DNA of 64,000 nt from Deltaproteobacteria bacterium. GTDB taxonomy: Bacteria; Desulfobacterota; Deferrimicrobia; Deferrimicrobiales; Deferrimicrobiaceae. A program made the translations under genes and the position numbers. A model generated the notes under the pieces. That model was not told the DNA's origin. It worked only from the letters and a program-made list of their open reading frames with translations, and made no database searches. The stretch spans positions 141,523 through 205,522 of the forward strand of contig JACRCO010000053.1 in assembly GCA_016218975.1 (NCBI GenBank), given 5' to 3'. Position 1 is the first letter of the stretch; the number at the start of each line of letters is the position of its first letter. This document shows, in pieces, positions 1 to 64,000 of this stretch.

Positions 1-432
1 CCCGATCTCCACACGTTCCTGCTTTATCCGTTCCACCGTTTCCCTGCTGTCGCCCTGTATGACGGTTATCGAGACCCGCGGATATCGAGCCAGGAACGAA
101 GGGATCGCTTCGGGGATCACGTAATTTCCCGGGATGTTGCTTGCGCCGATCGTCAAAACGGCGTCTTCGAGCCCCGCGAGGCGCTTCATCGCCCGGGGAA
201 TCTCCCTTGTCTCCGCAACGATCTTCCTTGCATGCCTCAAGAGGATCTTCCCGCTTTCCGTGGGGAGGATCCCCCTGGGAGTGCGGTCGAGGAGTTTCGA
301 CCCCAGCAGTTCCTCGAGCGAGGCGATGTGCTGGCTGACGGTGGACTGGGTCACGTGGACGGCGCGTGCCGCCTTCGAGAAACTCCCGCAGTCGACTACC
401 GCGAGAAAGACCTCGAGCCGCTTGAGGTTCAT
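1..432 (-). CDS. LysR-family transcriptional regulator, 3' end cut by window edge
   Basis: Reads open from ATG at 432 to the window edge, giving the first 144 residues. The N-terminus (MNLKRLEVFLAVVDCGSFSK) is a classic LysR winged helix-turn-helix: AARAVHVTQSTVSQHIASLE is the recognition region and LLDRTPRGILPTESG the wing. The start of the effector-binding domain follows (LTIGASNIPGNYVIPEAIPSF). GGGGGAGG lies just upstream of the ATG. It is divergent from the TusA/DsrE/MetE-like operon across a 145-base gap, the usual LysR arrangement, so it may control that operon in the manner of CysB or MetR. The effector cannot be read from the sequence. Confidence 0.93.
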   Translation of the reverse strand, partial: MNLKRLEVFLAVVDCGSFSKAARAVHVTQSTVSQHIASLEELLGSKLLDRTPRGILPTESGKILLRHARKIVAETREIPRAMKRLAGLEDAVLTIGASNIPGNYVIPEAIPSFLARYPRVSITVIQGDSRETVERIKQERVEIG

Positions 433-487
433 TCCTCCCCCATCGTTTTTACCGATAGATCCTATCGCAATTATGATTTTTATCAAT

Positions 488-516
488 TTGATTTCACCGG
501 GTCGATCGGGAATACT
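488..516 (+). promoter_or_regulatory. Candidate sigma-70 promoter for the TusA/DsrE/MetE-like operon
   Basis: TTGATT (488-493), a 17-base spacer and AATACT (511-516), about 60 bases before the GTG start at 578. The region between the divergent LysR gene and this operon is locally AT-rich (about 440-515), as expected for divergent promoters and LysR binding sites. The hexamers match consensus at only four of six positions each. Confidence 0.4.
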
Positions 517-577
517 TTGATACGGAGTTTCCGGCAGGGCGGATATAGGGCGCATCGAAACGGGGAGGCATACGGCC

Positions 578-1180
578 GTGAATCCCGGTTACGACGACAC
601 GAGTCGCACGGAAGCTGTGCTCCATGGCGCGGAGCGGCTGCGGGGGAATCCCTGCAGTGTTTGCTCCCGTCCGATCTGCGGCCATGAAGCGGTCGTGTGC
701 ATCGCCATGGGTTACGGAAGCGCCCCGCACTGCCTGGATTGCATGGCCGACGGCCAACGGACCGGACATGATGAGTTTCGGGATCGGTTGCTTGCGTACA
801 TCATGGAACGGGAATGTTACCGGACGGGTTGGCTCTCCGCGGGCGAAGCGGAAGGATTCGGGCGGGCAGTGAATCCCGATTGTCTCTGGCGGAACGGGGC
901 AGGCGGGTCATTCGAATCCGTCGTTGCGGGGGAAGGAATGGGGCGCGAACGTACGGGTGGGCCTCCTGCCGTCGAATGGGATGCGGGAGATTCAGGGTGC
1001 GGAGAACTGGTCATGGAGCTGCGGCTCCGGCTCAATGCGATGAAACCGGGCGATTTGCTGAAATTGACCGCCACGGACCCGGGAGCAAGGGAGGACCTGC
1101 CCGCCTGGTGCAGGCTTACCGGGCACGCGCTTGTCGAAAGCGGACATCCGATATACCTGATACGTCGAAGGGAGGATTAG
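578..1180 (+). CDS. TusA-like sulfurtransferase with Cys-rich N-terminal extension
   Basis: 200 aa, GTG start with GGGGAGG upstream. The C-terminal part (about 131-197) has the TusA/SirA fold signature: a D-x-G-x-x-C-like motif with Cys141, then MKPGDLLKLTATDPGAREDL and a final hydrophobic strand. The canonical CPxP is replaced by CGEL, so the active-site Cys is kept but the prolines are lost. The first 60 residues carry Cys26, 29, 34, 41, 52 and 55, which suggests a metal-binding or redox module. TusA proteins carry sulfur as a persulfide. A DsrE-like gene 3 bases downstream and a second TusA-like domain fused to a MetE domain in the next gene suggest a sulfur relay. Its substrate is unknown. 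Confidence 0.75.
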   Translation: MNPGYDDTSRTEAVLHGAERLRGNPCSVCSRPICGHEAVVCIAMGYGSAPHCLDCMADGQRTGHDEFRDRLLAYIMERECYRTGWLSAGEAEGFGRAVNPDCLWRNGAGGSFESVVAGEGMGRERTGGPPAVEWDAGDSGCGELVMELRLRLNAMKPGDLLKLTATDPGAREDLPAWCRLTGHALVESGHPIYLIRRRED

Positions 1181-1183
1181 AAC

Positions 1184-1546
1184 ATGGCGGGAAAGCTCTG
1201 CGTCAGCCTCACGAATGCGAAAAACGACTCCGACAAGGCCACCGTTGCGTTCGTCGTCGCCAACGCGTCCGCGGCGTCCGAGAAGGAAACCCTGGTATTC
1301 TTAAGCACGGAAGGAGTCCGGCTGGCCGTCAAGGGATACGCGGAAGACATCCATGAAGAAGGATTCGCACCGCTACGGGAACTTATGGGGAATTTCGTCA
1401 AGGCGGGAGGGAAGATCTACGTATGCTCCCCCTGTTTCAGGAAACGCGGGCTGGACGAAGGGAAGCTCGTGGAAGGCGCGACGATCGTAGGCGGCGCGAA
1501 GCTCGTGGAGTTTCTCGGGGACGGCGCGCCCTGCATCTCCTACTGA
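1184..1546 (+). CDS. DsrE/DsrF-like family protein
   Basis: 120 aa. The Rossmann-like DsrE fold is suggested by the N-terminal beta strand, the ETLVFLSTEGVRLAVKGY segment and the KAGGKIYVCSPCFRKRGL motif. Cys81 sits where DsrE/TusD-type proteins carry their persulfide Cys, with Cys84 beside it. The start lies 3 bases after the TusA-like gene's stop, so the two are co-transcribed. DsrE-like proteins exchange sulfur with TusA in the Tus and Dsr relays, which supports a joint function. No DsrF/H or TusBC partners are present in the window. Confidence 0.82.
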   Translation: MAGKLCVSLTNAKNDSDKATVAFVVANASAASEKETLVFLSTEGVRLAVKGYAEDIHEEGFAPLRELMGNFVKAGGKIYVCSPCFRKRGLDEGKLVEGATIVGGAKLVEFLGDGAPCISY

Positions 1547-1567
1547 CTTTTTTATCGTGAGAAGCGC

Positions 1568-3103
1568 ATGAAGCCCGTGGAACGCCATCCTTTCGAGCCT
1601 GACGTCCGCTTCGACGGCGGAAGCCTGGATTGCGGAAGCGGCCTGCTGCTGTTGATCCGAAAAGCTATCGATCCGCTGGAACGCGGAGGGCTGCTGGAAA
1701 TCCTTTCCACCGAGTCTTCAGTGAAGGAAGACCTCCCCTCCTGGTGCCGGATGACCGGGAACGAACTGGTGTCGTGGACCCGGTCGGGAACCCGATGCAG
1801 TTTCCTGATTTGCAAGGGAGCCCTTCGGGAGCGGACAACCATCACTCCGGCTTCATCAGGGCTTCCGGGCGTCCCTTCGCAAACGGCCGTTCCGGTTCGG
1901 ATCCCGGAGACCCTGCCGGAGCCCGCGAACGTGCCCGAGGTCCCGCCTCTATCAATCACGGGAATCGGAAGCTGGCCCCGCCCTTCCTGGCTGCTGCGGG
2001 CGATCCACGAGCACCTGGAAGGACGGCTGCCCGAAGCGGAATTCCAGTCCCAGGCCGACGACGCGGTACGTCTTTCCATAGCTGCGCAGCTTCGAGCGGG
2101 TGTCGACATCGTCACCGACGGCGAGCAGCGGCGCGACAGCTATGCAAGCTTCGTGGGCGGCCTGCTGGACAACTGCCAGCTCATCCCTTTGACCGACCTG
2201 TTGCCGCTCGTGGACGATCCCGGCAAGTTCGAGAAGGAGCTGCGGGCGCTCGACGTCCCCGCCGGGGAAGTGCGCCATCCCGCGGTCTTCGGACCCTTGG
2301 GAAGGAGCCGTCCTTTGGCGGTCCACGAACTCGAATTCGTGAAAACGTTGTCGGACAAGGCCGTCAAGGTGGCGCTCCCGGGGCCGTATCTCCTCACCCG
2401 CACCATGTGGCTCGAGTGCGTATCCGACCGCGCATACGATTCCCGCGAGAGCCTGGCTGACGACATCGTCCGCGTGCTGCGGGAAGAATTGCATTTTCTC
2501 CTTGCGGCAGGCGCCTCGATCGTTCAGTTCGACGAACCGGTTCTCACCGAGGTCGTCTTCACAGGAGCGAAGAAGACCCGGTCGTTCATGTGCGGGGCAT
2601 TGAGCGGGAAAAAGGATGCGCGACATGAGCTTTCCTTCGCCGTCGACCTCCTGAATCGCGTTGTGAAGGGGGTTCCCTCGTCGCGGACGGCGGTCCATAT
2701 CTGCCGCGGGAACTGGACGACCGACGAATCGGTGGCGCTTTCGGGGGATTACCGTCCGTTGCTGCCGTACCTGAAGTCCGCGAAAGCCGGAACGTTCTTC
2801 CTGGAATTGTGCACTCCCCGCTCCGGCGAAATCGAAGTTCTAAAAGGGCTCCCGGAAGAATGCCGTATCGGCGTTGGAGTCGTGAATCAGAAGGCAAGCC
2901 GGGTCGAGACGGTGGACGAAATCGTCGCCAAGGCGGAAAAGGCGATCCGTATCTTCGGTCACCGGCGTATCCTGCTGAATCCAGACTGCGGCTTTGCCAC
3001 TTTCGCCGACAACCCCGTATCGGAATCGAAGGTCGCCGAGGCGAAACTGCGCTCGATATCCCTTGCCGCAGGGGAGCTGAAGCGGAAGTACCGGCTTTCC
3101 TGA
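1568..3103 (+). CDS. Fusion of TusA-like domain with core MetE-type methionine synthase
   Basis: 511 aa in one continuous frame. Residues 11-85 are TusA-like: Cys22 is at the active-site position but in CGSG instead of CPxP, followed by a typical VKEDLPSWCRMTG segment. A Pro-rich linker (about 93-127) leads to a MetE C-terminal barrel (about 129-510). All zinc ligands expected for MetE are visible: His377-x-Cys379, Glu413 and Cys474 (NPDCGF). The N-terminal folate-binding half of full-length MetE is absent, as in core-MetE enzymes, which take methyl groups from a methyl-corrinoid. It may make methionine from homocysteine, with the TusA domain supplying or sensing sulfur; that link is inference. 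It is the last gene of the TusA-DsrE operon. Confidence 0.82.
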   Translation: MKPVERHPFEPDVRFDGGSLDCGSGLLLLIRKAIDPLERGGLLEILSTESSVKEDLPSWCRMTGNELVSWTRSGTRCSFLICKGALRERTTITPASSGLPGVPSQTAVPVRIPETLPEPANVPEVPPLSITGIGSWPRPSWLLRAIHEHLEGRLPEAEFQSQADDAVRLSIAAQLRAGVDIVTDGEQRRDSYASFVGGLLDNCQLIPLTDLLPLVDDPGKFEKELRALDVPAGEVRHPAVFGPLGRSRPLAVHELEFVKTLSDKAVKVALPGPYLLTRTMWLECVSDRAYDSRESLADDIVRVLREELHFLLAAGASIVQFDEPVLTEVVFTGAKKTRSFMCGALSGKKDARHELSFAVDLLNRVVKGVPSSRTAVHICRGNWTTDESVALSGDYRPLLPYLKSAKAGTFFLELCTPRSGEIEVLKGLPEECRIGVGVVNQKASRVETVDEIVAKAEKAIRIFGHRRILLNPDCGFATFADNPVSESKVAEAKLRSISLAAGELKRKYRLS

Positions 3104-3145
3104 CGGATCTCTCTATTCTTACAAGCAGAATTCCAGCAGGCAGCA

Positions 3146-3186
3146 TTGACATACCTCCAAACCTAATGTACATTTGTTCTGTACAT
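3146..3186 (+). promoter_or_regulatory. VapBC promoter with inverted-repeat operator
   Basis: TTGACA (3146-3151), a 17-base spacer and TACATT (3169-3174). ATGTACA (3166-3172) and TGTACAT (3180-3186) form an inverted repeat across the -10 region. This is the usual place for autoregulation by an antitoxin-toxin complex. Confidence 0.7.
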
Positions 3187-3201
3187 GATGGAGGCGTAAG
3201 G

Positions 3202-3432
3202 ATGCTGAAAGTCAACGTAACCGAGCTTCGTGCAAATCTCCCGAGCTACCTCTGCAAGGTTCGAAAAGGAGAGGAGATCGCCGTCACCTCCCGGGGAAGC
3301 GTGATCGCCCGGATCCTGCCGGACCGTGGTGGAAGTCAGGCCGCCCGCGAGCGGCTTGCCGCTCTCCGCAAGAAGTGCCGGATCGGGGACGTGATCTCTC
3401 CGATCGGAGAGGCGTGGGAATCCGCGAGATGA
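3202..3432 (+). CDS. VapB-type antitoxin (Phd/YefM-like)
   Basis: 76 aa. The N-terminus (MLKVNVTELRANLPSYLCKV) and the EEIAVTSRGSVIARILP segment match Phd/YefM antitoxins, with an N-terminal DNA-binding half and a flexible toxin-binding tail. The ATG at 3202 is preceded by GGAGG. The stop overlaps the toxin start as ATGA, so translation is coupled. It probably represses its own promoter through the inverted repeat just upstream. Confidence 0.85.
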   Translation: MLKVNVTELRANLPSYLCKVRKGEEIAVTSRGSVIARILPDRGGSQAARERLAALRKKCRIGDVISPIGEAWESAR

Positions 3433-3827
3433 TCGTTCTCGACACTTGCGCCATGATCTTCGATGCCCTCGATCCGAACCGTTTGGGACGAAGAGCCCGG
3501 AAGGAAATGGATGCGGCTTCCGGGAACGGGACGGCGGCCTGCAGCGACATTTCCCTATGGGAGATCGCGATGCTGGTTGCCAAGGGGAGGCTGGATCCCG
3601 GCACCGACGCCATCACCTTCACCGACCTTCTTGTCACGTCCCGCAACCTGAAGGTGATGCCGATCACGCCGGAGATCGCCCATCTCTCGGCAAGTTACAG
3701 GGGATTTACCCACGCCGACCCCGCCGACCGGATCATCGCCTCGACCGCATTGTTCATGAAAGCCCCGCTGCTGACGCCGGATGCCCGCCTGCGTGCGGTG
3801 AAAGGTCTCAGGGTGCTTTGGGGCTGA
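3429..3827 (+). CDS. VapC-type PIN-domain toxin ribonuclease
   Basis: 132 aa. PIN-domain acidic residues are visible: Asp5 (MIVLDTCAMIFDAL), Glu45 (ISLWEIAML), Asp100 (ADPADRIIAS) and Asp118 (TPDAR). These coordinate Mg in the RNase active site. The ATG at 3429 overlaps the antitoxin stop; a longer reading from 3375 would overlap the antitoxin and is unlikely. It is a normal full-length toxin. The tRNA or rRNA target cannot be predicted. Confidence 0.9.
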   Translation: MIVLDTCAMIFDALDPNRLGRRARKEMDAASGNGTAACSDISLWEIAMLVAKGRLDPGTDAITFTDLLVTSRNLKVMPITPEIAHLSASYRGFTHADPADRIIASTALFMKAPLLTPDARLRAVKGLRVLWG

Positions 3828-3848
3828 GCGCCTGCCTGGATATTCCAT

Positions 3849-4139
3849 TCACCCGCAGGTCGAGGATTCCCCCGAGCATCCGCAGGATGGCTCCTTTCCG
3901 GCCATCAAGCCGGCGAGGACAGCGGTGGCGCATCCGACTCCGGCCTTCACCCGGATTGCCTCCCGCTCGCAGTTTTTCGCGCAGGCACCGCATTCCATGC
4001 AGGCGCCGCGGTCGGCCAATGCAGCGCGTTTGTTTTCCATCCCGAACACCGCGTGCGGGCATACCTTGACGCACATGCCGCATCCGTCGCACCTCTCAGG
4101 TATGAATTCCAGCGTAACCGCGTCCTCAAGGTATCTCAT
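3849..4139 (-). CDS. hgcB: HgcB, 2[4Fe-4S] ferredoxin of mercury methylation
   Basis: 96 aa. Two CxxCxxCxxxC clusters: Cys17/20/23/27 and Cys47/50/53/57, the second in the HgcB-like form CMECGAC. They are followed by the conserved lone Cys70 (GVGCA) and a Cys-containing tail (Cys86, 88, 95) in place of the usual vicinal C-terminal pair. HgcB is thought to reduce HgcA's corrinoid and to handle Hg(II) through these thiols. The start at 4139 is 10 bases after the hgcA stop, with GAGGT as ribosome-binding site; a longer reading to 4205 would overlap hgcA. Adjacency to hgcA makes the assignment firm. Confidence 0.95.
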   Translation of the reverse strand: MRYLEDAVTLEFIPERCDGCGMCVKVCPHAVFGMENKRAALADRGACMECGACAKNCEREAIRVKAGVGCATAVLAGLMAGKEPSCGCSGESSTCG

Positions 4140-4149
4140 TGTCCGGACC

Positions 4150-5256
4150 TCACGCGGCGAACAGGCCGCCCAGCCAGAATCCGAAGCCAATCGCGGCAGC
4201 AGCAACCTGCAACGGCAATGCGAACCGCATTTCGCGGCGCACTCCGCTCAGGGAGGTAAAGGTCGATGCCCCGGTGAAGTTCATCACAACGAAACTGGTC
4301 AGGGCCGGCGTAATCGCCATCCAGGCCGCCGCATGGAGCCAAGATGCAACTCCGCCGTTCCGGAAAATGTCCCATGCTCCAATCCCCGCGACGAGAACGA
4401 GTCCCAGCGCGGCGCCCTTCGCCGAGAATGCCCGTCCGGGAAGCCAGGGCAGAAGGATCGGTCCGAGAACAGCGCCGGCGAGGAAAGCGCCGAGGACGAC
4501 GGCGGCGCTCTTCAGGCCGATGGTGCGGACGCCGGCCAGGCTGTACCCTCCCCCGCTGACACCGCCGAGCAGCAGGAATGCCAGCGCCAGGAGCACCGCG
4601 TATTTCGCTCCCATGACCAGTTCCACGGGAATCAACACAGCCCGGTCCCGCAACCGGAACCTCACTCTTCGCATGTCGGGAGACGCCTTCATGCCGGAAT
4701 CCAGGAAAGCGGGCAGGTCTTCCGCCTGGACCGGGCCATATTCCACCCGGAACCCGCATCGCCTTTGGACCTCGTGCGCGCTCACTCCCGGCGCCCCGAG
4801 CTGCGGGACCACGAGGGTGCGGTGCGAAACCACTCTCTCAAGCCCGCTTTCCTGTACACGACGGACGATTTCGTCGGTGCCGAAGGTGCCCTTGCCCGCC
4901 GAACACCAGACGTTGACACCGTCGGTGTCGAGCACCAGGATCCAGGCGTCCCGGCCCGGGAGCACGCTGCGTAGCCGGTCGAAGCTCATCTTGTAGTTGG
5001 CGGAAACGAGCACCGTGGATCCGATACCGGGATTTCCGGCCGCGTACAGCCCCGGGGGCACACGGTAGTTCATTCGTCCGATATCCCAGCGCGCCTTAAC
5101 GGAGCCGAGACAATCGCGAAAGTCCAGCGCGGTCTGTACTCTCGGCACTTTGCCGGATGCGGTAACCACGAAGCCGTCGATCCAGGGTGCATCGACACGC
5201 CTTCGCACCGTGAAGGACCTCAACGTCCTTTGGGAATAAGCGTCGATAGACGGCAT
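4150..5256 (-). CDS. hgcA: HgcA, corrinoid-dependent mercury methyltransferase
   Basis: 368 aa from ATG at 5256 (GAGGTTGAG before it). HgcA transfers a methyl group from a corrinoid to Hg(II), forming methylmercury. The cap-helix motif is NVWCSAGK at 115-122, with Cys118 the cobalt-coordinating residue, followed by the family-typical GTFGTDE. Residues 1-195 form the corrinoid-binding domain. About five hydrophobic helices follow (about 210-235, 246-270, 280-295, 305-325, 347-366). The usual motif is N(V/I)WCA(A/G)GK, so Ser119 is a variant. It lies in an apparent operon with arsM and a selenoprotein. The translation begins inside the end of the upstream DUF2917-type gene. Confidence 0.96.
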   Translation of the reverse strand: MPSIDAYSQRTLRSFTVRRRVDAPWIDGFVVTASGKVPRVQTALDFRDCLGSVKARWDIGRMNYRVPPGLYAAGNPGIGSTVLVSANYKMSFDRLRSVLPGRDAWILVLDTDGVNVWCSAGKGTFGTDEIVRRVQESGLERVVSHRTLVVPQLGAPGVSAHEVQRRCGFRVEYGPVQAEDLPAFLDSGMKASPDMRRVRFRLRDRAVLIPVELVMGAKYAVLLALAFLLLGGVSGGGYSLAGVRTIGLKSAAVVLGAFLAGAVLGPILLPWLPGRAFSAKGAALGLVLVAGIGAWDIFRNGGVASWLHAAAWMAITPALTSFVVMNFTGASTFTSLSGVRREMRFALPLQVAAAAIGFGFWLGGLFAA

Positions 5257-5522
5257 CTCAACCTCTTCCAGGACAGACGGCGTCGGAGTTCCCCCGTCGC
5301 CCTGCTGCGGAGCCTGATGGAGATTATCCCATCCTTTATAATCTGCACGGTTATCCGTCCATCCCTTCGGGCCGCGAAAACCATACCGGATGTCAGCATG
5401 TAATCCCTCGAGTCGCAACATTGCGTGATCCATGCATCGCCGGATTCGCAGGCGATCTCCACTCCCGCCATGGGGCCATCCACGTTTACAATGTTCTTCT
5501 TCGGAATTCGTATCTCCAACAT
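5220..5522 (-). CDS. DUF2917-like small protein upstream of hgcA
   Basis: 100 aa, ATG at 5522 with a strong AGGAGAGG ribosome-binding site. Residues 12-72 resemble the cupin-like DUF2917 pattern (GVEIACESGDAWITQ, then SRDYMLTSGMVFAARRDGRI). A vicinal pair, Cys35-Cys36, sits where the family usually has acidic or polar residues, which suggests metal or metalloid binding. The C-terminal 12 codons overlap the start of hgcA in another frame, so the two genes are translationally linked. Function unknown. Confidence 0.68.
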   Translation of the reverse strand: MLEIRIPKKNIVNVDGPMAGVEIACESGDAWITQCCDSRDYMLTSGMVFAARRDGRITVQIIKDGIISIRLRSRATGELRRRLSWKRLRCRLSTLIPKGR

Positions 5523-5557
5523 GTTCCTCTCCTGCGGTCATCCCATCGGGATCCGCG

Positions 5558-5857
5558 TCAGCACTTGCAGGGGGGGTCCTCCTTCAGGGGGTTCCCCTTC
5601 CCTCGGGCTTCCCGGAACTGGGCCCTGACCCTTCCGGCGGACACGGCCATTACGATCGCCTGGACCGCGCCGATTTCCTCCGCCGAAACGCCGGATTCCT
5701 TGGCCACGCCAAGGTAGTGTTCCATTCAGGGATAGCATCCCAGTGCCATGGCGGCGGCGAGATGAACCATGACCGTCGTCTTTTCGGGCAGAAATTCGTT
5801 GCGTCGCGCCGAATCGTAGAAGTCGGAATACGCCTTCTTCTGGTTTCGCGGCAGCAT
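5558..5857 (-). CDS. Selenoprotein of the AhpD/carboxymuconolactone decarboxylase family (in-frame UGA)
   Basis: Read from ATG at 5857 (GAGGAG upstream) through an in-frame TGA at 5726-5728 to TGA at 5558-5560: 99 aa with Sec at position 44. The reading gives MALGCYP-U-MEHYLGVAKES, so Cys41-x-x-Sec44 replaces the CxxC and the conserved His of AhpD-like peroxidases follows three residues later (Sec44-Met-Glu-His47). Sequence on both sides of the TGA keeps family character. A hairpin ideally placed for a bacterial SECIS follows the TGA. The protein ends in CKC. It starts 54 bases after arsM; CMD-like selenoproteins near arsenic-methylation genes are known. Ordinary gene callers will miss it or split it. 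Probable role: thiol/selenol redox step in metal(loid) handling. Confidence 0.85.
5698..5714 (-). promoter_or_regulatory. SECIS-like hairpin for selenocysteine insertion
   Basis: On the transcript, CCUUGGC and GCCAAGG form a perfect 7-bp stem with a GUG loop. The stem begins 12 bases after the UGA and the loop lies 19-21 bases after it, within the window in which bacterial SECIS loops (often containing GU) bind SelB. It lies inside the coding sequence, as bacterial SECIS elements do. Confidence 0.75.
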
Positions 5858-5911
5858 TGCGGTGGCTCCTCGATTGATTCCGTATTCGTAGATCGCGCCG
5901 ATCTCCGGAGG

Positions 5912-6739
5912 TTAACCCGGCTTCCTGCCGAAGACACGTACGCTCAAGACGGCCGACGCGGCTTCGCGTATTTCCTCAATGGGAATGCCGAAGCTCCCGG
6001 CGATATTACGGGCATAATCTTCCGTCCCGCTTTCCCCGATTTCGAACAGGCTCTCATGGATGACGCTCACTTCCCTGAACCCCGCCTCTTCCACGAGTCG
6101 GAGGTAATCGTCACGCAGGACGGCGCCCGCGATGCAGCCGGCGTAGGCGGCGAGCGAGCCGGCCATGCCTGCCGGCAACTCCCGTGAAAGCACAAGGTCC
6201 GAGATCATGACCCTGCCGCCGGGCTTGAGCACCCGGTATGCCTCGGCGAAGACCCTTTCCTTGTTCGTGGAGAGATTAATGACGCAGTTGGAGATAACGG
6301 CGTCGACGGAGCCGTCGGCCGCCGGAAGGTTCTCGATTTCCCCGAGCCGGAATTCGACGTTTTCGTAGCCGCCCTTTCTTGCGTTCCCCCGCGCCTTCTC
6401 GACCATCTCCGGGGTCATGTCCACGCCGATCACGCGGCCCGATGGTCCGACCTCCCGTGCAGCCAGAAAGCAGTCGAAACCCGCACCTGCACCCAGGTCC
6501 AGGACCGTTTCCCCCTCCCTTAGCGAGGCGAGGGCGATGGGATTGCCGCAACCCAGCCCGAGGTTGGCGCCTTCGGGGACCGCCTTGAGTTCATCTTCAG
6601 AGTACCCTATCTTGCGGCTCGCCTTTTCGACGGCTCCGCCGGTTCCGCAAGCCGTGTCCGTTCCGCAACAAGATCCTCCCTGCCGGGCGATGCCTGCGTA
6701 CCGTTCGCGAACGTATTTCCTGACCTTGATCTCTTCCAT
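5912..6739 (-). CDS. arsM: Arsenite S-adenosylmethionine methyltransferase
   Basis: 275 aa. Motif I of the SAM-binding fold is VLDLGAGAGFDC, followed by GRVIGVDMTPEMVEKAR and the arsM-type VISNCVINLSTNKERVFAEA, whose Cys is one of the As(III)-binding cysteines; a second candidate lies in AYAGCIAG. The N-terminus has the SCCG pair common in ArsM. It methylates As(III) to methyl- and dimethylarsenicals. The start at 6739 was chosen because AGGAGG lies 8 bases upstream; earlier in-frame ATGs lie too close to that site. It follows the AbrB-like gene and precedes the selenoprotein and hgcAB. Confidence 0.93.
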   Translation of the reverse strand: MEEIKVRKYVRERYAGIARQGGSCCGTDTACGTGGAVEKASRKIGYSEDELKAVPEGANLGLGCGNPIALASLREGETVLDLGAGAGFDCFLAAREVGPSGRVIGVDMTPEMVEKARGNARKGGYENVEFRLGEIENLPAADGSVDAVISNCVINLSTNKERVFAEAYRVLKPGGRVMISDLVLSRELPAGMAGSLAAYAGCIAGAVLRDDYLRLVEEAGFREVSVIHESLFEIGESGTEDYARNIAGSFGIPIEEIREAASAVLSVRVFGRKPG

Positions 6740-6753
6740 TTTCATATCCTCCT

Positions 6754-7038
6754 TCATTCCTTTGTCAGCAGTTCACCCATCAGGGGGCCGAGCACCCCCT
6801 TGACCATTCCGCTGAACTCTTCCACCTTGATTAGCGAGAGACAGCAGACCTTCCCCTCCTTCTCCCAGCTGATCACGGCCAGCTTGTCGCCGCCCTTGAT
6901 GCCCGCCCGGTCGCGCAGTTCCTTGGGGAGCACCGTCTGCCCGCGTTCGTCGACCGTAATGAGCGATTCGACCCGGCAGCCGGCGAACACCTTCCCTTCA
7001 GGCCCGCAGCAGGATGCTCCTTTCGACCTCTTATACAT
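6754..7038 (-). CDS. Cys-rich AbrB/MazE-type transcriptional regulator
   Basis: 94 aa. Residues 24-60 form a SpoVT-AbrB swapped-hairpin DNA-binding domain (LITVDERGQTVLPKELRDRA, then GDKLAVISW). Unusually for this fold it has vicinal pairs Cys10-Cys11 and Cys65-Cys66 plus Cys21, which could sense arsenic or mercury. It is the first gene after the operon promoter, so autoregulation through the palindrome at 7080-7093 is likely. AbrB-type proteins next to hgcAB are known to me from annotation, but I could not check that here. Confidence 0.85.
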   Translation of the reverse strand: MYKRSKGASCCGPEGKVFAGCRVESLITVDERGQTVLPKELRDRAGIKGGDKLAVISWEKEGKVCCLSLIKVEEFSGMVKGVLGPLMGELLTKE

Positions 7039-7079
7039 TCGATCGCCCCCCTTTCATGCGACTTGAAGCCTACTCGTAA

Positions 7080-7132
7080 GCTGATATATCAGCCTATACT
7101 GAAAATATAGTTATATCATATTAGTCTGTCAA
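7080..7132 (-). promoter_or_regulatory. Promoter and palindromic operator of the arsM-hgcAB operon
   Basis: On the minus strand TTGACA (7127-7132), exactly 17 bases, then TATATT (7104-7109): a near-consensus sigma-70 promoter. Just downstream, 7080-7093 is a perfect 14-bp palindrome (GCTGATATATCAGC) placed to block transcription initiation. No other promoter of this quality is seen before hgcB. Confidence 0.8.
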
Positions 7133-7257
7133 GAATAATTTATAAGGTCAAGGTGGCCTGCTTTCACAATAGATCCGGTATGTGGAACTTGGGGATTCCA
7201 GTGCGTGGTTGGCTGAAAATCGAGGCCGGTTTCGGCGCGGTATGAACCATTTTCCTG

Positions 7258-7297
7258 TTGCCAGGGATTCCGGCATAAAGTAAAGTGAGCATGCTCA
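7258..7297 (+). promoter_or_regulatory. Promoter and operator candidate for the TetR gene
   Basis: TTGCCA (7258-7263), a 17-base spacer and TAAAGT (7281-7286). The perfect palindrome TGAGCATGCTCA (7286-7297) abuts the -10 box, consistent with autorepression by the adjacent TetR protein. The rest of 7133-7315 shows nothing else I can name. Confidence 0.6.
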
Positions 7298-7315
7298 TAT
7301 TCATGGGAGTCCGTC

Positions 7316-7939
7316 ATGCGCGTAACGGAGCAAGCCAAGCGGGAGACACGGAACAGCATCCTGGAGCGGGCGGCGGAATTCTTCCTCGCCCGGGGGTTCG
7401 AGGACACCACCACCCGGGACATCGCCGACGCGGCAGGGTTGGCGGCCGGCACGCTGTTCAACTACTTTCCGAGCAAGGAGACCCTGGCGATGTCCATGGT
7501 CACCGAAGCGCTCTCCCGGGGACGCGCGGACCATCGGCGCCGCAGGACGGGCCACGAAGAGTTGGTCGAGGACCTCTTCCTTTTCGTCGCCTCGGGCCTG
7601 CGGCGGCTCAAACCGATGCACGCCTTCCTGGGGCCCGTCCTGGAGCGATCCTTGAGCCCGTTTCCCCGGAGAAGCATTTGCCCGGAAGGGGAGGCGGCAC
7701 GGCAGGCCCATCTGGCCGCCGTGCGGGAGATCCTGCGCGAGCATGGCTTCGCGGCGGCGGCGGAGCACGTGGCCATGACGCTGTACTGGTCGCTGTATCT
7801 CGGGATATTGGCCTGCTGGTCCAACGACGCATCTCCCAAACAGGAGGCGACCCGGGCGATGATCGACTACGCGCTTCGCTGTTTCGTGGAGGTGATTTCC
7901 GGAACCGGTGCGGATGCGGGAGGTACGCATGTCCGCTGA
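7316..7939 (+). CDS. TetR-family transcriptional regulator
   Basis: 207 aa. The N-terminal HTH (RNSILERAAEFFLARGFEDT, then TTRDIADAAGLAAGTLFNYF and PSKETL) is typical; the rest is a ligand-binding helical domain. It heads a plus-strand cluster of envelope transport genes. A perfect palindrome lies next to its own -10 box. It probably represses itself and the downstream genes; the ligand is unknown. Its last codons overlap the start of the next gene. Confidence 0.93.
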   Translation: MRVTEQAKRETRNSILERAAEFFLARGFEDTTTRDIADAAGLAAGTLFNYFPSKETLAMSMVTEALSRGRADHRRRRTGHEELVEDLFLFVASGLRRLKPMHAFLGPVLERSLSPFPRRSICPEGEAARQAHLAAVREILREHGFAAAAEHVAMTLYWSLYLGILACWSNDASPKQEATRAMIDYALRCFVEVISGTGADAGGTHVR

Positions 7940-8837
7940 CGCGAGAGACATCCTGGACGCCCGGACGGTCCGGGAACTGCGCAGGGTCCTGCCCAGGGAA
8001 GAACGTTCGGGTTTCGACCGGGAGTCTCTGCCCGAACTGCTGGCGCGGATCTCCGGAAGGCGGGTTCCCGCGAGTTCGTTTGCCCGGACGTGGATTATGG
8101 GCTCGCTTCACGCCAAGATAGCCGCCGGCTATCTCGCCTATTGGATGCGCGGCCTCTTCGCGGATTCGGACGCGAAAGCCCGGCTCAACGGCGAGGCGCG
8201 GCTTGCCGCGGCGCTGGAGCTCTTCGGTGCCATGGGTTACCTTCGAGGCGCCGTCATGAAAATCGGGCAGCTTCTGGCGAATTTGCCGGAGGTAGTGCCG
8301 GAGGAGTTCGCCGAGGTGTTGGCCGCATTGCACTTCGAGGCGCCGCCCATGCACTACTCCATGGTGCGCGAGGTGTTCCTGGACGAGTTCGGACGGGAGC
8401 CCGAAGACGTTTTCGCCTCCTTCGATCGCCAGGCCTTCGCCGCGGCATCCCTGGGCCAGGTGCACCGGGCGCGTCTCGACACGGGGGAAGAGGTCGCCGT
8501 GAAGATCCAGTACCCCGACATCGCCAGGGCCTGCCTGTTCGACGATCCCGCGGAGATGGAACCCGACCGGCTGGCCACCCTTCGGCGGAACATGGACTGG
8601 AACTTCGAACCCTGGCTGACGGAAGGTCCCTTCGACTTCGGCGATGTGGATTTCTACCGTCGGGGGATCGACGGCCTTGTCGCCGTCGCCCGGAAACGCT
8701 ACACCCGGACCCCCCCGCTGCATCTATGGACGAGCCGCTTCATTTTCGGCAGCCGGGCGCTGGCTTACCGCTTGAAAGGGCGCTGCGATTTCCGGCAACT
8801 CCACCGGCAGGAATATCCCGGCCCGGCAGCGCCGTAG
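7929..8837 (+). pseudogene. ABC1/UbiB (AarF)-like kinase with catalytic core deleted in frame
   Basis: 302 aa against roughly 430-450 for the family. The N-terminal half is intact: the KxGQ-like motif (RGAVMKIGQLLANLPEVVPE), AAASLGQVHRA and the ATP-binding Lys (GEEVAVKIQYPDIARA). The sequence then jumps to the family's C-terminal tail (GPFDFGD, then YRRGIDGLVAVARKRY). The stretch that should hold the catalytic HADPHPGN-like loop and DFG is missing, about 130-170 residues, without a frameshift. The product should lack kinase activity. It could be a decaying gene or a scaffold. ATG at 7929 has GGAGG upstream and overlaps the TetR gene. Confidence 0.75.
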
Positions 8838-8861
8838 CCGACATCGACGCGAGGAGGTTCC

Positions 8862-9332
8862 ATGCGAACAAAAGAGACGGCAGATGTGAAGGCCCTGCTC
8901 CATTCACCATCGTGCCATATCTGTCTTGCGACCAGCGACCGCGAGGGCCGCGTCGACATCGCTCCCGTGGGGTCGACGTTTCTTTCGTCCCCGGACACGA
9001 TCGCGTGCCTGAGAGGACCTCTGGCCCGGACCTATTCCAATCTCCGGGAGAATCCCGAGGCCGTGTTCCTGGTATCGAACGTCTCCAGGGCGCGGTGGTT
9101 CAGGTTCTTCCTGACGGGAGAATTCCGGGCGCCCTTCGGATACCGGATCCACGCCCGGTTAAGGGAAGAGAGGCCGCTCACCGAGGCGGAAAAGGACCGG
9201 ATCCTGAAAAAGCGTTTCGGTCCCATCGCCCGGGGGAGAGGGGCCCGGAAGATCGCCGATACCTTGCGCCAGATCCTGCTCTTCGACGTCCTGGAGGTCC
9301 GGGACGTCGTTCCGTTCGGAGGGTCCCGATGA
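8862..9332 (+). CDS. Pyridoxamine 5'-phosphate oxidase-like flavin-binding protein
   Basis: 156 aa. Split-barrel FMN-binding pattern: CHICLATSDREGRVDIAPVG, then the RTYSNLRENPEAVFLV segment and a long C-terminal helix. The family includes FMN-dependent oxidoreductases and general-stress proteins; the substrate is unknown. GGAGG precedes the ATG. Its stop overlaps the start of the ABC ATPase gene (ATGA), so it belongs to the same transcript. Confidence 0.82.
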   Translation: MRTKETADVKALLHSPSCHICLATSDREGRVDIAPVGSTFLSSPDTIACLRGPLARTYSNLRENPEAVFLVSNVSRARWFRFFLTGEFRAPFGYRIHARLREERPLTEAEKDRILKKRFGPIARGRGARKIADTLRQILLFDVLEVRDVVPFGGSR

Positions 9333-10003
9333 TCGAACTGAGCGACGTGACGAAGACCTTCGACGGGAAGGCCCGCGTCACGGCCCTTTCCGGCGTCACC
9401 CTGACGATCCGGGACGGCGAGATGGTCGCGGTCATGGGCCCTTCGGGCTCGGGCAAGTCCACCCTTCTCAACCTGATGGGGGGACTCGATGTGCCCACCT
9501 CGGGATCGGTGTTCGTGGCCGGCAAGGACCTGGCGAAGGAGAGCGAGAAGAAACGGTCCCTCTTCCGCCGCTCCGCCGTTTCCTACATCTTCCAGGCCTA
9601 CCATCTGATGCCGACCTTGACCGCGAGCCGGAACGTGGCCCTGCCGCTCCACCTGGCCGGCGTGTCCCGAAGGGAGGCCGGGGACAGGGCATCCGCCGCG
9701 CTCCGGGCGGTGGGCCTCGCGGAAAGAGCCGGGCACCTGCCCGACGAGCTTTCCGGCGGGGAGCGCCAGAGGGTGGCGATCGCACGGGCCCTCGTCACCG
9801 GCGCCCCCCTTCTCCTCGCCGACGAGCCTACGGGAAACCTCGACACGGCGCGGGGAAGGGAGATCCTCGCGCTGCTTTCCTCCCTCCACAGGGAGCGCGC
9901 CATCACGATCGTGATGGTGACTCACGACCCGCACGCAGCCTCGGTCTGCGAACGCCGGATCGAGCTGCGCGACGGAAGGGTGGAAGGAGACGCGCGGGGA
10001 TGA
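9329..10003 (+). CDS. ABC transporter ATP-binding protein, LolD/MacB type
   Basis: 224 aa. Walker A GPSGSGKS at 37-44, signature LSGGE at 141-145, Walker B LLLADEP at 161-167 and the switch His199. Length and motifs (TGNLDTARGREIL) place it in the MacB/LolD family that drives FtsX-fold permeases. Start ATG at 9329 overlaps the previous stop, and its end overlaps the permease start by 4 bases. It powers the permease encoded next, moving a substrate from the inner membrane toward the outer membrane. Confidence 0.95.
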   Translation: MIELSDVTKTFDGKARVTALSGVTLTIRDGEMVAVMGPSGSGKSTLLNLMGGLDVPTSGSVFVAGKDLAKESEKKRSLFRRSAVSYIFQAYHLMPTLTASRNVALPLHLAGVSRREAGDRASAALRAVGLAERAGHLPDELSGGERQRVAIARALVTGAPLLLADEPTGNLDTARGREILALLSSLHRERAITIVMVTHDPHAASVCERRIELRDGRVEGDARG

Positions 10004-12549
10004 GGTTCCTCCTGACGCACCTGTCCCTCTCCTACGCCCGGCGACACCTCGCAAAGACGCTCCTGACGCTGCTCGCGGTCGCCGTGGGAGTCGCGACTTT
10101 CAGCGCCGTCAAGACCGCGCACCAGGCGCTCGCCCGCGGAATCCGGGACACCGTGGACCGGATGGCCGGCAAGGCGCACCTGCAGATCACTCTCGAAGGC
10201 GGTGTGCCCGAGGAAATCCAGGAGAAGCTCCGGGAGTTCCCCTTCGTGCGGGCCACCGCGCCCGTGATCGAGCAGATCGTCGTCCCGGGGCGGGCCGAGA
10301 TCGGGAGCCTCCTCGTGCTGGGAGTGGACCTCCTGGGCGACCGGGAGATGCGCGACTACGGATTCGAGGGCGAGGATGCCGACATCGACGACCCGCTCCT
10401 CTTCCTCGCCCGTCCCGACTCGGCCGTCCTGGCCCGTTCCCTGGCCGATCGGGCCGGGGTCCGCCCCGGCGGGACGTTCACGTTCCGGTCGCCTCAAGGG
10501 TTGAAGCAGGTCACCGTCCGGGGGCTTCTGACGCCCCGGGGATTCGCCGAGGCGTTCGGCGGGAACCTGATCGTGACGGACGTGTACGCCGCCCAGACCC
10601 TCTTCGGAAGGGGAAGACGATTCGACCGGCTGGAAGTGCGGCTGGCGGAGGGCGTCTCCGTCGCGCAGGGGACGGCCGCCTTGAAAAAAGCGCTCGGTCC
10701 CGGTTACCGCGTCGAGACCCCCGCCCGCCGCGGAGAACAGCTCGAGCGTCTCACCGACAGTTTCGTCGCCGGATTCAACATCACGTCCTGGATCGCCATG
10801 GGGATCGGGATATTCCTGATCCTCAACGCCTTCCAGGTGGCCGTGAACCGCCGTCGGCGCGACATCGGGACCCTGCGTTCCCTCGGCGCCACGCCCCGCC
10901 AGGTGCAGGCCCTGTTCCTTCTGGAGGCGGCGGCGATCGGATCGGCCGGGGGGATCCTCGGCGTGCTCCTGGGTGCAGGAGCGTCCCAATCGTTTCTCTC
11001 CATGATGGCGAAGGTGACCGAACAGATCTTCGGGATCGCCGCCTCGGGGCGGACCGCCCTGGGCGGCCCGATCGTCGTACAGGGGATCGCATTGGGCGTC
11101 TTCGCCTCGCTCGCGGGCGCTTGGGCCCCGGCGAGGGCGGCTTCCCGCATCCCTCCCGTGGAAGCTTTCGCCGCGGGCAAGCATCGGGCGCGCGAACCGG
11201 AGAGACCGTTGACGCGGCTCGTATCCGGGGGGCTGCTCCTTTGCGCCGCGTTCGGCGTCGCCCTGCGCCCGCCTTTCGGGGCCGACGGCACGACCGTTAC
11301 GGTGCTGGTCCTCGGAGCCGCCGGCGTGGTCTTCCTGGTGGGCCCGCTCTCGAGGGTCCTCCTGCGGGGCGCCGCTCCCGTGACTGCGCGGTTTGCCCCG
11401 GTGTCGGGTGAGCTCGCGGCGGACGCGGTGCTCGGAAACCCGCGTCGGACCGCCGGGACCGTCATGGCAGCGACGCTTTCGCTGGCCTTCGTGCTCGGAA
11501 TCGGCGGCTACATGGGAGCCACCCGTGCGTCCCTGCTTCGGTGGATGGACGACATGCTGACCTCGGACCTTTACGTGCGCGCGTCGGCCAACTGGGTGCG
11601 ACCCGACTTCCGTTTCCCCCCGGAGCTCCGGGAGGAGCTCCTTGAGATCCCGGGGGTGCGGGCCGTGGAGAGCTACCGGGCGGCGCGCCTGGAGTACCGG
11701 GGGGAAACGGTCCTTCTCGTCAGCATCGAGATGGGTCCCGTCATGGACCGGACCCGCAGGGAGTTCCTCCAGGGGAACGACGAGGTCATGCGCCGGGGCG
11801 TGACTGAAAAGGGCCAATGCGCGGTGTCGGACAACTTCTCCCGGAGGTTCGGGATCGGGGTGGGGGACACGGTCGAGCTCCCGGCCCCCGACGGCACGGT
11901 TTCCCTTCCCGTCTCCGCCGTGATCCGGGATTTCGCCAACGAGCGGGGAACGGTCACCATCGACCGTTCAACCTTCCTGCACCACTGGAAGGACGACCGC
12001 GTGGACATCTACGATGTGAACCTTGCCGCCGGAACCGACCCCGGCCGGGTGTGCGACGAGATCCGCCGGCGCGTGGGCGGACGGTTCCCGGCCCTGGTCT
12101 CGACCCGGCGCGAATTCACGGACGAAGTCGCCAAGGCGGTCGACGCTCTATTCGCACTGATGAAGGTCACCCTCCTGCTCGCCCTCCTGGTGGCCTGCCT
12201 GGGGATCGCAAGCTCGCTCGCCATCTCCGTAGTCGAGCGCAACCGGGAGCTCGGAATCCTCAAGGCGCTGGGCGCATGCGGGGGACAGCTCGGGCGAAGC
12301 ATCGTCATGGAGGGGGTGCTGCTCGCCCTGGCCGGCCTGCTGCTGGCCGTGCCCGCGGGAAACCTGCTGGCGCTTTTCAGCGAAAACGTCGTCGCCGAAA
12401 TGTATTCCGGCTGGCGGCTGCCGCACGTCTACCCGTGGGCGCTCCTGGGGACGATCCTCGCGGTCCTCCCTCTGGTGGCAGCCCTCGCCTCTTTTGCGCC
12501 CGCCCGGCAGGCGGCGCGGGTCGAGGCGGCGGCAATCACGTACGAATAG
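10000..12549 (+). CDS. ABC transporter permease with two FtsX domains
   Basis: 849 aa. An N-terminal membrane helix (LLTLLAVAVGVATFSAV) is followed by a MacB-type periplasmic domain. The first FtsX module lies at about 265-385, with NRRRRDIGTLRSLGATPRQV as its cytoplasmic coupling segment. Helices and a second periplasmic domain follow. The second FtsX module lies at about 720-845 (ERNRELGILKALGACGGQLG). This is the layout of LolE/AttFGH-like mechanotransmission permeases, in which one long chain replaces two subunits. It works with the ATPase upstream and probably with the LolA-like protein and barrel downstream. Confidence 0.93.
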   Translation: MRFLLTHLSLSYARRHLAKTLLTLLAVAVGVATFSAVKTAHQALARGIRDTVDRMAGKAHLQITLEGGVPEEIQEKLREFPFVRATAPVIEQIVVPGRAEIGSLLVLGVDLLGDREMRDYGFEGEDADIDDPLLFLARPDSAVLARSLADRAGVRPGGTFTFRSPQGLKQVTVRGLLTPRGFAEAFGGNLIVTDVYAAQTLFGRGRRFDRLEVRLAEGVSVAQGTAALKKALGPGYRVETPARRGEQLERLTDSFVAGFNITSWIAMGIGIFLILNAFQVAVNRRRRDIGTLRSLGATPRQVQALFLLEAAAIGSAGGILGVLLGAGASQSFLSMMAKVTEQIFGIAASGRTALGGPIVVQGIALGVFASLAGAWAPARAASRIPPVEAFAAGKHRAREPERPLTRLVSGGLLLCAAFGVALRPPFGADGTTVTVLVLGAAGVVFLVGPLSRVLLRGAAPVTARFAPVSGELAADAVLGNPRRTAGTVMAATLSLAFVLGIGGYMGATRASLLRWMDDMLTSDLYVRASANWVRPDFRFPPELREELLEIPGVRAVESYRAARLEYRGETVLLVSIEMGPVMDRTRREFLQGNDEVMRRGVTEKGQCAVSDNFSRRFGIGVGDTVELPAPDGTVSLPVSAVIRDFANERGTVTIDRSTFLHHWKDDRVDIYDVNLAAGTDPGRVCDEIRRRVGGRFPALVSTRREFTDEVAKAVDALFALMKVTLLLALLVACLGIASSLAISVVERNRELGILKALGACGGQLGRSIVMEGVLLALAGLLLAVPAGNLLALFSENVVAEMYSGWRLPHVYPWALLGTILAVLPLVAALASFAPARQAARVEAAAITYE

Positions 12550-12560
12550 GAGGAGGCGCA

Positions 12561-13361
12561 ATGACGGTAAAACATCCGGGATCGCGCATCGCACTGGCCG
12601 TGGCGGCGCTCTCCCTTCTTCTCGTCGGCCGTGCCGATGCCGCCGGGGACGCGCGAAAACTTCTCATCGAAGCGGAGAACCGCCATCGGACCCGGACGCT
12701 CCAGTACTCCGGCGAGCTCACGGTGGTGAACAAGGACGGGAAGGTCCGAAAGAAGGGCTGGAAGAGCTTCCGGGAGGGGTACGCGGGGGACGCGAAGGAT
12801 CTCGTACGGTTCACCGACCCGCCGGAAGTAAAAGGCGTCGGTTTTCTCTCGCTCGCCCGGCCCGGCAAGCCCGCCGATCAATGGCTCTACCTGCCGTCCA
12901 TGAAGCGGGAGCGACGGATCGCCTCTCAGGATCGGGACGCGTCCTTCGTGGGGACCGACTTCAACTACGAGGACATGGAGGAGTTCGACCACAAGAAGTA
13001 CGAGGTGGAGTCGAAAGGCGAGCAGCTCCAGGACGGGCATCCCTGTTACGTGATCGAGGCGAGGCCCGACGTTAACGGCGGGAAGTCCGTCTACGAGAAG
13101 AAGATCCTCTACCTGCGCAAGGACATCCTCTACCTCGTGCGGGAGGACCTCCATCGCAAGGGGGAAAAGGAACCGGGGAAGCGGCTCCTGCTCTCCGATA
13201 TCCGGAACATCGAAGGACATTGGGTGGCGATGCGGCTCGAAATGACCGATCTGAAAAAAGGGAGCAGGACCACCGTGTTCATGAAGGAGATCGTCTTCGA
13301 CCGGCCCCAGCCGGCCGGCCGTTTCACCCTTCGGAACCTGAACCGGGAAGGCGGGGAGTGA
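12561..13361 (+). CDS. LolA-like periplasmic protein (outer-membrane lipoprotein-sorting family)
   Basis: 266 aa. A signal peptide of about 27 residues ends near RADA-AGD. The rest has the pattern of the single-domain LolA-like family: RTRTLQYSGELTVVNKDGKV, then LYLPSMKRERRIASQDRD, FVGTDFNYEDME and ILYLRKDILYLVREDL. These proteins bind hydrophobic cargo between the membranes. AGGAGG precedes the ATG, and it sits 11 bases after the permease gene and overlaps the barrel gene, forming a four-gene transport unit. It is not the housekeeping LolA. Confidence 0.86.
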   Translation: MTVKHPGSRIALAVAALSLLLVGRADAAGDARKLLIEAENRHRTRTLQYSGELTVVNKDGKVRKKGWKSFREGYAGDAKDLVRFTDPPEVKGVGFLSLARPGKPADQWLYLPSMKRERRIASQDRDASFVGTDFNYEDMEEFDHKKYEVESKGEQLQDGHPCYVIEARPDVNGGKSVYEKKILYLRKDILYLVREDLHRKGEKEPGKRLLLSDIRNIEGHWVAMRLEMTDLKKGSRTTVFMKEIVFDRPQPAGRFTLRNLNREGGE

Positions 13362-14599
13362 CGCATCGCAGGACTCTCGCCTCTCTCCTCCTTTTCCTCT
13401 TGCCGGCCTCGGCCATGGCGGAAGGGTTTTCGGGGTATGCGGAGGTAAAGGGGTTCACCTTCGCCGAACGGGCGAGCGACCGCGACCCGCGTGCGCTCGG
13501 CTGGGCCACCCTATTTGCCAAGGGGGAAAGAAAGCTTGGCGACTCCCGGTTCACCGCCTCGGCGCGGGCCGAAGAGATTTCTTCCCGCGAACGGGGTCCT
13601 CTCGTCTTCGACCCGGCCGACCGGGATGCCCGCCGCACGCCCGTTTCGGTGCGGGACCTCTGGATGCGCCTGCCGCTTACCTCGTCCGTCGACCTTCAAC
13701 TCGGCCGCTTCGAGCTCGGATGGGGAAAAACCGACGGCTACTCTCCCGCCGACGCCTTCCTGCCCCGGGACCTTTCCGACCCCTTTGCCGACGAGAAGTT
13801 GCCGCTCTGGGCGGCCCGCCTGAGCGGGCAGAGGGGCCCGCTTCGGGTGGAGGCGGTCGCCTGCCCCGTCACCACCCCCTGGCGCCTGCCCGTCCTGGGC
13901 GGCCGGAATGCTCCTCTTTCGACCGGTTTACCGATCGGGAAAGTCGGGATCGAAGACAAGGAGAACGCGCCCCCCCGGGACGGTTTCGGCGCACTTCGCC
14001 TCCTCGCGACCTTCGGCAACTGGGATCTCGGGGTCTGGGGAAGGTTCGGGGTCCGGCCGGCGCCCCTCCTCGTGTTCCGCACGGACCTCGCTTCCCTCGG
14101 TCCGTCGGGCCCGACCGTCCCGGTCGAGCGCCGCTACGCCCGGGAACAAGGGGCCGGAGTCGAAGTCTCCCTCGTCGCCGGCTCCTGGGTGCTGCGGGGC
14201 GAGACGGCCGCCCTTTTCTCCGGGGACCCCGGCTTGGGAAACGCTCTCGTCGGGACGCTGAGCGCCGAGCGGGGATTCGGCGACGGGACGCTGCTCGTTA
14301 CACTGGCGGGCAACGCGAAAGACACGCCCGTGGACGCTACCTTCCTCTTCGACCGTGCGCTCCTCCCCGTCCTCATCGTTGCATGGAACCGGACCGAGGC
14401 ATGGGGAAATTGGAAGGTGGTCTGGACGGAGGCATTAAAGCACGGCGACGGCCTTCTCAAGGCAGAGGTCGGCTACAATGCCACCGACTTCTGGAGTCTT
14501 ACGCTGGGAGGCGAGCTACCCTACGGGTCGGAGAAAGGACCTTTGGGAGCGCTTCACGCCGCCCGCCGGGCCCACTTGGCGCTTCGGCGGAGCTGGTAA
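13358..14599 (+). CDS. Outer-membrane beta-barrel protein of the ABC/LolA-like cluster
   Basis: 413 aa from GTG at 13358, whose GTGA overlaps the preceding stop. A signal peptide (LASLLLFLLPASAMA) precedes a series of alternating amphipathic strands ending in aromatic residues (ALRRSW at the C-terminus). Segments such as SSVDLQLGRFELGWGKTDGY, then SPADAFLPRDLSDPF recall DUF1302-like or porin-like barrels. It probably forms the outer-membrane end of the preceding export system. The substrate is unknown. Confidence 0.75.
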   Translation: MTHRRTLASLLLFLLPASAMAEGFSGYAEVKGFTFAERASDRDPRALGWATLFAKGERKLGDSRFTASARAEEISSRERGPLVFDPADRDARRTPVSVRDLWMRLPLTSSVDLQLGRFELGWGKTDGYSPADAFLPRDLSDPFADEKLPLWAARLSGQRGPLRVEAVACPVTTPWRLPVLGGRNAPLSTGLPIGKVGIEDKENAPPRDGFGALRLLATFGNWDLGVWGRFGVRPAPLLVFRTDLASLGPSGPTVPVERRYAREQGAGVEVSLVAGSWVLRGETAALFSGDPGLGNALVGTLSAERGFGDGTLLVTLAGNAKDTPVDATFLFDRALLPVLIVAWNRTEAWGNWKVVWTEALKHGDGLLKAEVGYNATDFWSLTLGGELPYGSEKGPLGALHAARRAHLALRRSW

Positions 14600-14630
14600 A
14601 CGAAGACGATCCCACACACCAAGTTGATCC

Positions 14631-14674
14631 CAAAAGCAAAGGCTCTCCCGGGCCTTGACCCGAAAGAGCCTTTG
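14631..14674 (-). terminator. Terminator after tRNA-Asp
   Basis: CAAAGGCTCT (14637-14646) and AGAGCCTTTG (14665-14674) form a 10-bp stem. On the minus strand it follows tRNA-Asp and runs into CTTTT. It also lies between the convergent barrel gene and the tRNA and may serve both. Confidence 0.6.
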
Positions 14675-14678
14675 AATT

Positions 14679-14755
<77 letters not shown>

Positions 14756-14768
14756 GAATCGTGAACGA

Positions 14769-14844
14769 TGGTAGGCGGAACAGGACTTGAACCTGTGGCC
14801 CTCGCCTTGTAAGGGCGATGCTCTACCAGCTGAGCTATCCGCCC
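14769..14844 (-). tRNA. tRNA-Val (TAC anticodon)
   Basis: Cloverleaf with encoded CCA (14769-14771). Acceptor GGGCGGA pairs with TCCGCCT, ending in a G-U pair; D-arm AGCTCAGCTGGTAGAGC; anticodon loop CTTACAA on a TCGCC/GGCGA stem; T-loop GTTCAAG. It lies 13 bases upstream of tRNA-Asp and is probably co-transcribed with it. Confidence 0.96.
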
Positions 14845-14967
14845 GGTCGCAACCTCCGAAGATCGAAGACTAAATAAGGTAACAAATCCTCCCCCGGAAT
14901 GTCAACGCGCATGCATGCCCATTTGTTGCGCACCCATTGAAGCGATCCTCTCTGTTAATATTGTGGC

Positions 14968-15957
14968 ATGAAAATACTTCTCCTGGGCGCCGCGGGGTTC
15001 ATCGGCCGGGTCGCCGCGCAGGTCCTATCCTCCCGCGCGGATGTCGAAGAGCTCTTCCTCGTCGATTACAACATCCGCGATGCGAAGAAATTCGGGAAGA
15101 AGCTCTCCCCGAAATGCCGCTGGGCGATGGCCGACGCCGGGCGGGCCCCCGAGATGGAACGGCTCCTGGCGGGCATCGACGCAGTCGCCAACGCCGTGGG
15201 GCCGTGCGCGGAGTACGAAAAGGGAATCCTGCTTGCGTGCGCGGGAAAGGGAAAACACGCCGCCAGCATCGGAGACGGCACGTTCGAGGAGGACGCCCGT
15301 CGGGAAATCCACGACGCCTTCCGGCGTGCGGGCAAAGCGGCGGTCTCCGGCTGCGGTATGATGCCCGGCTGGACGGAGCTCCTTTCCGCACACTTCCTTG
15401 CAGGCGGCCGGACCGGGCGCGAGGAACAACCCGGGACGGAACCGCGCCGATACCTGTTCGCCTCCCTCGACCGGTACGGCGGTTACGCCTTTTTCAGGAG
15501 ATTGGCCAAGGCTTCAAGGCGCGAGAAACCGGCCGCTCCGCCTGCCTCCCCCGCGGGTTGCTACTTCGACACGGGAGACGGGCTGATCGGGCTTCCCCCG
15601 GGACGGCCTGCTTCCCTGTTCCGGCGTTTCGGAAAAACGCTCGGGGGGCTCGGACCGGTCGGACTGGAACTCTCGGCGGCCCTGCTTTTCTGGCTGCGCG
15701 GATCGCTGAGCGCCGGTGAAGGATCGACTGTCGCCGTCGCCGGCGCCTGGCGGGAGGAGCCAGGAAAGACCGTTAAAGCAGCCGCGCTCGAAGACACCCG
15801 CGGGATCCTGGCGGGCGTCCTGCTGGCGGAAGTCGCGCTCAAACTGGCGGCGGGCGCAGGCGGAGAAAAGGGCCTCGTCCCCCTGCCCGCGCTGATCGGA
15901 CGCGAAGAAGCCGAACGGATCGCGAACGAACGCGGCGGGAAAATCATAGCTGGATGA
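14968..15957 (+). CDS. Saccharopine dehydrogenase-like NAD(P)-binding protein
   Basis: 329 aa. The N-terminal Rossmann motif is GAAGFIGRVAAQVL. ADAGRAPEMERLLAGIDAVA and NAVGPCAEYEKGILLACAGK follow, typical of the saccharopine dehydrogenase NADP-binding superfamily. The C-terminal half is more divergent, so lysine metabolism should not be assumed; trans-acting enoyl reductase and other uses occur. It stands alone between the tRNAs and the lon gene cluster on the other strand. Confidence 0.82.
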   Translation: MKILLLGAAGFIGRVAAQVLSSRADVEELFLVDYNIRDAKKFGKKLSPKCRWAMADAGRAPEMERLLAGIDAVANAVGPCAEYEKGILLACAGKGKHAASIGDGTFEEDARREIHDAFRRAGKAAVSGCGMMPGWTELLSAHFLAGGRTGREEQPGTEPRRYLFASLDRYGGYAFFRRLAKASRREKPAAPPASPAGCYFDTGDGLIGLPPGRPASLFRRFGKTLGGLGPVGLELSAALLFWLRGSLSAGEGSTVAVAGAWREEPGKTVKAAALEDTRGILAGVLLAEVALKLAAGAGGEKGLVPLPALIGREEAERIANERGGKIIAG

Positions 15958-16170
15958 TCCGGAAGGCGCACGCCGCAGGGGTCCCCCTCGCGGGAGCCGC
16001 AGGCGACACCGACTGTAGTAGAACCCACCCAACAAGGGAAGATACGCTTGGCATACCGAACAATATGGCCGACCACTGGGAGATAACCGAGGGGCACGTA
16101 AAACGAATGGGCAGGAGGAGCCAAGGCGACCCGCGACGGGGGAGCCCCGGAGGCGCAGCGCCTTCCGGAT

Positions 16171-18585
16171 CTAATGACGGATGACTTCCTCGTCCGATGA
16201 GGCGGGCGGCAGGTCCGGCGGCGGATCGGGCTCCGGCGGCAGGTCCGGCTCGATCGGCTTCACGACGCCGGAAAGATCGACGGCCGCCTCGAGCACCTGG
16301 TCCATATGGCGGACGAAGACGATTTCGAGGTTCTTCTTTATCTTCGCCGGGATCTCCGCCAGGTCCTTCTCGTTCTCGGCGGGCAGGATGACGGTCTTGA
16401 TCCCGCCGCGGTGCGCGGCAAGCAGCTTTTCCTTGACGCCGCCGATGGGAAGCACTCGTCCCCGCAGCGTAATCTCACCGGTCATCGCAAGGTCGTTCCG
16501 CGCGGGAACTTTAAGCAGCGCGGAAGCCAGCGCCGTCGCCATCGTGATTCCCGCAGACGGTCCGTCCTTGGGAATAGCTCCCTCCGGCACGTGGATGTGG
16601 ATGTCGAACTTCTGGTAGAAGGACCGCTCCAGCCCCATTCGCTCGGCCCGGGTCCGGATGTAGGAAAGGGCGGCGTGCGCCGATTCCTGCATTACCTCTC
16701 CGAGCTTGCCGGTCACCCGCAGGTTCCCTTTCCCCGGCATCAACGCGACCTCTATATGAAGCAGCTCGCCGCCGAATTCCGTCCAGGCAAGCCCGGTGGC
16801 CAAACCGATCTGGCCCTTCTCCTCCGCCTCTCCGTACCTGTATTTCCTCGGGCCGAGGTAGCGGCGGACTGCCTGCGGAGCGACGCGGACCTTCTCGACC
16901 GACGGGTCTTTAACCACCTCCCGCGCGATCTTTCGGCAGATGGACGCTATTTCCCGCTCGAGGTTGCGCACGCCCGCCTCGCGCGTATAGTAGCGGACGA
17001 TGTGCAGGATGGCCGTGTCGGTGAAGGAAACCTTCTTCGGCGACAGGCCGTGCTCTTCCTGCTTTTTCCGGATGAGGTAGTTGCGCGCGATGTGGAGTTT
17101 CTCCACTTCGGTGTACCCCGGCAGGCGGATGATTTCCATCCGGTCCTGAAGCGGGGGCGGGATGCCGTGCAGCATGTTCCCCGTCGTCAGGAACATCACG
17201 TCCGACAGGTCGTAATCGATGTCCAGGTAGTGGTCGTTGAAGGTGTTGTTCTGCTCCGGGTCGAGAACCTCAAGGAGGGCCGCTGACGGGTCCCCCCGGA
17301 AGTCCATCGACATCTTGTCCACCTCGTCGAGCAGGAACACAGGGTTCACCGTCCCCGCCTTCTTCATCTGGTGGATGATCTTGCCCGGAAGAGCGCCTAT
17401 GTAGGTGCGCCTGTGACCGCGGATCTCCGCTTCGTCCCGCACCCCTCCCAGCGACATGCGCACGAATTTGCGCCCCGTCGCACGCGCGATGGACCGCGCA
17501 AGAGAGGTCTTCCCGACCCCCGGGGGGCCCACGAAGCAAAGGATGGGACCTTTCAGCTTGGAGACCAGCTTGCGGACGGCGAGGTACTCGATTATACGTT
17601 CCTTGGCCTTCTCCAGCCCGTAATGGTCCTCGTCCAGCACCTTCTCGGCCGCCTCTATGTCGAGCTTGTCCTCGGTGCGCTCCTGCCAGGGGATGGAAAT
17701 GAGCCAGTCCACGTAGTTGCGGCTGACGGTCGCTTCGGCGGACATCGGCGACATCATCCGGAGCTTCTTGATTTCCTTCTGCGCTTTCTGCACCGCCTCC
17801 TTGCTCATCCCCTTCTTTTTTACCTTTTCCTCGAGCTCGTCGAGCTCGGTCTTGCCCTCGTCCGCCTGGCCGAGCTCCTTCTGGATGGCGCGCATCTGTT
17901 CGTTCAGGTAGAACTCCCGCTGCGTCCGCTCCATCTGCTTCTTTACGCGCCCGCGGATCTTCCGCTCGATCTCCAGGATCTCGATTTCCGATTCCATCAG
18001 AGAGAGAAGCTTTTCGAGCCGCTCCTGCTCCGATTCGAGCTCCAGGACCGCCTGCTTGTCGGAAAGCCGGACCGGCAGGTGGGCTCCAGCCATGTCGGCG
18101 ACCCGCGAGGGGTCCTGCAACGCCGCGACCTGCGCCAGCACTTCGGCGGGGACCTTCTTGCTGAGCTTGGAGAAGCTCTCGAACGAAGCGATGACGTTGC
18201 GGACGAGCGCCTCCGCGTGAGGCCCCGTGACCCGTTCCGGCACGATGTCTTCGGCGCTGACCTGGAAGTAGCGGTCATTCGGCAGGTAGTGCAGGACCCT
18301 TGCCCGGACGCGCCCTTCGACGAGCACCTTGACCGTTCCGTCCGGAAGCTTGAGAAGCTGGATGATGTGGCTGACCGTACCGACGCGGTGTATGTCCTCT
18401 TCCGCGGGGTCGTTTGTCGTCGCGTCCTGCTGCGCCGCGAGAAAGATGAGCCGGTCCGCGGCCAGTGCCGCTTCGAGGGCGGCGATCGATTTGTCCCTCC
18501 CCACGAACAGGGGAACCACCATGTGCGGGAATACGACGATGTCGCGCAGCGGCAGCAGCGGAAGGATTTTCTTCCTGTCTTCCAT
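16171..18585 (-). CDS. lon: ATP-dependent protease Lon
   Basis: 804 aa. The substrate-binding N domain ([20 protein letters not shown]) is followed by a coiled-coil region, an AAA+ domain with Walker [11 protein letters not shown] and Walker [10 protein letters not shown], and the protease domain with Ser in [15 protein letters not shown] and Lys in [16 protein letters not shown]. The C-terminus is acidic and Pro-rich. Lon degrades misfolded and regulatory proteins in the cytosol. The ATG at 18585 is preceded by GGAGGG; an in-frame ATG four codons earlier lacks spacing to it. Last gene of tig-clpP-clpX-lon. Confidence 0.98.
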
Positions 18586-18637
18586 CAAGCCCTCCACGTG
18601 GCAACCGGCCGCCCAAGGTGCGGGGAGGACGCCGGCA

Positions 18638-19891
18638 TCAAGCCAGTTCCGCCTTCTTTCCCTGCACGATCTCCGGTGGAACCTTGCCGCTCACTACGTC
18701 TTCCGTGATGATGCACTTCTTTATGTTGCTCTGGGAGGGGATCTCGTACATAACGTCGAGCATTATGTGTTCCAGGATTGACCGGAGGCCGCGGGCACCA
18801 GCCTTCCGCTCCATGGCCTGCCGGGCTATGGTGCGGAGCGCGTCCTCCGAAAACTCCAGCTTCACGTTTTCGAACTCGAACAGCCTTTGGTACTGGCGGA
18901 CAAGCGCGTTCCTCGGCCGCTGGAGGATCTGGACAAGCGCGTCCTCGTCCAGCTCGTGCAGCGTGGCCAGAACGGGAAGCCGTCCCACGAATTCCGGGAT
19001 CAGCCCGAACCTTATCAGGTCCTCCGGCTGGACCATCTCGAGAAGCTTCCCTATCTTCCTCTCGGTGCGCGAAACGATGTCGGCGCCGAACCCCATCGAC
19101 TTTTTCGACGTCCTCCGCTCCACTATCCCGTCAAGACTGACGAACGCCCCTCCGCAGATGAAGAGAATGTTCGTCGTGTCGACCTTGATGAAGTCCTGCT
19201 GCGGATGCTTGCGCCCGCCCTTCGGGGGAACGTTCGCCACCGTGCCTTCGAGGATCTTCAGCAGGGCCTGCTGGACGCCTTCGCCCGACACGTCCCGCGT
19301 GATGGAAGGGTTCTCCGACTTGCGCGCGATTTTATCGATCTCGTCGATGTAGACTATCCCCTTCTGCGCCTTCTCCACGTCGTAGTCGGAGGCCTGGAGC
19401 AGGGCGAGGATGATGTTCTCCACGTCCTCGCCCACGTATCCGGCTTCGGTGAGCGTCGTAGCGTCCGCGATGGTGAACGGCACGTTCAGGATGCGTGCAA
19501 GGGTTTGCGCGAGGAGCGTCTTTCCGCTGCCAGTGGGACCCAGCAGGAGGATGTTGGACTTCTGGAGCTCGATGCCGTCGGTCGACCGCGACTCGATCCG
19601 TTTGTAATGGTTGTACACCGCCACGGAGAGAATCTTCTTCGCACGCTCCTGGCCGATTACATAATCATCAAGAATCTTCTTTATTTCCGTTGGTTTGGGA
19701 AGCCTGCGCCGCTTCTCGTCCAGGGAATGTTCGACTTCGTTTTCTTCGGAGATGATGTCGTTGCACAGCTCCACGCACTCGTCGCAGATATATACGGTAG
19801 GTCCTGCGATCAGCTTCCTTACTTCATTCTGCGCCTTGCCGCAGAAGGAACAGACCAGAAGGTTGGACTTGTCGTTGAATTTCCGTGTCAC
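18638..19891 (-). CDS. clpX: ClpX, ATPase subunit of Clp protease
   Basis: 417 aa. The N-terminal C4 zinc finger ([13 protein letters not shown] with CDECVELC) binds adaptors and substrates. The AAA+ domain has Walker A GPTGSGKT, Walker [10 protein letters not shown] and the GAR-type pore-loop region ([14 protein letters not shown]). Length is normal. It unfolds proteins and feeds them to ClpP, encoded 16 bases upstream. Confidence 0.98.
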
Positions 19892-19907
19892 GGGCGGGCC
19901 TCCGTCG

Positions 19908-20516
19908 CTACTCTACGAGCGGCCTTGCGGCCGCCTGTCTTTTATCCACAACCTGGTCGATTATACCATAGCCCTTCGCCTGCTCCGCCGACATGAAGTA
20001 GTCCCGCTCCGTATCCTGCGCGATGCGGTCGAGGGACTGCCCCGTGTGACGGGAAAGGAGCTTGTTCAGTTCCTCCCTCATGCGGAGGATCTCCTCGGCC
20101 TGGATCTTGATATCAGTGGCCTGGCCCCGGGTCCCCCCCATAGGCTGGTGTATAAGTATGCGCGCGTTGGGCAGCGCCGTCCGTTTCCCGTGCGCACCGC
20201 CGGCCAGAAGCACCGCGGCCATCGATGCCGCCTGCCCGATGCAAACCGTTGCGACCTTGGGCTTTATGAACTGCATCGTGTCGTAGATCGCCATGCCCGC
20301 CGTCACGATACCGCCCGGCGAGTTGATGTAGAGGTTTACGTCCTTGTCCGGATCTTCCGCCTCGAGGAAAAGGAGCTGCGCGATTATCAGGTTGGCTATA
20401 TCGTCGTCTATTTGGTTCCCGATGAAGACGATCCGGTCCTTGAGCAGCCTGGAATATATGTCGTAGGAACGCTCGCCGCGACTTGTCTGCTCCACCACGA
20501 TGGGTACGAGGTTCAT
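19908..20516 (-). CDS. clpP: ClpP, proteolytic subunit of Clp protease
   Basis: 202 aa. The catalytic triad is Ser98 (GQAASMAA), His123 (HQPMGG) and Asp172. The N-terminus ([20 protein letters not shown]) is typical of the mature family. Its start overlaps the tig stop by 4 bases (ATGA). It forms the barrel-shaped peptidase with ClpX. Confidence 0.98.
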
Positions 20517-21802
20517 TCGGACGCGACCTCCTCCTTGACCGTTGCGTTTTCCAGCAGGAACGCCATCGTCTTCCTCTCCAGGAGCTGGGTCCGCAGGGCG
20601 TCGAGCCGTTCCTCGTCGCCGTAGATCTCCCTCACCTTCTCGAAACTCATCTGCGCGGCTTCGGCCATCGCTTTCATTTCCGCTTCGATGTCGGAATACG
20701 GGACGTCGATGCTTTCCTGCCTAGCGACGGCTTCGAGAAGCAGGGAAACCCGGACGATCCGCTCGGCCCCGGGCGCGAACCTCTCTCTCATCTTATCGAA
20801 ATCCATGTTCACTTTCTTTAGGTCGATCCCCTGGGAAGCCATCCGTTTCGCAGTGTCCTCGATCATGAGCACGATTTGACGGTCGACCAGCGAATGGGGA
20901 ACGTCGAACGTGTTTTTCTCTAGCAATCCGTTGCGGATATGCTCCTCGGCGTTGCGGCGTGACCGTTCATCTCCCTCTGCCCGAAGCCGTTCCGCCATCC
21001 TGGAACGAAGGTCGTTCAAATCCTTTACATCAGTGAAATTCTTTGCGAATTCCTCATCAAACTCCGGCAGCTTCTTTTCCCTGATCGCGTTCACCGTAAC
21101 GTCGAAGGTAACCTTCTTGCCGGCATACTTCTTGTTGGGCGCTTCTTCGGGATACTCGACCTCGATCGTCTTTCGATCGCCCGCTTTCGCTCCCGCAAGC
21201 GCATCCTCGAAATTCTTGCCGAACGGCATTCCACCTCCAAGGATAAGGCTGGAAGATTCGCCGCTGTCGATCGCATCACCGCCCGCCGACGAGGAAATAT
21301 TCACCTCGAGAAGGTCCCCTTCCGCCGCCCCGCGTTCTTCCACTGTATGGTAACTCGCGAACGATTCACGCAGGCCGGAAAGCGCCGCGTCTACCTTTGC
21401 ATCCGTTATCTCGACCTTTTCCTTCGTCACCGGCAATCCTTTATAGTCCGCCGCGGCGACCTCCGGCATCACCTCGAAGGTCACGGTAAACGCGAACTCC
21501 TCGCCTTCCTTGAGCTTTCCGCCGTCGAAATCGGGAGTGGAAAGCACCCGCAGATCGTTCTCCTTCACTGCCTCGTGGATCGAATCCTTGATAAGCCGTT
21601 CGGCGACCTCGCCTTCGACGTGCTCCTTGAAGAGCCGTTTCACCATGGACATCGGGGCCTTCCCCTTGCGGAATCCCCGGACCGGGACGGCTTTGCGGAC
21701 CTCCGCGTACCCTTCCTCCATTTTGCGGCCGACCTCGTCCGCCGGGATCACCACACGGACACGCTTCTCCACTCCGCTGACCGTTTCGACGCTCGTCTTC
21801 AT
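20513..21802 (-). CDS. tig: Trigger factor, ribosome-associated chaperone
   Basis: 429 aa. The N-terminal ribosome-binding domain contains the signature [16 protein letters not shown]. The middle FKBP-like PPIase domain ([19 protein letters not shown] region) and a helical C-terminal domain follow. The ATG at 21802 gives the standard start [15 protein letters not shown]. It heads tig-clpP-clpX-lon and lies just after tRNA-Leu on the same strand. Confidence 0.97.
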
Positions 21803-21847
21803 CTTTTCATCCGTTTCCTTTTCGTTAGATAACGTCGGATCGAACGT

Positions 21848-21929
21848 TGGTGCGAGAGGAGGGATTTGAACCCTCACGGTTGCCCACCGGATCCTAAGTC
21901 CGGCGCGTCTGCCATTCCGCCACTCTCGC
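21848..21929 (-). tRNA. tRNA-Leu (TAG anticodon)
   Basis: 82 bases including encoded CCA (21848-21850). Acceptor GCGAGAG pairs with CTCTCGC. The anticodon loop CTTAGGA on a CCGGA/TCCGG stem gives TAG. The extended variable arm is the class II form expected for leucine. T-loop GTTCAAA. Confidence 0.95.
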
Positions 21930-22012
21930 CCGAAAACACTCTCCCGCCAGCGGAAATGTACAGTATATCCGGTAAGTTCCTCAAGGCAAGGAGAAAAATC
22001 CCGATTAAAAGA

Positions 22013-22040
22013 CAAAAACAGGGACGTTCTTAAAAACTCC
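22013..22040 (+). repeat. REP-like interspersed repeat, copy a
   Basis: Contains the core CAGGGACGTTCTTAAAAAC. The whole 28 bases recur exactly, in reverse orientation, at about 52479-52506. It lies between tRNA-Leu and the amidohydrolase gene. The remainder of the gap 21930-22043 holds nothing else I recognise. Confidence 0.8.
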
Positions 22041-22043
22041 GAT

Positions 22044-22889
22044 TCAAGGGAGCCGCAGGATCCGGCGCGCGTTCGAAAGGAAGATCTTCTCGATAACGGA
22101 TGAGGGATATTTCTCGGCATCCCAGTCACGGAACAGCCGTTCATGAGTGAGCACGGGGTAATCGGAGCCGAACATGATTTTGTCCTGAAGCCGGCCCGAA
22201 ATCTCTTTTTTAAGCTCCGGGGTGAAATATTTCGGGGACCACCCCGAGGTTTCCATGTAAACGTTCGCCTTGTGCAGCAGGATCGCGATCATTTCGCTTT
22301 GCCAGGGCCACGAGGGATGGCAGGCGATTACGGTCAGGCCGGGAAAATCCGCGGCCACGTCGTCAAGATGGATCGGTTGGGTGTATTTGAGCTTCAGGCC
22401 CATCCCGCCCGGAGTGCCTGCCCCCAGCCCTGTCGTGCCCGTGTGAAACTGGACGGGGACGGACAACTCGACGCACTTCTCGTAGAGCGGGTAGAACCTG
22501 CGGTCGTTGGGAAAGAACGCCTGCGCCACTCCCTGGAACTTCACGCCTACCATATTCAGGTCCCTGACCGCTCTCGTAAGCTCCCGCACCGCATCTTCCC
22601 CCTTCCAGGGGTCCACGGATGCCCATGCACCGACGATCGCATCGGGAAACCGGTCCCGGAGCGACGCCGTGTAATCGTTGGTGGTCACCGGAAGCTTCGT
22701 GCTTGTTTCGGCGTCCCATGCGATGACCATCGCGCCGACGTCCGCACGCCTGAATTCATCCGCCATCTCCTCGTCCTTGCGAACCCGGAACGGCGTCTTG
22801 TAGTACGCCTCGAGGGCCTCGAAGTACGGACGCATCGAGTCGTACCATGGCTGCGTGCTCGGATGTGCGTGGATGTCGATCGCTTTCAA
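22044..22889 (-). CDS. Amidohydrolase-family TIM-barrel hydrolase
   Basis: 281 aa. The metal-binding HxH is His7-x-His9 (MKAIDIHAHPSTQPW). Further metal or active-site residues are HTGT, CHPSWPW and FGSDYP. This is the amidohydrolase-2 pattern shared by decarboxylases and lactonases such as ACMSD-like enzymes. The substrate cannot be assigned. Downstream of eno-gpmI-PilZ on the same strand with a short spacing. Confidence 0.85.
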   Translation of the reverse strand: MKAIDIHAHPSTQPWYDSMRPYFEALEAYYKTPFRVRKDEEMADEFRRADVGAMVIAWDAETSTKLPVTTNDYTASLRDRFPDAIVGAWASVDPWKGEDAVRELTRAVRDLNMVGVKFQGVAQAFFPNDRRFYPLYEKCVELSVPVQFHTGTTGLGAGTPGGMGLKLKYTQPIHLDDVAADFPGLTVIACHPSWPWQSEMIAILLHKANVYMETSGWSPKYFTPELKKEISGRLQDKIMFGSDYPVLTHERLFRDWDAEKYPSSVIEKIFLSNARRILRLP

Positions 22890-22893
22890 GGGG

Positions 22894-23280
22894 CTATCGG
22901 AGGCTCAGGCCGTCCTCGAACTCCTCGTTGGATTTATCGAACTGCATGCCGAAGATGTACGCTCCTCCCGGCTCCTCCGACCCGCGGAACCAGACGACCT
23001 TTCCCGAAACCCTCACCGGCGGGTCCCCTTCGACGAATACCGTCGCGTCTATCCGGTTGCGCGTCGTCATAAGGGTGTCGTACATGACGTGGATGCCGTC
23101 CGGGGCGATCTTCGGCGTCAAGACCGACATGCCGAGCGGCGACAGATCCCGGACGGTACCGGTTACGGGCGACGATACCCTGGAAGGCTCCTTCCCGCTC
23201 TGTACCGTGAATATAACAGTGGCCATCCGCTTGCGCCTCTCCTTTCGCCTTCGTTCCCTGGAAAAGAATCCCTTCGTCAT
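22894..23280 (-). CDS. PilZ-domain protein
   Basis: 128 aa. The PilZ core pattern is visible as a basic N-terminus (RERRRKERRKR), then DLSPLGMSVLTPKI with the D/N-x-S-x-x-G motif. PilZ domains bind cyclic di-GMP, but the RxxxR part is not clean here, so binding is uncertain. Five bases separate its stop from the amidohydrolase start, and it starts 19 bases after gpmI. Confidence 0.75.
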   Translation of the reverse strand: MTKGFFSRERRRKERRKRMATVIFTVQSGKEPSRVSSPVTGTVRDLSPLGMSVLTPKIAPDGIHVMYDTLMTTRNRIDATVFVEGDPPVRVSGKVVWFRGSEEPGGAYIFGMQFDKSNEEFEDGLSLR

Positions 23281-23299
23281 CCTCCGGCGCCCCCGTGCC

Positions 23300-24841
23300 T
23301 TACCGCTTCCGGACGTCTTCCCCGGTCATCTCCGGGGGAGGGGTGATGTCCATCAGCCGGAGAATCGTGGGGGCCAGGTCCTCAAGAGCCCTGTCCTCCT
23401 TGAGCAAGGTGTCCTTTCCCGAGGGATCCGCGTAGATAAGCGGCACAGGGTTCGTCGTGTGCGCAGTGTGCGGCTCGCCGGTTTCCGGGTCGACCATCAG
23501 CTCGGCGTTCCCGTGGTCGGATGTGATGAGGGCGACGCCCCCGCGCTCCCATATCTTCTCGACGACGCGGCGCAGGTTCATGTCCACGGCTTCGACCGCC
23601 TTGATCGCGGCGGAAAGGATTCCCGTGTGACCCACCATGTCGCCGTTGGCGAAGTTCAGGATCATCGAATCGTGGTTCCCCGATGCGATCTCCGCCTCCG
23701 CCCGCGCGCCCACTTCGTGTGAGCTCATCTCCGGCTGAAGGTCGTAGGTGGAGACCGAGGGAGACGGAATGAGAACCCGCGTTTCGCCCGGGAACACCTT
23801 CTCCTCCCCGCCGTTGAAGAAGTATGTCACGTGCGCGTACTTTTCCGTCTCGGAGATGCGCAAATTCCTTACGCCGTTGGCGGCGAACACCGAGGCCAGG
23901 ATGTTTTCGAGCGTCTGGGGCGCGAACGCCGTCGGGAAGCCGAACGTCTCGTCGTAAACGGTCATGCTCGCGTAGGAAAGGCCCAGGCGTTCCGGCCGCG
24001 GGAACCGGTCGAACGAATCCATCATGAGCGCGCGGGTCAGTTCCCTTGTGCGGTCGGCGCGGAAGTTGAAAAAGATTACGGAGTCGCCGGGCGATATCCG
24101 CCCAAAGGGACGGCCGTCCCGCACGATCACGGCCGGCTCCATGAACTCGTCGGTCTTGCCGGCCGCATAGGAACCGGATACGGCGGCGACGGGGTCCGCC
24201 ATATCCTTGCCCTCCCCGCGCACCATGGCCTTGAAGGCGCGTTCCACGCGGTCCCAACGGTTGTCCCGATCCATGGCGTAATACCTGCCGCCGACCGTCG
24301 CAACCTCGCCGGCGCCGATTTCCTTCATCGTTCCGATGAGGTTTTGCAGGTGATGGATGCCGCTGGTCGGGGGGGTGTCCCTCCCGTCCAGGATCGCGTG
24401 GACGTACACGCGTGGAAGACCTCGCTTCTTCGCCATTTCGAGGAGCGCGTACAAGTGCGTGTGAAGCGAATGGACGCCGCCGTCGGAAAGCAGCCCGACA
24501 AGGTGCAGGGCCTTGCCATTCTCCCTGGCAGAGTCCATCGCCCGGCAGAAAGCCTGGGCGCGGAAAAATTCCCCCGTACGGATGGATTTCGTTATGCGGA
24601 CGATGTCCTGGTAGACCACACGGCCGGCGCCGATGTTCAGGTGCCCGACCTCGGAGTTGCCCATCTGCCCGGCAGGCAGCCCGACGCGTTCCCCCGACGC
24701 CTCGATGAGCGTGTGGGGAAAATCGGACCACAACCGGTCGTAGAACGGGGTGTCGGCCAAGGCGATCGCGTTGGCCTCGGTTTCCTCGCGATAGCCCCAG
24801 CCGTCAAGAACGATCAGTGCGACGAACCTGCGTTTCGCCAT
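23300..24841 (-). CDS. gpmI: 2,3-bisphosphoglycerate-independent phosphoglycerate mutase
   Basis: 513 aa. The N-terminal metal site with LIVLDGWGYREETEANAIAL, the active-site Ser in GQMGNSEVGHLNIGAGR and the GVHSLHTHLYALL motif are all present. The C-terminal metal site shows ITSDHGNAE and HTTNPVP. It converts 3- to 2-phosphoglycerate in a Mn-dependent way. One base separates it from the stop of eno, the next step of glycolysis. Confidence 0.98.
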   Translation of the reverse strand: MAKRRFVALIVLDGWGYREETEANAIALADTPFYDRLWSDFPHTLIEASGERVGLPAGQMGNSEVGHLNIGAGRVVYQDIVRITKSIRTGEFFRAQAFCRAMDSARENGKALHLVGLLSDGGVHSLHTHLYALLEMAKKRGLPRVYVHAILDGRDTPPTSGIHHLQNLIGTMKEIGAGEVATVGGRYYAMDRDNRWDRVERAFKAMVRGEGKDMADPVAAVSGSYAAGKTDEFMEPAVIVRDGRPFGRISPGDSVIFFNFRADRTRELTRALMMDSFDRFPRPERLGLSYASMTVYDETFGFPTAFAPQTLENILASVFAANGVRNLRISETEKYAHVTYFFNGGEEKVFPGETRVLIPSPSVSTYDLQPEMSSHEVGARAEAEIASGNHDSMILNFANGDMVGHTGILSAAIKAVEAVDMNLRRVVEKIWERGGVALITSDHGNAELMVDPETGEPHTAHTTNPVPLIYADPSGKDTLLKEDRALEDLAPTILRLMDITPPPEMTGEDVRKR

Positions 24842-24842
24842 G

Positions 24843-26616
<1,774 letters not shown>

Positions 26617-26681
26617 GACGCCTCCTCGCGGCGATTCGGAGCTGCGGCGGTGACCCGCTGGAGGAAACGCCCACGCGGGTC

Positions 26682-26724
26682 AAAAAAAAAAATCCCCGGC
26701 CACGAACTGCGCGCGGCCGGGGGA
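26682..26724 (-). terminator. Rho-independent terminator after the HU gene
   Basis: On the minus strand CCCCGGCC and GGCCGGGG form the stem (26715-26722 with 26694-26701), followed by an 11-base run of T (26682-26692). A second inverted repeat, GACCCGC/GCGGGTC, lies immediately beyond the T-run. Confidence 0.9.
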
Positions 26725-26754
26725 TCGGGTTGTCCGCCTGCGGGAACCTGTGGA

Positions 26755-27039
26755 TTATTTCTTCTTGCCGCCGACCGCTTCCTTAAGGGATTTGCCGGCC
26801 GAGAACTTGGGAACCTTCGCCGCCTTGATCTTGATCTGCTCGCCGGTCTGCGGGTTGCGGCCCAGACGGGCTTTCCGGTTGCTAACGCTGAACGTGCCGA
26901 ACCCCGTCAGGGCGATCTTGTCGCCCTTCTTCAACGCCTTGCCAATCGCGGTGATGAATCCGTTGAGCGCTTTCTCCGCCACCGCCTTGCTGACGTCCGC
27001 CGCCTCAGCCATGGAAGCAACCAGATCCGCCTTCGTCAT
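26755..27039 (-). CDS. hup: DNA-binding protein HU
   Basis: 94 aa. The HU/IHF family signature GFGTFSVSNRKARLGRNPQT lies in the DNA-binding arm. The N-terminus MTKADLVASMAEAADVSKAV and the Lys-rich tail are typical. It is a small nucleoid protein. A strong terminator follows, and it is transcribed alone. Confidence 0.96.
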   Translation of the reverse strand: MTKADLVASMAEAADVSKAVAEKALNGFITAIGKALKKGDKIALTGFGTFSVSNRKARLGRNPQTGEQIKIKAAKVPKFSAGKSLKEAVGGKKK

Positions 27040-27129
27040 TTCCAGTCCTCCTTAAGAGAGTGTTATCAGGTTCCCGATTGCCCTAATGCCCGGCAGCCGG
27101 TAGGTCCGTCGCCACAAGTATTGTTCTCA

Positions 27130-27158
27130 ATTAAGTCTGAAAGGAACTTTAGTGTCAA
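27130..27158 (-). promoter_or_regulatory. Candidate promoter for the HU gene
   Basis: On the minus strand TTGACA (27153-27158), a 17-base spacer and CTTAAT (27130-27135). A second TTGACA lies at 27165-27170. The site is about 90 bases before the HU start. Confidence 0.5.
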
Positions 27159-27166
27159 GGGAATTG

Positions 27167-27910
27167 TCAAAGAACGACGGGCCTTCGCGGGGTGCCCCGG
27201 GGCGCCATCAGTTTGAGGAGCAACATGCCGGCGAGGAACCCCCCGATGTGGGCCCACCATGCCACTCCTCCGGTAAGAGCCGAGGAGCTCCCGAGCGACA
27301 TCGCGCCGCTCGCGAACTGGATCAGGAACCAGATGCCCAGAAAAACGAAGGCGGGGATTTCCACCACGGTGAAGAAAATGAAGATGGGCAGCAGCGTCAC
27401 GACGCGCGCCCGCGGGAAGAGAAGGATGTACGCGCCCAGGACCCCCGCGATGGCGCCCGATGCGCCGAGGTTGGGAACCATCGAGTTGGACTGGAGCAGG
27501 ATCTGCGCAAGGAACGAGACGACCCCGCACATAAGGTAGAATGCGAGGAAACGGCCGTGCCCCAGCATGTCCTCCACGTTGTCGCCGAAGATGTAAAGAT
27601 AAAGCATGTTCCCTATTATGTGGAGCCACCCTCCGTGCAGGAACATCGCGAAAAACGGAGTGACTATTTCCACCGGGTTCGACAGGAACAGGTGCCGGAA
27701 CCTGTAGGGGATTACCGCGTAGGCGTACAGAAAGTCGTTCACCGCGTCGCCGAGCGAAACCTGGTAGAGAAACACAGAAACGTTCAGCACGATCAGCGCG
27801 TAGTTGACGAACGGCGTCCGTGAGGAAGGAATCGTGTCTCGGATCGGGATGATGGGAAAGCGCTCCTTGCTGCGATGGTATATAAAAGATGTTACAGGCG
27901 CAGCCCGCAA
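27167..27910 (-). CDS. Rhomboid-family intramembrane serine protease
   Basis: 247 aa. Catalytic Ser151 in GASGAIAG and His221 in WAHIGGF; the HGGWLHIIGNMLYLYIFGD loop and several hydrophobic helices are typical. It cleaves membrane proteins within the bilayer. The reading begins at a TTG (27910) without a clear ribosome-binding site, and no in-frame ATG occurs before the conserved region, so the exact start is uncertain. Confidence 0.9.
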   Translation of the reverse strand: MRAAPVTSFIYHRSKERFPIIPIRDTIPSSRTPFVNYALIVLNVSVFLYQVSLGDAVNDFLYAYAVIPYRFRHLFLSNPVEIVTPFFAMFLHGGWLHIIGNMLYLYIFGDNVEDMLGHGRFLAFYLMCGVVSFLAQILLQSNSMVPNLGASGAIAGVLGAYILLFPRARVVTLLPIFIFFTVVEIPAFVFLGIWFLIQFASGAMSLGSSSALTGGVAWWAHIGGFLAGMLLLKLMAPRGTPRRPVVL

Positions 27911-27946
27911 TTGGAAAGAGCGATCAGGCTGTTATAATGTCAGGTT

Positions 27947-28870
27947 ATGCCTGAGAACAGGACGATAGCGATATGCATCGCGCTGTCTTTCCTGGCGCAC
28001 CTGACGGCTCTGTTCCTCGCCTCTTTCGTTCCGTGGACCGCCCGAAAGGGCGAAAGCGTGATGGTGGTGGACATCGCCGATCTTCCGCGGGCGCAGGATT
28101 TTCTTCCTCCGAAAGCGGGGATCATGGAGGGAGCCCCGCCGAAGCCGGCGGAAAAGCGCGCGCCGCCCCCCCCGAGGGCAAGGGGGAGAGAGCCGGTTCC
28201 ACCCCGGATGATGAAGGGACGAGTGCCGGACCTGCCGGTCAATCCCGCCCTTCCCGCCGAGGAAAGCTTCGCGAATGTGCGCCCGAAGGATACTCCCGCC
28301 GGCCAGCCGGGGAAGGAAGCCTCGCAACAGCCGGCGCGCTCCGCCGGTAAATCCGCCCAGGGCGGAACCGGGAGCGCGGGGAAACCGCTCAGGGACCTGA
28401 ACCCTTCGCTGGGAGCGACGGTCCTGGCGATGGCAAAAAAAGACGGCCCTGGAAGCGGCTCCGGCCCGGGGAACGCGGTGGGAACCAGGGGAAAGGCCGG
28501 CGACAAGGGAGGGATCGTCGAGGAAGGCGGCGGGGGCGCGAGACTCACCGCCCTGAACGCCCCCGAAATCCAGTACATATCGTACTTCGCCGGCATCAAG
28601 CGGAAGATCGAGTTGGTATGGGGCTACCCCGCGGGCGCCAACGGCATCGAAGGAGACGTCATCATCGATTTCGTCATCGCAAGGAACGGCAAGCTGATGT
28701 CGGCCACAATGATCCGGAGTTCGGGGAATCGGGCGCTGGACGAAGAGGCCATAGGGGCGATCCGGAAAGGAGCCCCGTATTCACCGATCCCGTCGGATTA
28801 CAACATATCGAACCTTCAGATCCGCGCCCACTTCGAATACACCGTGACGCACACCCGCATCCTGCGGTGA
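27947..28870 (+). CDS. TonB-family energy-transducing protein
   Basis: 307 aa. One N-terminal membrane helix (IAICIALSFLAHLTALFLAS), then a long Pro/Ala/Lys-rich periplasm-spanning region, and a C-terminal TonB domain (about 225-305) with GDVIIDFVIARNGKLMSATM, then IRSSGNRALDEEAIGAIRKG. It would couple inner-membrane proton motive force to outer-membrane receptors. No exbB/exbD or receptor genes are near. Divergent from the rhomboid gene. Confidence 0.88.
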   Translation: MPENRTIAICIALSFLAHLTALFLASFVPWTARKGESVMVVDIADLPRAQDFLPPKAGIMEGAPPKPAEKRAPPPPRARGREPVPPRMMKGRVPDLPVNPALPAEESFANVRPKDTPAGQPGKEASQQPARSAGKSAQGGTGSAGKPLRDLNPSLGATVLAMAKKDGPGSGSGPGNAVGTRGKAGDKGGIVEEGGGGARLTALNAPEIQYISYFAGIKRKIELVWGYPAGANGIEGDVIIDFVIARNGKLMSATMIRSSGNRALDEEAIGAIRKGAPYSPIPSDYNISNLQIRAHFEYTVTHTRILR

Positions 28871-28874
28871 CGGC

Positions 28875-29264
28875 TCACTCGCCCGCGATATTGTCGTAAG
28901 CCTCCGGGGAGAGAAGGGAGTCCGTCCCGGCGGAGTCCGCCGGCCGGACGACAAGCAGCCAACCTCCGCCGTAAGGGTCCGCGGTGATCGTTTCGGGGGA
29001 TTGCTCCGCAACGGGATTGATTTCGACCACGGAGCCGGAAACGGGGCTCACGACTTCGCACACTGCCGAAGACGATTCGACAAGCCCGATAGGCTCGCCG
29101 GAGGCAATCTCCGTTCCGGGCGGGGGAAGCTCGACGTACACCGCATCGCCGAGATAACTACCCGGCACATGCGTCAGGCCCACGCGCACCAGGTCCGCCC
29201 CTTCCCGGCGAGCCCAGACGTGGGTCCGCGCATACAGCCGATCCGTCGGAACGCCCTGGTTCAG
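28875..29264 (-). CDS. GcvH-like protein lacking the lipoyl-lysine
   Basis: 129 aa if it starts at CTG 29264, whose CTGA overlaps the folD stop and has GGAG six bases upstream; this gives the length of GcvH (about 127-130). A TTG at 29312 is an alternative. The GcvH fold is recognisable ([20 protein letters not shown], then [13 protein letters not shown] and [11 protein letters not shown]). At the lipoylation site ESVKA is replaced by Glu63-Ser-Ser-Ser66-Ala, so the modified Lys is Ser66. It cannot carry lipoate and cannot serve the glycine cleavage system in the usual way. No gcvT or gcvP gene is in the window. Confidence 0.75.
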
Positions 29265-30127
29265 GTGCGGCTCCGCGCCGCCTGGAGCCGGGCGGCCTCC
29301 AGCGTGTTGCAAAGGAGCATGGCGATGGTCATCGGGCCGACACCGCCGGGAACGGGAGTGATCTTCCCCGCTATCTCCCTTGCCTCATCGAACGCCACAT
29401 CACCGGTCAGCTTTCCGTCGGGAAGCCGGTTGATCCCCACGTCGATCACGACCGCCCCCGGCTTGATCCAGGAGCCGCGGACCATACCGGCCTTCCCCAC
29501 CGCGGCAACGACGACATCGGCCGAACGCACCACGGACGGCAGATCCTGCGTGCGCGAATGGCACATCGTCACCGTGGCGTGGCGGGCGAGCAGCAGGAAC
29601 GCTACGGGCTTGCCGACGAGTATGCTGCGACCGACGACGACTGCATGCTTGCCCTTAAGGTCGACCTTCTCGTGATCGAGCATCCTGAGGACTCCGTACG
29701 GAGTGCAGGGGATCAACCCCGGTCGCCCGGAGAGAAGGCGCCCCGCGTTCACGGGGTGCAGCCCGTCCACATCCTTGTCGGGGGAGATGGCTTCGATCAC
29801 CCTGCTCTCCTCGATCCCGTCCGGAAGCGGGAGCTGGACGAGGATCCCGTGGACGGAGCCGTCCGCGTTGAGCCGCGCCACGAGATCCAGCAGCTCCTTC
29901 TCCGGCGTGGTCGCGGGCAGGTCGATCTGCCGTGAGAGCATCCCCGCTTCGATGCACGCTTTCCCCTTGTTCCGGACGTAGACGCGCGAGGCCGGATCCT
30001 CCCCGACGAGCACCGTTGCCAGGCAGGGGAGGATGCCGGTGCGGGCGGAGAACTCCGCCGCCTTCTCCTTGACCTCGGCGCGGACCGCCGCCGCGATGGC
30101 TTTTCCGTCTATCAGTTGAGCGGACAT
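29261..30127 (-). CDS. folD: Methylenetetrahydrofolate dehydrogenase/cyclohydrolase
   Basis: 288 aa. Signatures are [13 protein letters not shown] with the catalytic Lys, the block [25 protein letters not shown], the NADP-binding [16 protein letters not shown] and the C-terminal [13 protein letters not shown]. The bifunctional enzyme interconverts methylene-, methenyl- and formyl-tetrahydrofolate. Its stop overlaps the gcvH-like start, suggesting translational coupling. Confidence 0.97.
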
Positions 30128-30210
30128 CGATGCCCTCCTCCGCGAAAATACACGGAGGGGTCGGAATCCTCCGCTCAGATTTTTTCAAAGGATTCTAACA
30201 GATATTACGC

Positions 30211-30229
30211 AAAATACGGCCCCGCCGTA
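30211..30229 (-). terminator. Short terminator after fmdB-like gene
   Basis: On the minus strand TACGGC and GCCGTA form a 6-bp stem around GGG, followed by TTTT. Upstream at about 30253-30272, CTACGGAG/CTCTGTAG forms another hairpin without a T-run. The rest of 30128-30315 shows no gene. Confidence 0.5.
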
Positions 30230-30315
30230 GAAGCGGGTCCTCCTCCACTGAAGCTACAGAGGGTACTCCGTAGCTGTAAATCGGGAACGACGCGGAAGAT
30301 TGCAGCGAAGGAGTA

Positions 30316-30603
30316 TTATTCGGCTTTCGGGCAGCCGGCGCAGGCAGGTGAAGCATCCCCGCCGGAGGCGGGACAGGATGCCGGTTTCTTCGGCGCCTTC
30401 CCGTTACCCCCGTCGTGCGACTTGCTGCCGGGGTAGTCGTTGGCGTAAAAACCCGCTCCCTTCAGCACGAACGCGCCCGCGGAAATTTTCTTTTCCAGTT
30501 TCCCGCCGCATGACGGGCATCGCTTCAGGGGAGCGTCGTGTATTCCCTGAAGCTTCTCGGTGGTTCCGTTGCACTTGCGGCACTGATACTCGTAGATCGG
30601 CAC
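30316..30603 (-). CDS. FmdB-family zinc-ribbon protein
   Basis: 95 aa from GTG at 30603, giving the family start (M)PIYEYQCRKCNG; an ATG three codons earlier (30612) is an alternative. Two Cys pairs (CRKC and CPSC) form a zinc ribbon. GAFVLKGAGFYANDYPG follows, typical of FmdB. The Cys-rich tail (CPASGGDASPACAGCPKAE) is also common. Family function is poorly known; it may regulate transcription. Confidence 0.88.
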   Translation of the reverse strand: MPIYEYQCRKCNGTTEKLQGIHDAPLKRCPSCGGKLEKKISAGAFVLKGAGFYANDYPGSKSHDGGNGKAPKKPASCPASGGDASPACAGCPKAE

Positions 30604-30656
30604 GGTCTTCATCCTCGCATTGCAGGAGCGCGGTTCATGACCCGCTCCCAAAGTTG

Positions 30657-30693
30657 CGGGACGCCGCTGCCGTCGGCCGGCAGCGGCGTCCCG
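30657..30693. other. Strong 16-bp hairpin between groEL and the fmdB-like gene
   Basis: CGGGACGCCGCTGCCG (30657-30672) and its exact complement (30678-30693) flank TCGGC. There is no T-run on either side, so it is not a standard terminator. It lies in the groEL-to-fmdB gap and could act as an mRNA 3'-end stabiliser. Confidence 0.65.
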
Positions 30694-30716
30694 TGTTCGC
30701 CATTATACTTTAAATC

Positions 30717-30760
30717 AAGGGACGTTCCTTCGGCCAAAATAAGTTCAGGAACGTCCCCGG
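30717..30760. repeat. REP-like interspersed repeat, copy b (inverted pair)
   Basis: AAGGGACGTTCCTT (30717-30730) and AAGTTCAGGAACGTCCCCGG (30741-30760) are inverted copies of the core shared with the repeats at 22.0, 52.5, 56.7 and 57.4 kb. The pair lies just downstream of groEL. Confidence 0.75.
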
Positions 30761-30770
30761 CTTCAAGTAT

Positions 30771-32393
30771 TTAATACATCCCGCCGCCGCCCGGAGGCAT
30801 CGGGGGCATCTTCTCCTTATCTTCCGGCTTCTCGGCGATCGCGCACTCGGTGGTGATCATAAGTCCCGCCACCGATGCGGCGTTCTGGAGGGCGACGCGC
30901 GTCACCTTCGTGGGATCGAGGATCCCGGCCTTGATCAGGTCTTCGAACTCCTCGGTGGCGGCGTTGTAGCCGAAAGCGCCCTTACCGTTCTTGATCTTGT
31001 CCACCACGACGCCGCCGTCCTGCCCGGCGTTGATGGCGATCTGCTTTGCCGGCTCGAACAGCGCCTTGCGGACGATGTCGAGGCCCGCCGCCTGGTCGTG
31101 GTCGAGCTTGACGCCGTCGAGGGACGAAGCCGCGCGGATGTAGGCCACGCCTCCGCCCGCCACGATCCCTTCCTCCACCGCCGCGCGGGTCGCGTGCAGG
31201 GCGTCCTCCACCCGCGCCTTCTTCTCCTTCATCTCGGTCTCGGTCGCCGCGCCGACGTTGATGACGGCAACGCCGCCGACCAGCTTCGCCAGACGCTCCT
31301 GGAGCTTTTCCTTATCGTAGTCGGAGGTGGTCTCCTCGACCTGCGCGCGGATCTGCTTCACCCGGCCCTCGATATCGGCCTTCTTGCCGGCGCCGTCGAT
31401 GACCGTTGTGTTGTCCTTGTCTATCACGACGCGCTTGGCACGCCCGAGGTCGGAAAGCTGGACCGCCTCGAGCTTGATCCCCATCTCTTCCGCGATGGCC
31501 TTGCCGCCGGTGAGGATGGCGATGTCTTCCAGCATGGCCTTGCGCCGGTCGCCGAAGCCGGGGGCCTTCACGGCGCAGGCGTGCAGCGTGCCGCGGAGCT
31601 TGTTGACCACCAGGGTTGCAAGCGCCTCGCCCTCGACTTCTTCCGCCACGATGAGGAGCGGCTTGCTGGAGCGAGCGATCTGCTCGAGCAGCGGGAGCAG
31701 GTCCTTCATGTTGGAGATCTTCTTCTCGTGGATGAGGATGTACGGATCCTCGAGGATGACTTCCATCCTTTCGGGATCGGTGACGAAGTACGGGGAAAGA
31801 TAGCCGCGGTCGAACTGCATCCCCTCGACGATCTCGAGGGTGGTCTCCATGCCCTTGGCTTCCTCGACGGTTATGACGCCTTCCTTGCCGACCTTCGACA
31901 TCGCCTCGGAGATTATGTTGCCGATCGTCTCGTCGTTGTTCGCGGAAATCGTGCCGACCTGGGCGATTTCCTTCGGATCCTTGGTGGGCTTGGACATCCT
32001 CTTCAATTCGCCTGCCACCGCCTCGACCGCCTTGTCTACACCGCGCTTGAGGTCCATGGGGTTGTATCCCGCCGCCACCAGCTTGGAGCCTTCCTGGTAG
32101 ATCTTCTGCGCCAGCACCGTGGCCGTCGTGGTCCCGTCGCCCGCCACGTCGCTCGTCTTGGAGGCGACCTCCTTCACCATCTGCGCGCCCATGTTTTCGA
32201 ACTTATCGGGGAGCTCGATCTCCTTGGCCACCGTCACGCCGTCCTTGGTGACAAGCGGGGAGCCGAACGACTTCTCGATGATCACGTTGCGGCCGCGGGG
32301 CCCCAGCGTCGCCTTCACGGCGTCGGCCAGGATGTCGACGCCGATCTTGATGCCGGCGCGGGCCTCCTCACTGAACTTGAGCTGTTTCGCCAT
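30771..32393 (-). CDS. groEL: Chaperonin GroEL (Hsp60)
   Basis: 540 aa. [20 protein letters not shown] is the usual start. [30 protein letters not shown] and the C-terminal GGM-type tail ([12 protein letters not shown]) are present. It forms the folding chamber with GroES. Second gene of groES-groEL under CIRCE control. Confidence 0.99.
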
Positions 32394-32434
32394 CGTAACG
32401 TTCCTCCTTTTTTCGTCCCGTCAATGGGTGATTG

Positions 32435-32725
32435 TTATTTTTCGAGTACGGCGAGGATGTCGTCCTCGCGAAGGATCAGGTGCTCCTCGCCATCGACCTT
32501 GATTTCCGTTCCGGAATACTTTCCGAAAAGGATGCGGTCGCCCTTCTTCACTTCGGGGGTCACCCGGGTTCCGTTGTCGGTCACCTTGCCGGGACCTACG
32601 GCGATGACCAGCCCTTCCTGAGGCTTTTCCTTTGCGCTGTCGGGGATGATGATTCCGCCCTTGGTCTTCGTTTCCTCTTCCACACGCTTGATCAGGATTC
32701 TGTCCTGCAACGGCTTCACCTTCAT
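32435..32725 (-). CDS. groES: Co-chaperonin GroES
   Basis: 96 aa. [20 protein letters not shown] is the start of the ring fold, [13 protein letters not shown] is the mobile-loop region, and the C-terminal [13 protein letters not shown] is typical. It caps GroEL, encoded 41 bases downstream. Confidence 0.99.
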
Positions 32726-32771
32726 GGTGCCTCCTCCTGCGGATGTTTATGGAGTGTCGGCCTTTCGGCTG

Positions 32772-32798
32772 TTAGCACTCGCCAGGGTTGAGTGCTAA
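32772..32798. promoter_or_regulatory. CIRCE operator of groESL (HrcA binding site)
   Basis: TTAGCACTC (32772-32780), a 9-base spacer and GAGTGCTAA (32790-32798): a perfect CIRCE element. It implies repression by HrcA, which is not encoded in the window. Confidence 0.97.
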
Positions 32799-32803
32799 CA
32801 ACG

Positions 32804-32833
32804 ATAATAATCAACGCGGCGAAAGGATGTCAA
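32804..32833 (-). promoter_or_regulatory. groESL promoter
   Basis: On the minus strand TTGACA (32828-32833), an 18-base spacer and TATTAT (32804-32809), immediately upstream of the CIRCE element. Confidence 0.8.
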
Positions 32834-32903
32834 GGGGGTAATGGAAAAACGGAAAAGACGGCGGACTTGCGCGGAAATGCGGTAAACCCGCATTTTTCAC
32901 CAT

Positions 32904-33176
32904 TTAAAGCTTCCTGCGGGCGATCTCCTCCTCGAAATACTTCCGGTAAAGGATCTCCCATTCCCGTCCGCCTTCCGGGACCTTCCTGGAAAGGCTTGCG
33001 ATTTTCCGCCTGACGAAGGTGTCCACGTCGTCCTCCGCCCGGACGTATGCCTGCAGGGCGGCCTTAGCCTCGCGCAGAGCCATCCCCTCGTCGGGGAAAT
33101 CGGCAAGATCGTCCTTGTACAGCCTGTCGATCACAAGGCGCGAAAGGTGGGATATGCGGTCTTCCGTCAGCCGCAA
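32904..33176 (-). CDS. DUF507-family protein (second of tandem pair)
   Basis: 90 aa. MRLTEDRISHLSRLVIDRLY, then REAKAALQAYVRAEDDVDTF and the Lys/Glu-rich C-terminal helix match DUF507. It is all-helical with no signal peptide, function unknown. It lies 28 bases after another DUF507 gene on the same strand; the two are diverged paralogues. Confidence 0.85.
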   Translation of the reverse strand: MRLTEDRISHLSRLVIDRLYKDDLADFPDEGMALREAKAALQAYVRAEDDVDTFVRRKIASLSRKVPEGGREWEILYRKYFEEEIARRKL

Positions 33177-33204
33177 CGCGTATCTCCATGGACGGAAGGA
33201 GCGA

Positions 33205-33486
33205 TCAAAGGACGATCCCCCGTTCCTTCGCGAGTCGTTCCTTTATCTTCTGGAACATCAGGTGGGCGCTTGCCTGCGATTGGACCAGCTCCCGGGAATG
33301 CTTCTCCAGCAGCGCCTCGACCTCCCTGTCGAGCGCTTCCTCCCGCTGGAAGTCCTTCGTTATCTCACCGATCATTTTCGCCAGCAGGACGTCGTCGGCG
33401 GCTTTCGGCCGGAACAGCCGCTTCTCCTTCCAGCGGGAAAGGATCACACGGCAGATGCTCCGAATCTGTTCCTCGCGGACCTTCAA
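33205..33486 (-). CDS. DUF507-family protein (first of tandem pair)
   Basis: 93 aa. MKVREEQIRSICRVILSRWK, then LLAKMIGEITKDFQREEALD and LVQSQASAHLMFQKIKERLA. DUF507 genes often occur as such pairs in Desulfobacterota-like genomes. The start lies 12 bases after the phosphorylase gene's stop, so they form one transcript. Confidence 0.85.
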   Translation of the reverse strand: MKVREEQIRSICRVILSRWKEKRLFRPKAADDVLLAKMIGEITKDFQREEALDREVEALLEKHSRELVQSQASAHLMFQKIKERLAKERGIVL

Positions 33487-33498
33487 CCGCTCCTCCTG

Positions 33499-34452
33499 CT
33501 ATAGCCCGCATTTCTTACCGGGCCTGGCGGATACCCACCTTCTGAAATCATCGCCGATGATCCCCCGCCGACGATATCTTTCCATCGAAACGGCGCAGGG
33601 GCAATCCCTTTTCCGGCCGGCGAGCGAACATGCCGCCGCCAGCGCCAGCGCCGGGATGGCGTTTTTCGCCCGCTCCACGCGCTCGGCCGCTTTTTCGGGG
33701 AGCATCCCCTCGAAAAGTTTCCCGCTGCGGTACGGCAATGATTTTACTCCCTCCGCGTAGTTCGTCAGGTAGCCGAGCGGCGCGTAGCAGATCTCCAACT
33801 CCCGCGCGAGGAACGCCTCCGGGCACAGGGTCATCCCCACCATGTCCGCCCCGGCGGTTCCCAGGAAGCGGATCTCGGCAGGCGTCTCGAGACGCGGCCC
33901 CTCAGTGCATGCGTATGTTCCCGCGGCATGCAGCCGGATCCCGGCCTTTTCGTTTTTCCACGCTTCCCGAAGCGCACCGCGGAGCGTTTCGCAAAATACC
34001 GGGAATTGGCGGATGAACCCGATCCCCAGCCCTTCGAAGAAGGTGGAGGGGCGGTTCCGGGTGAAATCGAGCAGATCGTCGGGAAGGACGAGATCGCCGG
34101 GACGATATTTCGCGGAGAGGATTCCCGGTCCCGTCCATGCGAAGATACGCTCGACGCCGAGCGATTTCGCCGCGTAGATATTCGCCCGGTAATTGACGTA
34201 CGGCGCGGTTTTTTCGTACCCCCGTTCCCCGTGCCGGGAGAGAAAGAGAAAACGGAAGCCGTCTTTTTCGCATTTATGGATTGGGTTGGAGATGCCGAAA
34301 GGGGTTCGCACGCTGCGGACGGAAAGACGGCGCCCAAGCGTCCCTTCCGGGAGCGCATAAGCCCCGGATCCCCCCAGAAGGAGGACCCGGGGCGGATCGT
34401 GCGGATCGAGGCTTCTCAGAACGATACCCGTACCCCCATACCCAGGGACCAT
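33499..34452 (-). CDS. 5'-methylthioadenosine/methylthioinosine-type phosphorylase
   Basis: 317 aa from ATG 34452. PNP/MTAP fold: LLGGSGAYALPEG (phosphate loop), FLFLSRHGERGYE, YVNYRANIYAAKSLGVERIF, the substrate block CTEGPRLETPAEIRFLGTAG, then ADMVGMTLCPEAFLARE. It cleaves methylthio-nucleosides with phosphate, in methionine or polyamine by-product salvage; MTA, MTI or guanosine specificity cannot be fixed by eye. Its start region overlaps the end of the barrel gene upstream by 37 bases, and no good ribosome-binding site is seen, so the start is uncertain. The C-terminus (KRDCPCAVSMERYRRRGIIG) is an extra tail. Confidence 0.85.
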   Translation of the reverse strand: MVPGYGGTGIVLRSLDPHDPPRVLLLGGSGAYALPEGTLGRRLSVRSVRTPFGISNPIHKCEKDGFRFLFLSRHGERGYEKTAPYVNYRANIYAAKSLGVERIFAWTGPGILSAKYRPGDLVLPDDLLDFTRNRPSTFFEGLGIGFIRQFPVFCETLRGALREAWKNEKAGIRLHAAGTYACTEGPRLETPAEIRFLGTAGADMVGMTLCPEAFLARELEICYAPLGYLTNYAEGVKSLPYRSGKLFEGMLPEKAAERVERAKNAIPALALAAACSLAGRKRDCPCAVSMERYRRRGIIGDDFRRWVSARPGKKCGL

Positions 34453-35063
34453 CCGCTCGTATCGACATCTATCCCGCTGAACTTGGGTTCGACGAAGTGA
34501 TATTTCCCTTCGAAGTTCAATGCGACACGCGGATTTAGCCATGCATCCACGCCCAGCGAGAAATAAGCGCCGACGGTCGTGTCGGAATCGTCGATCCCCG
34601 GCTCTTTCAGGTCCGCGAAGTACATGCCGAGCCCCGCGCCGGCGTACGGCTCGAGCACCGGATGGGGCAGGATCAACCGAAGGCCGAACGTCAGCGGAAC
34701 CACGCTGACCTCATCCGAGCCCCTCTCGGCTTCGAATCTTCCCAAGGCGCCTTCGATCGCAAGGTTCGGCGATACGCGGGACCCGATGCCGAGGTCGAAG
34801 CTGCTGCCCGTGTCGTACCCGCCCAGGCCGCCGCCAGTAGTTGTAGGCGCGTCGTCATTGGGCTCGAAGAAGCCCCCGTGCACGAAGAAGTAGGGCTGGC
34901 CGTACACGGCGTGCGTGGGAGGAGGAGCGCCCGCTCCCCGCGGCGGCGGGGGGCCCCCGTTCCGATACCGCTCAGGCCGTTCGTACCTGTCCGCCGCCTG
35001 CGCCGTGGCCGCAAGCGCCGCAAAAAAGATAACTGCCAGGATCCCTGCCGCGATTTTCTTCAT
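34416..35063 (-). CDS. OmpW/OmpA-like outer-membrane beta-barrel protein
   Basis: 215 aa. A signal peptide (MKKIAAGILAVIFFAALAAT, cleavage near AQA) is followed by a Pro/Arg-rich segment and an eight-strand barrel ending in Phe (GMGVRVSF). Strands such as SNLAIEG-like and AYFSLGVDAWLNPRVALNFE recall OmpW and related porins. The function is unknown; it may be a small channel or structural barrel. Confidence 0.82.
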   Translation of the reverse strand: MKKIAAGILAVIFFAALAATAQAADRYERPERYRNGGPPPPRGAGAPPPTHAVYGQPYFFVHGGFFEPNDDAPTTTGGGLGGYDTGSSFDLGIGSRVSPNLAIEGALGRFEAERGSDEVSVVPLTFGLRLILPHPVLEPYAGAGLGMYFADLKEPGIDDSDTTVGAYFSLGVDAWLNPRVALNFEGKYHFVEPKFSGIDVDTSGWSLGMGVRVSF

Positions 35064-35214
35064 CGCCCTTCTCCTTTTCTGCCGATGATAAATGCGCGGG
35101 CACGAGGCAACATTCAGGATAACCCCCGTCCCGATGGAAATAAAGTGTCCGTTTGCCTATAATGGATGCCTTCCCGGGGCTTACAACAATACGTCCATCG
35201 AAAGGGAGATATTC

Positions 35215-36234
35215 ATGATCATCGTCATGGAGGCCAGGGCCTCCAAAACGGAAATCCGCTCCGTCCTCGAAAAAATCAAGGAATTGGGGTACACGCCCCA
35301 CACGATCCACGGGAAAACGCGGAAGGTCATCGGCGCCATCGGCGACGAGCGCGGGAAGATCGTCCTGCAATCCCTCGAATCTCTACCGGGCGTAGAGCGT
35401 GTCGTTCCCATCCTCAAGCCGTACAAGCTCGCAAGCCGCGAGGTCAAGCCCGAACGCACCACGATCAAGATAGCGCCCGGAGTTACGGTCGGCGACCGCC
35501 AGCTCCTCGTCATCGCGGGCCCCTGCTCCGTGGAGAGCGAACAGCAGATGGTGGACACGGCGCGGGCGGTGAAAGCCGCCGGGGCGCATGTGTTGCGCGG
35601 AGGGGCGTTCAAACCCCGCACCTCCCCCTATGCGTTCCAGGGGCTTGCCGAGAAGGGCCTGAAGATCCTCCGCGCCGCGGGGGACAAGGCGGGTATGCCC
35701 GTGGTGACCGAGGTCATGAACCCGATCGACGTCGAGCTGGTCGCCGACTATTCCGACATCCTCCAGGTCGGAGCGCGCAACGTCCAGAACTTCGCCCTGC
35801 TGAAGCGGATCGGGAAATCGAAGCGGCCTATACTTCTAAAGCGCGGAATGATGACCACGATCACGGAATTCCTGATGAGCGCGGAATACTGCATGTCGGA
35901 AGGCAGCCGCCAGGTCATCCTCTGCGAGCGGGGAATCCGGACTTTCGAGGACGCCACCAGGAACACGCTCGACCTCTCGGCGATCCCCGTCCTTCGGGAG
36001 CGCACTCACCTGCCCGTAATCGTCGACCCGTCGCACGGGACGGGGCACGCGGCGTACGTCCCGCCGATGTCTTGCGCGGCGGTGGCTGCAGGCGCCGACG
36101 GCCTGATGATAGAGGTGCACCCGAAGCCGGAAAAGGCCCTCTCCGACGGGCCGCAATCGCTCACGTTCGAAAAATTCCGGGAGATGATGGAGGCTCTGGC
36201 GGGATTCATCTCCGCTGCGGGGCGCACGATCTGA
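35215..36234 (+). CDS. aroF: 3-deoxy-7-phosphoheptulonate (DAHP) synthase, AroF type with N-terminal regulatory domain
   Basis: 339 aa from ATG 35215, with AAAGGGAG upstream. Residues 1-70 form the ferredoxin-like regulatory domain of type I-beta enzymes ([20 protein letters not shown]). The barrel follows, with [61 protein letters not shown] and [13 protein letters not shown]. It condenses phosphoenolpyruvate and erythrose 4-phosphate, the first shikimate step. Confidence 0.96.
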
Positions 36235-36273
36235 CGCAAGCCGCATCATCATGTTGATGCAAGCCGCACTATC

Positions 36274-38586
36274 ATGGGATTGAAGCGTTATTTTCGCGGA
36301 GGCATCCTTCTCGCGGCTGTCGCCGTCTTCCTTCTCCTTCGGGCGGGATGGCTGTACTACAAGGTCGGGATCGCCATGTCCGGCGGCGCATGGGAAGTGC
36401 CTTCCATCCTGTACGGCCGTCCCACGCGTATCCATCCCGGCGATTCCCTCGCCAACTTGAGGCTTTCGGAGCGGCTTTCCCGTCTTTCATACAGGAAAGT
36501 CGCGGGCAAACCGCACGATCCCGGCACATGGTCGGAAGGAGAGGGCCGTATCCGTATCCACATCCGTAATTTCCGCTACGGCGAGCAGGAAGAGCGGAAG
36601 TTCCCCGTGGAAATCGAGGTCAAGGACGGCCGGATCGCCGCGATGGCCACTACCGCCGGCGCTCCGCTCGAAGAGGTCGTGATCGATCCGGAGGAGGTCG
36701 GAAGGATCCTCGGGCCCGGCAGGGAGTCCCGCAGGCCGGTTTCTCTGGATGCCATCCCGAAGAGGCTGCAGGACGCGGTCCTCGCGGCGGAGGACTCCCG
36801 CTTCCATTCCCATGCCGGCATCGACGCGATCGGCGTCGCACGCGCGGTCTTCGCCAACCTGCGCCATATGAGGTACGCGCAGGGGGGCTCGACGATCACG
36901 CAGCAGCTCGCGAAGAACTTTTTCCTGACCCCGAAGAAAAGCCTGTGGCGGAAGCTGCGCGAAGCGGAGCTGGCGCTACTGATCGAGCTCCGTTATTCGA
37001 AAAAGGAAATACTGGCGGCGTACCTCAACCAGATCTATCTCGGGCAGGAGGGGCCTCAAGGCGTTTACGGCGTCGAAGAGGCGGCGCGGCACTACTTTTC
37101 CAAGGGGGTCGACAGGCTCTCCCTCGAAGAAGCGGCGTTGCTGGCGGGGATCATCCGTTCACCCAACCGGTATTCGCCGTTGCGTATGCCGGCCGCGGCG
37201 AAGGAGAGGAGGAACTGGGTCCTTTCCCGGATGTCGAAACTGGGGATGATCCGCGAGGAGGAATATCGGGATGCGGCCCGCTCTCCCGTCCGGACGAACG
37301 TCAGGCGCGCCCCTGCGCGAGGGGCGGAATACTTCGCCGATTACATCCAGAAATTCGCGGAAGACAGCCTTGGCGACGGAAAGGTTTATCGTGCGGGCTT
37401 TCGGATCTATACGACGCTCGACCCGTTCCACCAGGCGGCTGCGGAAGCGGCCGTTTCCCGGGGTCTCGCCGACATAGATCAGCGCAAGGGGAAAGCCGGC
37501 GAACCGCTCCAGGCGGCGCTGGTCGCCATAGATCCCGCCACGGGCGAGCTCACGGCGATGGTGGGAGGCCGAGGGTACGGCGATACTCAATTCAATCGGG
37601 CAGCCGACGCAATCCGCCAGCCCGGCAGCGCGTTCAAGCCGTTCGTGCTTCTTGCCGCGATGGACCAGGCCGCCAGGGAAAAGGGGAAGATCACCCTCGC
37701 CACCTCCGTGTCGGGGGAACCCGTTTCGATTCCCACGCCCGAGGGGGCGTGGACGCCCGCCAATTTCGAGGGGAAACGGTACGGAACGATCACCGTACGC
37801 CGGATGATAGAGAATTCCGTGAACACCGCCACCGTCCGGCTGGCGACGCAGATCGGGCTCAAGGAGATCGTCTCCACCGCGCGGGATGCGGGAATCGAAA
37901 GCCCGCTATCCCCCGTTCCGTCGCTTGCGCTCGGCAGCTTCGAGGTGACTCCCGTCGAACTGGCGTACGCCTATGCGACCATCGCCTCGGGGGGGATGCG
38001 CTACAACCCGTTCCCGCTCGATTCCATCATCGGGGCGAAGGAAGAAACGGTCTACCTGGGAAAATCCGGCGTGAAGCAGGCCGTCGATCAGAGGGCGGCG
38101 TATCTTGTCTCGTATGCGCTCGAAGGGGTGATAGACCGGGGGACCGGCAAGCCTGCCCGCTCCGCCGGGATCGGTTTCCCCGCCTCGGGCAAGACCGGGA
38201 CGACCGACAAGAACCGCGATTCCTGGTTCGTGGGATATACGCCCGAGGTCGTGTGCGCCGTGTGGGTGGGAAGGGACTCAGGCGGGGACACGGGGGTAAC
38301 CGGGGCGGAGGGTGCGCTCCGCATCTGGAGCCGGTTCATGAAGTCAATATACTCCTCGGCGGGACCGCGGGCGCTTCAACCGCCGCAGGGGATCGTTACC
38401 GCCGAAATCGATCCCGCCTCGGGCTTCCTCGCCACTTCCGCATGCCCGGAGCGTTTCACAGAGGCTTTCATCGAGGGGACCGTCCCGAAGGAAACGTGCC
38501 CGCTCCACCAGGTGCATCCGCTGGTGGAGTCCGTCAGGAAAGGGCTTCGCGGCATCGGCGACTTCTTCCGCAATCTCTTCAAATAG
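36274..38586 (+). CDS. Bifunctional penicillin-binding protein, PBP1b type
   Basis: 770 aa. One N-terminal helix (about 10-30), a UB2H-like region (EVPSILYGRPTRIHPGDSLA), a glycosyltransferase domain with Glu173 (AAEDSRFHSHAGIDAIG), GGSTITQQLAKN and EILAAYLNQIYLG, then a transpeptidase domain with Ser452-x-x-Lys455 (GSAFKPF), Ser515-Val-Asn517 and Lys640-Thr-Gly642. It polymerises and cross-links peptidoglycan in the periplasm. No strong ribosome-binding site is seen; the leader 36237-36274 carries a near-direct repeat, GCAAGCCGCA(t)CATCATG/GCAAGCCGCACTATCATG. Confidence 0.95.
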   Translation: MGLKRYFRGGILLAAVAVFLLLRAGWLYYKVGIAMSGGAWEVPSILYGRPTRIHPGDSLANLRLSERLSRLSYRKVAGKPHDPGTWSEGEGRIRIHIRNFRYGEQEERKFPVEIEVKDGRIAAMATTAGAPLEEVVIDPEEVGRILGPGRESRRPVSLDAIPKRLQDAVLAAEDSRFHSHAGIDAIGVARAVFANLRHMRYAQGGSTITQQLAKNFFLTPKKSLWRKLREAELALLIELRYSKKEILAAYLNQIYLGQEGPQGVYGVEEAARHYFSKGVDRLSLEEAALLAGIIRSPNRYSPLRMPAAAKERRNWVLSRMSKLGMIREEEYRDAARSPVRTNVRRAPARGAEYFADYIQKFAEDSLGDGKVYRAGFRIYTTLDPFHQAAAEAAVSRGLADIDQRKGKAGEPLQAALVAIDPATGELTAMVGGRGYGDTQFNRAADAIRQPGSAFKPFVLLAAMDQAAREKGKITLATSVSGEPVSIPTPEGAWTPANFEGKRYGTITVRRMIENSVNTATVRLATQIGLKEIVSTARDAGIESPLSPVPSLALGSFEVTPVELAYAYATIASGGMRYNPFPLDSIIGAKEETVYLGKSGVKQAVDQRAAYLVSYALEGVIDRGTGKPARSAGIGFPASGKTGTTDKNRDSWFVGYTPEVVCAVWVGRDSGGDTGVTGAEGALRIWSRFMKSIYSSAGPRALQPPQGIVTAEIDPASGFLATSACPERFTEAFIEGTVPKETCPLHQVHPLVESVRKGLRGIGDFFRNLFK

Positions 38587-38631
38587 TGATATAAGTATCG
38601 TTTTAAACGGTTAGACGGGGTCACGCCGAAG

Positions 38632-41418
38632 ATGGATTACAAGGACACGCTGAACCTGCCGCAGACCGGATTCCCCATGCGGGCGAATCTCGCGCAACGG
38701 GAGCCCGAAACCCTTGCCCGGTGGGAAAAGGACGGCCTTTACCGGGCGATGGCCGAACGCCGCAAGGGAAGCGCGAAATTCGTGCTCCACGACGGCCCGC
38801 CTTACGCCAACGGCCATATACACATCGGCCACGCGCTCAACAAGATCCTGAAAGACATAATCGTGAAATTCCGGTGCATGTCCGGCTGCTGGGCCGAATA
38901 CGTCCCCGGTTGGGACTGCCACGGGCTGCCGATCGAGCACCAGGTGGACAAGAACCTGGGAGGCAGGAAGGAAGCGATCCCCACAGGGGAGAAACGGAAG
39001 CTCTGCCGGGAGTACGCCGCGAAATTCATCGACATCCAGCGGAAGGAATTCAGGCGGCTGGGGGTCCTGGGCGACTGGGAGAATCCGTACCGGACGATGA
39101 CGTTCGACTACGAGGCCGGTATCCTGCGTGAATTCGGCCGCTTCGTCGAATCGGGAGCCGTCTATAAGGGGACCAAGCCCGTCTACTGGTGCGCCACCTG
39201 CCGGACCGCGCTTGCCGAGGCCGAGGTCGAATACGCGGACCACACCTCGCCTTCCATATACGTTAAATTCCTTTTCATCGATCCGCCGGAAAAGATCCAC
39301 CCCGCTCTTGCCGGGAAGAAGGTGTATTTTGTCATCTGGACGACGACACCATGGACGATCCCTTCGAACCTGGGAATCGCGCTCCACCCCGAATACACCT
39401 ACGTCGCGCTCGACGCCGGCGGCGAGGTTTACGTGGTTGCGGAAGGTCTCGCGGAGCGGTTCGCGGCCGAGGTCGGACTGGGCGATCCCGCGCGCCTTGC
39501 ATCGTTTCATGCGACGGGCCTCGAACGGCTGCGGTGCCGGCATCCCTTCGCCGGGCGGGATTCCGTCATCGTCCTTGCCGACTACGTCACGCTCGATGCG
39601 GGCACCGGGTGCGTCCACACCGCGCCGGGCCACGGGCGCGAGGACTACGAAACGGGGCTCAAATACGGCCTGGACATATACGCCCCGCTGGACGACGCGG
39701 GCCGCTTCACGAAGGACGTACCATTCTTCGCGGGGTTGCAGGTATTCGAGGCGAACCCGCGTGTCAACGCGAAGCTGGCAGAGGTCGGCGGGCTGCTGAA
39801 AGAAGACAAGGTTTCCCACTCCTACCCGCATTGCTGGCGTTGCAAGCATCCGGTCATCTTCCGCGCGACGAAGCAGTGGTTCATCTCGATGGACAACACG
39901 GGCCTTCGGGTGAGAGCGCTGTCGGAGATCCGAAAGGTCAGGTGGATTCCCTCGTGGGGGCAGGAACGGATCGAGGGGATGATCGCGAACCGGCCCGACT
40001 GGTGCATCTCGCGGCAGCGGGCGTGGGGCGTCCCGATCGCGATCTTCCAATGCGCCGCCTGCGGGCATTACCTGCTCGACCGCAATCTGATCGACCACGT
40101 CGCGGGCCTGTTCGACAGTGAAGGCGCCGACGCCTGGTTCAACCGGGAAGTGAAGGACCTGTTGCCGCCGGGAGTCTCCTGCCCGGAATGCAAGGGGACG
40201 GAGTTCCTGAAGGAGACCGATATCCTGGACGTCTGGTTCGATTCGGGCGTCTCGTACGCGTGCGTATGCGAAGGGAAGGAAAACCTGGGCATCCCGGTGG
40301 ACCTGTACCTGGAAGGGTCCGATCAGCACCGCGGATGGTTCCACTCCACGCTGCTGGCAGCGGTGGGGACGAGGCAGGCGGCGCCATACAGGGCGGTGCT
40401 GACCCACGGTTTCGTCGTCGACGGAAAAGGCGAGGCGATGCACAAGTCGAAGGGGAACGTCATCGCCCCCGAAGAAATCATCAAGAAGAACGGGGCGGAG
40501 ATCCTGCGCCTGTGGGTAGCCGCGGAAGATTACCGGGACGATATCCGCATTTCGAAAGATATTCTCGACCGCCTGACGGAAGCATACCGGAAGATCCGGA
40601 ACACCATCCGGTTCCTGCTCGGCAACATCGACGGATTCGATCCCGCGCGGGACACCGTGCCGTATGAGCTGATGCAGGAGATGGACAGGTACGCGCTCGT
40701 TCTGTTCAACCGCCTTGCGGAGAAGGTCCTGCGCGCGTACAGGAACTACGAGTTCCACCTGATTTTCCACGCGGTGAACAACTTCTGCTCGGTAGACATG
40801 TCGAGTTTCTACCTGAACGTGCTGAAGGACCGTCTTTACTGCTCGAAAGCGGACGATCCGGGAAGGCGCTCCGCCCAGACCGCGCTGTTCGAAATCGCGC
40901 GAGGCCTGCTTTCATTGCTCGCCCCGGTCCTTTCGTTCACCGCCGAGGAGGCGTGGGGATATCTCCCCGCTTACCCGGGAAAACCGGAGAGCGTATTCCT
41001 GACCGACCTGCCGGAACCCGTGGAGCTCCTGGAGGCCGAGGAGATCGCGACGCGTTGGGACAGAATTCTCGTGCTGCGCGCGGAGATCGCCCAACCGCTG
41101 GAAGCGGCGCGCAAGGCCAAGCTGATCGGGAGCGACCAGGATGCGCTTGTGCGCGTTTCGCCGGGGCCGTTCGCCGGCATTTTCTCGACCCGCCTACAGG
41201 CCATCAAGGAGGTCCTGATCGTCTCCGGGATTTCCGTCGAAGACGTCTCGGGCCCCGGGACATACGAGAGCGCGGCGTTCCCCGGCCTGAAAGCGACGGT
41301 GGAAAAAGCTCCGTGGCCCAAGTGCGAACGCTGCTGGAACCATACTCCCGCAGTCGGCACGATCGCTTCCGCGCCCGAGCTGTGCGAGCGGTGCGCCGAT
41401 GCGGCGGGAAGCAGGTAG
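38632..41418 (+). CDS. ileS: Isoleucyl-tRNA synthetase
   Basis: 928 aa. The HIGH motif is present in [18 protein letters not shown] near residue 57-75, the editing domain ([25 protein letters not shown]) and the second signature appears as MHKSKGN instead of the common KMSKS form. The C-terminus has a zinc site ([12 protein letters not shown], then CERC). Charges tRNA-Ile in the cytosol. It precedes lspA and lgt with short spacing. Confidence 0.98.
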
Positions 41419-41427
41419 GCCTCCTCC

Positions 41428-41934
41428 TTGAGCGTCCTTCGAAAGTTCGCCCACCCCGTGATTGCCGCGGCCGTCCTTACAGTCGCCGACCAGTACAGCA
41501 AGGTGTGGATCGTCCGCAATTTCCCGCTCTTCGAGTCACGGACCGTTTACGAAAGCTTCTTCAACATCGTCCACGTGCGGAACACGGGAGTCGCCTTCGG
41601 GATGCTGTCCAATCTGAATCCCCACTGGGTCAATCCCCTGCTGATCGTGACAACTGTGCTGGCGGTCGTCGCGGTCCTGGCGTATATCCACATCCTTCCG
41701 GGGCACGGACCTGCGCCGTGCGGACTGGGGCTGGTTCTCGGAGGGGCGATCGGGAACCTGATAGACAGGGCGCGGCTCGGCTACGTGGTGGATTTCCTCG
41801 ACCTGCACTGGCGGCACCATCATTGGCCCGCCTTCAACATCGCCGACATCGGGATCACCGCAGGAATCATCCTCCTCATAATCGACATGCTATTCTGGTC
41901 GAAGGAGGTCGAGGGTGCACCCCGTACTCATTAA
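41428..41934 (+). CDS. lspA: Signal peptidase II
   Basis: 168 aa. Four hydrophobic helices; catalytic Asp residues lie in GGAIGNLIDR and FNIADIGIT. ADQYSK, VRNTGVAFGML and YVVDFLDLHW are typical. It removes signal peptides from lipoproteins. The reading starts at TTG, with AGGTAGG about 8 bases upstream. It overlaps lgt by 20 bases. Confidence 0.96.
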   Translation: MSVLRKFAHPVIAAAVLTVADQYSKVWIVRNFPLFESRTVYESFFNIVHVRNTGVAFGMLSNLNPHWVNPLLIVTTVLAVVAVLAYIHILPGHGPAPCGLGLVLGGAIGNLIDRARLGYVVDFLDLHWRHHHWPAFNIADIGITAGIILLIIDMLFWSKEVEGAPRTH

Positions 41935-42682
41935 GATCGGAAGCCTCAAGATCTACTCCTACGGGGTGTTCGTGGCGATCGGATTTCTCGCGGCGCTCTG
42001 GGTCGCCGGGAAGGAGATCGACCGGAAAGGGCTCGACCGGGAGAAATTCTACGACCTCGGCTTCTGGGTCGTGCTTGCGGCCATCGCCGGCGCGCGCGTC
42101 TTCCACGTACTGGTCTACTGGGAGCATTACCGGTTCGATCCGGTGGAGATCCTCCGGCTGTGGAACGGCGGGCTGGTCTTCTACGGCGGCTTCATCGCGG
42201 CGCTTGCGGCGTCCTTCTGGTTCCTGCGCAAGAACAGCATGCCGTTCCTGCAGGTTGCCGACGCATCTTCCCTGGGCATCCCTTTAGGTTTGGCGTTCGG
42301 GCGCATCGGATGCACGGCCGCAGGCTGCTGCTACGGAAAATTGACCACCGTTCCCTGGGCCATCGTTTTCACCGACCCGGCATCGCTCGCCCCGCTGCAT
42401 GTGCATCTCCATCCGACCCAGATCTACGAATCGCTCGCCGCCTTCGCCATAGCCGGCGGGCTGTATGTCACCCGCGACCGGTTCGAAACTCCCGGCATGA
42501 GGTTCTGGGCGTTGCTGATCGTCTACGGAATCGTCCGGTCCTTCCTTGAAATTTTCCGCGACGACCCGAGGGGCTTCCTGGGCCCCTTCTCGGAATCGCA
42601 GATCGTCTCCGCCGTGTTGATCTCTTACGCGGTCGTCTCGATCGTCCTCGCGCGCACCCGTTCGGCGAACGCACTGAAATAA
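41915..42682 (+). CDS. lgt: Phosphatidylglycerol-prolipoprotein diacylglyceryl transferase
   Basis: 255 aa from GTG 41915 with GGAGG upstream. GARVFHVLVYWEHY, GLVFYGGFIAALAA and GRIGCTAAGCCYG (the Lgt signature with the conserved Arg) are present, and several membrane helices. It attaches diacylglycerol to lipoprotein Cys, the step before LspA, encoded just upstream. Several lipoproteins in the window would be clients. Confidence 0.97.
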   Translation: MHPVLIKIGSLKIYSYGVFVAIGFLAALWVAGKEIDRKGLDREKFYDLGFWVVLAAIAGARVFHVLVYWEHYRFDPVEILRLWNGGLVFYGGFIAALAASFWFLRKNSMPFLQVADASSLGIPLGLAFGRIGCTAAGCCYGKLTTVPWAIVFTDPASLAPLHVHLHPTQIYESLAAFAIAGGLYVTRDRFETPGMRFWALLIVYGIVRSFLEIFRDDPRGFLGPFSESQIVSAVLISYAVVSIVLARTRSANALK

Positions 42683-42779
42683 CGACCCTAAGTGCTTCAT
42701 TTCATAAATACGGTAGCATTCGAGCGCCGCTCCGCTTTCGGTGGAAACTTTATCCTCCGCCTCCGGGTTCAAAGGGATA

Positions 42780-42803
42780 GGCGGTTATTCAACCGCCATT
42801 TTC
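42780..42803 (+). terminator. Hairpin-T terminator after lgt
   Basis: GGCGGTT (42780-42786), ATTC loop, AACCGCC (42791-42797), then ATTTTCTC. It closes the ileS-lspA-lgt transcript; the next gene's GAGGAGGAG ribosome-binding site follows directly. Confidence 0.6.
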
Positions 42804-42822
42804 TCGAGGAGGAGACAAGGCA

Positions 42823-43341
42823 ATGAAGAAAGAATGGTTCTCGACGAAATTATTCCTGTTCGCGGGGCTTGCCCTTCTGTTCGCGTTTGCGGCGCACGCC
42901 GCGGAGAAGGATTGCAGGGAATTCGGCGGACGGAAGCACCACAGGATGAAGTACGACCTGAAGACCGTCGAGACGGTTTCGGGAGAGGTTCTCAAGGTTA
43001 GGGAGTTTACTCATCGCAGGGGCGCCGGGACAGGCATAAGCCTGGTCCTGAAAACGGAGAAGGAAGAAATCCCCGTTCAAATCGGCCCGTCGTCCTTCCT
43101 GGAAAAAGAGGGCTTCAAGTTCAGCGAGAAGGACAAACTGGAGGTGACCGGCTCGCGGGTCACCGGAAAGCGCGGGAAAACGTTCCTGCTCGCCGCGCAG
43201 GTGAAGAAGGGCGACTCGCTGCTCAAACTTCGCGACGAGAAGGGCTTCCCCATCTGGGCCCCGATGAAAGGGGAGAAAATGAGGAAAGGCGGGCCGGCGC
43301 CGGAGACGGAACCGAAACCGGAAATGAAGGAAGGAAAGTGA
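42823..43341 (+). CDS. Secreted OB-fold-like protein of unknown function
   Basis: 172 aa. Signal peptide about 1-26 (LFLFAGLALLFAFAAHA). Residues about 47-140 form a repeated-strand domain (TVETVSGEVLKVREFTHRRG, then LEVTGSRVTGKRGKTFLLAA and VLRDEKGFPIW-like end). This pattern is seen in small periplasmic proteins of anaerobes with no assigned role. The tail is Lys/Pro/Glu-rich. GAGGAGGAG precedes the ATG. Confidence 0.7.
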   Translation: MKKEWFSTKLFLFAGLALLFAFAAHAAEKDCREFGGRKHHRMKYDLKTVETVSGEVLKVREFTHRRGAGTGISLVLKTEKEEIPVQIGPSSFLEKEGFKFSEKDKLEVTGSRVTGKRGKTFLLAAQVKKGDSLLKLRDEKGFPIWAPMKGEKMRKGGPAPETEPKPEMKEGK

Positions 43342-43424
43342 CCCGGTTGATAAGGAAGAGCAGGCTTGTGAGGTAGCGCCACCATGAACCTTTAGCGCAT
43401 CGACCACCCAGCTACGGCATTCGA

Positions 43425-43472
43425 ACGGTGTCCCTTCTCCTCACGTGGCGAGGCGGAGGGACACCGTTTTTC
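43425..43472 (+). terminator. Rho-independent terminator after the secreted OB-fold-like gene
   Basis: ACGGTGTCCC (43425-43434) pairs with GGGACACCGT (43458-43467), followed by TTTT(T). It also lies at the 3' side of the convergent aldo/keto reductase gene. Confidence 0.85.
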
Positions 43473-43489
43473 AATCCGTTGATCGCGTT

Positions 43490-44539
43490 TCAGCTCCGCG
43501 TGCGGTGAGCATCGATCAGCGGGTACGTGTCGCCGAAAACGTATTTCCTCGCTCCCACGAGAAAATCGTGCGGGAACCCGAGCTCGATCCTGCTCGCTTC
43601 GTCCAGGCGGGACAACTGGGCGTCCGTCAGCACCAGGTCAAGGCACCCCATGTTGTCGTAGACCTGCGCCACCGTCCTGGCCCCGATTATCGGCACGATC
43701 ACTCCCCACGATTGCTGCCGCAGCCACGCCAGTGAAACCTGGGAGGCGGAACGGCCCGTTTCCGCCGCGACCTCCGAGACGACGTCCGCTATCCGGAAGT
43801 TGCGTTCCGTCAGGAAGACGCTGCCCCATTCGGCGGCGACATCGTACCTCGCTCCGTGAGGCTTCCCTTTCCCTGATTTGTATTTCCCGGACAGCATGCC
43901 TCCTCCCAGCGCGCCCCACGGCGTTATCGCGATGTCCATCGCCTTCGCCATCGGCAGGAGGTCACGTTCGGGAGTCCTTTCTATCAGGCTGTACTGTATC
44001 TGGAGGCCCGCGAAGGATGTCCATCCCTTCAGTTCCGCCAGCGTGTTCGCACGGGAGACGATCCACGCCGGAGCATCCGATACGCCGATGTAGATCACCT
44101 TCCCCGCCCGCACGGCGTCATCCAGCGCACGCATGACCTCGTCGGAAGGCGTCATGAAATCCCACGCATGCACCCAAAGCAGGTCGATGTAATCCGTGTT
44201 GAGGCGATTCAGGCTCGCGTCGAGCGACTGGACCAGGTTCTTCCTGTGGTTCCCGCCCGCATTCGGGTCTTCAGGGCGAAGCGTCAGGGTGTACTTCGTT
44301 GCAAGGACGATATGCCCTCTATCGGAAGCTATGAACTCCCCCACGTACCGCTCGCTCGTTCCGTTTGTATAAAGGTTCGCGGTGTCGATGAAGTTCCCCC
44401 CCGCCTCCACGAAGCGATCGTAGACTTTTCGGCTATCCTCCTTCGACGACCCCCACCCCCATTCCTCGCCGAACGTCATCGCGCCGAGGCACAGCTCCGA
44501 TACCCTCAAGCCGGTGTTACCGAATAGCTTGTATCTCAT
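43490..44539 (-). CDS. Aldo/keto reductase
   Basis: 349 aa from ATG 44539; a TTG two codons earlier lies closer to the GGGGG site. The AKR signatures are GNTGLRVSELCLGAMTFGEE, NFIDTANLYTNGTSERYVGE (catalytic Asp and Tyr), LATKYTLTLRPEDPNAGGNH and the NADP-binding end VPIIGARTVAQVYDNMG. It reduces carbonyls with NADPH; the substrate is unknown. It belongs to the YajO/Tas-like branch. Confidence 0.93.
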   Translation of the reverse strand: MRYKLFGNTGLRVSELCLGAMTFGEEWGWGSSKEDSRKVYDRFVEAGGNFIDTANLYTNGTSERYVGEFIASDRGHIVLATKYTLTLRPEDPNAGGNHRKNLVQSLDASLNRLNTDYIDLLWVHAWDFMTPSDEVMRALDDAVRAGKVIYIGVSDAPAWIVSRANTLAELKGWTSFAGLQIQYSLIERTPERDLLPMAKAMDIAITPWGALGGGMLSGKYKSGKGKPHGARYDVAAEWGSVFLTERNFRIADVVSEVAAETGRSASQVSLAWLRQQSWGVIVPIIGARTVAQVYDNMGCLDLVLTDAQLSRLDEASRIELGFPHDFLVGARKYVFGDTYPLIDAHRTRS

Positions 44540-44757
44540 CGGCAAACCCCCTTTTCATTTCGTGCCGGAAATTTCGTTCCGGCGCCGGAAACTTCGATGC
44601 GCACCGCCGGCGCGTCGTTCCTATCGTCTCACATAATTCCCAAAATAAAACCCTTTCCATTCAATCCTTTACCTTTTTCCGGAAACTTTTTCGGCGTTAT
44701 TCGGGTTATACGCGGCGAAATCGATTTTCCTATCCCGCCTTGGAGGAGGATACTCCG

Positions 44758-46413
44758 ATGAGATGCAATCCATTCCTCTTGATTCCGGCAGCGCTGCTGA
44801 TGTTCGTTCTCGCGACCTGCGGAGGAGGCGGGGACGGCGGCCCGACAGGCACCGGGCAGATCAGCTTGACCGATGCCCCGGGCAATGAAATCGAATTCGA
44901 TAACGTTCTCGTCACGGTCAAGTCGGTCTGGTTCCATACGAGCGACGCGGCAGGAGCCGGAGACGACGGGTGGCTCAAGTACCCGCTTCCTTCGCCCAAA
45001 ACGGTCGACCTCGCCCGCCTGACCGACGGCGCGGTTTCGCAAATCCTCGACAGGAAACTTCCGGTGGGGCACTACCGGCAGATACGTATCGTCCTCGCGC
45101 CGACCGAGGACTCGAGCTACCTTTCTCCGTACAACAACGAGGTAATCGTGGGCGGCGCCGTTGCTCCGCTTCGCGTCCCCGCCGCAGACCATGGCATCAA
45201 GCTCGACGGATCGTTCCAGGTGACTGAGGGCGGGACGCTCAATCTCGCCATCGACATCGATATCGGCCACGATGTCGTTCCGTTCGGGAACGCCGGAAAC
45301 GGAAACCGTGAGTACATTCTCAAGCCGAGGCTGCGGTATTTCGACTGCGACAACGTAGGGTCGATTACCGGCAGGATCGATGCCGCGACACGCGCCGCCG
45401 GGTATTACTTCGTGTTCAAGGCCGAGCAACTGGAGGCCGGTCCGGGCACCGACAATCTTTACCATGTGAGGCGGTTTACGGCCGTCGGCTTCCAGGGCGA
45501 CAACACCGCGTTCCGCCTGTCGTTCCTGAGGCCCGGGACCTATGACGTCGTCATGCGGGGGAGGAACGTGGACACTGTGATAGTGCGGGGGGTGACCGTC
45601 AACGCGGGAGCGAACACCGATCTGGGACCCGCGATCGACATGCCCTCGGGAAGCGGCGAGTTCCCGGCGAACACGAGCGTGAGCCCGACCGGCTCGTGGG
45701 TCAACTTCTACCAGACGCTCGACAACACCGCCGCCGGCACACCCGTCGAGTATCCGTACGAGATTCGTTTCCGTCATATCTCGCCGTTCACAGGCATATT
45801 CTTCGACAACATCGCGCTGTCCAACGGGAAGCTTCACCTTCGCGCCTACGCAAACGGGACAACCACGCTCGTCGCCGGTTACGTGACGCCGCAAGAGTGG
45901 AACGGCGGAGGCGGCATCGCACGGTTCGGGGCGGTGGCGGATGCGCACCTGTTCGCCCCCAGCGCCTACGTCGTATTCGACAACACGGCTCCCGGCCCTG
46001 TATCGGGAGTCCCCGGCCCGACGTTCGGCTCGAGATTGCCGGTATCGGCTCCGGCTTCGCCTGCGGTCGCATCCGGCGCGATCTTCTCGTTACTGAACAA
46101 GCCCATGACCCTGGACAAGGTCTACCTGCTGGCGGTTCACGGCGGCAGGGTCGTCGACTCCTTCCTGCCGACGCAGGCGTCAGGCCCGATGACATGGACG
46201 ATGGTGAGTGGACGGATGCAGGCCCCTTACGAGTTTCCGTATCTGCCGGGGAACATTCCCGGAGCCTTCTACGGTATCGACGGGTTCGGATGGTCGCCGC
46301 CGGGATCTCCAAACGGCCCGGCGTTCGCGGTGGGGATGGCCCCGGCGATCGCCGACCTTAGGGCGGGCGACGACACGGCCGCGAACTTCACCATGGCAAG
46401 GATAATTCCTTGA
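44758..46413 (+). CDS. DUF4382-like lipoprotein
   Basis: 551 aa from ATG 44758, with GGAGGAGG upstream. The lipobox LATC at the end of a hydrophobic stretch (LLMFVLATCGGGG) marks a lipoprotein, with an unusual run of Gly. The following region (GQISLTDAPGNEIEFDNVLV, then VSQILDRKLPVGHYRQIRIV) matches DUF4382. The C-terminal half is beta-rich with repeated carbohydrate- or carboxypeptidase-like folds. It probably sits on the outer membrane. Function unknown. Confidence 0.8.
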   Translation: MRCNPFLLIPAALLMFVLATCGGGGDGGPTGTGQISLTDAPGNEIEFDNVLVTVKSVWFHTSDAAGAGDDGWLKYPLPSPKTVDLARLTDGAVSQILDRKLPVGHYRQIRIVLAPTEDSSYLSPYNNEVIVGGAVAPLRVPAADHGIKLDGSFQVTEGGTLNLAIDIDIGHDVVPFGNAGNGNREYILKPRLRYFDCDNVGSITGRIDAATRAAGYYFVFKAEQLEAGPGTDNLYHVRRFTAVGFQGDNTAFRLSFLRPGTYDVVMRGRNVDTVIVRGVTVNAGANTDLGPAIDMPSGSGEFPANTSVSPTGSWVNFYQTLDNTAAGTPVEYPYEIRFRHISPFTGIFFDNIALSNGKLHLRAYANGTTTLVAGYVTPQEWNGGGGIARFGAVADAHLFAPSAYVVFDNTAPGPVSGVPGPTFGSRLPVSAPASPAVASGAIFSLLNKPMTLDKVYLLAVHGGRVVDSFLPTQASGPMTWTMVSGRMQAPYEFPYLPGNIPGAFYGIDGFGWSPPGSPNGPAFAVGMAPAIADLRAGDDTAANFTMARIIP

Positions 46414-46509
46414 CCGGGCGCGCGGCGTTGCTATTGCCCACCTTGAAAATATTTCATATGCTCAAGCGGTCGGATTCGCCGTCCTTATGAACCATGTGGG
46501 GGTGCAGCG

Positions 46510-47313
46510 ATGAGAAAGGCCGCATATCTTTTCGTCCTGGCGAGCGTGCTAATTTCCGGTACCGCATTTTCGGCGGACGACAAAGGGAAAAGGGGCGGAC
46601 CTCCCCGTCCCGCCGAGAAACCGCCCGAGTACAGTTGCGTCCTGCTCGACCTCGAAACCGAACCAGGCGTGGTGCGAACAGGGGAACGCATTCACTCATT
46701 CCTGCTCAAGTACCGCTGCCGGGAAAAAACCAGGCCCGTGGATATCGAAGTCTGGCACGAGGGGGGCGCCGTCGGAAAGCAGATCGTCAAGGTCGCGACG
46801 GACGTCGTGCTCGAAAAGGGTGAGCATACCATACGGCTCACGGGCGGCGACCCGGCAAGCGGCGGTAGATACGTCACCCAGTTGAAGGCGGATGCGCCCG
46901 CCGGGAAAAAGGATATCGTCAGGCGAGTTGACGACGTCGTTTGCACAGGATGGTCCCTGGCATCCACGCACGGGAAGCAAAACGTCGCCGGAGGATGCGA
47001 GATCGGTCTGGATACCGAACCCCATGTATTCAAGACGGGCGAGCGGATCCGCAAATTCATACTCAAGACCAAGTGCGACGAACTGCGGACCAACAAGGAC
47101 ATCAAGGTTTATTTCGATCCGAAGGGCAGGGGGAAGAAGGAGTTGGTGACGGTCCATCCCGACACGGCCCTCCGCAAGGGAGAACAAACAACCACGCTGG
47201 AAGGAGGCGGAGTCGGAGGCGAAGGCTATTACGTGCTGGAAATCCCGGGCGTAACGACGGGATTCTCCTTCGAAACCGTCTGCTCCGGTTGGACGCTATC
47301 GAAGAAAAAGTGA
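46510..47313 (+). CDS. Secreted protein with two tandem beta-repeats
   Basis: 267 aa. Signal peptide about 1-21 (LFVLASVLISGTAFS). Two homologous units at about 41-150 and 162-264: both begin with C-x-L-x-x-D/E-T-E-P-x-V-x-x-TGERIxxFxLKxxC, and both end in VCTGWSL/VCSGWTL. Conserved cysteines (Cys43, 70, 146 and Cys163, 190, 259) would form equivalent disulfides. I do not recognise the family. An internal duplication is plain. Confidence 0.78.
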   Translation: MRKAAYLFVLASVLISGTAFSADDKGKRGGPPRPAEKPPEYSCVLLDLETEPGVVRTGERIHSFLLKYRCREKTRPVDIEVWHEGGAVGKQIVKVATDVVLEKGEHTIRLTGGDPASGGRYVTQLKADAPAGKKDIVRRVDDVVCTGWSLASTHGKQNVAGGCEIGLDTEPHVFKTGERIRKFILKTKCDELRTNKDIKVYFDPKGRGKKELVTVHPDTALRKGEQTTTLEGGGVGGEGYYVLEIPGVTTGFSFETVCSGWTLSKKK

Positions 47314-47351
47314 CCGTCCCGAACAGGCGCCACGGGTCCAGGCAAGGCGGA

Positions 47352-47807
47352 TCAATCCTTCCGCGACGTCGGAAAAATGACTCCGTTTAAAAGATGAACT
47401 TCACGTATTTTCTCGAAATGCCGGTCCGTAGTCAAAAGAAACGCATTATTCTCGATGCATAATTGTGCGACCAGCACATCCGGAAGCGGAAGGATCAGTC
47501 CCTTCTTTTTGTAACGATTGGACAGCTTTCCCGCGGCGTTCCAGGTATCGAGACCGATATCGAGGAGAGGAAGCGCATCGAACATATCCTCGATTTTCCT
47601 CATCGACCGTTCATCCCTTGCCCCCTGAAGCAATTCCATAAGGACGACACCCGCGCCTGTGGCGCGCCCTTCGTCAAGCGCCGTATCGAGCTGCCTGCCA
47701 AGCTCATGCGCCGGACCGCGGAAATACTCCACCCAAGCGGATGTGTCGACAAAGATATTATCGCCGGGTAATATCCAGCTCCCGTGCTTTCCGCCAGCTG
47801 TCGTCAA
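47352..47807 (-). CDS. PIN-domain toxin of a second VapBC pair
   Basis: Up to 151 aa. PIN acidic residues lie in NIFVDTSAWVEYF, VVLMELLQGARDE, LPLPDVLVAQLCIE and TTDRHFEK. The reading starts at TTG 47807 and overlaps the antitoxin by 50 bases; the conserved domain begins near NIFVDTSAW, so a shorter start at a non-standard codon is possible. It is a probable ribonuclease toxin, neutralised by the upstream antitoxin. Confidence 0.85.
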   Translation of the reverse strand: MTTAGGKHGSWILPGDNIFVDTSAWVEYFRGPAHELGRQLDTALDEGRATGAGVVLMELLQGARDERSMRKIEDMFDALPLLDIGLDTWNAAGKLSNRYKKKGLILPLPDVLVAQLCIENNAFLLTTDRHFEKIREVHLLNGVIFPTSRKD

Positions 47808-47964
47808 CGTTTACCTTCCCTTTCAGCGATTTCAGCTTCTTCATCCTTGCTCGCATAAGGAACGAGTCGATAGCGGTCTCCACCGCCTGCCGTTTGCTCA
47901 CGGCTCCCGTCACCCGCACGAGCTCATCGATTTTGTCCGGCGCAATGGAAAGAGTGGTGCGCAT
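47758..47964 (-). CDS. VapB-type ribbon-helix-helix antitoxin
   Basis: 68 aa from ATG 47964 (AGGAA 8 bases upstream). MRTTLSIAPDKIDELVRVTG, then KRQAVETAIDSFLMRARMKK is a ribbon-helix-helix of the MetJ/Arc type. The C-terminal LKGKVNVDDSWRKARELDIT segment is the toxin-binding tail. The longer in-frame reading to 48000 has no better ribosome-binding site. Confidence 0.85.
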   Translation of the reverse strand: MRTTLSIAPDKIDELVRVTGAVSKRQAVETAIDSFLMRARMKKLKSLKGKVNVDDSWRKARELDITRR

Positions 47965-48025
47965 AATGATGTTCCTGGGTGGTGCCATCACCTGCACCAT
48001 ATTATGTCATATTGCGTGGTATTTA

Positions 48026-48595
48026 TCAGCCGATCTCGCGGCCGATCTTGTATGCTTTCCCGACGAAACGGCCGACGCCATGATAAGTGTTGACCTCCGG
48101 CTCGAACAAGATAGGCTTCACCTTCTCGATGTCGGGGAGTCCCGTCTCGCCGATCACCGATTCCTCCGCTTTTACGTCGAGGATCTCGCCTATGAATTGT
48201 GTGTGCAGCCCGATCTCGACTGAATGGAGCAGCCGGCATTCGAGGACAAGGGGAAATTCGCCGACGTACGGCGCGTCGACAAGCGTGCCGCGGACGGGAG
48301 TAAGCCCGGTTGTTGCGAACTTGTCTGCGTTCTTCCCGGACACGATGCCGATGTAATCGGCTTCCCTGGAATGCGCCTCGGACGGGACGCTGATCGTGAA
48401 CGCCTTCCGCTCGACTATGCACGCGTATGAGTAGGTGGCTTTCCTGAGTGAAACGCCCACGCAGGGAGGCCTGGAGCAGCAGATCCCGCCCCAGGCCGCT
48501 GCCATCGCGTTCGGTTTCCCTTCCTTGTCGTACGTCCCCACTATCCAGACCGGGGTGGGGAATACAAGCGTCTTGGGCCCGAACGATTTCTTCAT
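48026..48595 (-). CDS. Flavin reductase-like FMN-binding protein
   Basis: 189 aa. PVWIVGTYDKEGKPNAMAAA, then GGICCSRPPCVGVSLRKATY and FTISVPSEAHSREADYIGIV match the flavin reductase-like/flavoredoxin split-barrel family. The CC pair is a local feature. It may pass electrons from NAD(P)H to flavin; the partner is unknown. Confidence 0.9.
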   Translation of the reverse strand: MKKSFGPKTLVFPTPVWIVGTYDKEGKPNAMAAAWGGICCSRPPCVGVSLRKATYSYACIVERKAFTISVPSEAHSREADYIGIVSGKNADKFATTGLTPVRGTLVDAPYVGEFPLVLECRLLHSVEIGLHTQFIGEILDVKAEESVIGETGLPDIEKVKPILFEPEVNTYHGVGRFVGKAYKIGREIG

Positions 48596-48648
48596 AGGAT
48601 GTCCTTTCGCATGAATTTATGACCCGCCTGGAACAAATATTCGCGCCG

Positions 48649-49446
48649 CTATCCGTGGACGGCGCGTCCGAACTCTCTCATGAATGACATTTCTTCCGGG
48701 GATAACGGCCCCTTGTCGATCGCAGCCAGGTCTTCGCGCAATTCTGCCGCGTTGCGAGGCCCGAGAAGCACAATGTCCACGTGCGGGCTCGTGAGGCAGA
48801 ACCGGTAACAGTCGCCCGCCGTGGGCACCCTCCCCTTCCAATTCCGCGGTGCGCTCAGAAGTTTCTTCCAGGCAGTTGCGGTATATGCGACCACCGCGGG
48901 ACGGCGGCTCGCAAGGTGCGGGAAGATATCCTGCTCCGCCCCCGTGTGGGCGGCGTTATATCGGATCATGAGAAGGTCGAGAATCGAGTTCTCGGCAAGT
49001 TTTCCGGCCCGGGGGCGGTCGTGCATCGACGCTCCCAAAGCGCGTGCCTTCCCTTCATCGCGCAGTTTCGCCATTTCCTCCTGTACCGCGCCGGTCAAGG
49101 CGGACATCTTTCCTAACCAGTAGAGTTGGAATACATCGAGGTAGTCTATGTTCAATGTCCGGAGCGTCGATTCGACGGCCCGGCGTACTGCGCCCGGAAA
49201 GTAGCCGAGCATCGGACCCGCTGAAACCACGTACCGCTCCCGGTCGCGGGCAAGTGCCACGCGGAGCGCGGCGGAAAGCCCCTTCATCCGCGGGCTCCAG
49301 AAAACGTACTGGATGCGTTCCAGCGCTTCCCGGCACCCTGCCTCGTCCAGGTTGAAGGTGCCGGAAATCCCCATCCGGAAGAGCCGCCGCCCGAGCCTCG
49401 GCACATCACGGAAGGCGAAATCGTTTTCCTGTCCCGATTCAGTCAT
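48649..49446 (-). CDS. Aldo/keto reductase-like protein, divergent
   Basis: 265 aa. AKR barrel elements: LGRRLFRMGISGTFNLDEAG, AVESTLRTLNIDYLDVFQLY, DEGKARALGASMHDRP and the C-terminal VDIVLLGPRNAAELREDLAA. The usual DTA-x-x-Y catalytic region reads as YVFWSPRMKGLSAAL, so the catalytic Asp and Tyr are not obvious; activity is doubtful. The last part of the family's NADP-binding block is present. Confidence 0.75.
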   Translation of the reverse strand: MTESGQENDFAFRDVPRLGRRLFRMGISGTFNLDEAGCREALERIQYVFWSPRMKGLSAALRVALARDRERYVVSAGPMLGYFPGAVRRAVESTLRTLNIDYLDVFQLYWLGKMSALTGAVQEEMAKLRDEGKARALGASMHDRPRAGKLAENSILDLLMIRYNAAHTGAEQDIFPHLASRRPAVVAYTATAWKKLLSAPRNWKGRVPTAGDCYRFCLTSPHVDIVLLGPRNAAELREDLAAIDKGPLSPEEMSFMREFGRAVHG

Positions 49447-49596
49447 CCGCTCACTCTCTCTATTCGGCCCGCGTGATAATTAACAGCCCATGCTCGGCGC
49501 GATCGGCGCTTTCTCTCCACGGGTATCGCCGCTTTTCCAGTATAGATATAGCCGCCGGCACACTCCAGCATGTAGACCCAGTTCGGCTTTTTCACC

Positions 49597-51042
49597 TTAA
49601 GGCAGGGCGCCGCCGATGACCATCCGAAGGGCGTGGTTGCCGGAGTCGGCGATGTAGACGTTGCCGCGGGAGTCGACGGCCACGGCGGAAGGATTGTTTA
49701 GGTTGGCGGATGTGGCGACAAGACCGTCGCCAGAGTATCCGGACGTTCCGGTCCCAGCAAGCAGATATATTCTGTTGGTTGCACGAATAATTAAAATCCT
49801 GTGCGCATATCTTTCTCGAATATATTGATTCGAATAGATGCGATCCAGCTCACACATCACGGGCCATGCAAGATTCACAACAAGAGGATCGATTTCATCT
49901 GAAAAAGTTATTCCGGGGTCTGTACCTGCAATCGTATAAATTCTACCAACTCCCATGGATACGGATTTAACGCGTTTCCGGTCGCGCTCAGCGAAATAAA
50001 GGTATGGACCACTCGGGTTGTAGGTAATGCTTGCAGGATACATTGATGGGTATTTATCTTTTTCGGCGCCTTCTCCAGTCTGCCATGGGGTGTTGTTGTC
50101 AACGTAAGCAGAACGGATCCCGTTCTGGACGAGGTAGACCTTCGGGTCGAGGCCGTTGGTGTAGTAGATCTCGTTGTCGTTCGCCACGGCGAGGTCGGGC
50201 TTCATCGAGGTATTGAAGTTCCCCTTCTGCGCGTCGTATTTGATCGAGATCAGGCCGGTCGTCCTGTCGATCTTGACGATTTGCTGGTCCAGGGTGATCA
50301 GGAAAAGGTCGCCGTTGGGACCGATATCCATGTCGATCGTTTCCCCGATCGGCGCGGTCGCTGCCGCCATGCCGTCTGCAAGAAGCCCGATCGTTCCGTC
50401 GCCTGCGTAGTGCGAGATATAGCCGTACCGGTCGATCTTCCTGATCCGGTTGTAGGCGGACGAGGAAACGAAGACCTCGTCTCCGGGTCCGACCTTCACC
50501 GCGAGCGGGCTGTCGAGCCGTGCGGCCGTCGCGAGGCCGCCGTCGCCGGAGTCGCCCGAGGTGCCGGCGCCGCTGACGGGCGCGGCTCCGCAGATCCTGA
50601 CGATCGTCCCCCGGTCGTACATCGCGACCGGGACCTCGCGATATTCTCCGGCGGAAAGCGTTATCCCCTGGTACCAGCCGCGTCCCAGCAGGGTCGTCGC
50701 GGAATTGTCGTACTCGTCCACCTCAACAGCGATGCGCGTCCCCGGCGGGATCCCCGATATCTCTCCTCTGCCCGCCGAACGGTCGAACCACGCCTCCATC
50801 GGGGCGGCGATGTGCGGCGCAAGAACACGTATCAGGATGCGGTTGCCGGGCAGCTTCGTATAGCGCGGGCGGGGCGATCCGTCGTTCGGAGCGGCACCCG
50901 CAGGGCCGGTCGGCGCTGCGGCGAGCCCATCCTGCGGGTATTCGAGCCGGACTCCGATGGATCCGTTATTGGTGGATGAACACGCGGACAGAATAAAGAC
51001 GAGGATCGACGCGAAAAGAAGTATCCGGGAATGGCGGGACAA
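49597..51042 (-). CDS. NHL-repeat lipoprotein
   Basis: 481 aa. Signal peptide with lipobox LSAC, Cys21. A beta-rich domain with GTRIAVEVDEYDN follows, then NHL propeller repeats (LDSPLAVKVGPGDEVFVSSS, and the clean final copy LNNPSAVAVDSRGNVYIADS, then GNHALRMV). An AT-rich stretch at about 49740-50095 contrasts with the GC-rich ends, as if a propeller segment was exchanged. It is surface or periplasmic. It ends a two-gene unit starting with the TolC-like gene. Confidence 0.85.
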   Translation of the reverse strand: MSRHSRILLFASILVFILSACSSTNNGSIGVRLEYPQDGLAAAPTGPAGAAPNDGSPRPRYTKLPGNRILIRVLAPHIAAPMEAWFDRSAGRGEISGIPPGTRIAVEVDEYDNSATTLLGRGWYQGITLSAGEYREVPVAMYDRGTIVRICGAAPVSGAGTSGDSGDGGLATAARLDSPLAVKVGPGDEVFVSSSAYNRIRKIDRYGYISHYAGDGTIGLLADGMAAATAPIGETIDMDIGPNGDLFLITLDQQIVKIDRTTGLISIKYDAQKGNFNTSMKPDLAVANDNEIYYTNGLDPKVYLVQNGIRSAYVDNNTPWQTGEGAEKDKYPSMYPASITYNPSGPYLYFAERDRKRVKSVSMGVGRIYTIAGTDPGITFSDEIDPLVVNLAWPVMCELDRIYSNQYIRERYAHRILIIRATNRIYLLAGTGTSGYSGDGLVATSANLNNPSAVAVDSRGNVYIADSGNHALRMVIGGALP

Positions 51043-51046
51043 CGCC

Positions 51047-52405
51047 TTACCGTCCGGCGCCTGTCAGCGGAATCAGGAACTCCAAAAGCTCGCCGCGGGC
51101 GGCGAGCAGGCGGTAACGCGATTCGTGAAGATCGTAGGCAGCGTTCCGAAGATCCACCTTTGCGCGCGTCAATAGCGTCTGCGCGTCCAGCGCCTCGGTT
51201 GAGATCGCCAGCCCTTCCTTGTACCGGTCGTTCTGGATGCGAAGGTTCTCCTCCGCTCGGGCGACGGCCGCCTCCGCCACCGCCTTCCGCTTGGCGGCTT
51301 CGGTCACCGAAAGATGCGCCGCCTTCACTTCGAGGGAGATTTCATCCCGCAGTTTCAAGAGCCCTTCCTTCCGCCGCCCTATCGACAGCAGCGCCTGTCT
51401 TTTTGCCGCTTCGTCGGAAAAACCGGAAAACAGGTTCACCTTCCCCCCGACGACCAGCGAAAAAACGCTTTTGTGCGGATTGAAATCGTTATCTTCGTAC
51501 TGGTAGCCGCCCTGCCCGAAGAAGGTGGGGGCGAACTCGGCCCGTGCGCCCGCAAGCGCCGCCTCTCCTTCACGCACCGAGGCGTCCTGGACGCGCAGTT
51601 CGCTGCGCTTTACCAACGCAGCCCGCAGGCTCTCCTCCAGCGAAGGAAGCGTTTCCGGAGGAGCGGGGAAAGGCCCGGAGGCGGGCGTCACCGACCGCTC
51701 CCCCGAATATCCCATCCTAAGCGCAAGCCGGGAGCGGGAAAGTTCCACCTGGTTCTCGGCGACGATCACAACCGATTCGGCGTTGGCCACCTGCACTTCT
51801 GCGGCGAGGACGTCGTTCTTCGCAACGACCCCGAAATCGTACTGGTTCCCCGCCACGCGCCGGTGATCCTTGGCGGCGGTGAGCGACTCGTCGGCGACCT
51901 GCCGCAGCTCTTCGGCCCGCCGAGCGGATAGAAATGCCGAGATGACCTCCATCGCCTGCCGCTCGCGTGTGAGGCCCTCCACGTTCTCCGCGGTTTCGAC
52001 ACGCGCCTGCGCCTGGTCGACGAGGGACCGCGTCCTCCCGAAATCGTAAATCGTCTGCGTTGCGTTGGCCCGGCCGCGCCAGACGTTTCGTTCCGATGTC
52101 TGCACGGTCATATTCTGGATGATTGCGCCGGGCGGCTCGGAGAGCATGGTGTAGTCGGTGCTTGCGTCCAGGCGGGGAAGCCGTCCTGCCTCGGCGCGGG
52201 TCTTTCCTTCCGCGGAGATGCGGACGTCCTGGACGGCGAGCTTGACCTCCCGGGCGTTCGACAGCGCCGTGCGCACCGCTTCCTCGAAAGAAACCGTAGA
52301 GGGAACGACGGCGGCGTCCTGCACACCGGCGGAAGCGATCACAGGACAAAGAAACGCAAGAAAAAGAAGAACGGTTACGGATTGAACGCCTTCTCGAAAA
52401 TGCAT
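51047..52405 (-). CDS. TolC-family outer-membrane efflux protein
   Basis: 452 aa from ATG 52405. Signal peptide about 1-26 (VTVLLFLAFLCPVIASA). Two outer-membrane efflux repeats are visible: FEEAVRTALSNAREVKLAVQ, then LEESLRAALVKRSELRVQDA; both carry the long helical segments of the tunnel. No inner-membrane pump or adaptor gene is adjacent, so the partner is elsewhere. The NHL-repeat lipoprotein gene begins 4 bases after its end. Confidence 0.9.
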   Translation of the reverse strand: MHFREGVQSVTVLLFLAFLCPVIASAGVQDAAVVPSTVSFEEAVRTALSNAREVKLAVQDVRISAEGKTRAEAGRLPRLDASTDYTMLSEPPGAIIQNMTVQTSERNVWRGRANATQTIYDFGRTRSLVDQAQARVETAENVEGLTRERQAMEVISAFLSARRAEELRQVADESLTAAKDHRRVAGNQYDFGVVAKNDVLAAEVQVANAESVVIVAENQVELSRSRLALRMGYSGERSVTPASGPFPAPPETLPSLEESLRAALVKRSELRVQDASVREGEAALAGARAEFAPTFFGQGGYQYEDNDFNPHKSVFSLVVGGKVNLFSGFSDEAAKRQALLSIGRRKEGLLKLRDEISLEVKAAHLSVTEAAKRKAVAEAAVARAEENLRIQNDRYKEGLAISTEALDAQTLLTRAKVDLRNAAYDLHESRYRLLAARGELLEFLIPLTGAGR

Positions 52406-52478
52406 GCCGAATAGGATATTCAGAACGGGCAACTAAGGAAAGAACGTTTTACGGGATGAGAACTCGGCAGACGGACCG

Positions 52479-52507
52479 GAGTTTTTAAGAACGTCCCTGT
52501 TTTTAAG
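52479..52507 (-). repeat. REP-like interspersed repeat, copy c
   Basis: Exact reverse complement of copy a (about 22013-22040) over 28 bases. It contains TAAGAACGTCCCTGTTTTTA. It lies in the 168-base gap between glnA and the TolC-like gene; near 52517-52545, GGGGGCCCCCGAAGGGGCCCC forms a GC-rich hairpin after glnA. Confidence 0.8.
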
Positions 52508-52573
52508 TAGGTGAAACGGCGGGGGCCCCCGAAGGGGCCCCCGCATGCCGTTGTGTTGACGAGGGACGGGCCT

Positions 52574-53986
52574 TTAGCAGTCGAAGTAGAGGAAGAACTC
52601 GTGCGGGGTCGGCCGCATCTTGATCGGGTTGACTTCGGCGTCCATCTTGTATTCGATCCACTTCTCGATTACGTCCATCGTGAAGACGTCGCCCTTGAGA
52701 AGGAAGTCGTGGTCGTTCTCCAGCGCCTTGAGCGACTCTTCCAGCGCGCCCGGCGTGGTGGGGACGCTCGCCAGCTCCTCCGGCGAAAGGGCGTAGATGT
52801 CCTTGTCCAGCGGCTCGCCGGGGTTCAGCTTGTTCTGGATGCCGTCCAGCCCCGCCATGAGCTGCGCCGCGAAGGCGATGTAGCCGTTGCAGGACGGGTC
52901 GGGGGTGCGGAATTCCAGCCGCTTGGTCTTCGGGTTCGCCGAATACATCGGGATGCGGACCGCCGCGGAGCGGTTCCGGCTCGAGTACGCCAGGTTCACC
53001 GGCGCTTCGAAGCCGGGGACAAGCCGCTTGTAGGAGTTCATCGTCGGGTTTGAGAAGGCGCAGATGGCCGGGGCGTGCTTGAGGATCCCGCCGATGTAGT
53101 GGAGCGCCATCTTGGAAAGCCCGCCGTACTCCTCTCCCGCGAAGAGCGGCTTGCCGCCCTTCCACAGGGACTGGTGGGTGTGCATCCCGCTGCCGTTGTC
53201 CGCGAAGAGCGGCTTCGGCATGAAGGTGACGGTCTTGCCGAACTTCCGCGCGACGTTCTTGCAGATGTACTTGTACCACTGTAGCGCGTCGGCGATCTTC
53301 ACGAGCGTGTCGAACCGAAGGTCGATTTCCGCCTGCCCCGCCGTGGCGACCTCGTGGTGCTGCGCCTCGATCTTCAGCCCGATCGACTCCATGACGCGGA
53401 CCATCTCGTCACGCAGGTCATGCTGGGAGTCGGTGGGCGGAACGGGGAAGTACCCTTCCTTGTGGCGCGGCTTGTAGCCCAGGTTCGGCTTCTCCTCGCG
53501 CCCGGAGTTCCATACGCCCTCGCTCGAATCTATGTAGTGAAAACCGAAGTTCGACCCCGTCCCGAAACGGATGTCGTCGAATATGAAGAACTCCGCCTCC
53601 GGCCCGAAGTAGGCCTGGTCGGCGATGCCGGTGGATTTAAGGTACGCTTCGGCCTTCCGCGCGATGTTCCGCGGGTCGCGGGTGTAGTTCTCCTTGGTGA
53701 TCGGGTCGACGATGTTGCAGATGAGGGACAAGGTCGGCCGGGTTATGAAGGGATCGACCACCGCGGTAGCGGCCTCGGGGATGACGAGCATATCCGACGC
53801 GTGGATCGGCTGCCAGCCCCGGATGCTCGAGCCGTCGAACCCGAAGCCCTCCTCGAAGCTGTCGTCCTTCAGCTCGTAGACCGGCACGGCGAAATGCTGC
53901 CAGGTGCCGATGAAATCCATGAATTTCAGGTCGACCATTTCGATCTGCTTGCTCTTGATGAACTCCAGCACTTCCTTCGGGGTCAT
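52574..53986 (-). CDS. glnA: Glutamine synthetase, type I
   Basis: 470 aa. Signatures are [25 protein letters not shown], the ATP block [39 protein letters not shown] and [10 protein letters not shown]. The adenylylation site is Tyr398 ([14 protein letters not shown]), so control by GlnE-type adenylylation is likely. It makes glutamine from glutamate and ammonia. It follows glnB by 40 bases, transcribed from the sigma-54 promoter. Confidence 0.98.
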
Positions 53987-54026
53987 GTTTCCCTCCTTGT
54001 TTATGGTCCTGCGTCTTCGATTCGCG

Positions 54027-54371
<345 letters not shown>

Positions 54372-54396
54372 TCACCTCCTCTTATGGACGGATACC

Positions 54397-54412
54397 AGCA
54401 ATGGCCGTACCA
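54397..54412 (-). promoter_or_regulatory. Sigma-54 promoter of glnB-glnA
   Basis: Reads TGGTACGGCCATTGCT on the minus strand: -24 GG and -12 GC at the right 12-base spacing, close to TGGCACG-N4-TTGCW. It lies about 32 bases before the glnB start. It implies NtrC-dependent control under nitrogen limitation. Confidence 0.85.
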
Positions 54413-54501
54413 AACGGCGGGATATCAGGCTATTCCGGCGCGTCAAGTTAAAAAAGCGTTTCGTTTCGAGGCGATTTGCAGGCGGGATGCATCCCGGCGA
54501 T

Positions 54502-54518
54502 GGCGCCCTCCCGGTGCA
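54502..54518 (-). promoter_or_regulatory. Possible NtrC enhancer half-site
   Basis: TGCACC, five bases, GGCGCC on the minus strand: one perfect half of TGCACC-N5-GGTGCA and one degenerate half. It is about 90 bases upstream of the sigma-54 promoter, the usual enhancer distance. Confidence 0.35.
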
Positions 54519-54583
54519 GGTGCTATTATTATTGCCTAATCGCCATTCATTGCGTGCCTTATTTTTAGGCAAAGGAGGGGATA

Positions 54584-55303
54584 GTGGTATCCGGCCTGCT
54601 CGAGGAATTCCGCGCGGACGTGGAGAGGATATTCGGCCAGGAACTGGTCTCCCTTACCCTGTACGGGACCCACGCGACGGAGGAGCCGAAAAGCGAAGGG
54701 AGCGAGATCTCGGTCCTGATCGTCGTCGGGACGCTCCGCAGGGAGGCCCTCTCCGCCTTTCGCGGCATCGCACATCGATACGCCCGGCGGGGAATCCCGG
54801 CTCCGCCCATCTTCACCGAATGTTTCCTGCGGGAATCGGCCGACGTGTTCCCACTGGAATTCCTCGGCATGGCGGAACGCAGGCGCGTCCTTTCGGGGAA
54901 GGACATCATCGCGGAACTCGATATCACGACCGGAAACTTGAGGCATCAGGTGGAATTCGAGCTTAAAGGCAAGCTGGTTTCCCTCCGAAGGATGTACCTC
55001 AAGGCGTACGGCAACAAGGAAATGCTCGCCCTCCTCCGGGACACCGCGGGCTCTATCGTTTCCGTGGCCCGGGGGCTGTTGCTGCTGAATGACCGCGAGA
55101 CGCCCCACGGGAAAACGGAAATCCTGGATGCGATCGAAAAGCGTTTCAACGTCTCCCTGCCGGCCATCCGGGAGGCGCTTGCCGCGCGACGTGGAGAGAA
55201 GATCGCATCGGGCGACGTCGAAAGCGTCGTGTTCCGCTACCTGGAGGAAGTGGACCGGCTCTGCACCCTGGCTGACGGATACTACACGGAGCCGGGCAAG
55301 TAG
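54584..55303 (+). CDS. Nucleotidyltransferase-like protein with degenerate active site
   Basis: 239 aa from GTG with AAAGGAGGGG upstream. The N-terminal part looks like a minimal nucleotidyltransferase fold (ELVSLTLYGTHATEEPKSEG, SEISVLIVVG), but the GS-x-x-D-x-D metal site is replaced by GSEISV, so catalysis is doubtful. The C-terminal half is helical (HQVEFELKGKLVSLRRMYLK). Upstream, TTGCCTAA/TTAGGCAA form an inverted repeat around the leader. It ends where the TPM gene begins, so the two are probably co-transcribed. Confidence 0.65.
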   Translation: MVSGLLEEFRADVERIFGQELVSLTLYGTHATEEPKSEGSEISVLIVVGTLRREALSAFRGIAHRYARRGIPAPPIFTECFLRESADVFPLEFLGMAERRRVLSGKDIIAELDITTGNLRHQVEFELKGKLVSLRRMYLKAYGNKEMLALLRDTAGSIVSVARGLLLLNDRETPHGKTEILDAIEKRFNVSLPAIREALAARRGEKIASGDVESVVFRYLEEVDRLCTLADGYYTEPGK

Positions 55304-56083
55304 ATGCATTTGCGCGGTTGCCGTCTGCATCGCCTCACGGCCAAACCCGGCGGAAAAACTTTTCTTGCGGTGGTCCTTGCCGCGACTCTTATTCTTGCAG
55401 CGGTATTTCATTGCGCAGCCGCGGAGCCGACCGTCCCGAAGGCGGCGGGTTACGTCACCGACACGGCAGGCGTCATGGGCGAGTGGGCATCCCGGACAGA
55501 AAACCTCTGCCGCGACATAGAACGGCAGACTACGGCCGAGGTCGCCGTCCTGACCGTCGACAGCACCGCCCCCCTCGAAACTCAGCAGTACGCCCAGAAG
55601 GTATTCGACGAATGGAAGATCGGAAAGAAGGGAAGGGACAACGGAATCCTATTCCTCGTGGCGGTCGGCGACCGGAAAATGTGGATCGCCACGGGATACG
55701 GCGTCGAAGGACAGCTTCCCGACGGCAAGGTCGGGGAGATTCGCGACCGTATCCTTCGTCCCCTGTTCCGCCAGAACCGGTACGGCGAGGGGATCTACAT
55801 GGGCGTCAAGGCCGCGGGCAGCGTGCTGACCGGCGGAAAGATCGAGCCGCCCAAGGGAACCGCGCGGAAGAAGACCGGCTTCCCGGTAGGTCTCCTGCTC
55901 CTCCTGCTGGTTTTCGGAGTCCCCTACCTGCTCTTCCGGTCGCTGTTGCCGGGTTCCCGCGGCAGGGGCGGCGGATTCTGGTTCCCCGGCGGAGGATTCG
56001 GGGGCGGAGGGTTCGGCGGTGGCGGCTTCGGAGGGTTCGGCGGCGGATTTTCGGGTGGCGGAGGCGCAGGCGGAAGCTGGTAG
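55304..56083 (+). CDS. TPM-domain (YgcG-like) membrane protein
   Basis: 259 aa. A signal-anchor region (FLAVVLAATLILAAVFHCAA) leads to a TPM domain (about 45-165) with YVTDTAGVMGEWASRTENLC, TTAEVAVLTVDSTAPLETQQ, GRDNGILFLVAVGDRKMWIA and TGYGVEGQLPDG. A C-terminal helix (GFPVGLLLLLLVFGVPYLLF) is followed by a Gly/Phe-rich tail of GGG-FGGGG repeats. Faces the periplasm. TPM proteins occur beside LemA genes, as here. Function unsettled. Confidence 0.9.
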   Translation: MHLRGCRLHRLTAKPGGKTFLAVVLAATLILAAVFHCAAAEPTVPKAAGYVTDTAGVMGEWASRTENLCRDIERQTTAEVAVLTVDSTAPLETQQYAQKVFDEWKIGKKGRDNGILFLVAVGDRKMWIATGYGVEGQLPDGKVGEIRDRILRPLFRQNRYGEGIYMGVKAAGSVLTGGKIEPPKGTARKKTGFPVGLLLLLLVFGVPYLLFRSLLPGSRGRGGGFWFPGGGFGGGGFGGGGFGGFGGGFSGGGGAGGSW

Positions 56084-56131
56084 AATGTCCATCGGCCGGA
56101 TGCAGGGATCGAACGAAAACGGAGGATACAG

Positions 56132-56695
56132 ATGAGCAAAAAGATTCTGATCGCAGCGGTGGTCGTAGTCCTTCTGCTGGGGTTCAAGGGGGTCGGCGCC
56201 TATAACGGCATCGTGCGGAACGACGTAACGGTGAACGAGAAGTGGGGGCAGGTGCAGAACGTGCTCCAGAGGCGCGCGGACCTGATCCCCAACCTCGTGC
56301 AGTCCGTAAAGGGTTACGCCAGCCACGAGAAGGAAATATTCGAGAACGTCGCGGCAGCGCGCGCGAAGCTGGCAGGCGCGAGAACCCCGGCGGAGACGAT
56401 GAAGGCGAACGCAGATGTATCCTCCGCACTCTCCCGCTTGCTGGTGGTCGTCGAAAATTATCCGCAGCTCAAGGCGGACCAGACCTTCATCCGCCTGATG
56501 GACGAGCTGGCCGGGGCTGAAAACCGGATTTCCGTCGAGCGGATGCGGTACAACGAAGCGGTCGGAACGTTCAACACGTCGATCCGGGTCTTCCCAAACA
56601 ACGTCGTCGCGGGAATGTCGGGGTTCAGCGCGAAGCCGTTCTTCGAGGCGGAAGCCGCGGCCAAGGGAGTCCCCAAGGTCGACTTCGGCAAATAA
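56132..56695 (+). CDS. LemA-family protein
   Basis: 187 aa. An N-terminal membrane anchor (ILIAAVVVVLLLGFKGVGAY), then the LemA signature: YNGIVRNDVTVNEKWGQVQN, VLQRRADLIPNLVQSVKGYA and the conserved PELKADQTF-like NYPQLKADQTFIRLMDELAG. The C-terminus ends in FPNNVVAGMSGFSAKPFFEA. It lies 48 bases after the TPM gene. Role unknown, possibly envelope signalling. Confidence 0.94.
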   Translation: MSKKILIAAVVVVLLLGFKGVGAYNGIVRNDVTVNEKWGQVQNVLQRRADLIPNLVQSVKGYASHEKEIFENVAAARAKLAGARTPAETMKANADVSSALSRLLVVVENYPQLKADQTFIRLMDELAGAENRISVERMRYNEAVGTFNTSIRVFPNNVVAGMSGFSAKPFFEAEAAAKGVPKVDFGK

Positions 56696-56704
56696 CCCGA
56701 ACTT

Positions 56705-56790
56705 CAAAACGGGGACGTTCCTGAACTTTTACCTAAAAACAGGGACGTTCCTGAACTTTTTTTGAATTTGAAAACCGGTACGTTTAAGGG
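56705..56790 (+). repeat. REP-like repeats, copies d (two direct copies and one degenerate)
   Basis: Two copies of (C/A)(G/A)GGGACGTTCCTGAACTTTT at 56706-56730 and 56735-56763 in direct orientation, then a degenerate one at about 56770-56790 (CGGTACGTTTAAGG). They are inverted relative to the copies at 57.4 kb on the other side of the NYN-domain gene. Confidence 0.85.
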
Positions 56791-56805
56791 CTGGGGCATC
56801 TTGTT

Positions 56806-57321
56806 ATGGGCGGGCACTTGATAGTTGACGGGTACAACCTGGCGCGGTCGGGCGAACTCCCCCTCGAATCGGACCCGACCGCCCCCGAAGGGCGCGACGA
56901 GCTCTGCGCCCTTCTTTCCGCATACTCGCGTGAAAAGCGGCTTCGCCTCACGGTCGTCTTCGACGGGCGGGGGTCCGGAAATCCCGACCGGACTCGGACG
57001 GCGTTCAAGGGCGGCACGGCCGTCTTCTCCTCCCGCTCCGAAACAGCCGACGATGTAATCCGGGACCTCGCCCGCAATGCCGCCGCGGGAACGATCGTCG
57101 TCACTTCCGATCGCGGACTCGCCGGAACCCTGCCTTCCCGAAACATCCCGGTCGTCTCCTGCGCAGAGTTCGCCGGACGCCTCTTCGATCACTGGCTGGA
57201 AGTCCTCAAGGGAGCTCCGTGCGAAGCCCCCCGCCCGGACCGCGGCACAGGCAAGAAGGGCGAGGGCCACCGGGCCAGTAAACAGGACCGCAAACGTAAC
57301 CAGATCCTTCGTAAACTCTGA
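56806..57321 (+). CDS. NYN-domain (YacP-like) ribonuclease
   Basis: 171 aa. MGGHLIVDGYNLARSGELPL holds the first acidic residue of the NYN/PIN-like fold; RLTVVFDGRGSGNPDRTRTA, then ETADDVIRDLARNAAAGTIV and VTSDRGLAGTLPSR complete the active-site cluster. YacP-like proteins cut structured RNA such as the rRNA leader. The Lys/Arg-rich tail may bind RNA. The gene is bracketed by inverted REP-like repeats on both sides. Confidence 0.9.
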   Translation: MGGHLIVDGYNLARSGELPLESDPTAPEGRDELCALLSAYSREKRLRLTVVFDGRGSGNPDRTRTAFKGGTAVFSSRSETADDVIRDLARNAAAGTIVVTSDRGLAGTLPSRNIPVVSCAEFAGRLFDHWLEVLKGAPCEAPRPDRGTGKKGEGHRASKQDRKRNQILRKL

Positions 57322-57364
57322 CCCGCCCGATCGCAGGGTACCTATCCGCAGAACGCCCGGGAAA

Positions 57365-57460
57365 AAAACTCAGGAACGTCCCTGTTTTTAAGTAAAAGTT
57401 CAGGAACGTCCCCGTTTTTAGTCCCCGTTTTCAGGGTGGCGAACCTGTTTTCAGGGGGGC
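57365..57460 (-). repeat. REP-like repeats, copies e (two clear and two degenerate)
   Basis: CTCAGGAACGTCCCTGTTTT (57369-57390) and TTCAGGAACGTCCCCGTTTT (57398-57420), then degenerate remains (GTCCCCGTTTTCAGGG and AACCTGTTTTCAGGGGG) to about 57458. They run into the 3' end of plsY. Orientation is opposite to copies d. Confidence 0.85.
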
Positions 57461-58068
57461 GGGGGGCCGAACTTGTTCTCCTGGCCGGTGAGGAGCCGGT
57501 GAATGTTTTCCCGGTGCTTGTAAACGATTACGGCCGAGATGAGAAGACAGAGCCAGACGCTGTTTCGGGAGGGGGGGCCGAGCATCGCCATCAGGATGGG
57601 AAGCGCAAGGGCCGCGCAGAGCGAGCCGAGCGAGACGTACCTCGTGAAATAGACGATCAGCCCGAACAGCACGACGAGTAGGAAAGTTGTGACCGGCGAC
57701 AGGGAAAGAACGACGCCAAGCGCCGTCGCCACACCTTTCCCCCCCTTGAAATTAAGGTAAACAGGAAACACGTGCCCCAGGAAGGCCGCCCCTCCCACGA
57801 GCGATAACCAGAGGTAGTTCTCCCCTACCAGCATGTAACCCAGCACCATCGGTAGGATCCCTTTCCCGGTATCAAGCAGGAGAGTGAGTACCCCGGCGGT
57901 CTTCCCGGCGGCGCGGGCCACGTTGGTCGCCCCGATGTTTCCCGAGCCCGTGTCCCGGAGGCTCACGTTCCGGTCGAACGCGCGGGCAACAAGGATCCCG
58001 AAGGGGACGGACCCGAGGAAGTACGCGAAAAGCACGAGCGAGCCGCCGCGAATCCAGGTACCGTCCAT
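57451..58068 (-). CDS. plsY: Acyl-phosphate glycerol-3-phosphate acyltransferase
   Basis: 205 aa. PlsY signatures: LFAYFLGSVPFGILVARAFD, LRDTGSGNIGATNVARAAGK, GHVFPVYLNFKGGKGVATAL and the C-terminal YKHRENIHRLLTGQE. Five membrane helices. It starts membrane phospholipid synthesis. The last codons enter the degenerate REP-like repeat region, so its C-terminus (NKFGPPPP) may be repeat-derived. Confidence 0.97.
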   Translation of the reverse strand: MDGTWIRGGSLVLFAYFLGSVPFGILVARAFDRNVSLRDTGSGNIGATNVARAAGKTAGVLTLLLDTGKGILPMVLGYMLVGENYLWLSLVGGAAFLGHVFPVYLNFKGGKGVATALGVVLSLSPVTTFLLVVLFGLIVYFTRYVSLGSLCAALALPILMAMLGPPSRNSVWLCLLISAVIVYKHRENIHRLLTGQENKFGPPPP

Positions 58069-58128
58069 CAGGCCTCCGTAGTGTATTCCCCCCCGACCTT
58101 CCCGATTCTACATGATAAAATAAACGTC

Positions 58129-59376
58129 GTGAAACGGTTATCCCCCGCCGTGATCCTCCTGTTAATCGCCGCATTCTTCTTCCGCCCGCCGCATGCAGCG
58201 GCAGCGAAGGAAAAGGTTCCGCCGCAATCACGCGAACCGGCCGCCTACAGGCCGGCGACCGCCTGCGCCAGGTGCCATCCCGAGATTTACAAGACGTGGA
58301 AGGCCTCCCGTCACGCCTCCTCCTTCACGGACCCCGCGTTTCAGCTCGCCTACGACCGGATCCGCAGGAGCGGTTCCGGAAAATTTCCCATCTGCGAGCG
58401 ATGCCACAACCCGGGCAGGTTCATTCTCCCCGCGAACGCGCCCCTCGCCGCCGTCTTCGCGCAGGAGGGGGTCACCTGCGATTTCTGCCACACCGTCGAG
58501 TCCGTGAACATCGAAGGTCCTTTCCCGCAGTTCGAGACGACCCCCGGGGTCATGCACGGACCCCGCGGCGGAGAGCCCGGGAAGACGGTTCACACGACGA
58601 AGTTCTCCGGGCTGCACGTCACCTCCGAGTTCTGCGCCGGCTGCCACGAGTACAAGAACGAGTTCGGCGTGACGATACTCGGAACTTACAGCGAGTGGGC
58701 CGAAAGTTTCTACCGCGGAACGAAGATCCACTGCCAGTTTTGCCACCTCCCGCAGATCTTCGACGCGAAATTCATCGCCGCCAGGGACAGAAGGAGTCCT
58801 CTCGACCACGGGATGACGGCAGGAAGCACCCGGGAGAGCCTCGCGCGCGCGATCGGCATGCGGGCCTCCCTCAAGGTATCTGGGAAGAAGGCAAGGCTTG
58901 CCGTCTCCCTGAAAAACGAGACGGTCGGGCACAAGACGCCGTCCGGCATACCGACTTCCAGGCTCCGCCTCGTCTCCACGCTGTACGACGCATCGGGGAA
59001 AGTCCTGGGACGGATGGAAGAGGTTTTCGAAAAGGTCGTCGGCGACGGCAGAGGGAACCCGATAGAAAAACCCGAACTGATATTCACCGCCGCGCGGGAA
59101 GTGCTGAAGGACAACCGCCTTGGGCCGAAAGAGACACGCGAGATCTCCCAGGTCTTCCCGCTGGAGGGATCGAAGCCCGCCACGGCGGACGTAGTGCTCC
59201 TCTACGAAGAACCGGTGCTTGACATCACGCCGAGACTTCGCATGATCGACATTCCCGTGGCGCGCGTCATCGTGCCTGCGAAAGCCGGGATCTCCGCGCC
59301 GCTCGTGGCGCTGATAGCGTTGGCCGCCGTGCTCATCCTGCTCGCGGTGGTTGTTTACGTGCGAAGGAAGGGATAG
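58129..59376 (+). CDS. Pentaheme c-type cytochrome with C-terminal membrane anchor
   Basis: 415 aa from GTG 58129, chosen because the signal peptide begins there (VKRLSPAVILLLIAAFFFRP); a GTG at 58081 is possible. Five CxxCH haem sites at Cys46 (CARCH), 89 (CERCH), 117 (CDFCH), 169 (CAGCH) and 202 (CQFCH). The early part resembles cytochrome c554-like families. The C-terminal half has no haem and is beta-rich, ending in one helix (LVALIALAAVLILLAVVVYV) and VRRKG. It is divergent from plsY and convergent with the malic enzyme gene. Probable periplasmic electron carrier. Confidence 0.92.
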   Translation: MKRLSPAVILLLIAAFFFRPPHAAAAKEKVPPQSREPAAYRPATACARCHPEIYKTWKASRHASSFTDPAFQLAYDRIRRSGSGKFPICERCHNPGRFILPANAPLAAVFAQEGVTCDFCHTVESVNIEGPFPQFETTPGVMHGPRGGEPGKTVHTTKFSGLHVTSEFCAGCHEYKNEFGVTILGTYSEWAESFYRGTKIHCQFCHLPQIFDAKFIAARDRRSPLDHGMTAGSTRESLARAIGMRASLKVSGKKARLAVSLKNETVGHKTPSGIPTSRLRLVSTLYDASGKVLGRMEEVFEKVVGDGRGNPIEKPELIFTAAREVLKDNRLGPKETREISQVFPLEGSKPATADVVLLYEEPVLDITPRLRMIDIPVARVIVPAKAGISAPLVALIALAAVLILLAVVVYVRRKG

Positions 59377-59377
59377 C

Positions 59378-59391
59378 TAACCCGCGGGTTA
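59378..59391. other. Perfect palindrome between convergent cytochrome and malic enzyme genes
   Basis: TAACCCGCGGGTTA is self-complementary. It straddles the end of the malic enzyme gene and follows the cytochrome stop. It could form a small bidirectional terminator hairpin, but no T-run follows on either strand. Confidence 0.4.
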
Positions 59392-60747
59392 AGTTTCCTC
59401 GAGCTCTTCCCCGCGGGTGCGCGCGACGCCCGACTCGAACGCCGCCCGCTCCACGGCATCGGCCACTTTCCTGTGCATCTGGAGGTCGAGAATCGACGGG
59501 ACAAGTTCGCCCGCTTCCGCACAGGCGCTTATCGCCTTGGCGGCCGCGATCTTCATCCGGTTGTTGATCTTCCGGGCCCGGGCGTTCAGCGCGCCACGGA
59601 AGAGACCGGGGAAAGCGAGCGCGTTATTGGCTCCCCGGCCGTCCGCGGCGAACGACGCCCCTGCGGCGCGCGCCTCATCCGGGGAAATTTCGGGATTGGG
59701 ATTGGAAAGCGCCAGGATCACCTGCCCCTTGCGGATCGTTTCCTTCTTGATCAGGCCGGGGACGCCGGTCGTGCAGATCACGATATCGGACTGTTCCATG
59801 ATTTCGGAAAGAGACACCGGTTTCCCGCCCTGCTTCCCGAATATTTCCTTCGCGGTCGGGTTGATGTCGGCGCCAAGCATCTTTCGGACGCCATAGGCCA
59901 TCAGCAGCTTCGAAATCCCCATGCCGGCGGCGCCCAGCCCCACCATCCCCACGGTGTCGTTCTTCACCTGCATGCCGACGTACTTGCTGGCGTTGAGGAG
60001 CGCGGCGAGAACGACCGTCGCCGTCCCGTGCTGGTCGTCGTGCATCACGGGGATATCGAGCATCGCGTCCAGCCGGTCCTCGATTTCGAAGCACTCCGGC
60101 GCCTTGATGTCCTCGAGTTTTATGGCCCCGAAAGTGGGAGCGATCGCGGCGACCGTCCGCACGATTTCATCACTGTCCTTCGATTGAATGAGGATCGGGA
60201 CCCCGTTGATACCGACCAGGGCGTCGAACAGCGCCGCCTTCCCCTCCATCACCGGCATGCCGGGGACGGCACCGATGTCGCCAAGCCCCAGGATGGCCGT
60301 ACCGTTGGTGACGATCGCCACCGTGTTGCAGATGGCCGTGTAGTCGTAGGCAAGTTCCGGTTTGGCCTGGATCAGCTTGCAGACCTTGGCAACGCCCGGA
60401 GTGTAGATCTTGCGCATCACCGAGATGCTGTCGATGGGCATGCGGGCCTTGGTGGAGATCTTGCCGCCACGGTGCAGTTCCAGGACGGGATCGATGATGT
60501 CGGATATTATGACGCCCTCGACCTTGCCAACTTCCTCGAGCACGGTCTGGAGGTGGGCGTCGTCGTTCACGAAGACGGTTACGTCGCGGGTGTTGTACTC
60601 GAGGCCGTAGCCGACCAGCCGGATGTCCCCTATGTTGCCCCCCGCCGCGCCTATCGCGGAGGCGACCTTTCCGAGGAAGCCGGGCTGATCGAGGATCATC
60701 ATCCGTATCGTCTTGACGATCTTGTCGATGCCCTTCTCTATCTGCAT
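59389..60747 (-). CDS. NAD(P)-dependent malic enzyme with N-terminal ACT domain
   Basis: 452 aa. Residues 8-88 form an ACT regulatory domain (IRMMILDQPGFLGKVASAIG, then GGNIGDIRLVGYGLEYNTRD). The catalytic part contains SVMRKIYTPGVAKVCKLIQA with the catalytic Tyr, LGLGDIGAVPGMPVMEGKAA, the Mg site ECFEIEDRLDAMLDIPVMHD, then DQHGTATVVLAALLNA and VGLGAAGMGISKLLMAYG. Decarboxylates malate to pyruvate. An ACT domain on malic enzyme suggests allosteric control by an amino acid. Confidence 0.96.
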   Translation of the reverse strand: MQIEKGIDKIVKTIRMMILDQPGFLGKVASAIGAAGGNIGDIRLVGYGLEYNTRDVTVFVNDDAHLQTVLEEVGKVEGVIISDIIDPVLELHRGGKISTKARMPIDSISVMRKIYTPGVAKVCKLIQAKPELAYDYTAICNTVAIVTNGTAILGLGDIGAVPGMPVMEGKAALFDALVGINGVPILIQSKDSDEIVRTVAAIAPTFGAIKLEDIKAPECFEIEDRLDAMLDIPVMHDDQHGTATVVLAALLNASKYVGMQVKNDTVGMVGLGAAGMGISKLLMAYGVRKMLGADINPTAKEIFGKQGGKPVSLSEIMEQSDIVICTTGVPGLIKKETIRKGQVILALSNPNPEISPDEARAAGASFAADGRGANNALAFPGLFRGALNARARKINNRMKIAAAKAISACAEAGELVPSILDLQMHRKVADAVERAAFESGVARTRGEELEET

Positions 60748-60804
60748 CCGGCCATCTTATCTTCGGGGAATCTTCTTTGTCAAACCGCCGCCGGAAAAGG
60801 TAAA

Positions 60805-61005
60805 ATGTCGCCGATGATCCTCCATTGCGCCGCATGCTCGTCGCAGAATTTCGTCTCCGCGGAGCGGCTGGCCGTCGCGGAAATTCCGCCCCGTTGCTGG
60901 AAATGCGGGGAGCCGCTGCCGGAATGCGAAACCCCGCACGGAGCGGGAGAATCATACGTCACTGATCGGAAAACCGGGCCGGCAGGGGAAACGCATAATG
61001 CCTGA
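60805..61005 (+). CDS. Small zinc-ribbon-like protein upstream of ino1
   Basis: 66 aa. Two Cys pairs (CAAC and CWKC, about 26 apart) could form a zinc ribbon. ATG at 60805 has AAAAGG 3-9 bases upstream; Met4 is another start. Its end overlaps the ino1 start by 8 bases, so they are linked. I know of no named family. It is divergent from the malic enzyme gene. Confidence 0.65.
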   Translation: MSPMILHCAACSSQNFVSAERLAVAEIPPRCWKCGEPLPECETPHGAGESYVTDRKTGPAGETHNA

Positions 61006-62152
61006 GATACGGGTTGCCGTGGCGGGCGTGGGAAATTGCGCCAGCGCGCTGCTTCAGGGGATCGAATTCTATCGGAACGCACCCGCGCACGCCGCGGAGG
61101 ATTTCATACCAGGCCTGACTAACCGGGACCTGGGAGGATATCTTCCCGGAGACATCCGTATCGTGGCGGCGTTCGACATCGACCGGCGCAAGGTGGGCCG
61201 TCCCGTCGGGGAAGCCATTTTCGCGCCGCCTAATTGCACGAAACGGTTCGTGGCCGACATGCCGGCGGGAGGTCCTGTCGTCCTCATGGGACCCGTTCTC
61301 GACGGCGTGGCGCCGCACATGAAGGATTACCCGGAAGACCAGACATTCCTTCCGTCCGACGAGCATCCCTGCGACGTCGAGGCCGTTCTGCGCGAGTCGG
61401 GAGCGGAGATACTGGTCAACTACCTGCCTGTCGGATCGGAAGCGGCGTCCCGGTATTACGCGGAGGCATGCCTGGCCGCGGGCGTTTCTCTCGTGAACTG
61501 CATCCCCGTGTTCCTTGCCTCGGACCCGGCATGGGCGGAACGATTCCGCCTGCGGGGTATACCGATCGTCGGGGACGACATCAAGTCGCAGCTCGGCGCG
61601 ACGATCGTGCACCGTGCGCTTGCGCGCCTTTTCTCGGAACGCGGCATACGCATCCGCAGGACGTACCAGTTGAACACCGGAGGGAACACCGATTTCCTGA
61701 ACATGCTCTCCCGGCAGCGGCTCCAGTCGAAGAAGATTTCCAAGACGGAGGCCGTCACCTCGGTGCTCACCCATTCAATCCCGGACGAGGACATACACAT
61801 CGGGCCGTCTGACTATGTACCCTGGCAGAAGGACAACAAGCTCTGCTTTCTGAGGATCGAGGGGGAAGGGTTCGGCGGGCTGCCGATAGAGGTGGAGCTG
61901 CGGCTTTCGGTGACCGACTCTCCGAACAGCGCCGGGGTTGGCATCGAGGCGATCCGCCTCTGCCGCCTCGGCAGGGACATGGGGCTCGCGGGGCCGCTGC
62001 TCGCCCCTTCCGCCTACTTCATGAAGCACCCGCCGGTCCAGCTCCCCGACGACGAGGCGAGGCGCGAGCTGGAGGAGTTCATCGCCGATTACCGGGCCTG
62101 GCGCATTTCGAAAGGAGCCGCACCCACGACGCGGTGCACCTCTCCCACGTAA
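60998..62152 (+). CDS. ino1: Myo-inositol-1-phosphate synthase
   Basis: 384 aa. VAVAGVGNCASALLQGIEFY is the NAD-binding motif of bacterial-type Ino1. IRIVAAFDIDRRKVGRPVGE, PVGSEAASRYYAEACLAAGV, SLVNCIPVFLAS, GDDIKSQLGATIVHRALARL and RTYQLNTGGNTDFLNM follow. It turns glucose 6-phosphate into inositol 1-phosphate. It ends inside the convergent glycosyltransferase gene by 74 bases. With that glycosyltransferase it suggests an inositol-containing glycolipid, thiol or osmolyte. Confidence 0.94.
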   Translation: MPEIRVAVAGVGNCASALLQGIEFYRNAPAHAAEDFIPGLTNRDLGGYLPGDIRIVAAFDIDRRKVGRPVGEAIFAPPNCTKRFVADMPAGGPVVLMGPVLDGVAPHMKDYPEDQTFLPSDEHPCDVEAVLRESGAEILVNYLPVGSEAASRYYAEACLAAGVSLVNCIPVFLASDPAWAERFRLRGIPIVGDDIKSQLGATIVHRALARLFSERGIRIRRTYQLNTGGNTDFLNMLSRQRLQSKKISKTEAVTSVLTHSIPDEDIHIGPSDYVPWQKDNKLCFLRIEGEGFGGLPIEVELRLSVTDSPNSAGVGIEAIRLCRLGRDMGLAGPLLAPSAYFMKHPPVQLPDDEARRELEEFIADYRAWRISKGAAPTTRCTSPT

Positions 62153-63290
62153 ATTCCGCCGCGGCCTTCCTGCCTTCTTCGGCGAGGCGTTTTCTCAAGG
62201 CGCCGTCCCGGCTTAGAAGGCGAATCGCTCCCGTCAGCCCGTCGCCCCGCCCCGGAGCATAAGCCAGCCCGCCTCCGCGCGAACGGATCCTTTTTCCCCA
62301 ATACCCTCCAAGGGGCACGACCGGCGGCGCCCCCGCGGCCATGGCCTCCAGCGGGACGAGCCCGAAGGACTCGTATTCCGACGGGCACAGGACCGCGTCG
62401 GCAGCGGCGTACAGCGACGGCATCCCCGCATGGGGGACAGCCCCCGCGAAGGCGATCCCTTCCGATATTTCCCGCCCGGAAGCTTCCTGTCCGGCGACGA
62501 GAAGCAGGAGGCGATTCGCCTCATCCTTCCGCAAAGCACGAAACGCCCGGACGGCGGCTTCGACGTTTTTGCCCGGATCCGGCCTGGCGGCGAGAAGGAA
62601 CAGGATGGCGTTTCCCGGGACTCCGAGCGTTCGCCGGGCCTCGCGCCTCGACGGCGGACAGCGGAATGAATCCTCCACGCCCGGTGGGACGATCGAGCCC
62701 TTGCCCGCTACGGCAGGGAGGATCTTCCGCGTCCGCTCGAAGTCGTGCCGCGAAAGGAAGACCACACGGCCCGCTTCGCGGGAGAGCTTTTCTTCCTCCC
62801 GCTTCCTCGCGATGGAAAATCTCCGCGGAGCCGGTCCCGCCGAGGCGGTCTTTCGCGCCTCCAGCGTGTGGTACATCAACAGGAGACGGTTCATGCCGAG
62901 ACTGGAGACGCCGAACGGCGCCGGCCTGCGGAAGATCTCCCGCGCCGCGACGCCGGACATCCAGTAATGCGCAGATACCGCGTCATACGATGCGGGACAA
63001 CCGGATAACAGGTCCCTGGCCTCCCGCACGAACCGCGGGAGGGAGCGATATGCCGACTCGCGCGTGGGAGGTTCGGTCCACCCGCACGGGAGATGGAAGA
63101 TGCGGACGCCCGGAAAGGGAGTCGCGGTCCCGCATGTCCTCCTTTTCCCTCTCGTCAGCACGTCCGTGAAGATCCCGTGCGCGGCAAGCCCCGCGAGCAG
63201 CCCCCGCAGGAAAACGTTCATCCCCCCCGCGAGACCGACGCCCGGCTCCTCCATGGGGCATGTATGGTAGGAAACGAGAAGGTGGTTCAC
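62079..63290 (-). CDS. GT4-family glycosyltransferase
   Basis: 403 aa from GTG 63290, whose GTGA overlaps the next gene's stop. GT4 fold: HLLVSYHTCPMEEPGVGLAG, then GGMNVFLRGLLAGLAAHGIF at the donor end, ILFLLAARPDPGKNVEAAVR and the E-x7-E sugar-nucleotide motif in CPSEYESFGLVPLEAMAAGA. Layout resembles MshA-like inositol or sucrose-type GT4 enzymes. Proximity to ino1 (convergent) suggests, without proof, an inositol acceptor. Confidence 0.9.
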   Translation of the reverse strand: MNHLLVSYHTCPMEEPGVGLAGGMNVFLRGLLAGLAAHGIFTDVLTRGKRRTCGTATPFPGVRIFHLPCGWTEPPTRESAYRSLPRFVREARDLLSGCPASYDAVSAHYWMSGVAAREIFRRPAPFGVSSLGMNRLLLMYHTLEARKTASAGPAPRRFSIARKREEEKLSREAGRVVFLSRHDFERTRKILPAVAGKGSIVPPGVEDSFRCPPSRREARRTLGVPGNAILFLLAARPDPGKNVEAAVRAFRALRKDEANRLLLLVAGQEASGREISEGIAFAGAVPHAGMPSLYAAADAVLCPSEYESFGLVPLEAMAAGAPPVVPLGGYWGKRIRSRGGGLAYAPGRGDGLTGAIRLLSRDGALRKRLAEEGRKAAAEFTWERCTASWVRLLSKCARPGNRR

Positions 63291-64000
63291 GGCGTGTCCA
63301 GGACGGCCCGGTACACGATACGGTCCCGCGCGCCGAGATCGTACTTGTACCTTTCCCTCCCCCGGAGGAAGTCGTATTCCCCAAGCCCCCTGCTTATCGC
63401 GTCCTCGATGCACCGGGCGAGGAGGACCAGCCCGGGGCTTGCGCCCGCCGCGGAGGGGTCGAATCCCGAATTGTAGAGAAAGAGGGTCCCGTCTGATTCG
63501 ATCTGGAACGCCGCGGCGACGTCCCCTTTCGCGCCGCGCAGGAACGCCAGTCGCAGTTTTCCCGCGGAGAAGAACTCCTCCGCCACATCCCTGAAAAAAC
63601 GTTCCATCCGCGAGTCCATGAACCTGCGCTTTTCCGGATGGCTCATGCGATGCAGGGCCACGAAGGAGGGGAAATCCCGCGCAAGCTCTTCCCTGGAGCC
63701 GCTCACCCGGAACGCAAGGGAAGGATCGCTTTCGTAAGCACGGCGAAGCTTGCGCCTCAGCTCGTGGCGCTCCTTCTTCCCGAGTCCCGCGACATACGTC
63801 TCGAAGCTGTTCGGAAGGGGGATGAAAGGGGACCTGTCGGTTTCCACGAGGCGGAACCCGTTCCCCGTTTCCTTGCAGATCGCAGGCAGGATGGAAAGGG
63901 AACGGGATCCCTCCACCAGGTTAGGCATGCTCAGAAACCCGCCGGGGATCGCTTCGCGCGCGCTCGCGAGGAATTCCCGCCAGAACCTCTCTTCCTCCCC
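63287..64000 (-). CDS. GNAT/FemAB-like acetyltransferase, 5' end cut by window edge
   Basis: Open in frame to the window edge, 237 codons visible; an ATG at 63928 is internal, since coding character (EEERFWREFLASAREAIPGG) continues upstream. Residues match the BioF2/FemAB-like acyltransferase fold: LPNSFETYVAGLGKKERHEL, RRKLRRAYES, DVAAAFQIESDGTLFLYNSG and EYDFLRGRERYKYDLGARDR. These enzymes transfer acyl or aminoacyl groups to polysaccharides or cell-wall parts. The stop overlaps the glycosyltransferase start, so they form one operon, probably surface polysaccharide or inositol-glycan synthesis. Confidence 0.85.
   Translation of the reverse strand, partial: GEEERFWREFLASAREAIPGGFLSMPNLVEGSRSLSILPAICKETGNGFRLVETDRSPFIPLPNSFETYVAGLGKKERHELRRKLRRAYESDPSLAFRVSGSREELARDFPSFVALHRMSHPEKRRFMDSRMERFFRDVAEEFFSAGKLRLAFLRGAKGDVAAAFQIESDGTLFLYNSGFDPSAAGASPGLVLLARCIEDAISRGLGEYDFLRGRERYKYDLGARDRIVYRAVLDTP

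Follow-up and report, generated by a model that had tools for sequence, protein, structure and literature searches.

CxxU selenoproteins of the CMD/AhpD type have been known since 2005, and the passages concerned of two papers describe them between 2005 and 2008 (PMC1088965, PMC2398784); the relevant list in PMC13188914 adds selenoproteins of the ArsM/AhpD, MduS, HgcA and HgcB kinds. The Sargasso Sea CMD domain-containing protein and the GOS AhpD-like 2 protein share PF02627, the CxxU motif and a bacterial SECIS with the protein described here, but the passages that deal with them report no arsenic or mercury context (PMC1088965, PMC2398784, PMC13188914). The presence of arsM near hgcAB, and of an AbrB-like gene near hgcA, has already been published (PMC7438021, PMC10349881). 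Here we analysed a stretch of 64,000 nucleotides from a Deltaproteobacteria bacterium, called the window throughout, in which a small gene interrupted by UGA lies among such genes.

The window protein falls under every NCBIfam cut-off. Its best match is MduS (NF045649, 2X_seleno_MduS; 57 bits against a cut-off of 380), over residues 9-85 and to the domain only. The C-terminal domain of MduS has the AhpD fold, the CxxU motif and a hairpin in the same register; however, it is fused to a SAM methyltransferase, whereas the window protein is stand-alone. The ArsM/AhpD selenoprotein (NF041537; 42 bits, cut-off 510) unites ArsM with a CxxU AhpD domain, two functions that are adjacent but separate genes in the window, where ArsM scores as the Cys-type PRK11873. 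The GSU3128 family (seleno)protein (NF041047), a distant AhpD homologue, is likewise small, stand-alone, CxxU/CxxC and AhpD-like, and at 30.8 bits against a cut-off of 110 the window protein is not a member. In our tree, the stand-alone Sec proteins were set apart from the MduS and ArsM fusions with weak support.

Results

The gene lies on the reverse strand (Table 1), in a frame (5857-5558) that opens with ATG, holds an in-frame TGA at 5728-5726 and closes with TGA. The read-through product opens with MLPRNQKKAYSDF, continues with ALGCYP-U-MEHYLGVAKES and ends in CKC, the full polypeptide being MLPRNQKKAYSDFYDSARRNEFLPEKTTVMVHLAAAMALGCYPUMEHYLGVAKESGVSAEEIGAVQAIVMAVSAGRVRAQFREARGKGNPLKEDPPCKC. 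Neither half of the gene is among the listed ORFs of at least 60 amino acids in the standard code; the gene is therefore hidden from ordinary gene finding. An earlier note, made from the letters of this DNA, had read the TGA through to give GCYP-U-MEHY and had claimed that ORF prediction stopping at UGA conceals the gene, and both statements were borne out. Reading UGA as Trp was set aside, as TGA terminates the Sec gene itself and other genes in the window. The C-terminal Cys-Lys-Cys (5558-5575) occurs in the window protein and its close relatives L080 and L081 only, and could bind metal.

Table 1. Features of the locus in the window, with the evidence for each.
Feature	Positions	Strand	Evidence
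Predicted selenoprotein gene, CMD/AhpD-fold CxxU, 99 aa	5558..5857	-	Stop TGA 5560-5558; 20 Sec forms; dN/dS
UGA codon 44, predicted selenocysteine, Cys41-Tyr-Pro-Sec44	5726..5728	-	UGA in 20 forms; TGC in L014, L089
Predicted bSECIS apical hairpin, CCUUGGC-GUG-GCCAAGG	5698..5714	-	11 nt after UGA; covariation; fits bSECIS model
hgcC, AbrB-like HgcAB-associated protein	6754..7038	-	NF040962, 119 bits (cut-off 70)
arsM, arsenite SAM methyltransferase (Cys form)	5912..6757	-	PRK11873, 343.5 bits (cut-off 263); directly upstream of Sec gene
DUF2917 protein	5220..5522	-	PF11142, 34.3 bits; directly downstream of Sec gene
hgcA, mercury-methylation corrinoid protein	4150..5259	-	NF040863, 445 bits (cut-off 275)
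hgcB ferredoxin (Cys form, GVGC)	3849..4205	-	4Fe-4S domains; place after hgcA

Scanning 84,980 species genomes yielded six relatives, five with TGA and one with TGC at the same codon. More came from profile searches in two phyla, the one to which the window belongs (395 genomes) and that of L011 (249 genomes). The compared set holds 20 Sec forms (the window, L009-L013, L079-L088, L090, L091, L130 and L131) and two close Cys forms, L014 and L089; L095 (G378) was excluded because of a broken contig end. The in-frame UGA at codon 44 is kept in the 20 homologues, window counted, from several phyla, and the close homologues without UGA have Cys. Cys41 and position 44 are invariant among the compared homologues, so that the alignment at this position, proposed by the earlier note as a check, gave Sec or Cys, and homologues with neither, which it had named as a point against, were not among them. 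Comparison of the window with two sufficiently close relatives gave dN/dS of 0.18 and 0.27 for the part ahead of the UGA and of 0.18 and 0.16 for the part after it, and two more distant relatives gave 0.08 and 0.12 after it. These values (0.08-0.27) go beyond chance and point to purifying selection on each side of the UGA. A sequencing error or a decaying pseudogene, with TGC or TGT turned into TGA, would take one base change in one genome; however, the same UGA is found in independent assemblies, 19 besides that of the window, and selection is evident on both of its sides, such that error is excluded by the identical position and the probability of this explanation as a whole is negligible.

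The first base of the window hairpin is the 12th after the UGA, and seven perfect pairs close a GUG loop, exactly as first described. The MFE was -11.5 kcal/mol for the 42-nt stretch and -9.7 for the hairpin alone. In the relevant passages of PMC13188914, the bSECIS model has a loop of 3-9 nt, a stem of 4-16 bp and a G in the first two loop bases (its Fig 2), with 16-37 nt from UGA to loop and an MFE <= -7.5; the window hairpin agrees with that model (3-nt loop GUG, 7 bp, 18 nt to the loop, -11.5), as the earlier note had expected of a bacterial SECIS. All 20 Sec forms have a hairpin 11 nt after the UGA, of 7 bp or, in two of them, 6 bp, and all fit the model. When 18 members were aligned, standard pairs made up 97.6% of the pair cells and 5 of the 7 hairpin pairs had double changes, on both sides; the commonest change combines the silent third base of Leu49 (CTT to CTC) with the first base of codon 53 (A to G), which is coding. 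In pairing, in double changes and in covariation score alike, the alignment surpassed all 500 shuffles and every slid register. The Cys forms were folded for the same hairpin, which was absent, and an Rfam search of the SECIS region returned no relevant family. Within the window, a hairpin conforming to the model also follows 26 of the 220 comparable TGAs (12%), taken as those flanked on each side by 40 or more open codons, therefore the hairpin alone is weak evidence. What goes beyond chance is the comparative signal, that is, the same-codon UGA, the Cys in other homologues, the covariation of the hairpin and the selection on two sides, and not the hairpin itself. The lesson for trusting a SECIS from a single genome is the same: a hairpin alone is not distinctive, covariation is.

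A true stop at the UGA, with TGA-ATG starting a second small protein in a split, translationally coupled gene, would account for the ATG found right behind the TGA at 19 of the 20 loci. However, L012 has GTA there, which is no start codon, the Cys homologues are continuous, and such a split would sever the CxxC pair; the hairpin, moreover, covaries in the UGA forms and is missing from the Cys forms, and the genome has the sel genes. We consider this split very improbable. The contig of the window also carries a tRNA-Sec gene (anticodon TCA, 74 bits), about 134 kb away from the Sec gene, and the genome has selA (569 bits), selD (322 bits) and selB (304 bits, truncated by the end of a contig), so that all four genes that the earlier note had said to look for were found, selB in part, and its objection of a genome without sel genes falls away. 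SelD of this genome (L026) is itself a UGA selenoprotein, with SSCAGUASKLG. Decoding of UGA44 as selenocysteine is thus strongly supported by comparison of sequences.

The Pfam CMD domain (PF02627) matched the read-through protein with 42.6 bits (gathering cut-off 23) in a match that runs across the UGA. The model built with AlphaFold2 (pLDDT 85.6) consists of helices only, its PDB matches were headed by CMD/AhpD entries (probability 1.00, best E 4e-3, TM 0.6-0.7), and a profile search of the protein gave 3bey and 1vke. An AhpD-like (CMD) fold is therefore supported by the model, in line with the AhpD-like CxxU protein first proposed. AhpD itself (1gu9/1knc of M. tuberculosis; PA0269) shares this helical fold with CxxC/CxxU; however, the window protein is shorter and has Sec for the second Cys. 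The proton relay of AhpD consists of Glu118, Cys130, Cys133 and His137 (PMC3141380). In the aligned homologues the Cys/Sec pair is kept, but the Glu/His relay is not: Leu, Val or another residue stands for Glu118, and Tyr for His137 in 18 of 19, hydrophobic residues and Tyr also being those of the window protein. The test for AhpD-type peroxidase residues thus failed; a peroxidase is not supported, and AhpD gives no direct guide to the chemistry.

The gene order in the window is hgcC-arsM-Sec gene-DUF2917-hgcA-hgcB, with 54 bp between the end of arsM and the Sec gene. The start of hgcA at 5259 is inferred, the mechanical ORF starting at 5541, and the true start of hgcB is probably internal to the ORF listed. 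On the forward strand, a sulfur/methyl cluster (578-3103) of a TusA-domain ORF, a DsrE-like ORF and an N-terminal TusA fused to a MetE-type methionine synthase catalytic domain converges on hgcB, odd company for mercury-methylation genes; between the MetE-like gene and hgcB lie a weak Phd/YefM-type antitoxin and, after it, a PIN-domain toxin (2809-3827, forward strand).

Tblastn and HMM scans of the neighbours placed arsenic or mercury genes (arsM, arsP, acr3, arsN2, hgcAB or merA) beside 11 of the 20 Sec forms; at the other nine, inspection by eye and tblastn alone showed no recognised arsenic or mercury gene within about 3 kb. Directly upstream of the Sec gene, arsM is found in the window, L010, L080, L081 and L084, the order hgcC-arsM-Sec gene recurring in L010, L080 and L081. 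L084 has the order arsR-arsM-Sec gene-acr3-second AhpD, this last being an AhpD-like protein of the Cys type at the operon end (7970-8227 of that locus, reverse strand). The hgcAB pair is directly upstream in L083 and L087 (hgcA-hgcB-Sec gene) and downstream in the window. In L091, merA (537 bits) is two genes upstream; arsN2 is found in L130 (141 bits, over the cut-off) and, after arsP, in L131 (115 bits, just under it); ArsP-family permeases are found in L009 and L010. In the phylum sample, hgcA occurs in 10 of 13 genomes with the Sec gene and in 116 of 382 without it (Fisher p = 9e-4, a value that ignores phylogeny and shared anaerobic life), and three adjacencies in 13 genomes would arise by chance with a probability of about 2e-7. 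One genome (G006) has two hgcC, heading arsM-Sec gene-DUF2917 (L080) and hgcAB (L124), about 86% identical over their shared stretch, which suggests that the two modules share a type of regulator.

Homologous CxxU domains with in-register hairpins are fused to ArsM (NF041537, 605 and 524 bits) and to the MduS methyltransferase (493 and 634 bits), and these fusions argue for a functional link with methyltransferases. Such selenoprotein fusions are also the closest relatives of the window protein so far described. The earlier note had tied the selenol to metal(loid) chemistry from its place between arsM and hgcA. One locus alone could not show this, but the recurrence in arsenic/mercury loci supports a metal(loid) link of the Sec family. 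The nine Sec forms without such a neighbour mean that the role may be more general. In that case, the protein would be a Sec-containing peroxide or thiol-redox protein, an AhpD-like protein reducing a peroxiredoxin or a lipoyl system, and would sit in metal operons only sometimes; its AhpD/CMD fold would suit this, as would the usual redox function of CxxU selenoproteins in the passages concerned of PMC13188914 and PMC1088965. However, the arsenic/mercury neighbours extend across phyla, the homologous domain is fused to ArsM and MduS, and the Glu118 and His137 needed for AhpD peroxidase activity (PMC3141380) are replaced, such that we hold this general role to be rather unlikely.

Discussion

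We favour, with moderate confidence, a CxxU thiol/selenol oxidoreductase serving arsenic/mercury operons, with UGA44 decoded as Sec via the SECIS. Comparative genomics supports decoding through the downstream hairpin with SelA, SelB, SelD and tRNA-Sec. The Cys41-x-x-Sec44 pair would then act as a thiol/selenol-disulfide oxidoreductase in which Sec44, at the place of the second catalytic Cys of AhpD, would be the nucleophile, and Cys41 would resolve the selenenylsulfide. The protein probably works with the enzymes of metal(loid) methylation and detoxification whose genes lie alongside. From the gene order and the ArsM-AhpD and MduS fusions, the most likely role would be to keep the thiols of ArsM-type, perhaps also HgcAB-type, enzymes reduced; alternatively, As(III)/Hg(II), or methylated forms of them, may pass between the protein and these enzymes. 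ArsM turnover needs thiol reductants, and a dedicated selenol reductase would agree with this, as would a partner for As/Hg exchange.

Selenols bind Hg and As tightly, and the Cys-x-x-Sec motif could instead bind As(III) or Hg(II) and pass it to ArsM or HgcA as a carrier or scavenger, with no redox turnover. The adjacency of arsM, hgcAB and merA would suit such a carrier, as would the terminal CKC of the window, L080 and L081 proteins; yet that CxC is not kept past the window's nearest relatives, and redox chemistry would explain a conserved CxxU in a redox fold equally well, making the carrier distinctly unlikely. The gene's recurrence near arsM, arsN2, acr3, arsP, hgcAB and merA in several phyla marks it as a candidate auxiliary factor for the mercury and the arsenic pathway alike.

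The subfamily of stand-alone proteins appears to be new, as do its covarying SECIS and its recurrence in arsenic/mercury operons, although priority is uncertain; a text search of the literature for hgcAB together with carboxymuconolactone decarboxylase returned no paper. The finding adds to hgcAB and arsM loci a hidden gene overlooked by annotation blind to UGA. We think it quite unlikely that the Sec protein is a dedicated third component of mercury and arsenic methylation, feeding Hg(II)/As(III) to HgcAB and ArsM or recycling their thiols; if it were, selenium supply would directly tune the formation of methylmercury and methylarsenic in the carriers. In any case, the gene offers a testable link between selenium supply and the methylation of mercury and arsenic.
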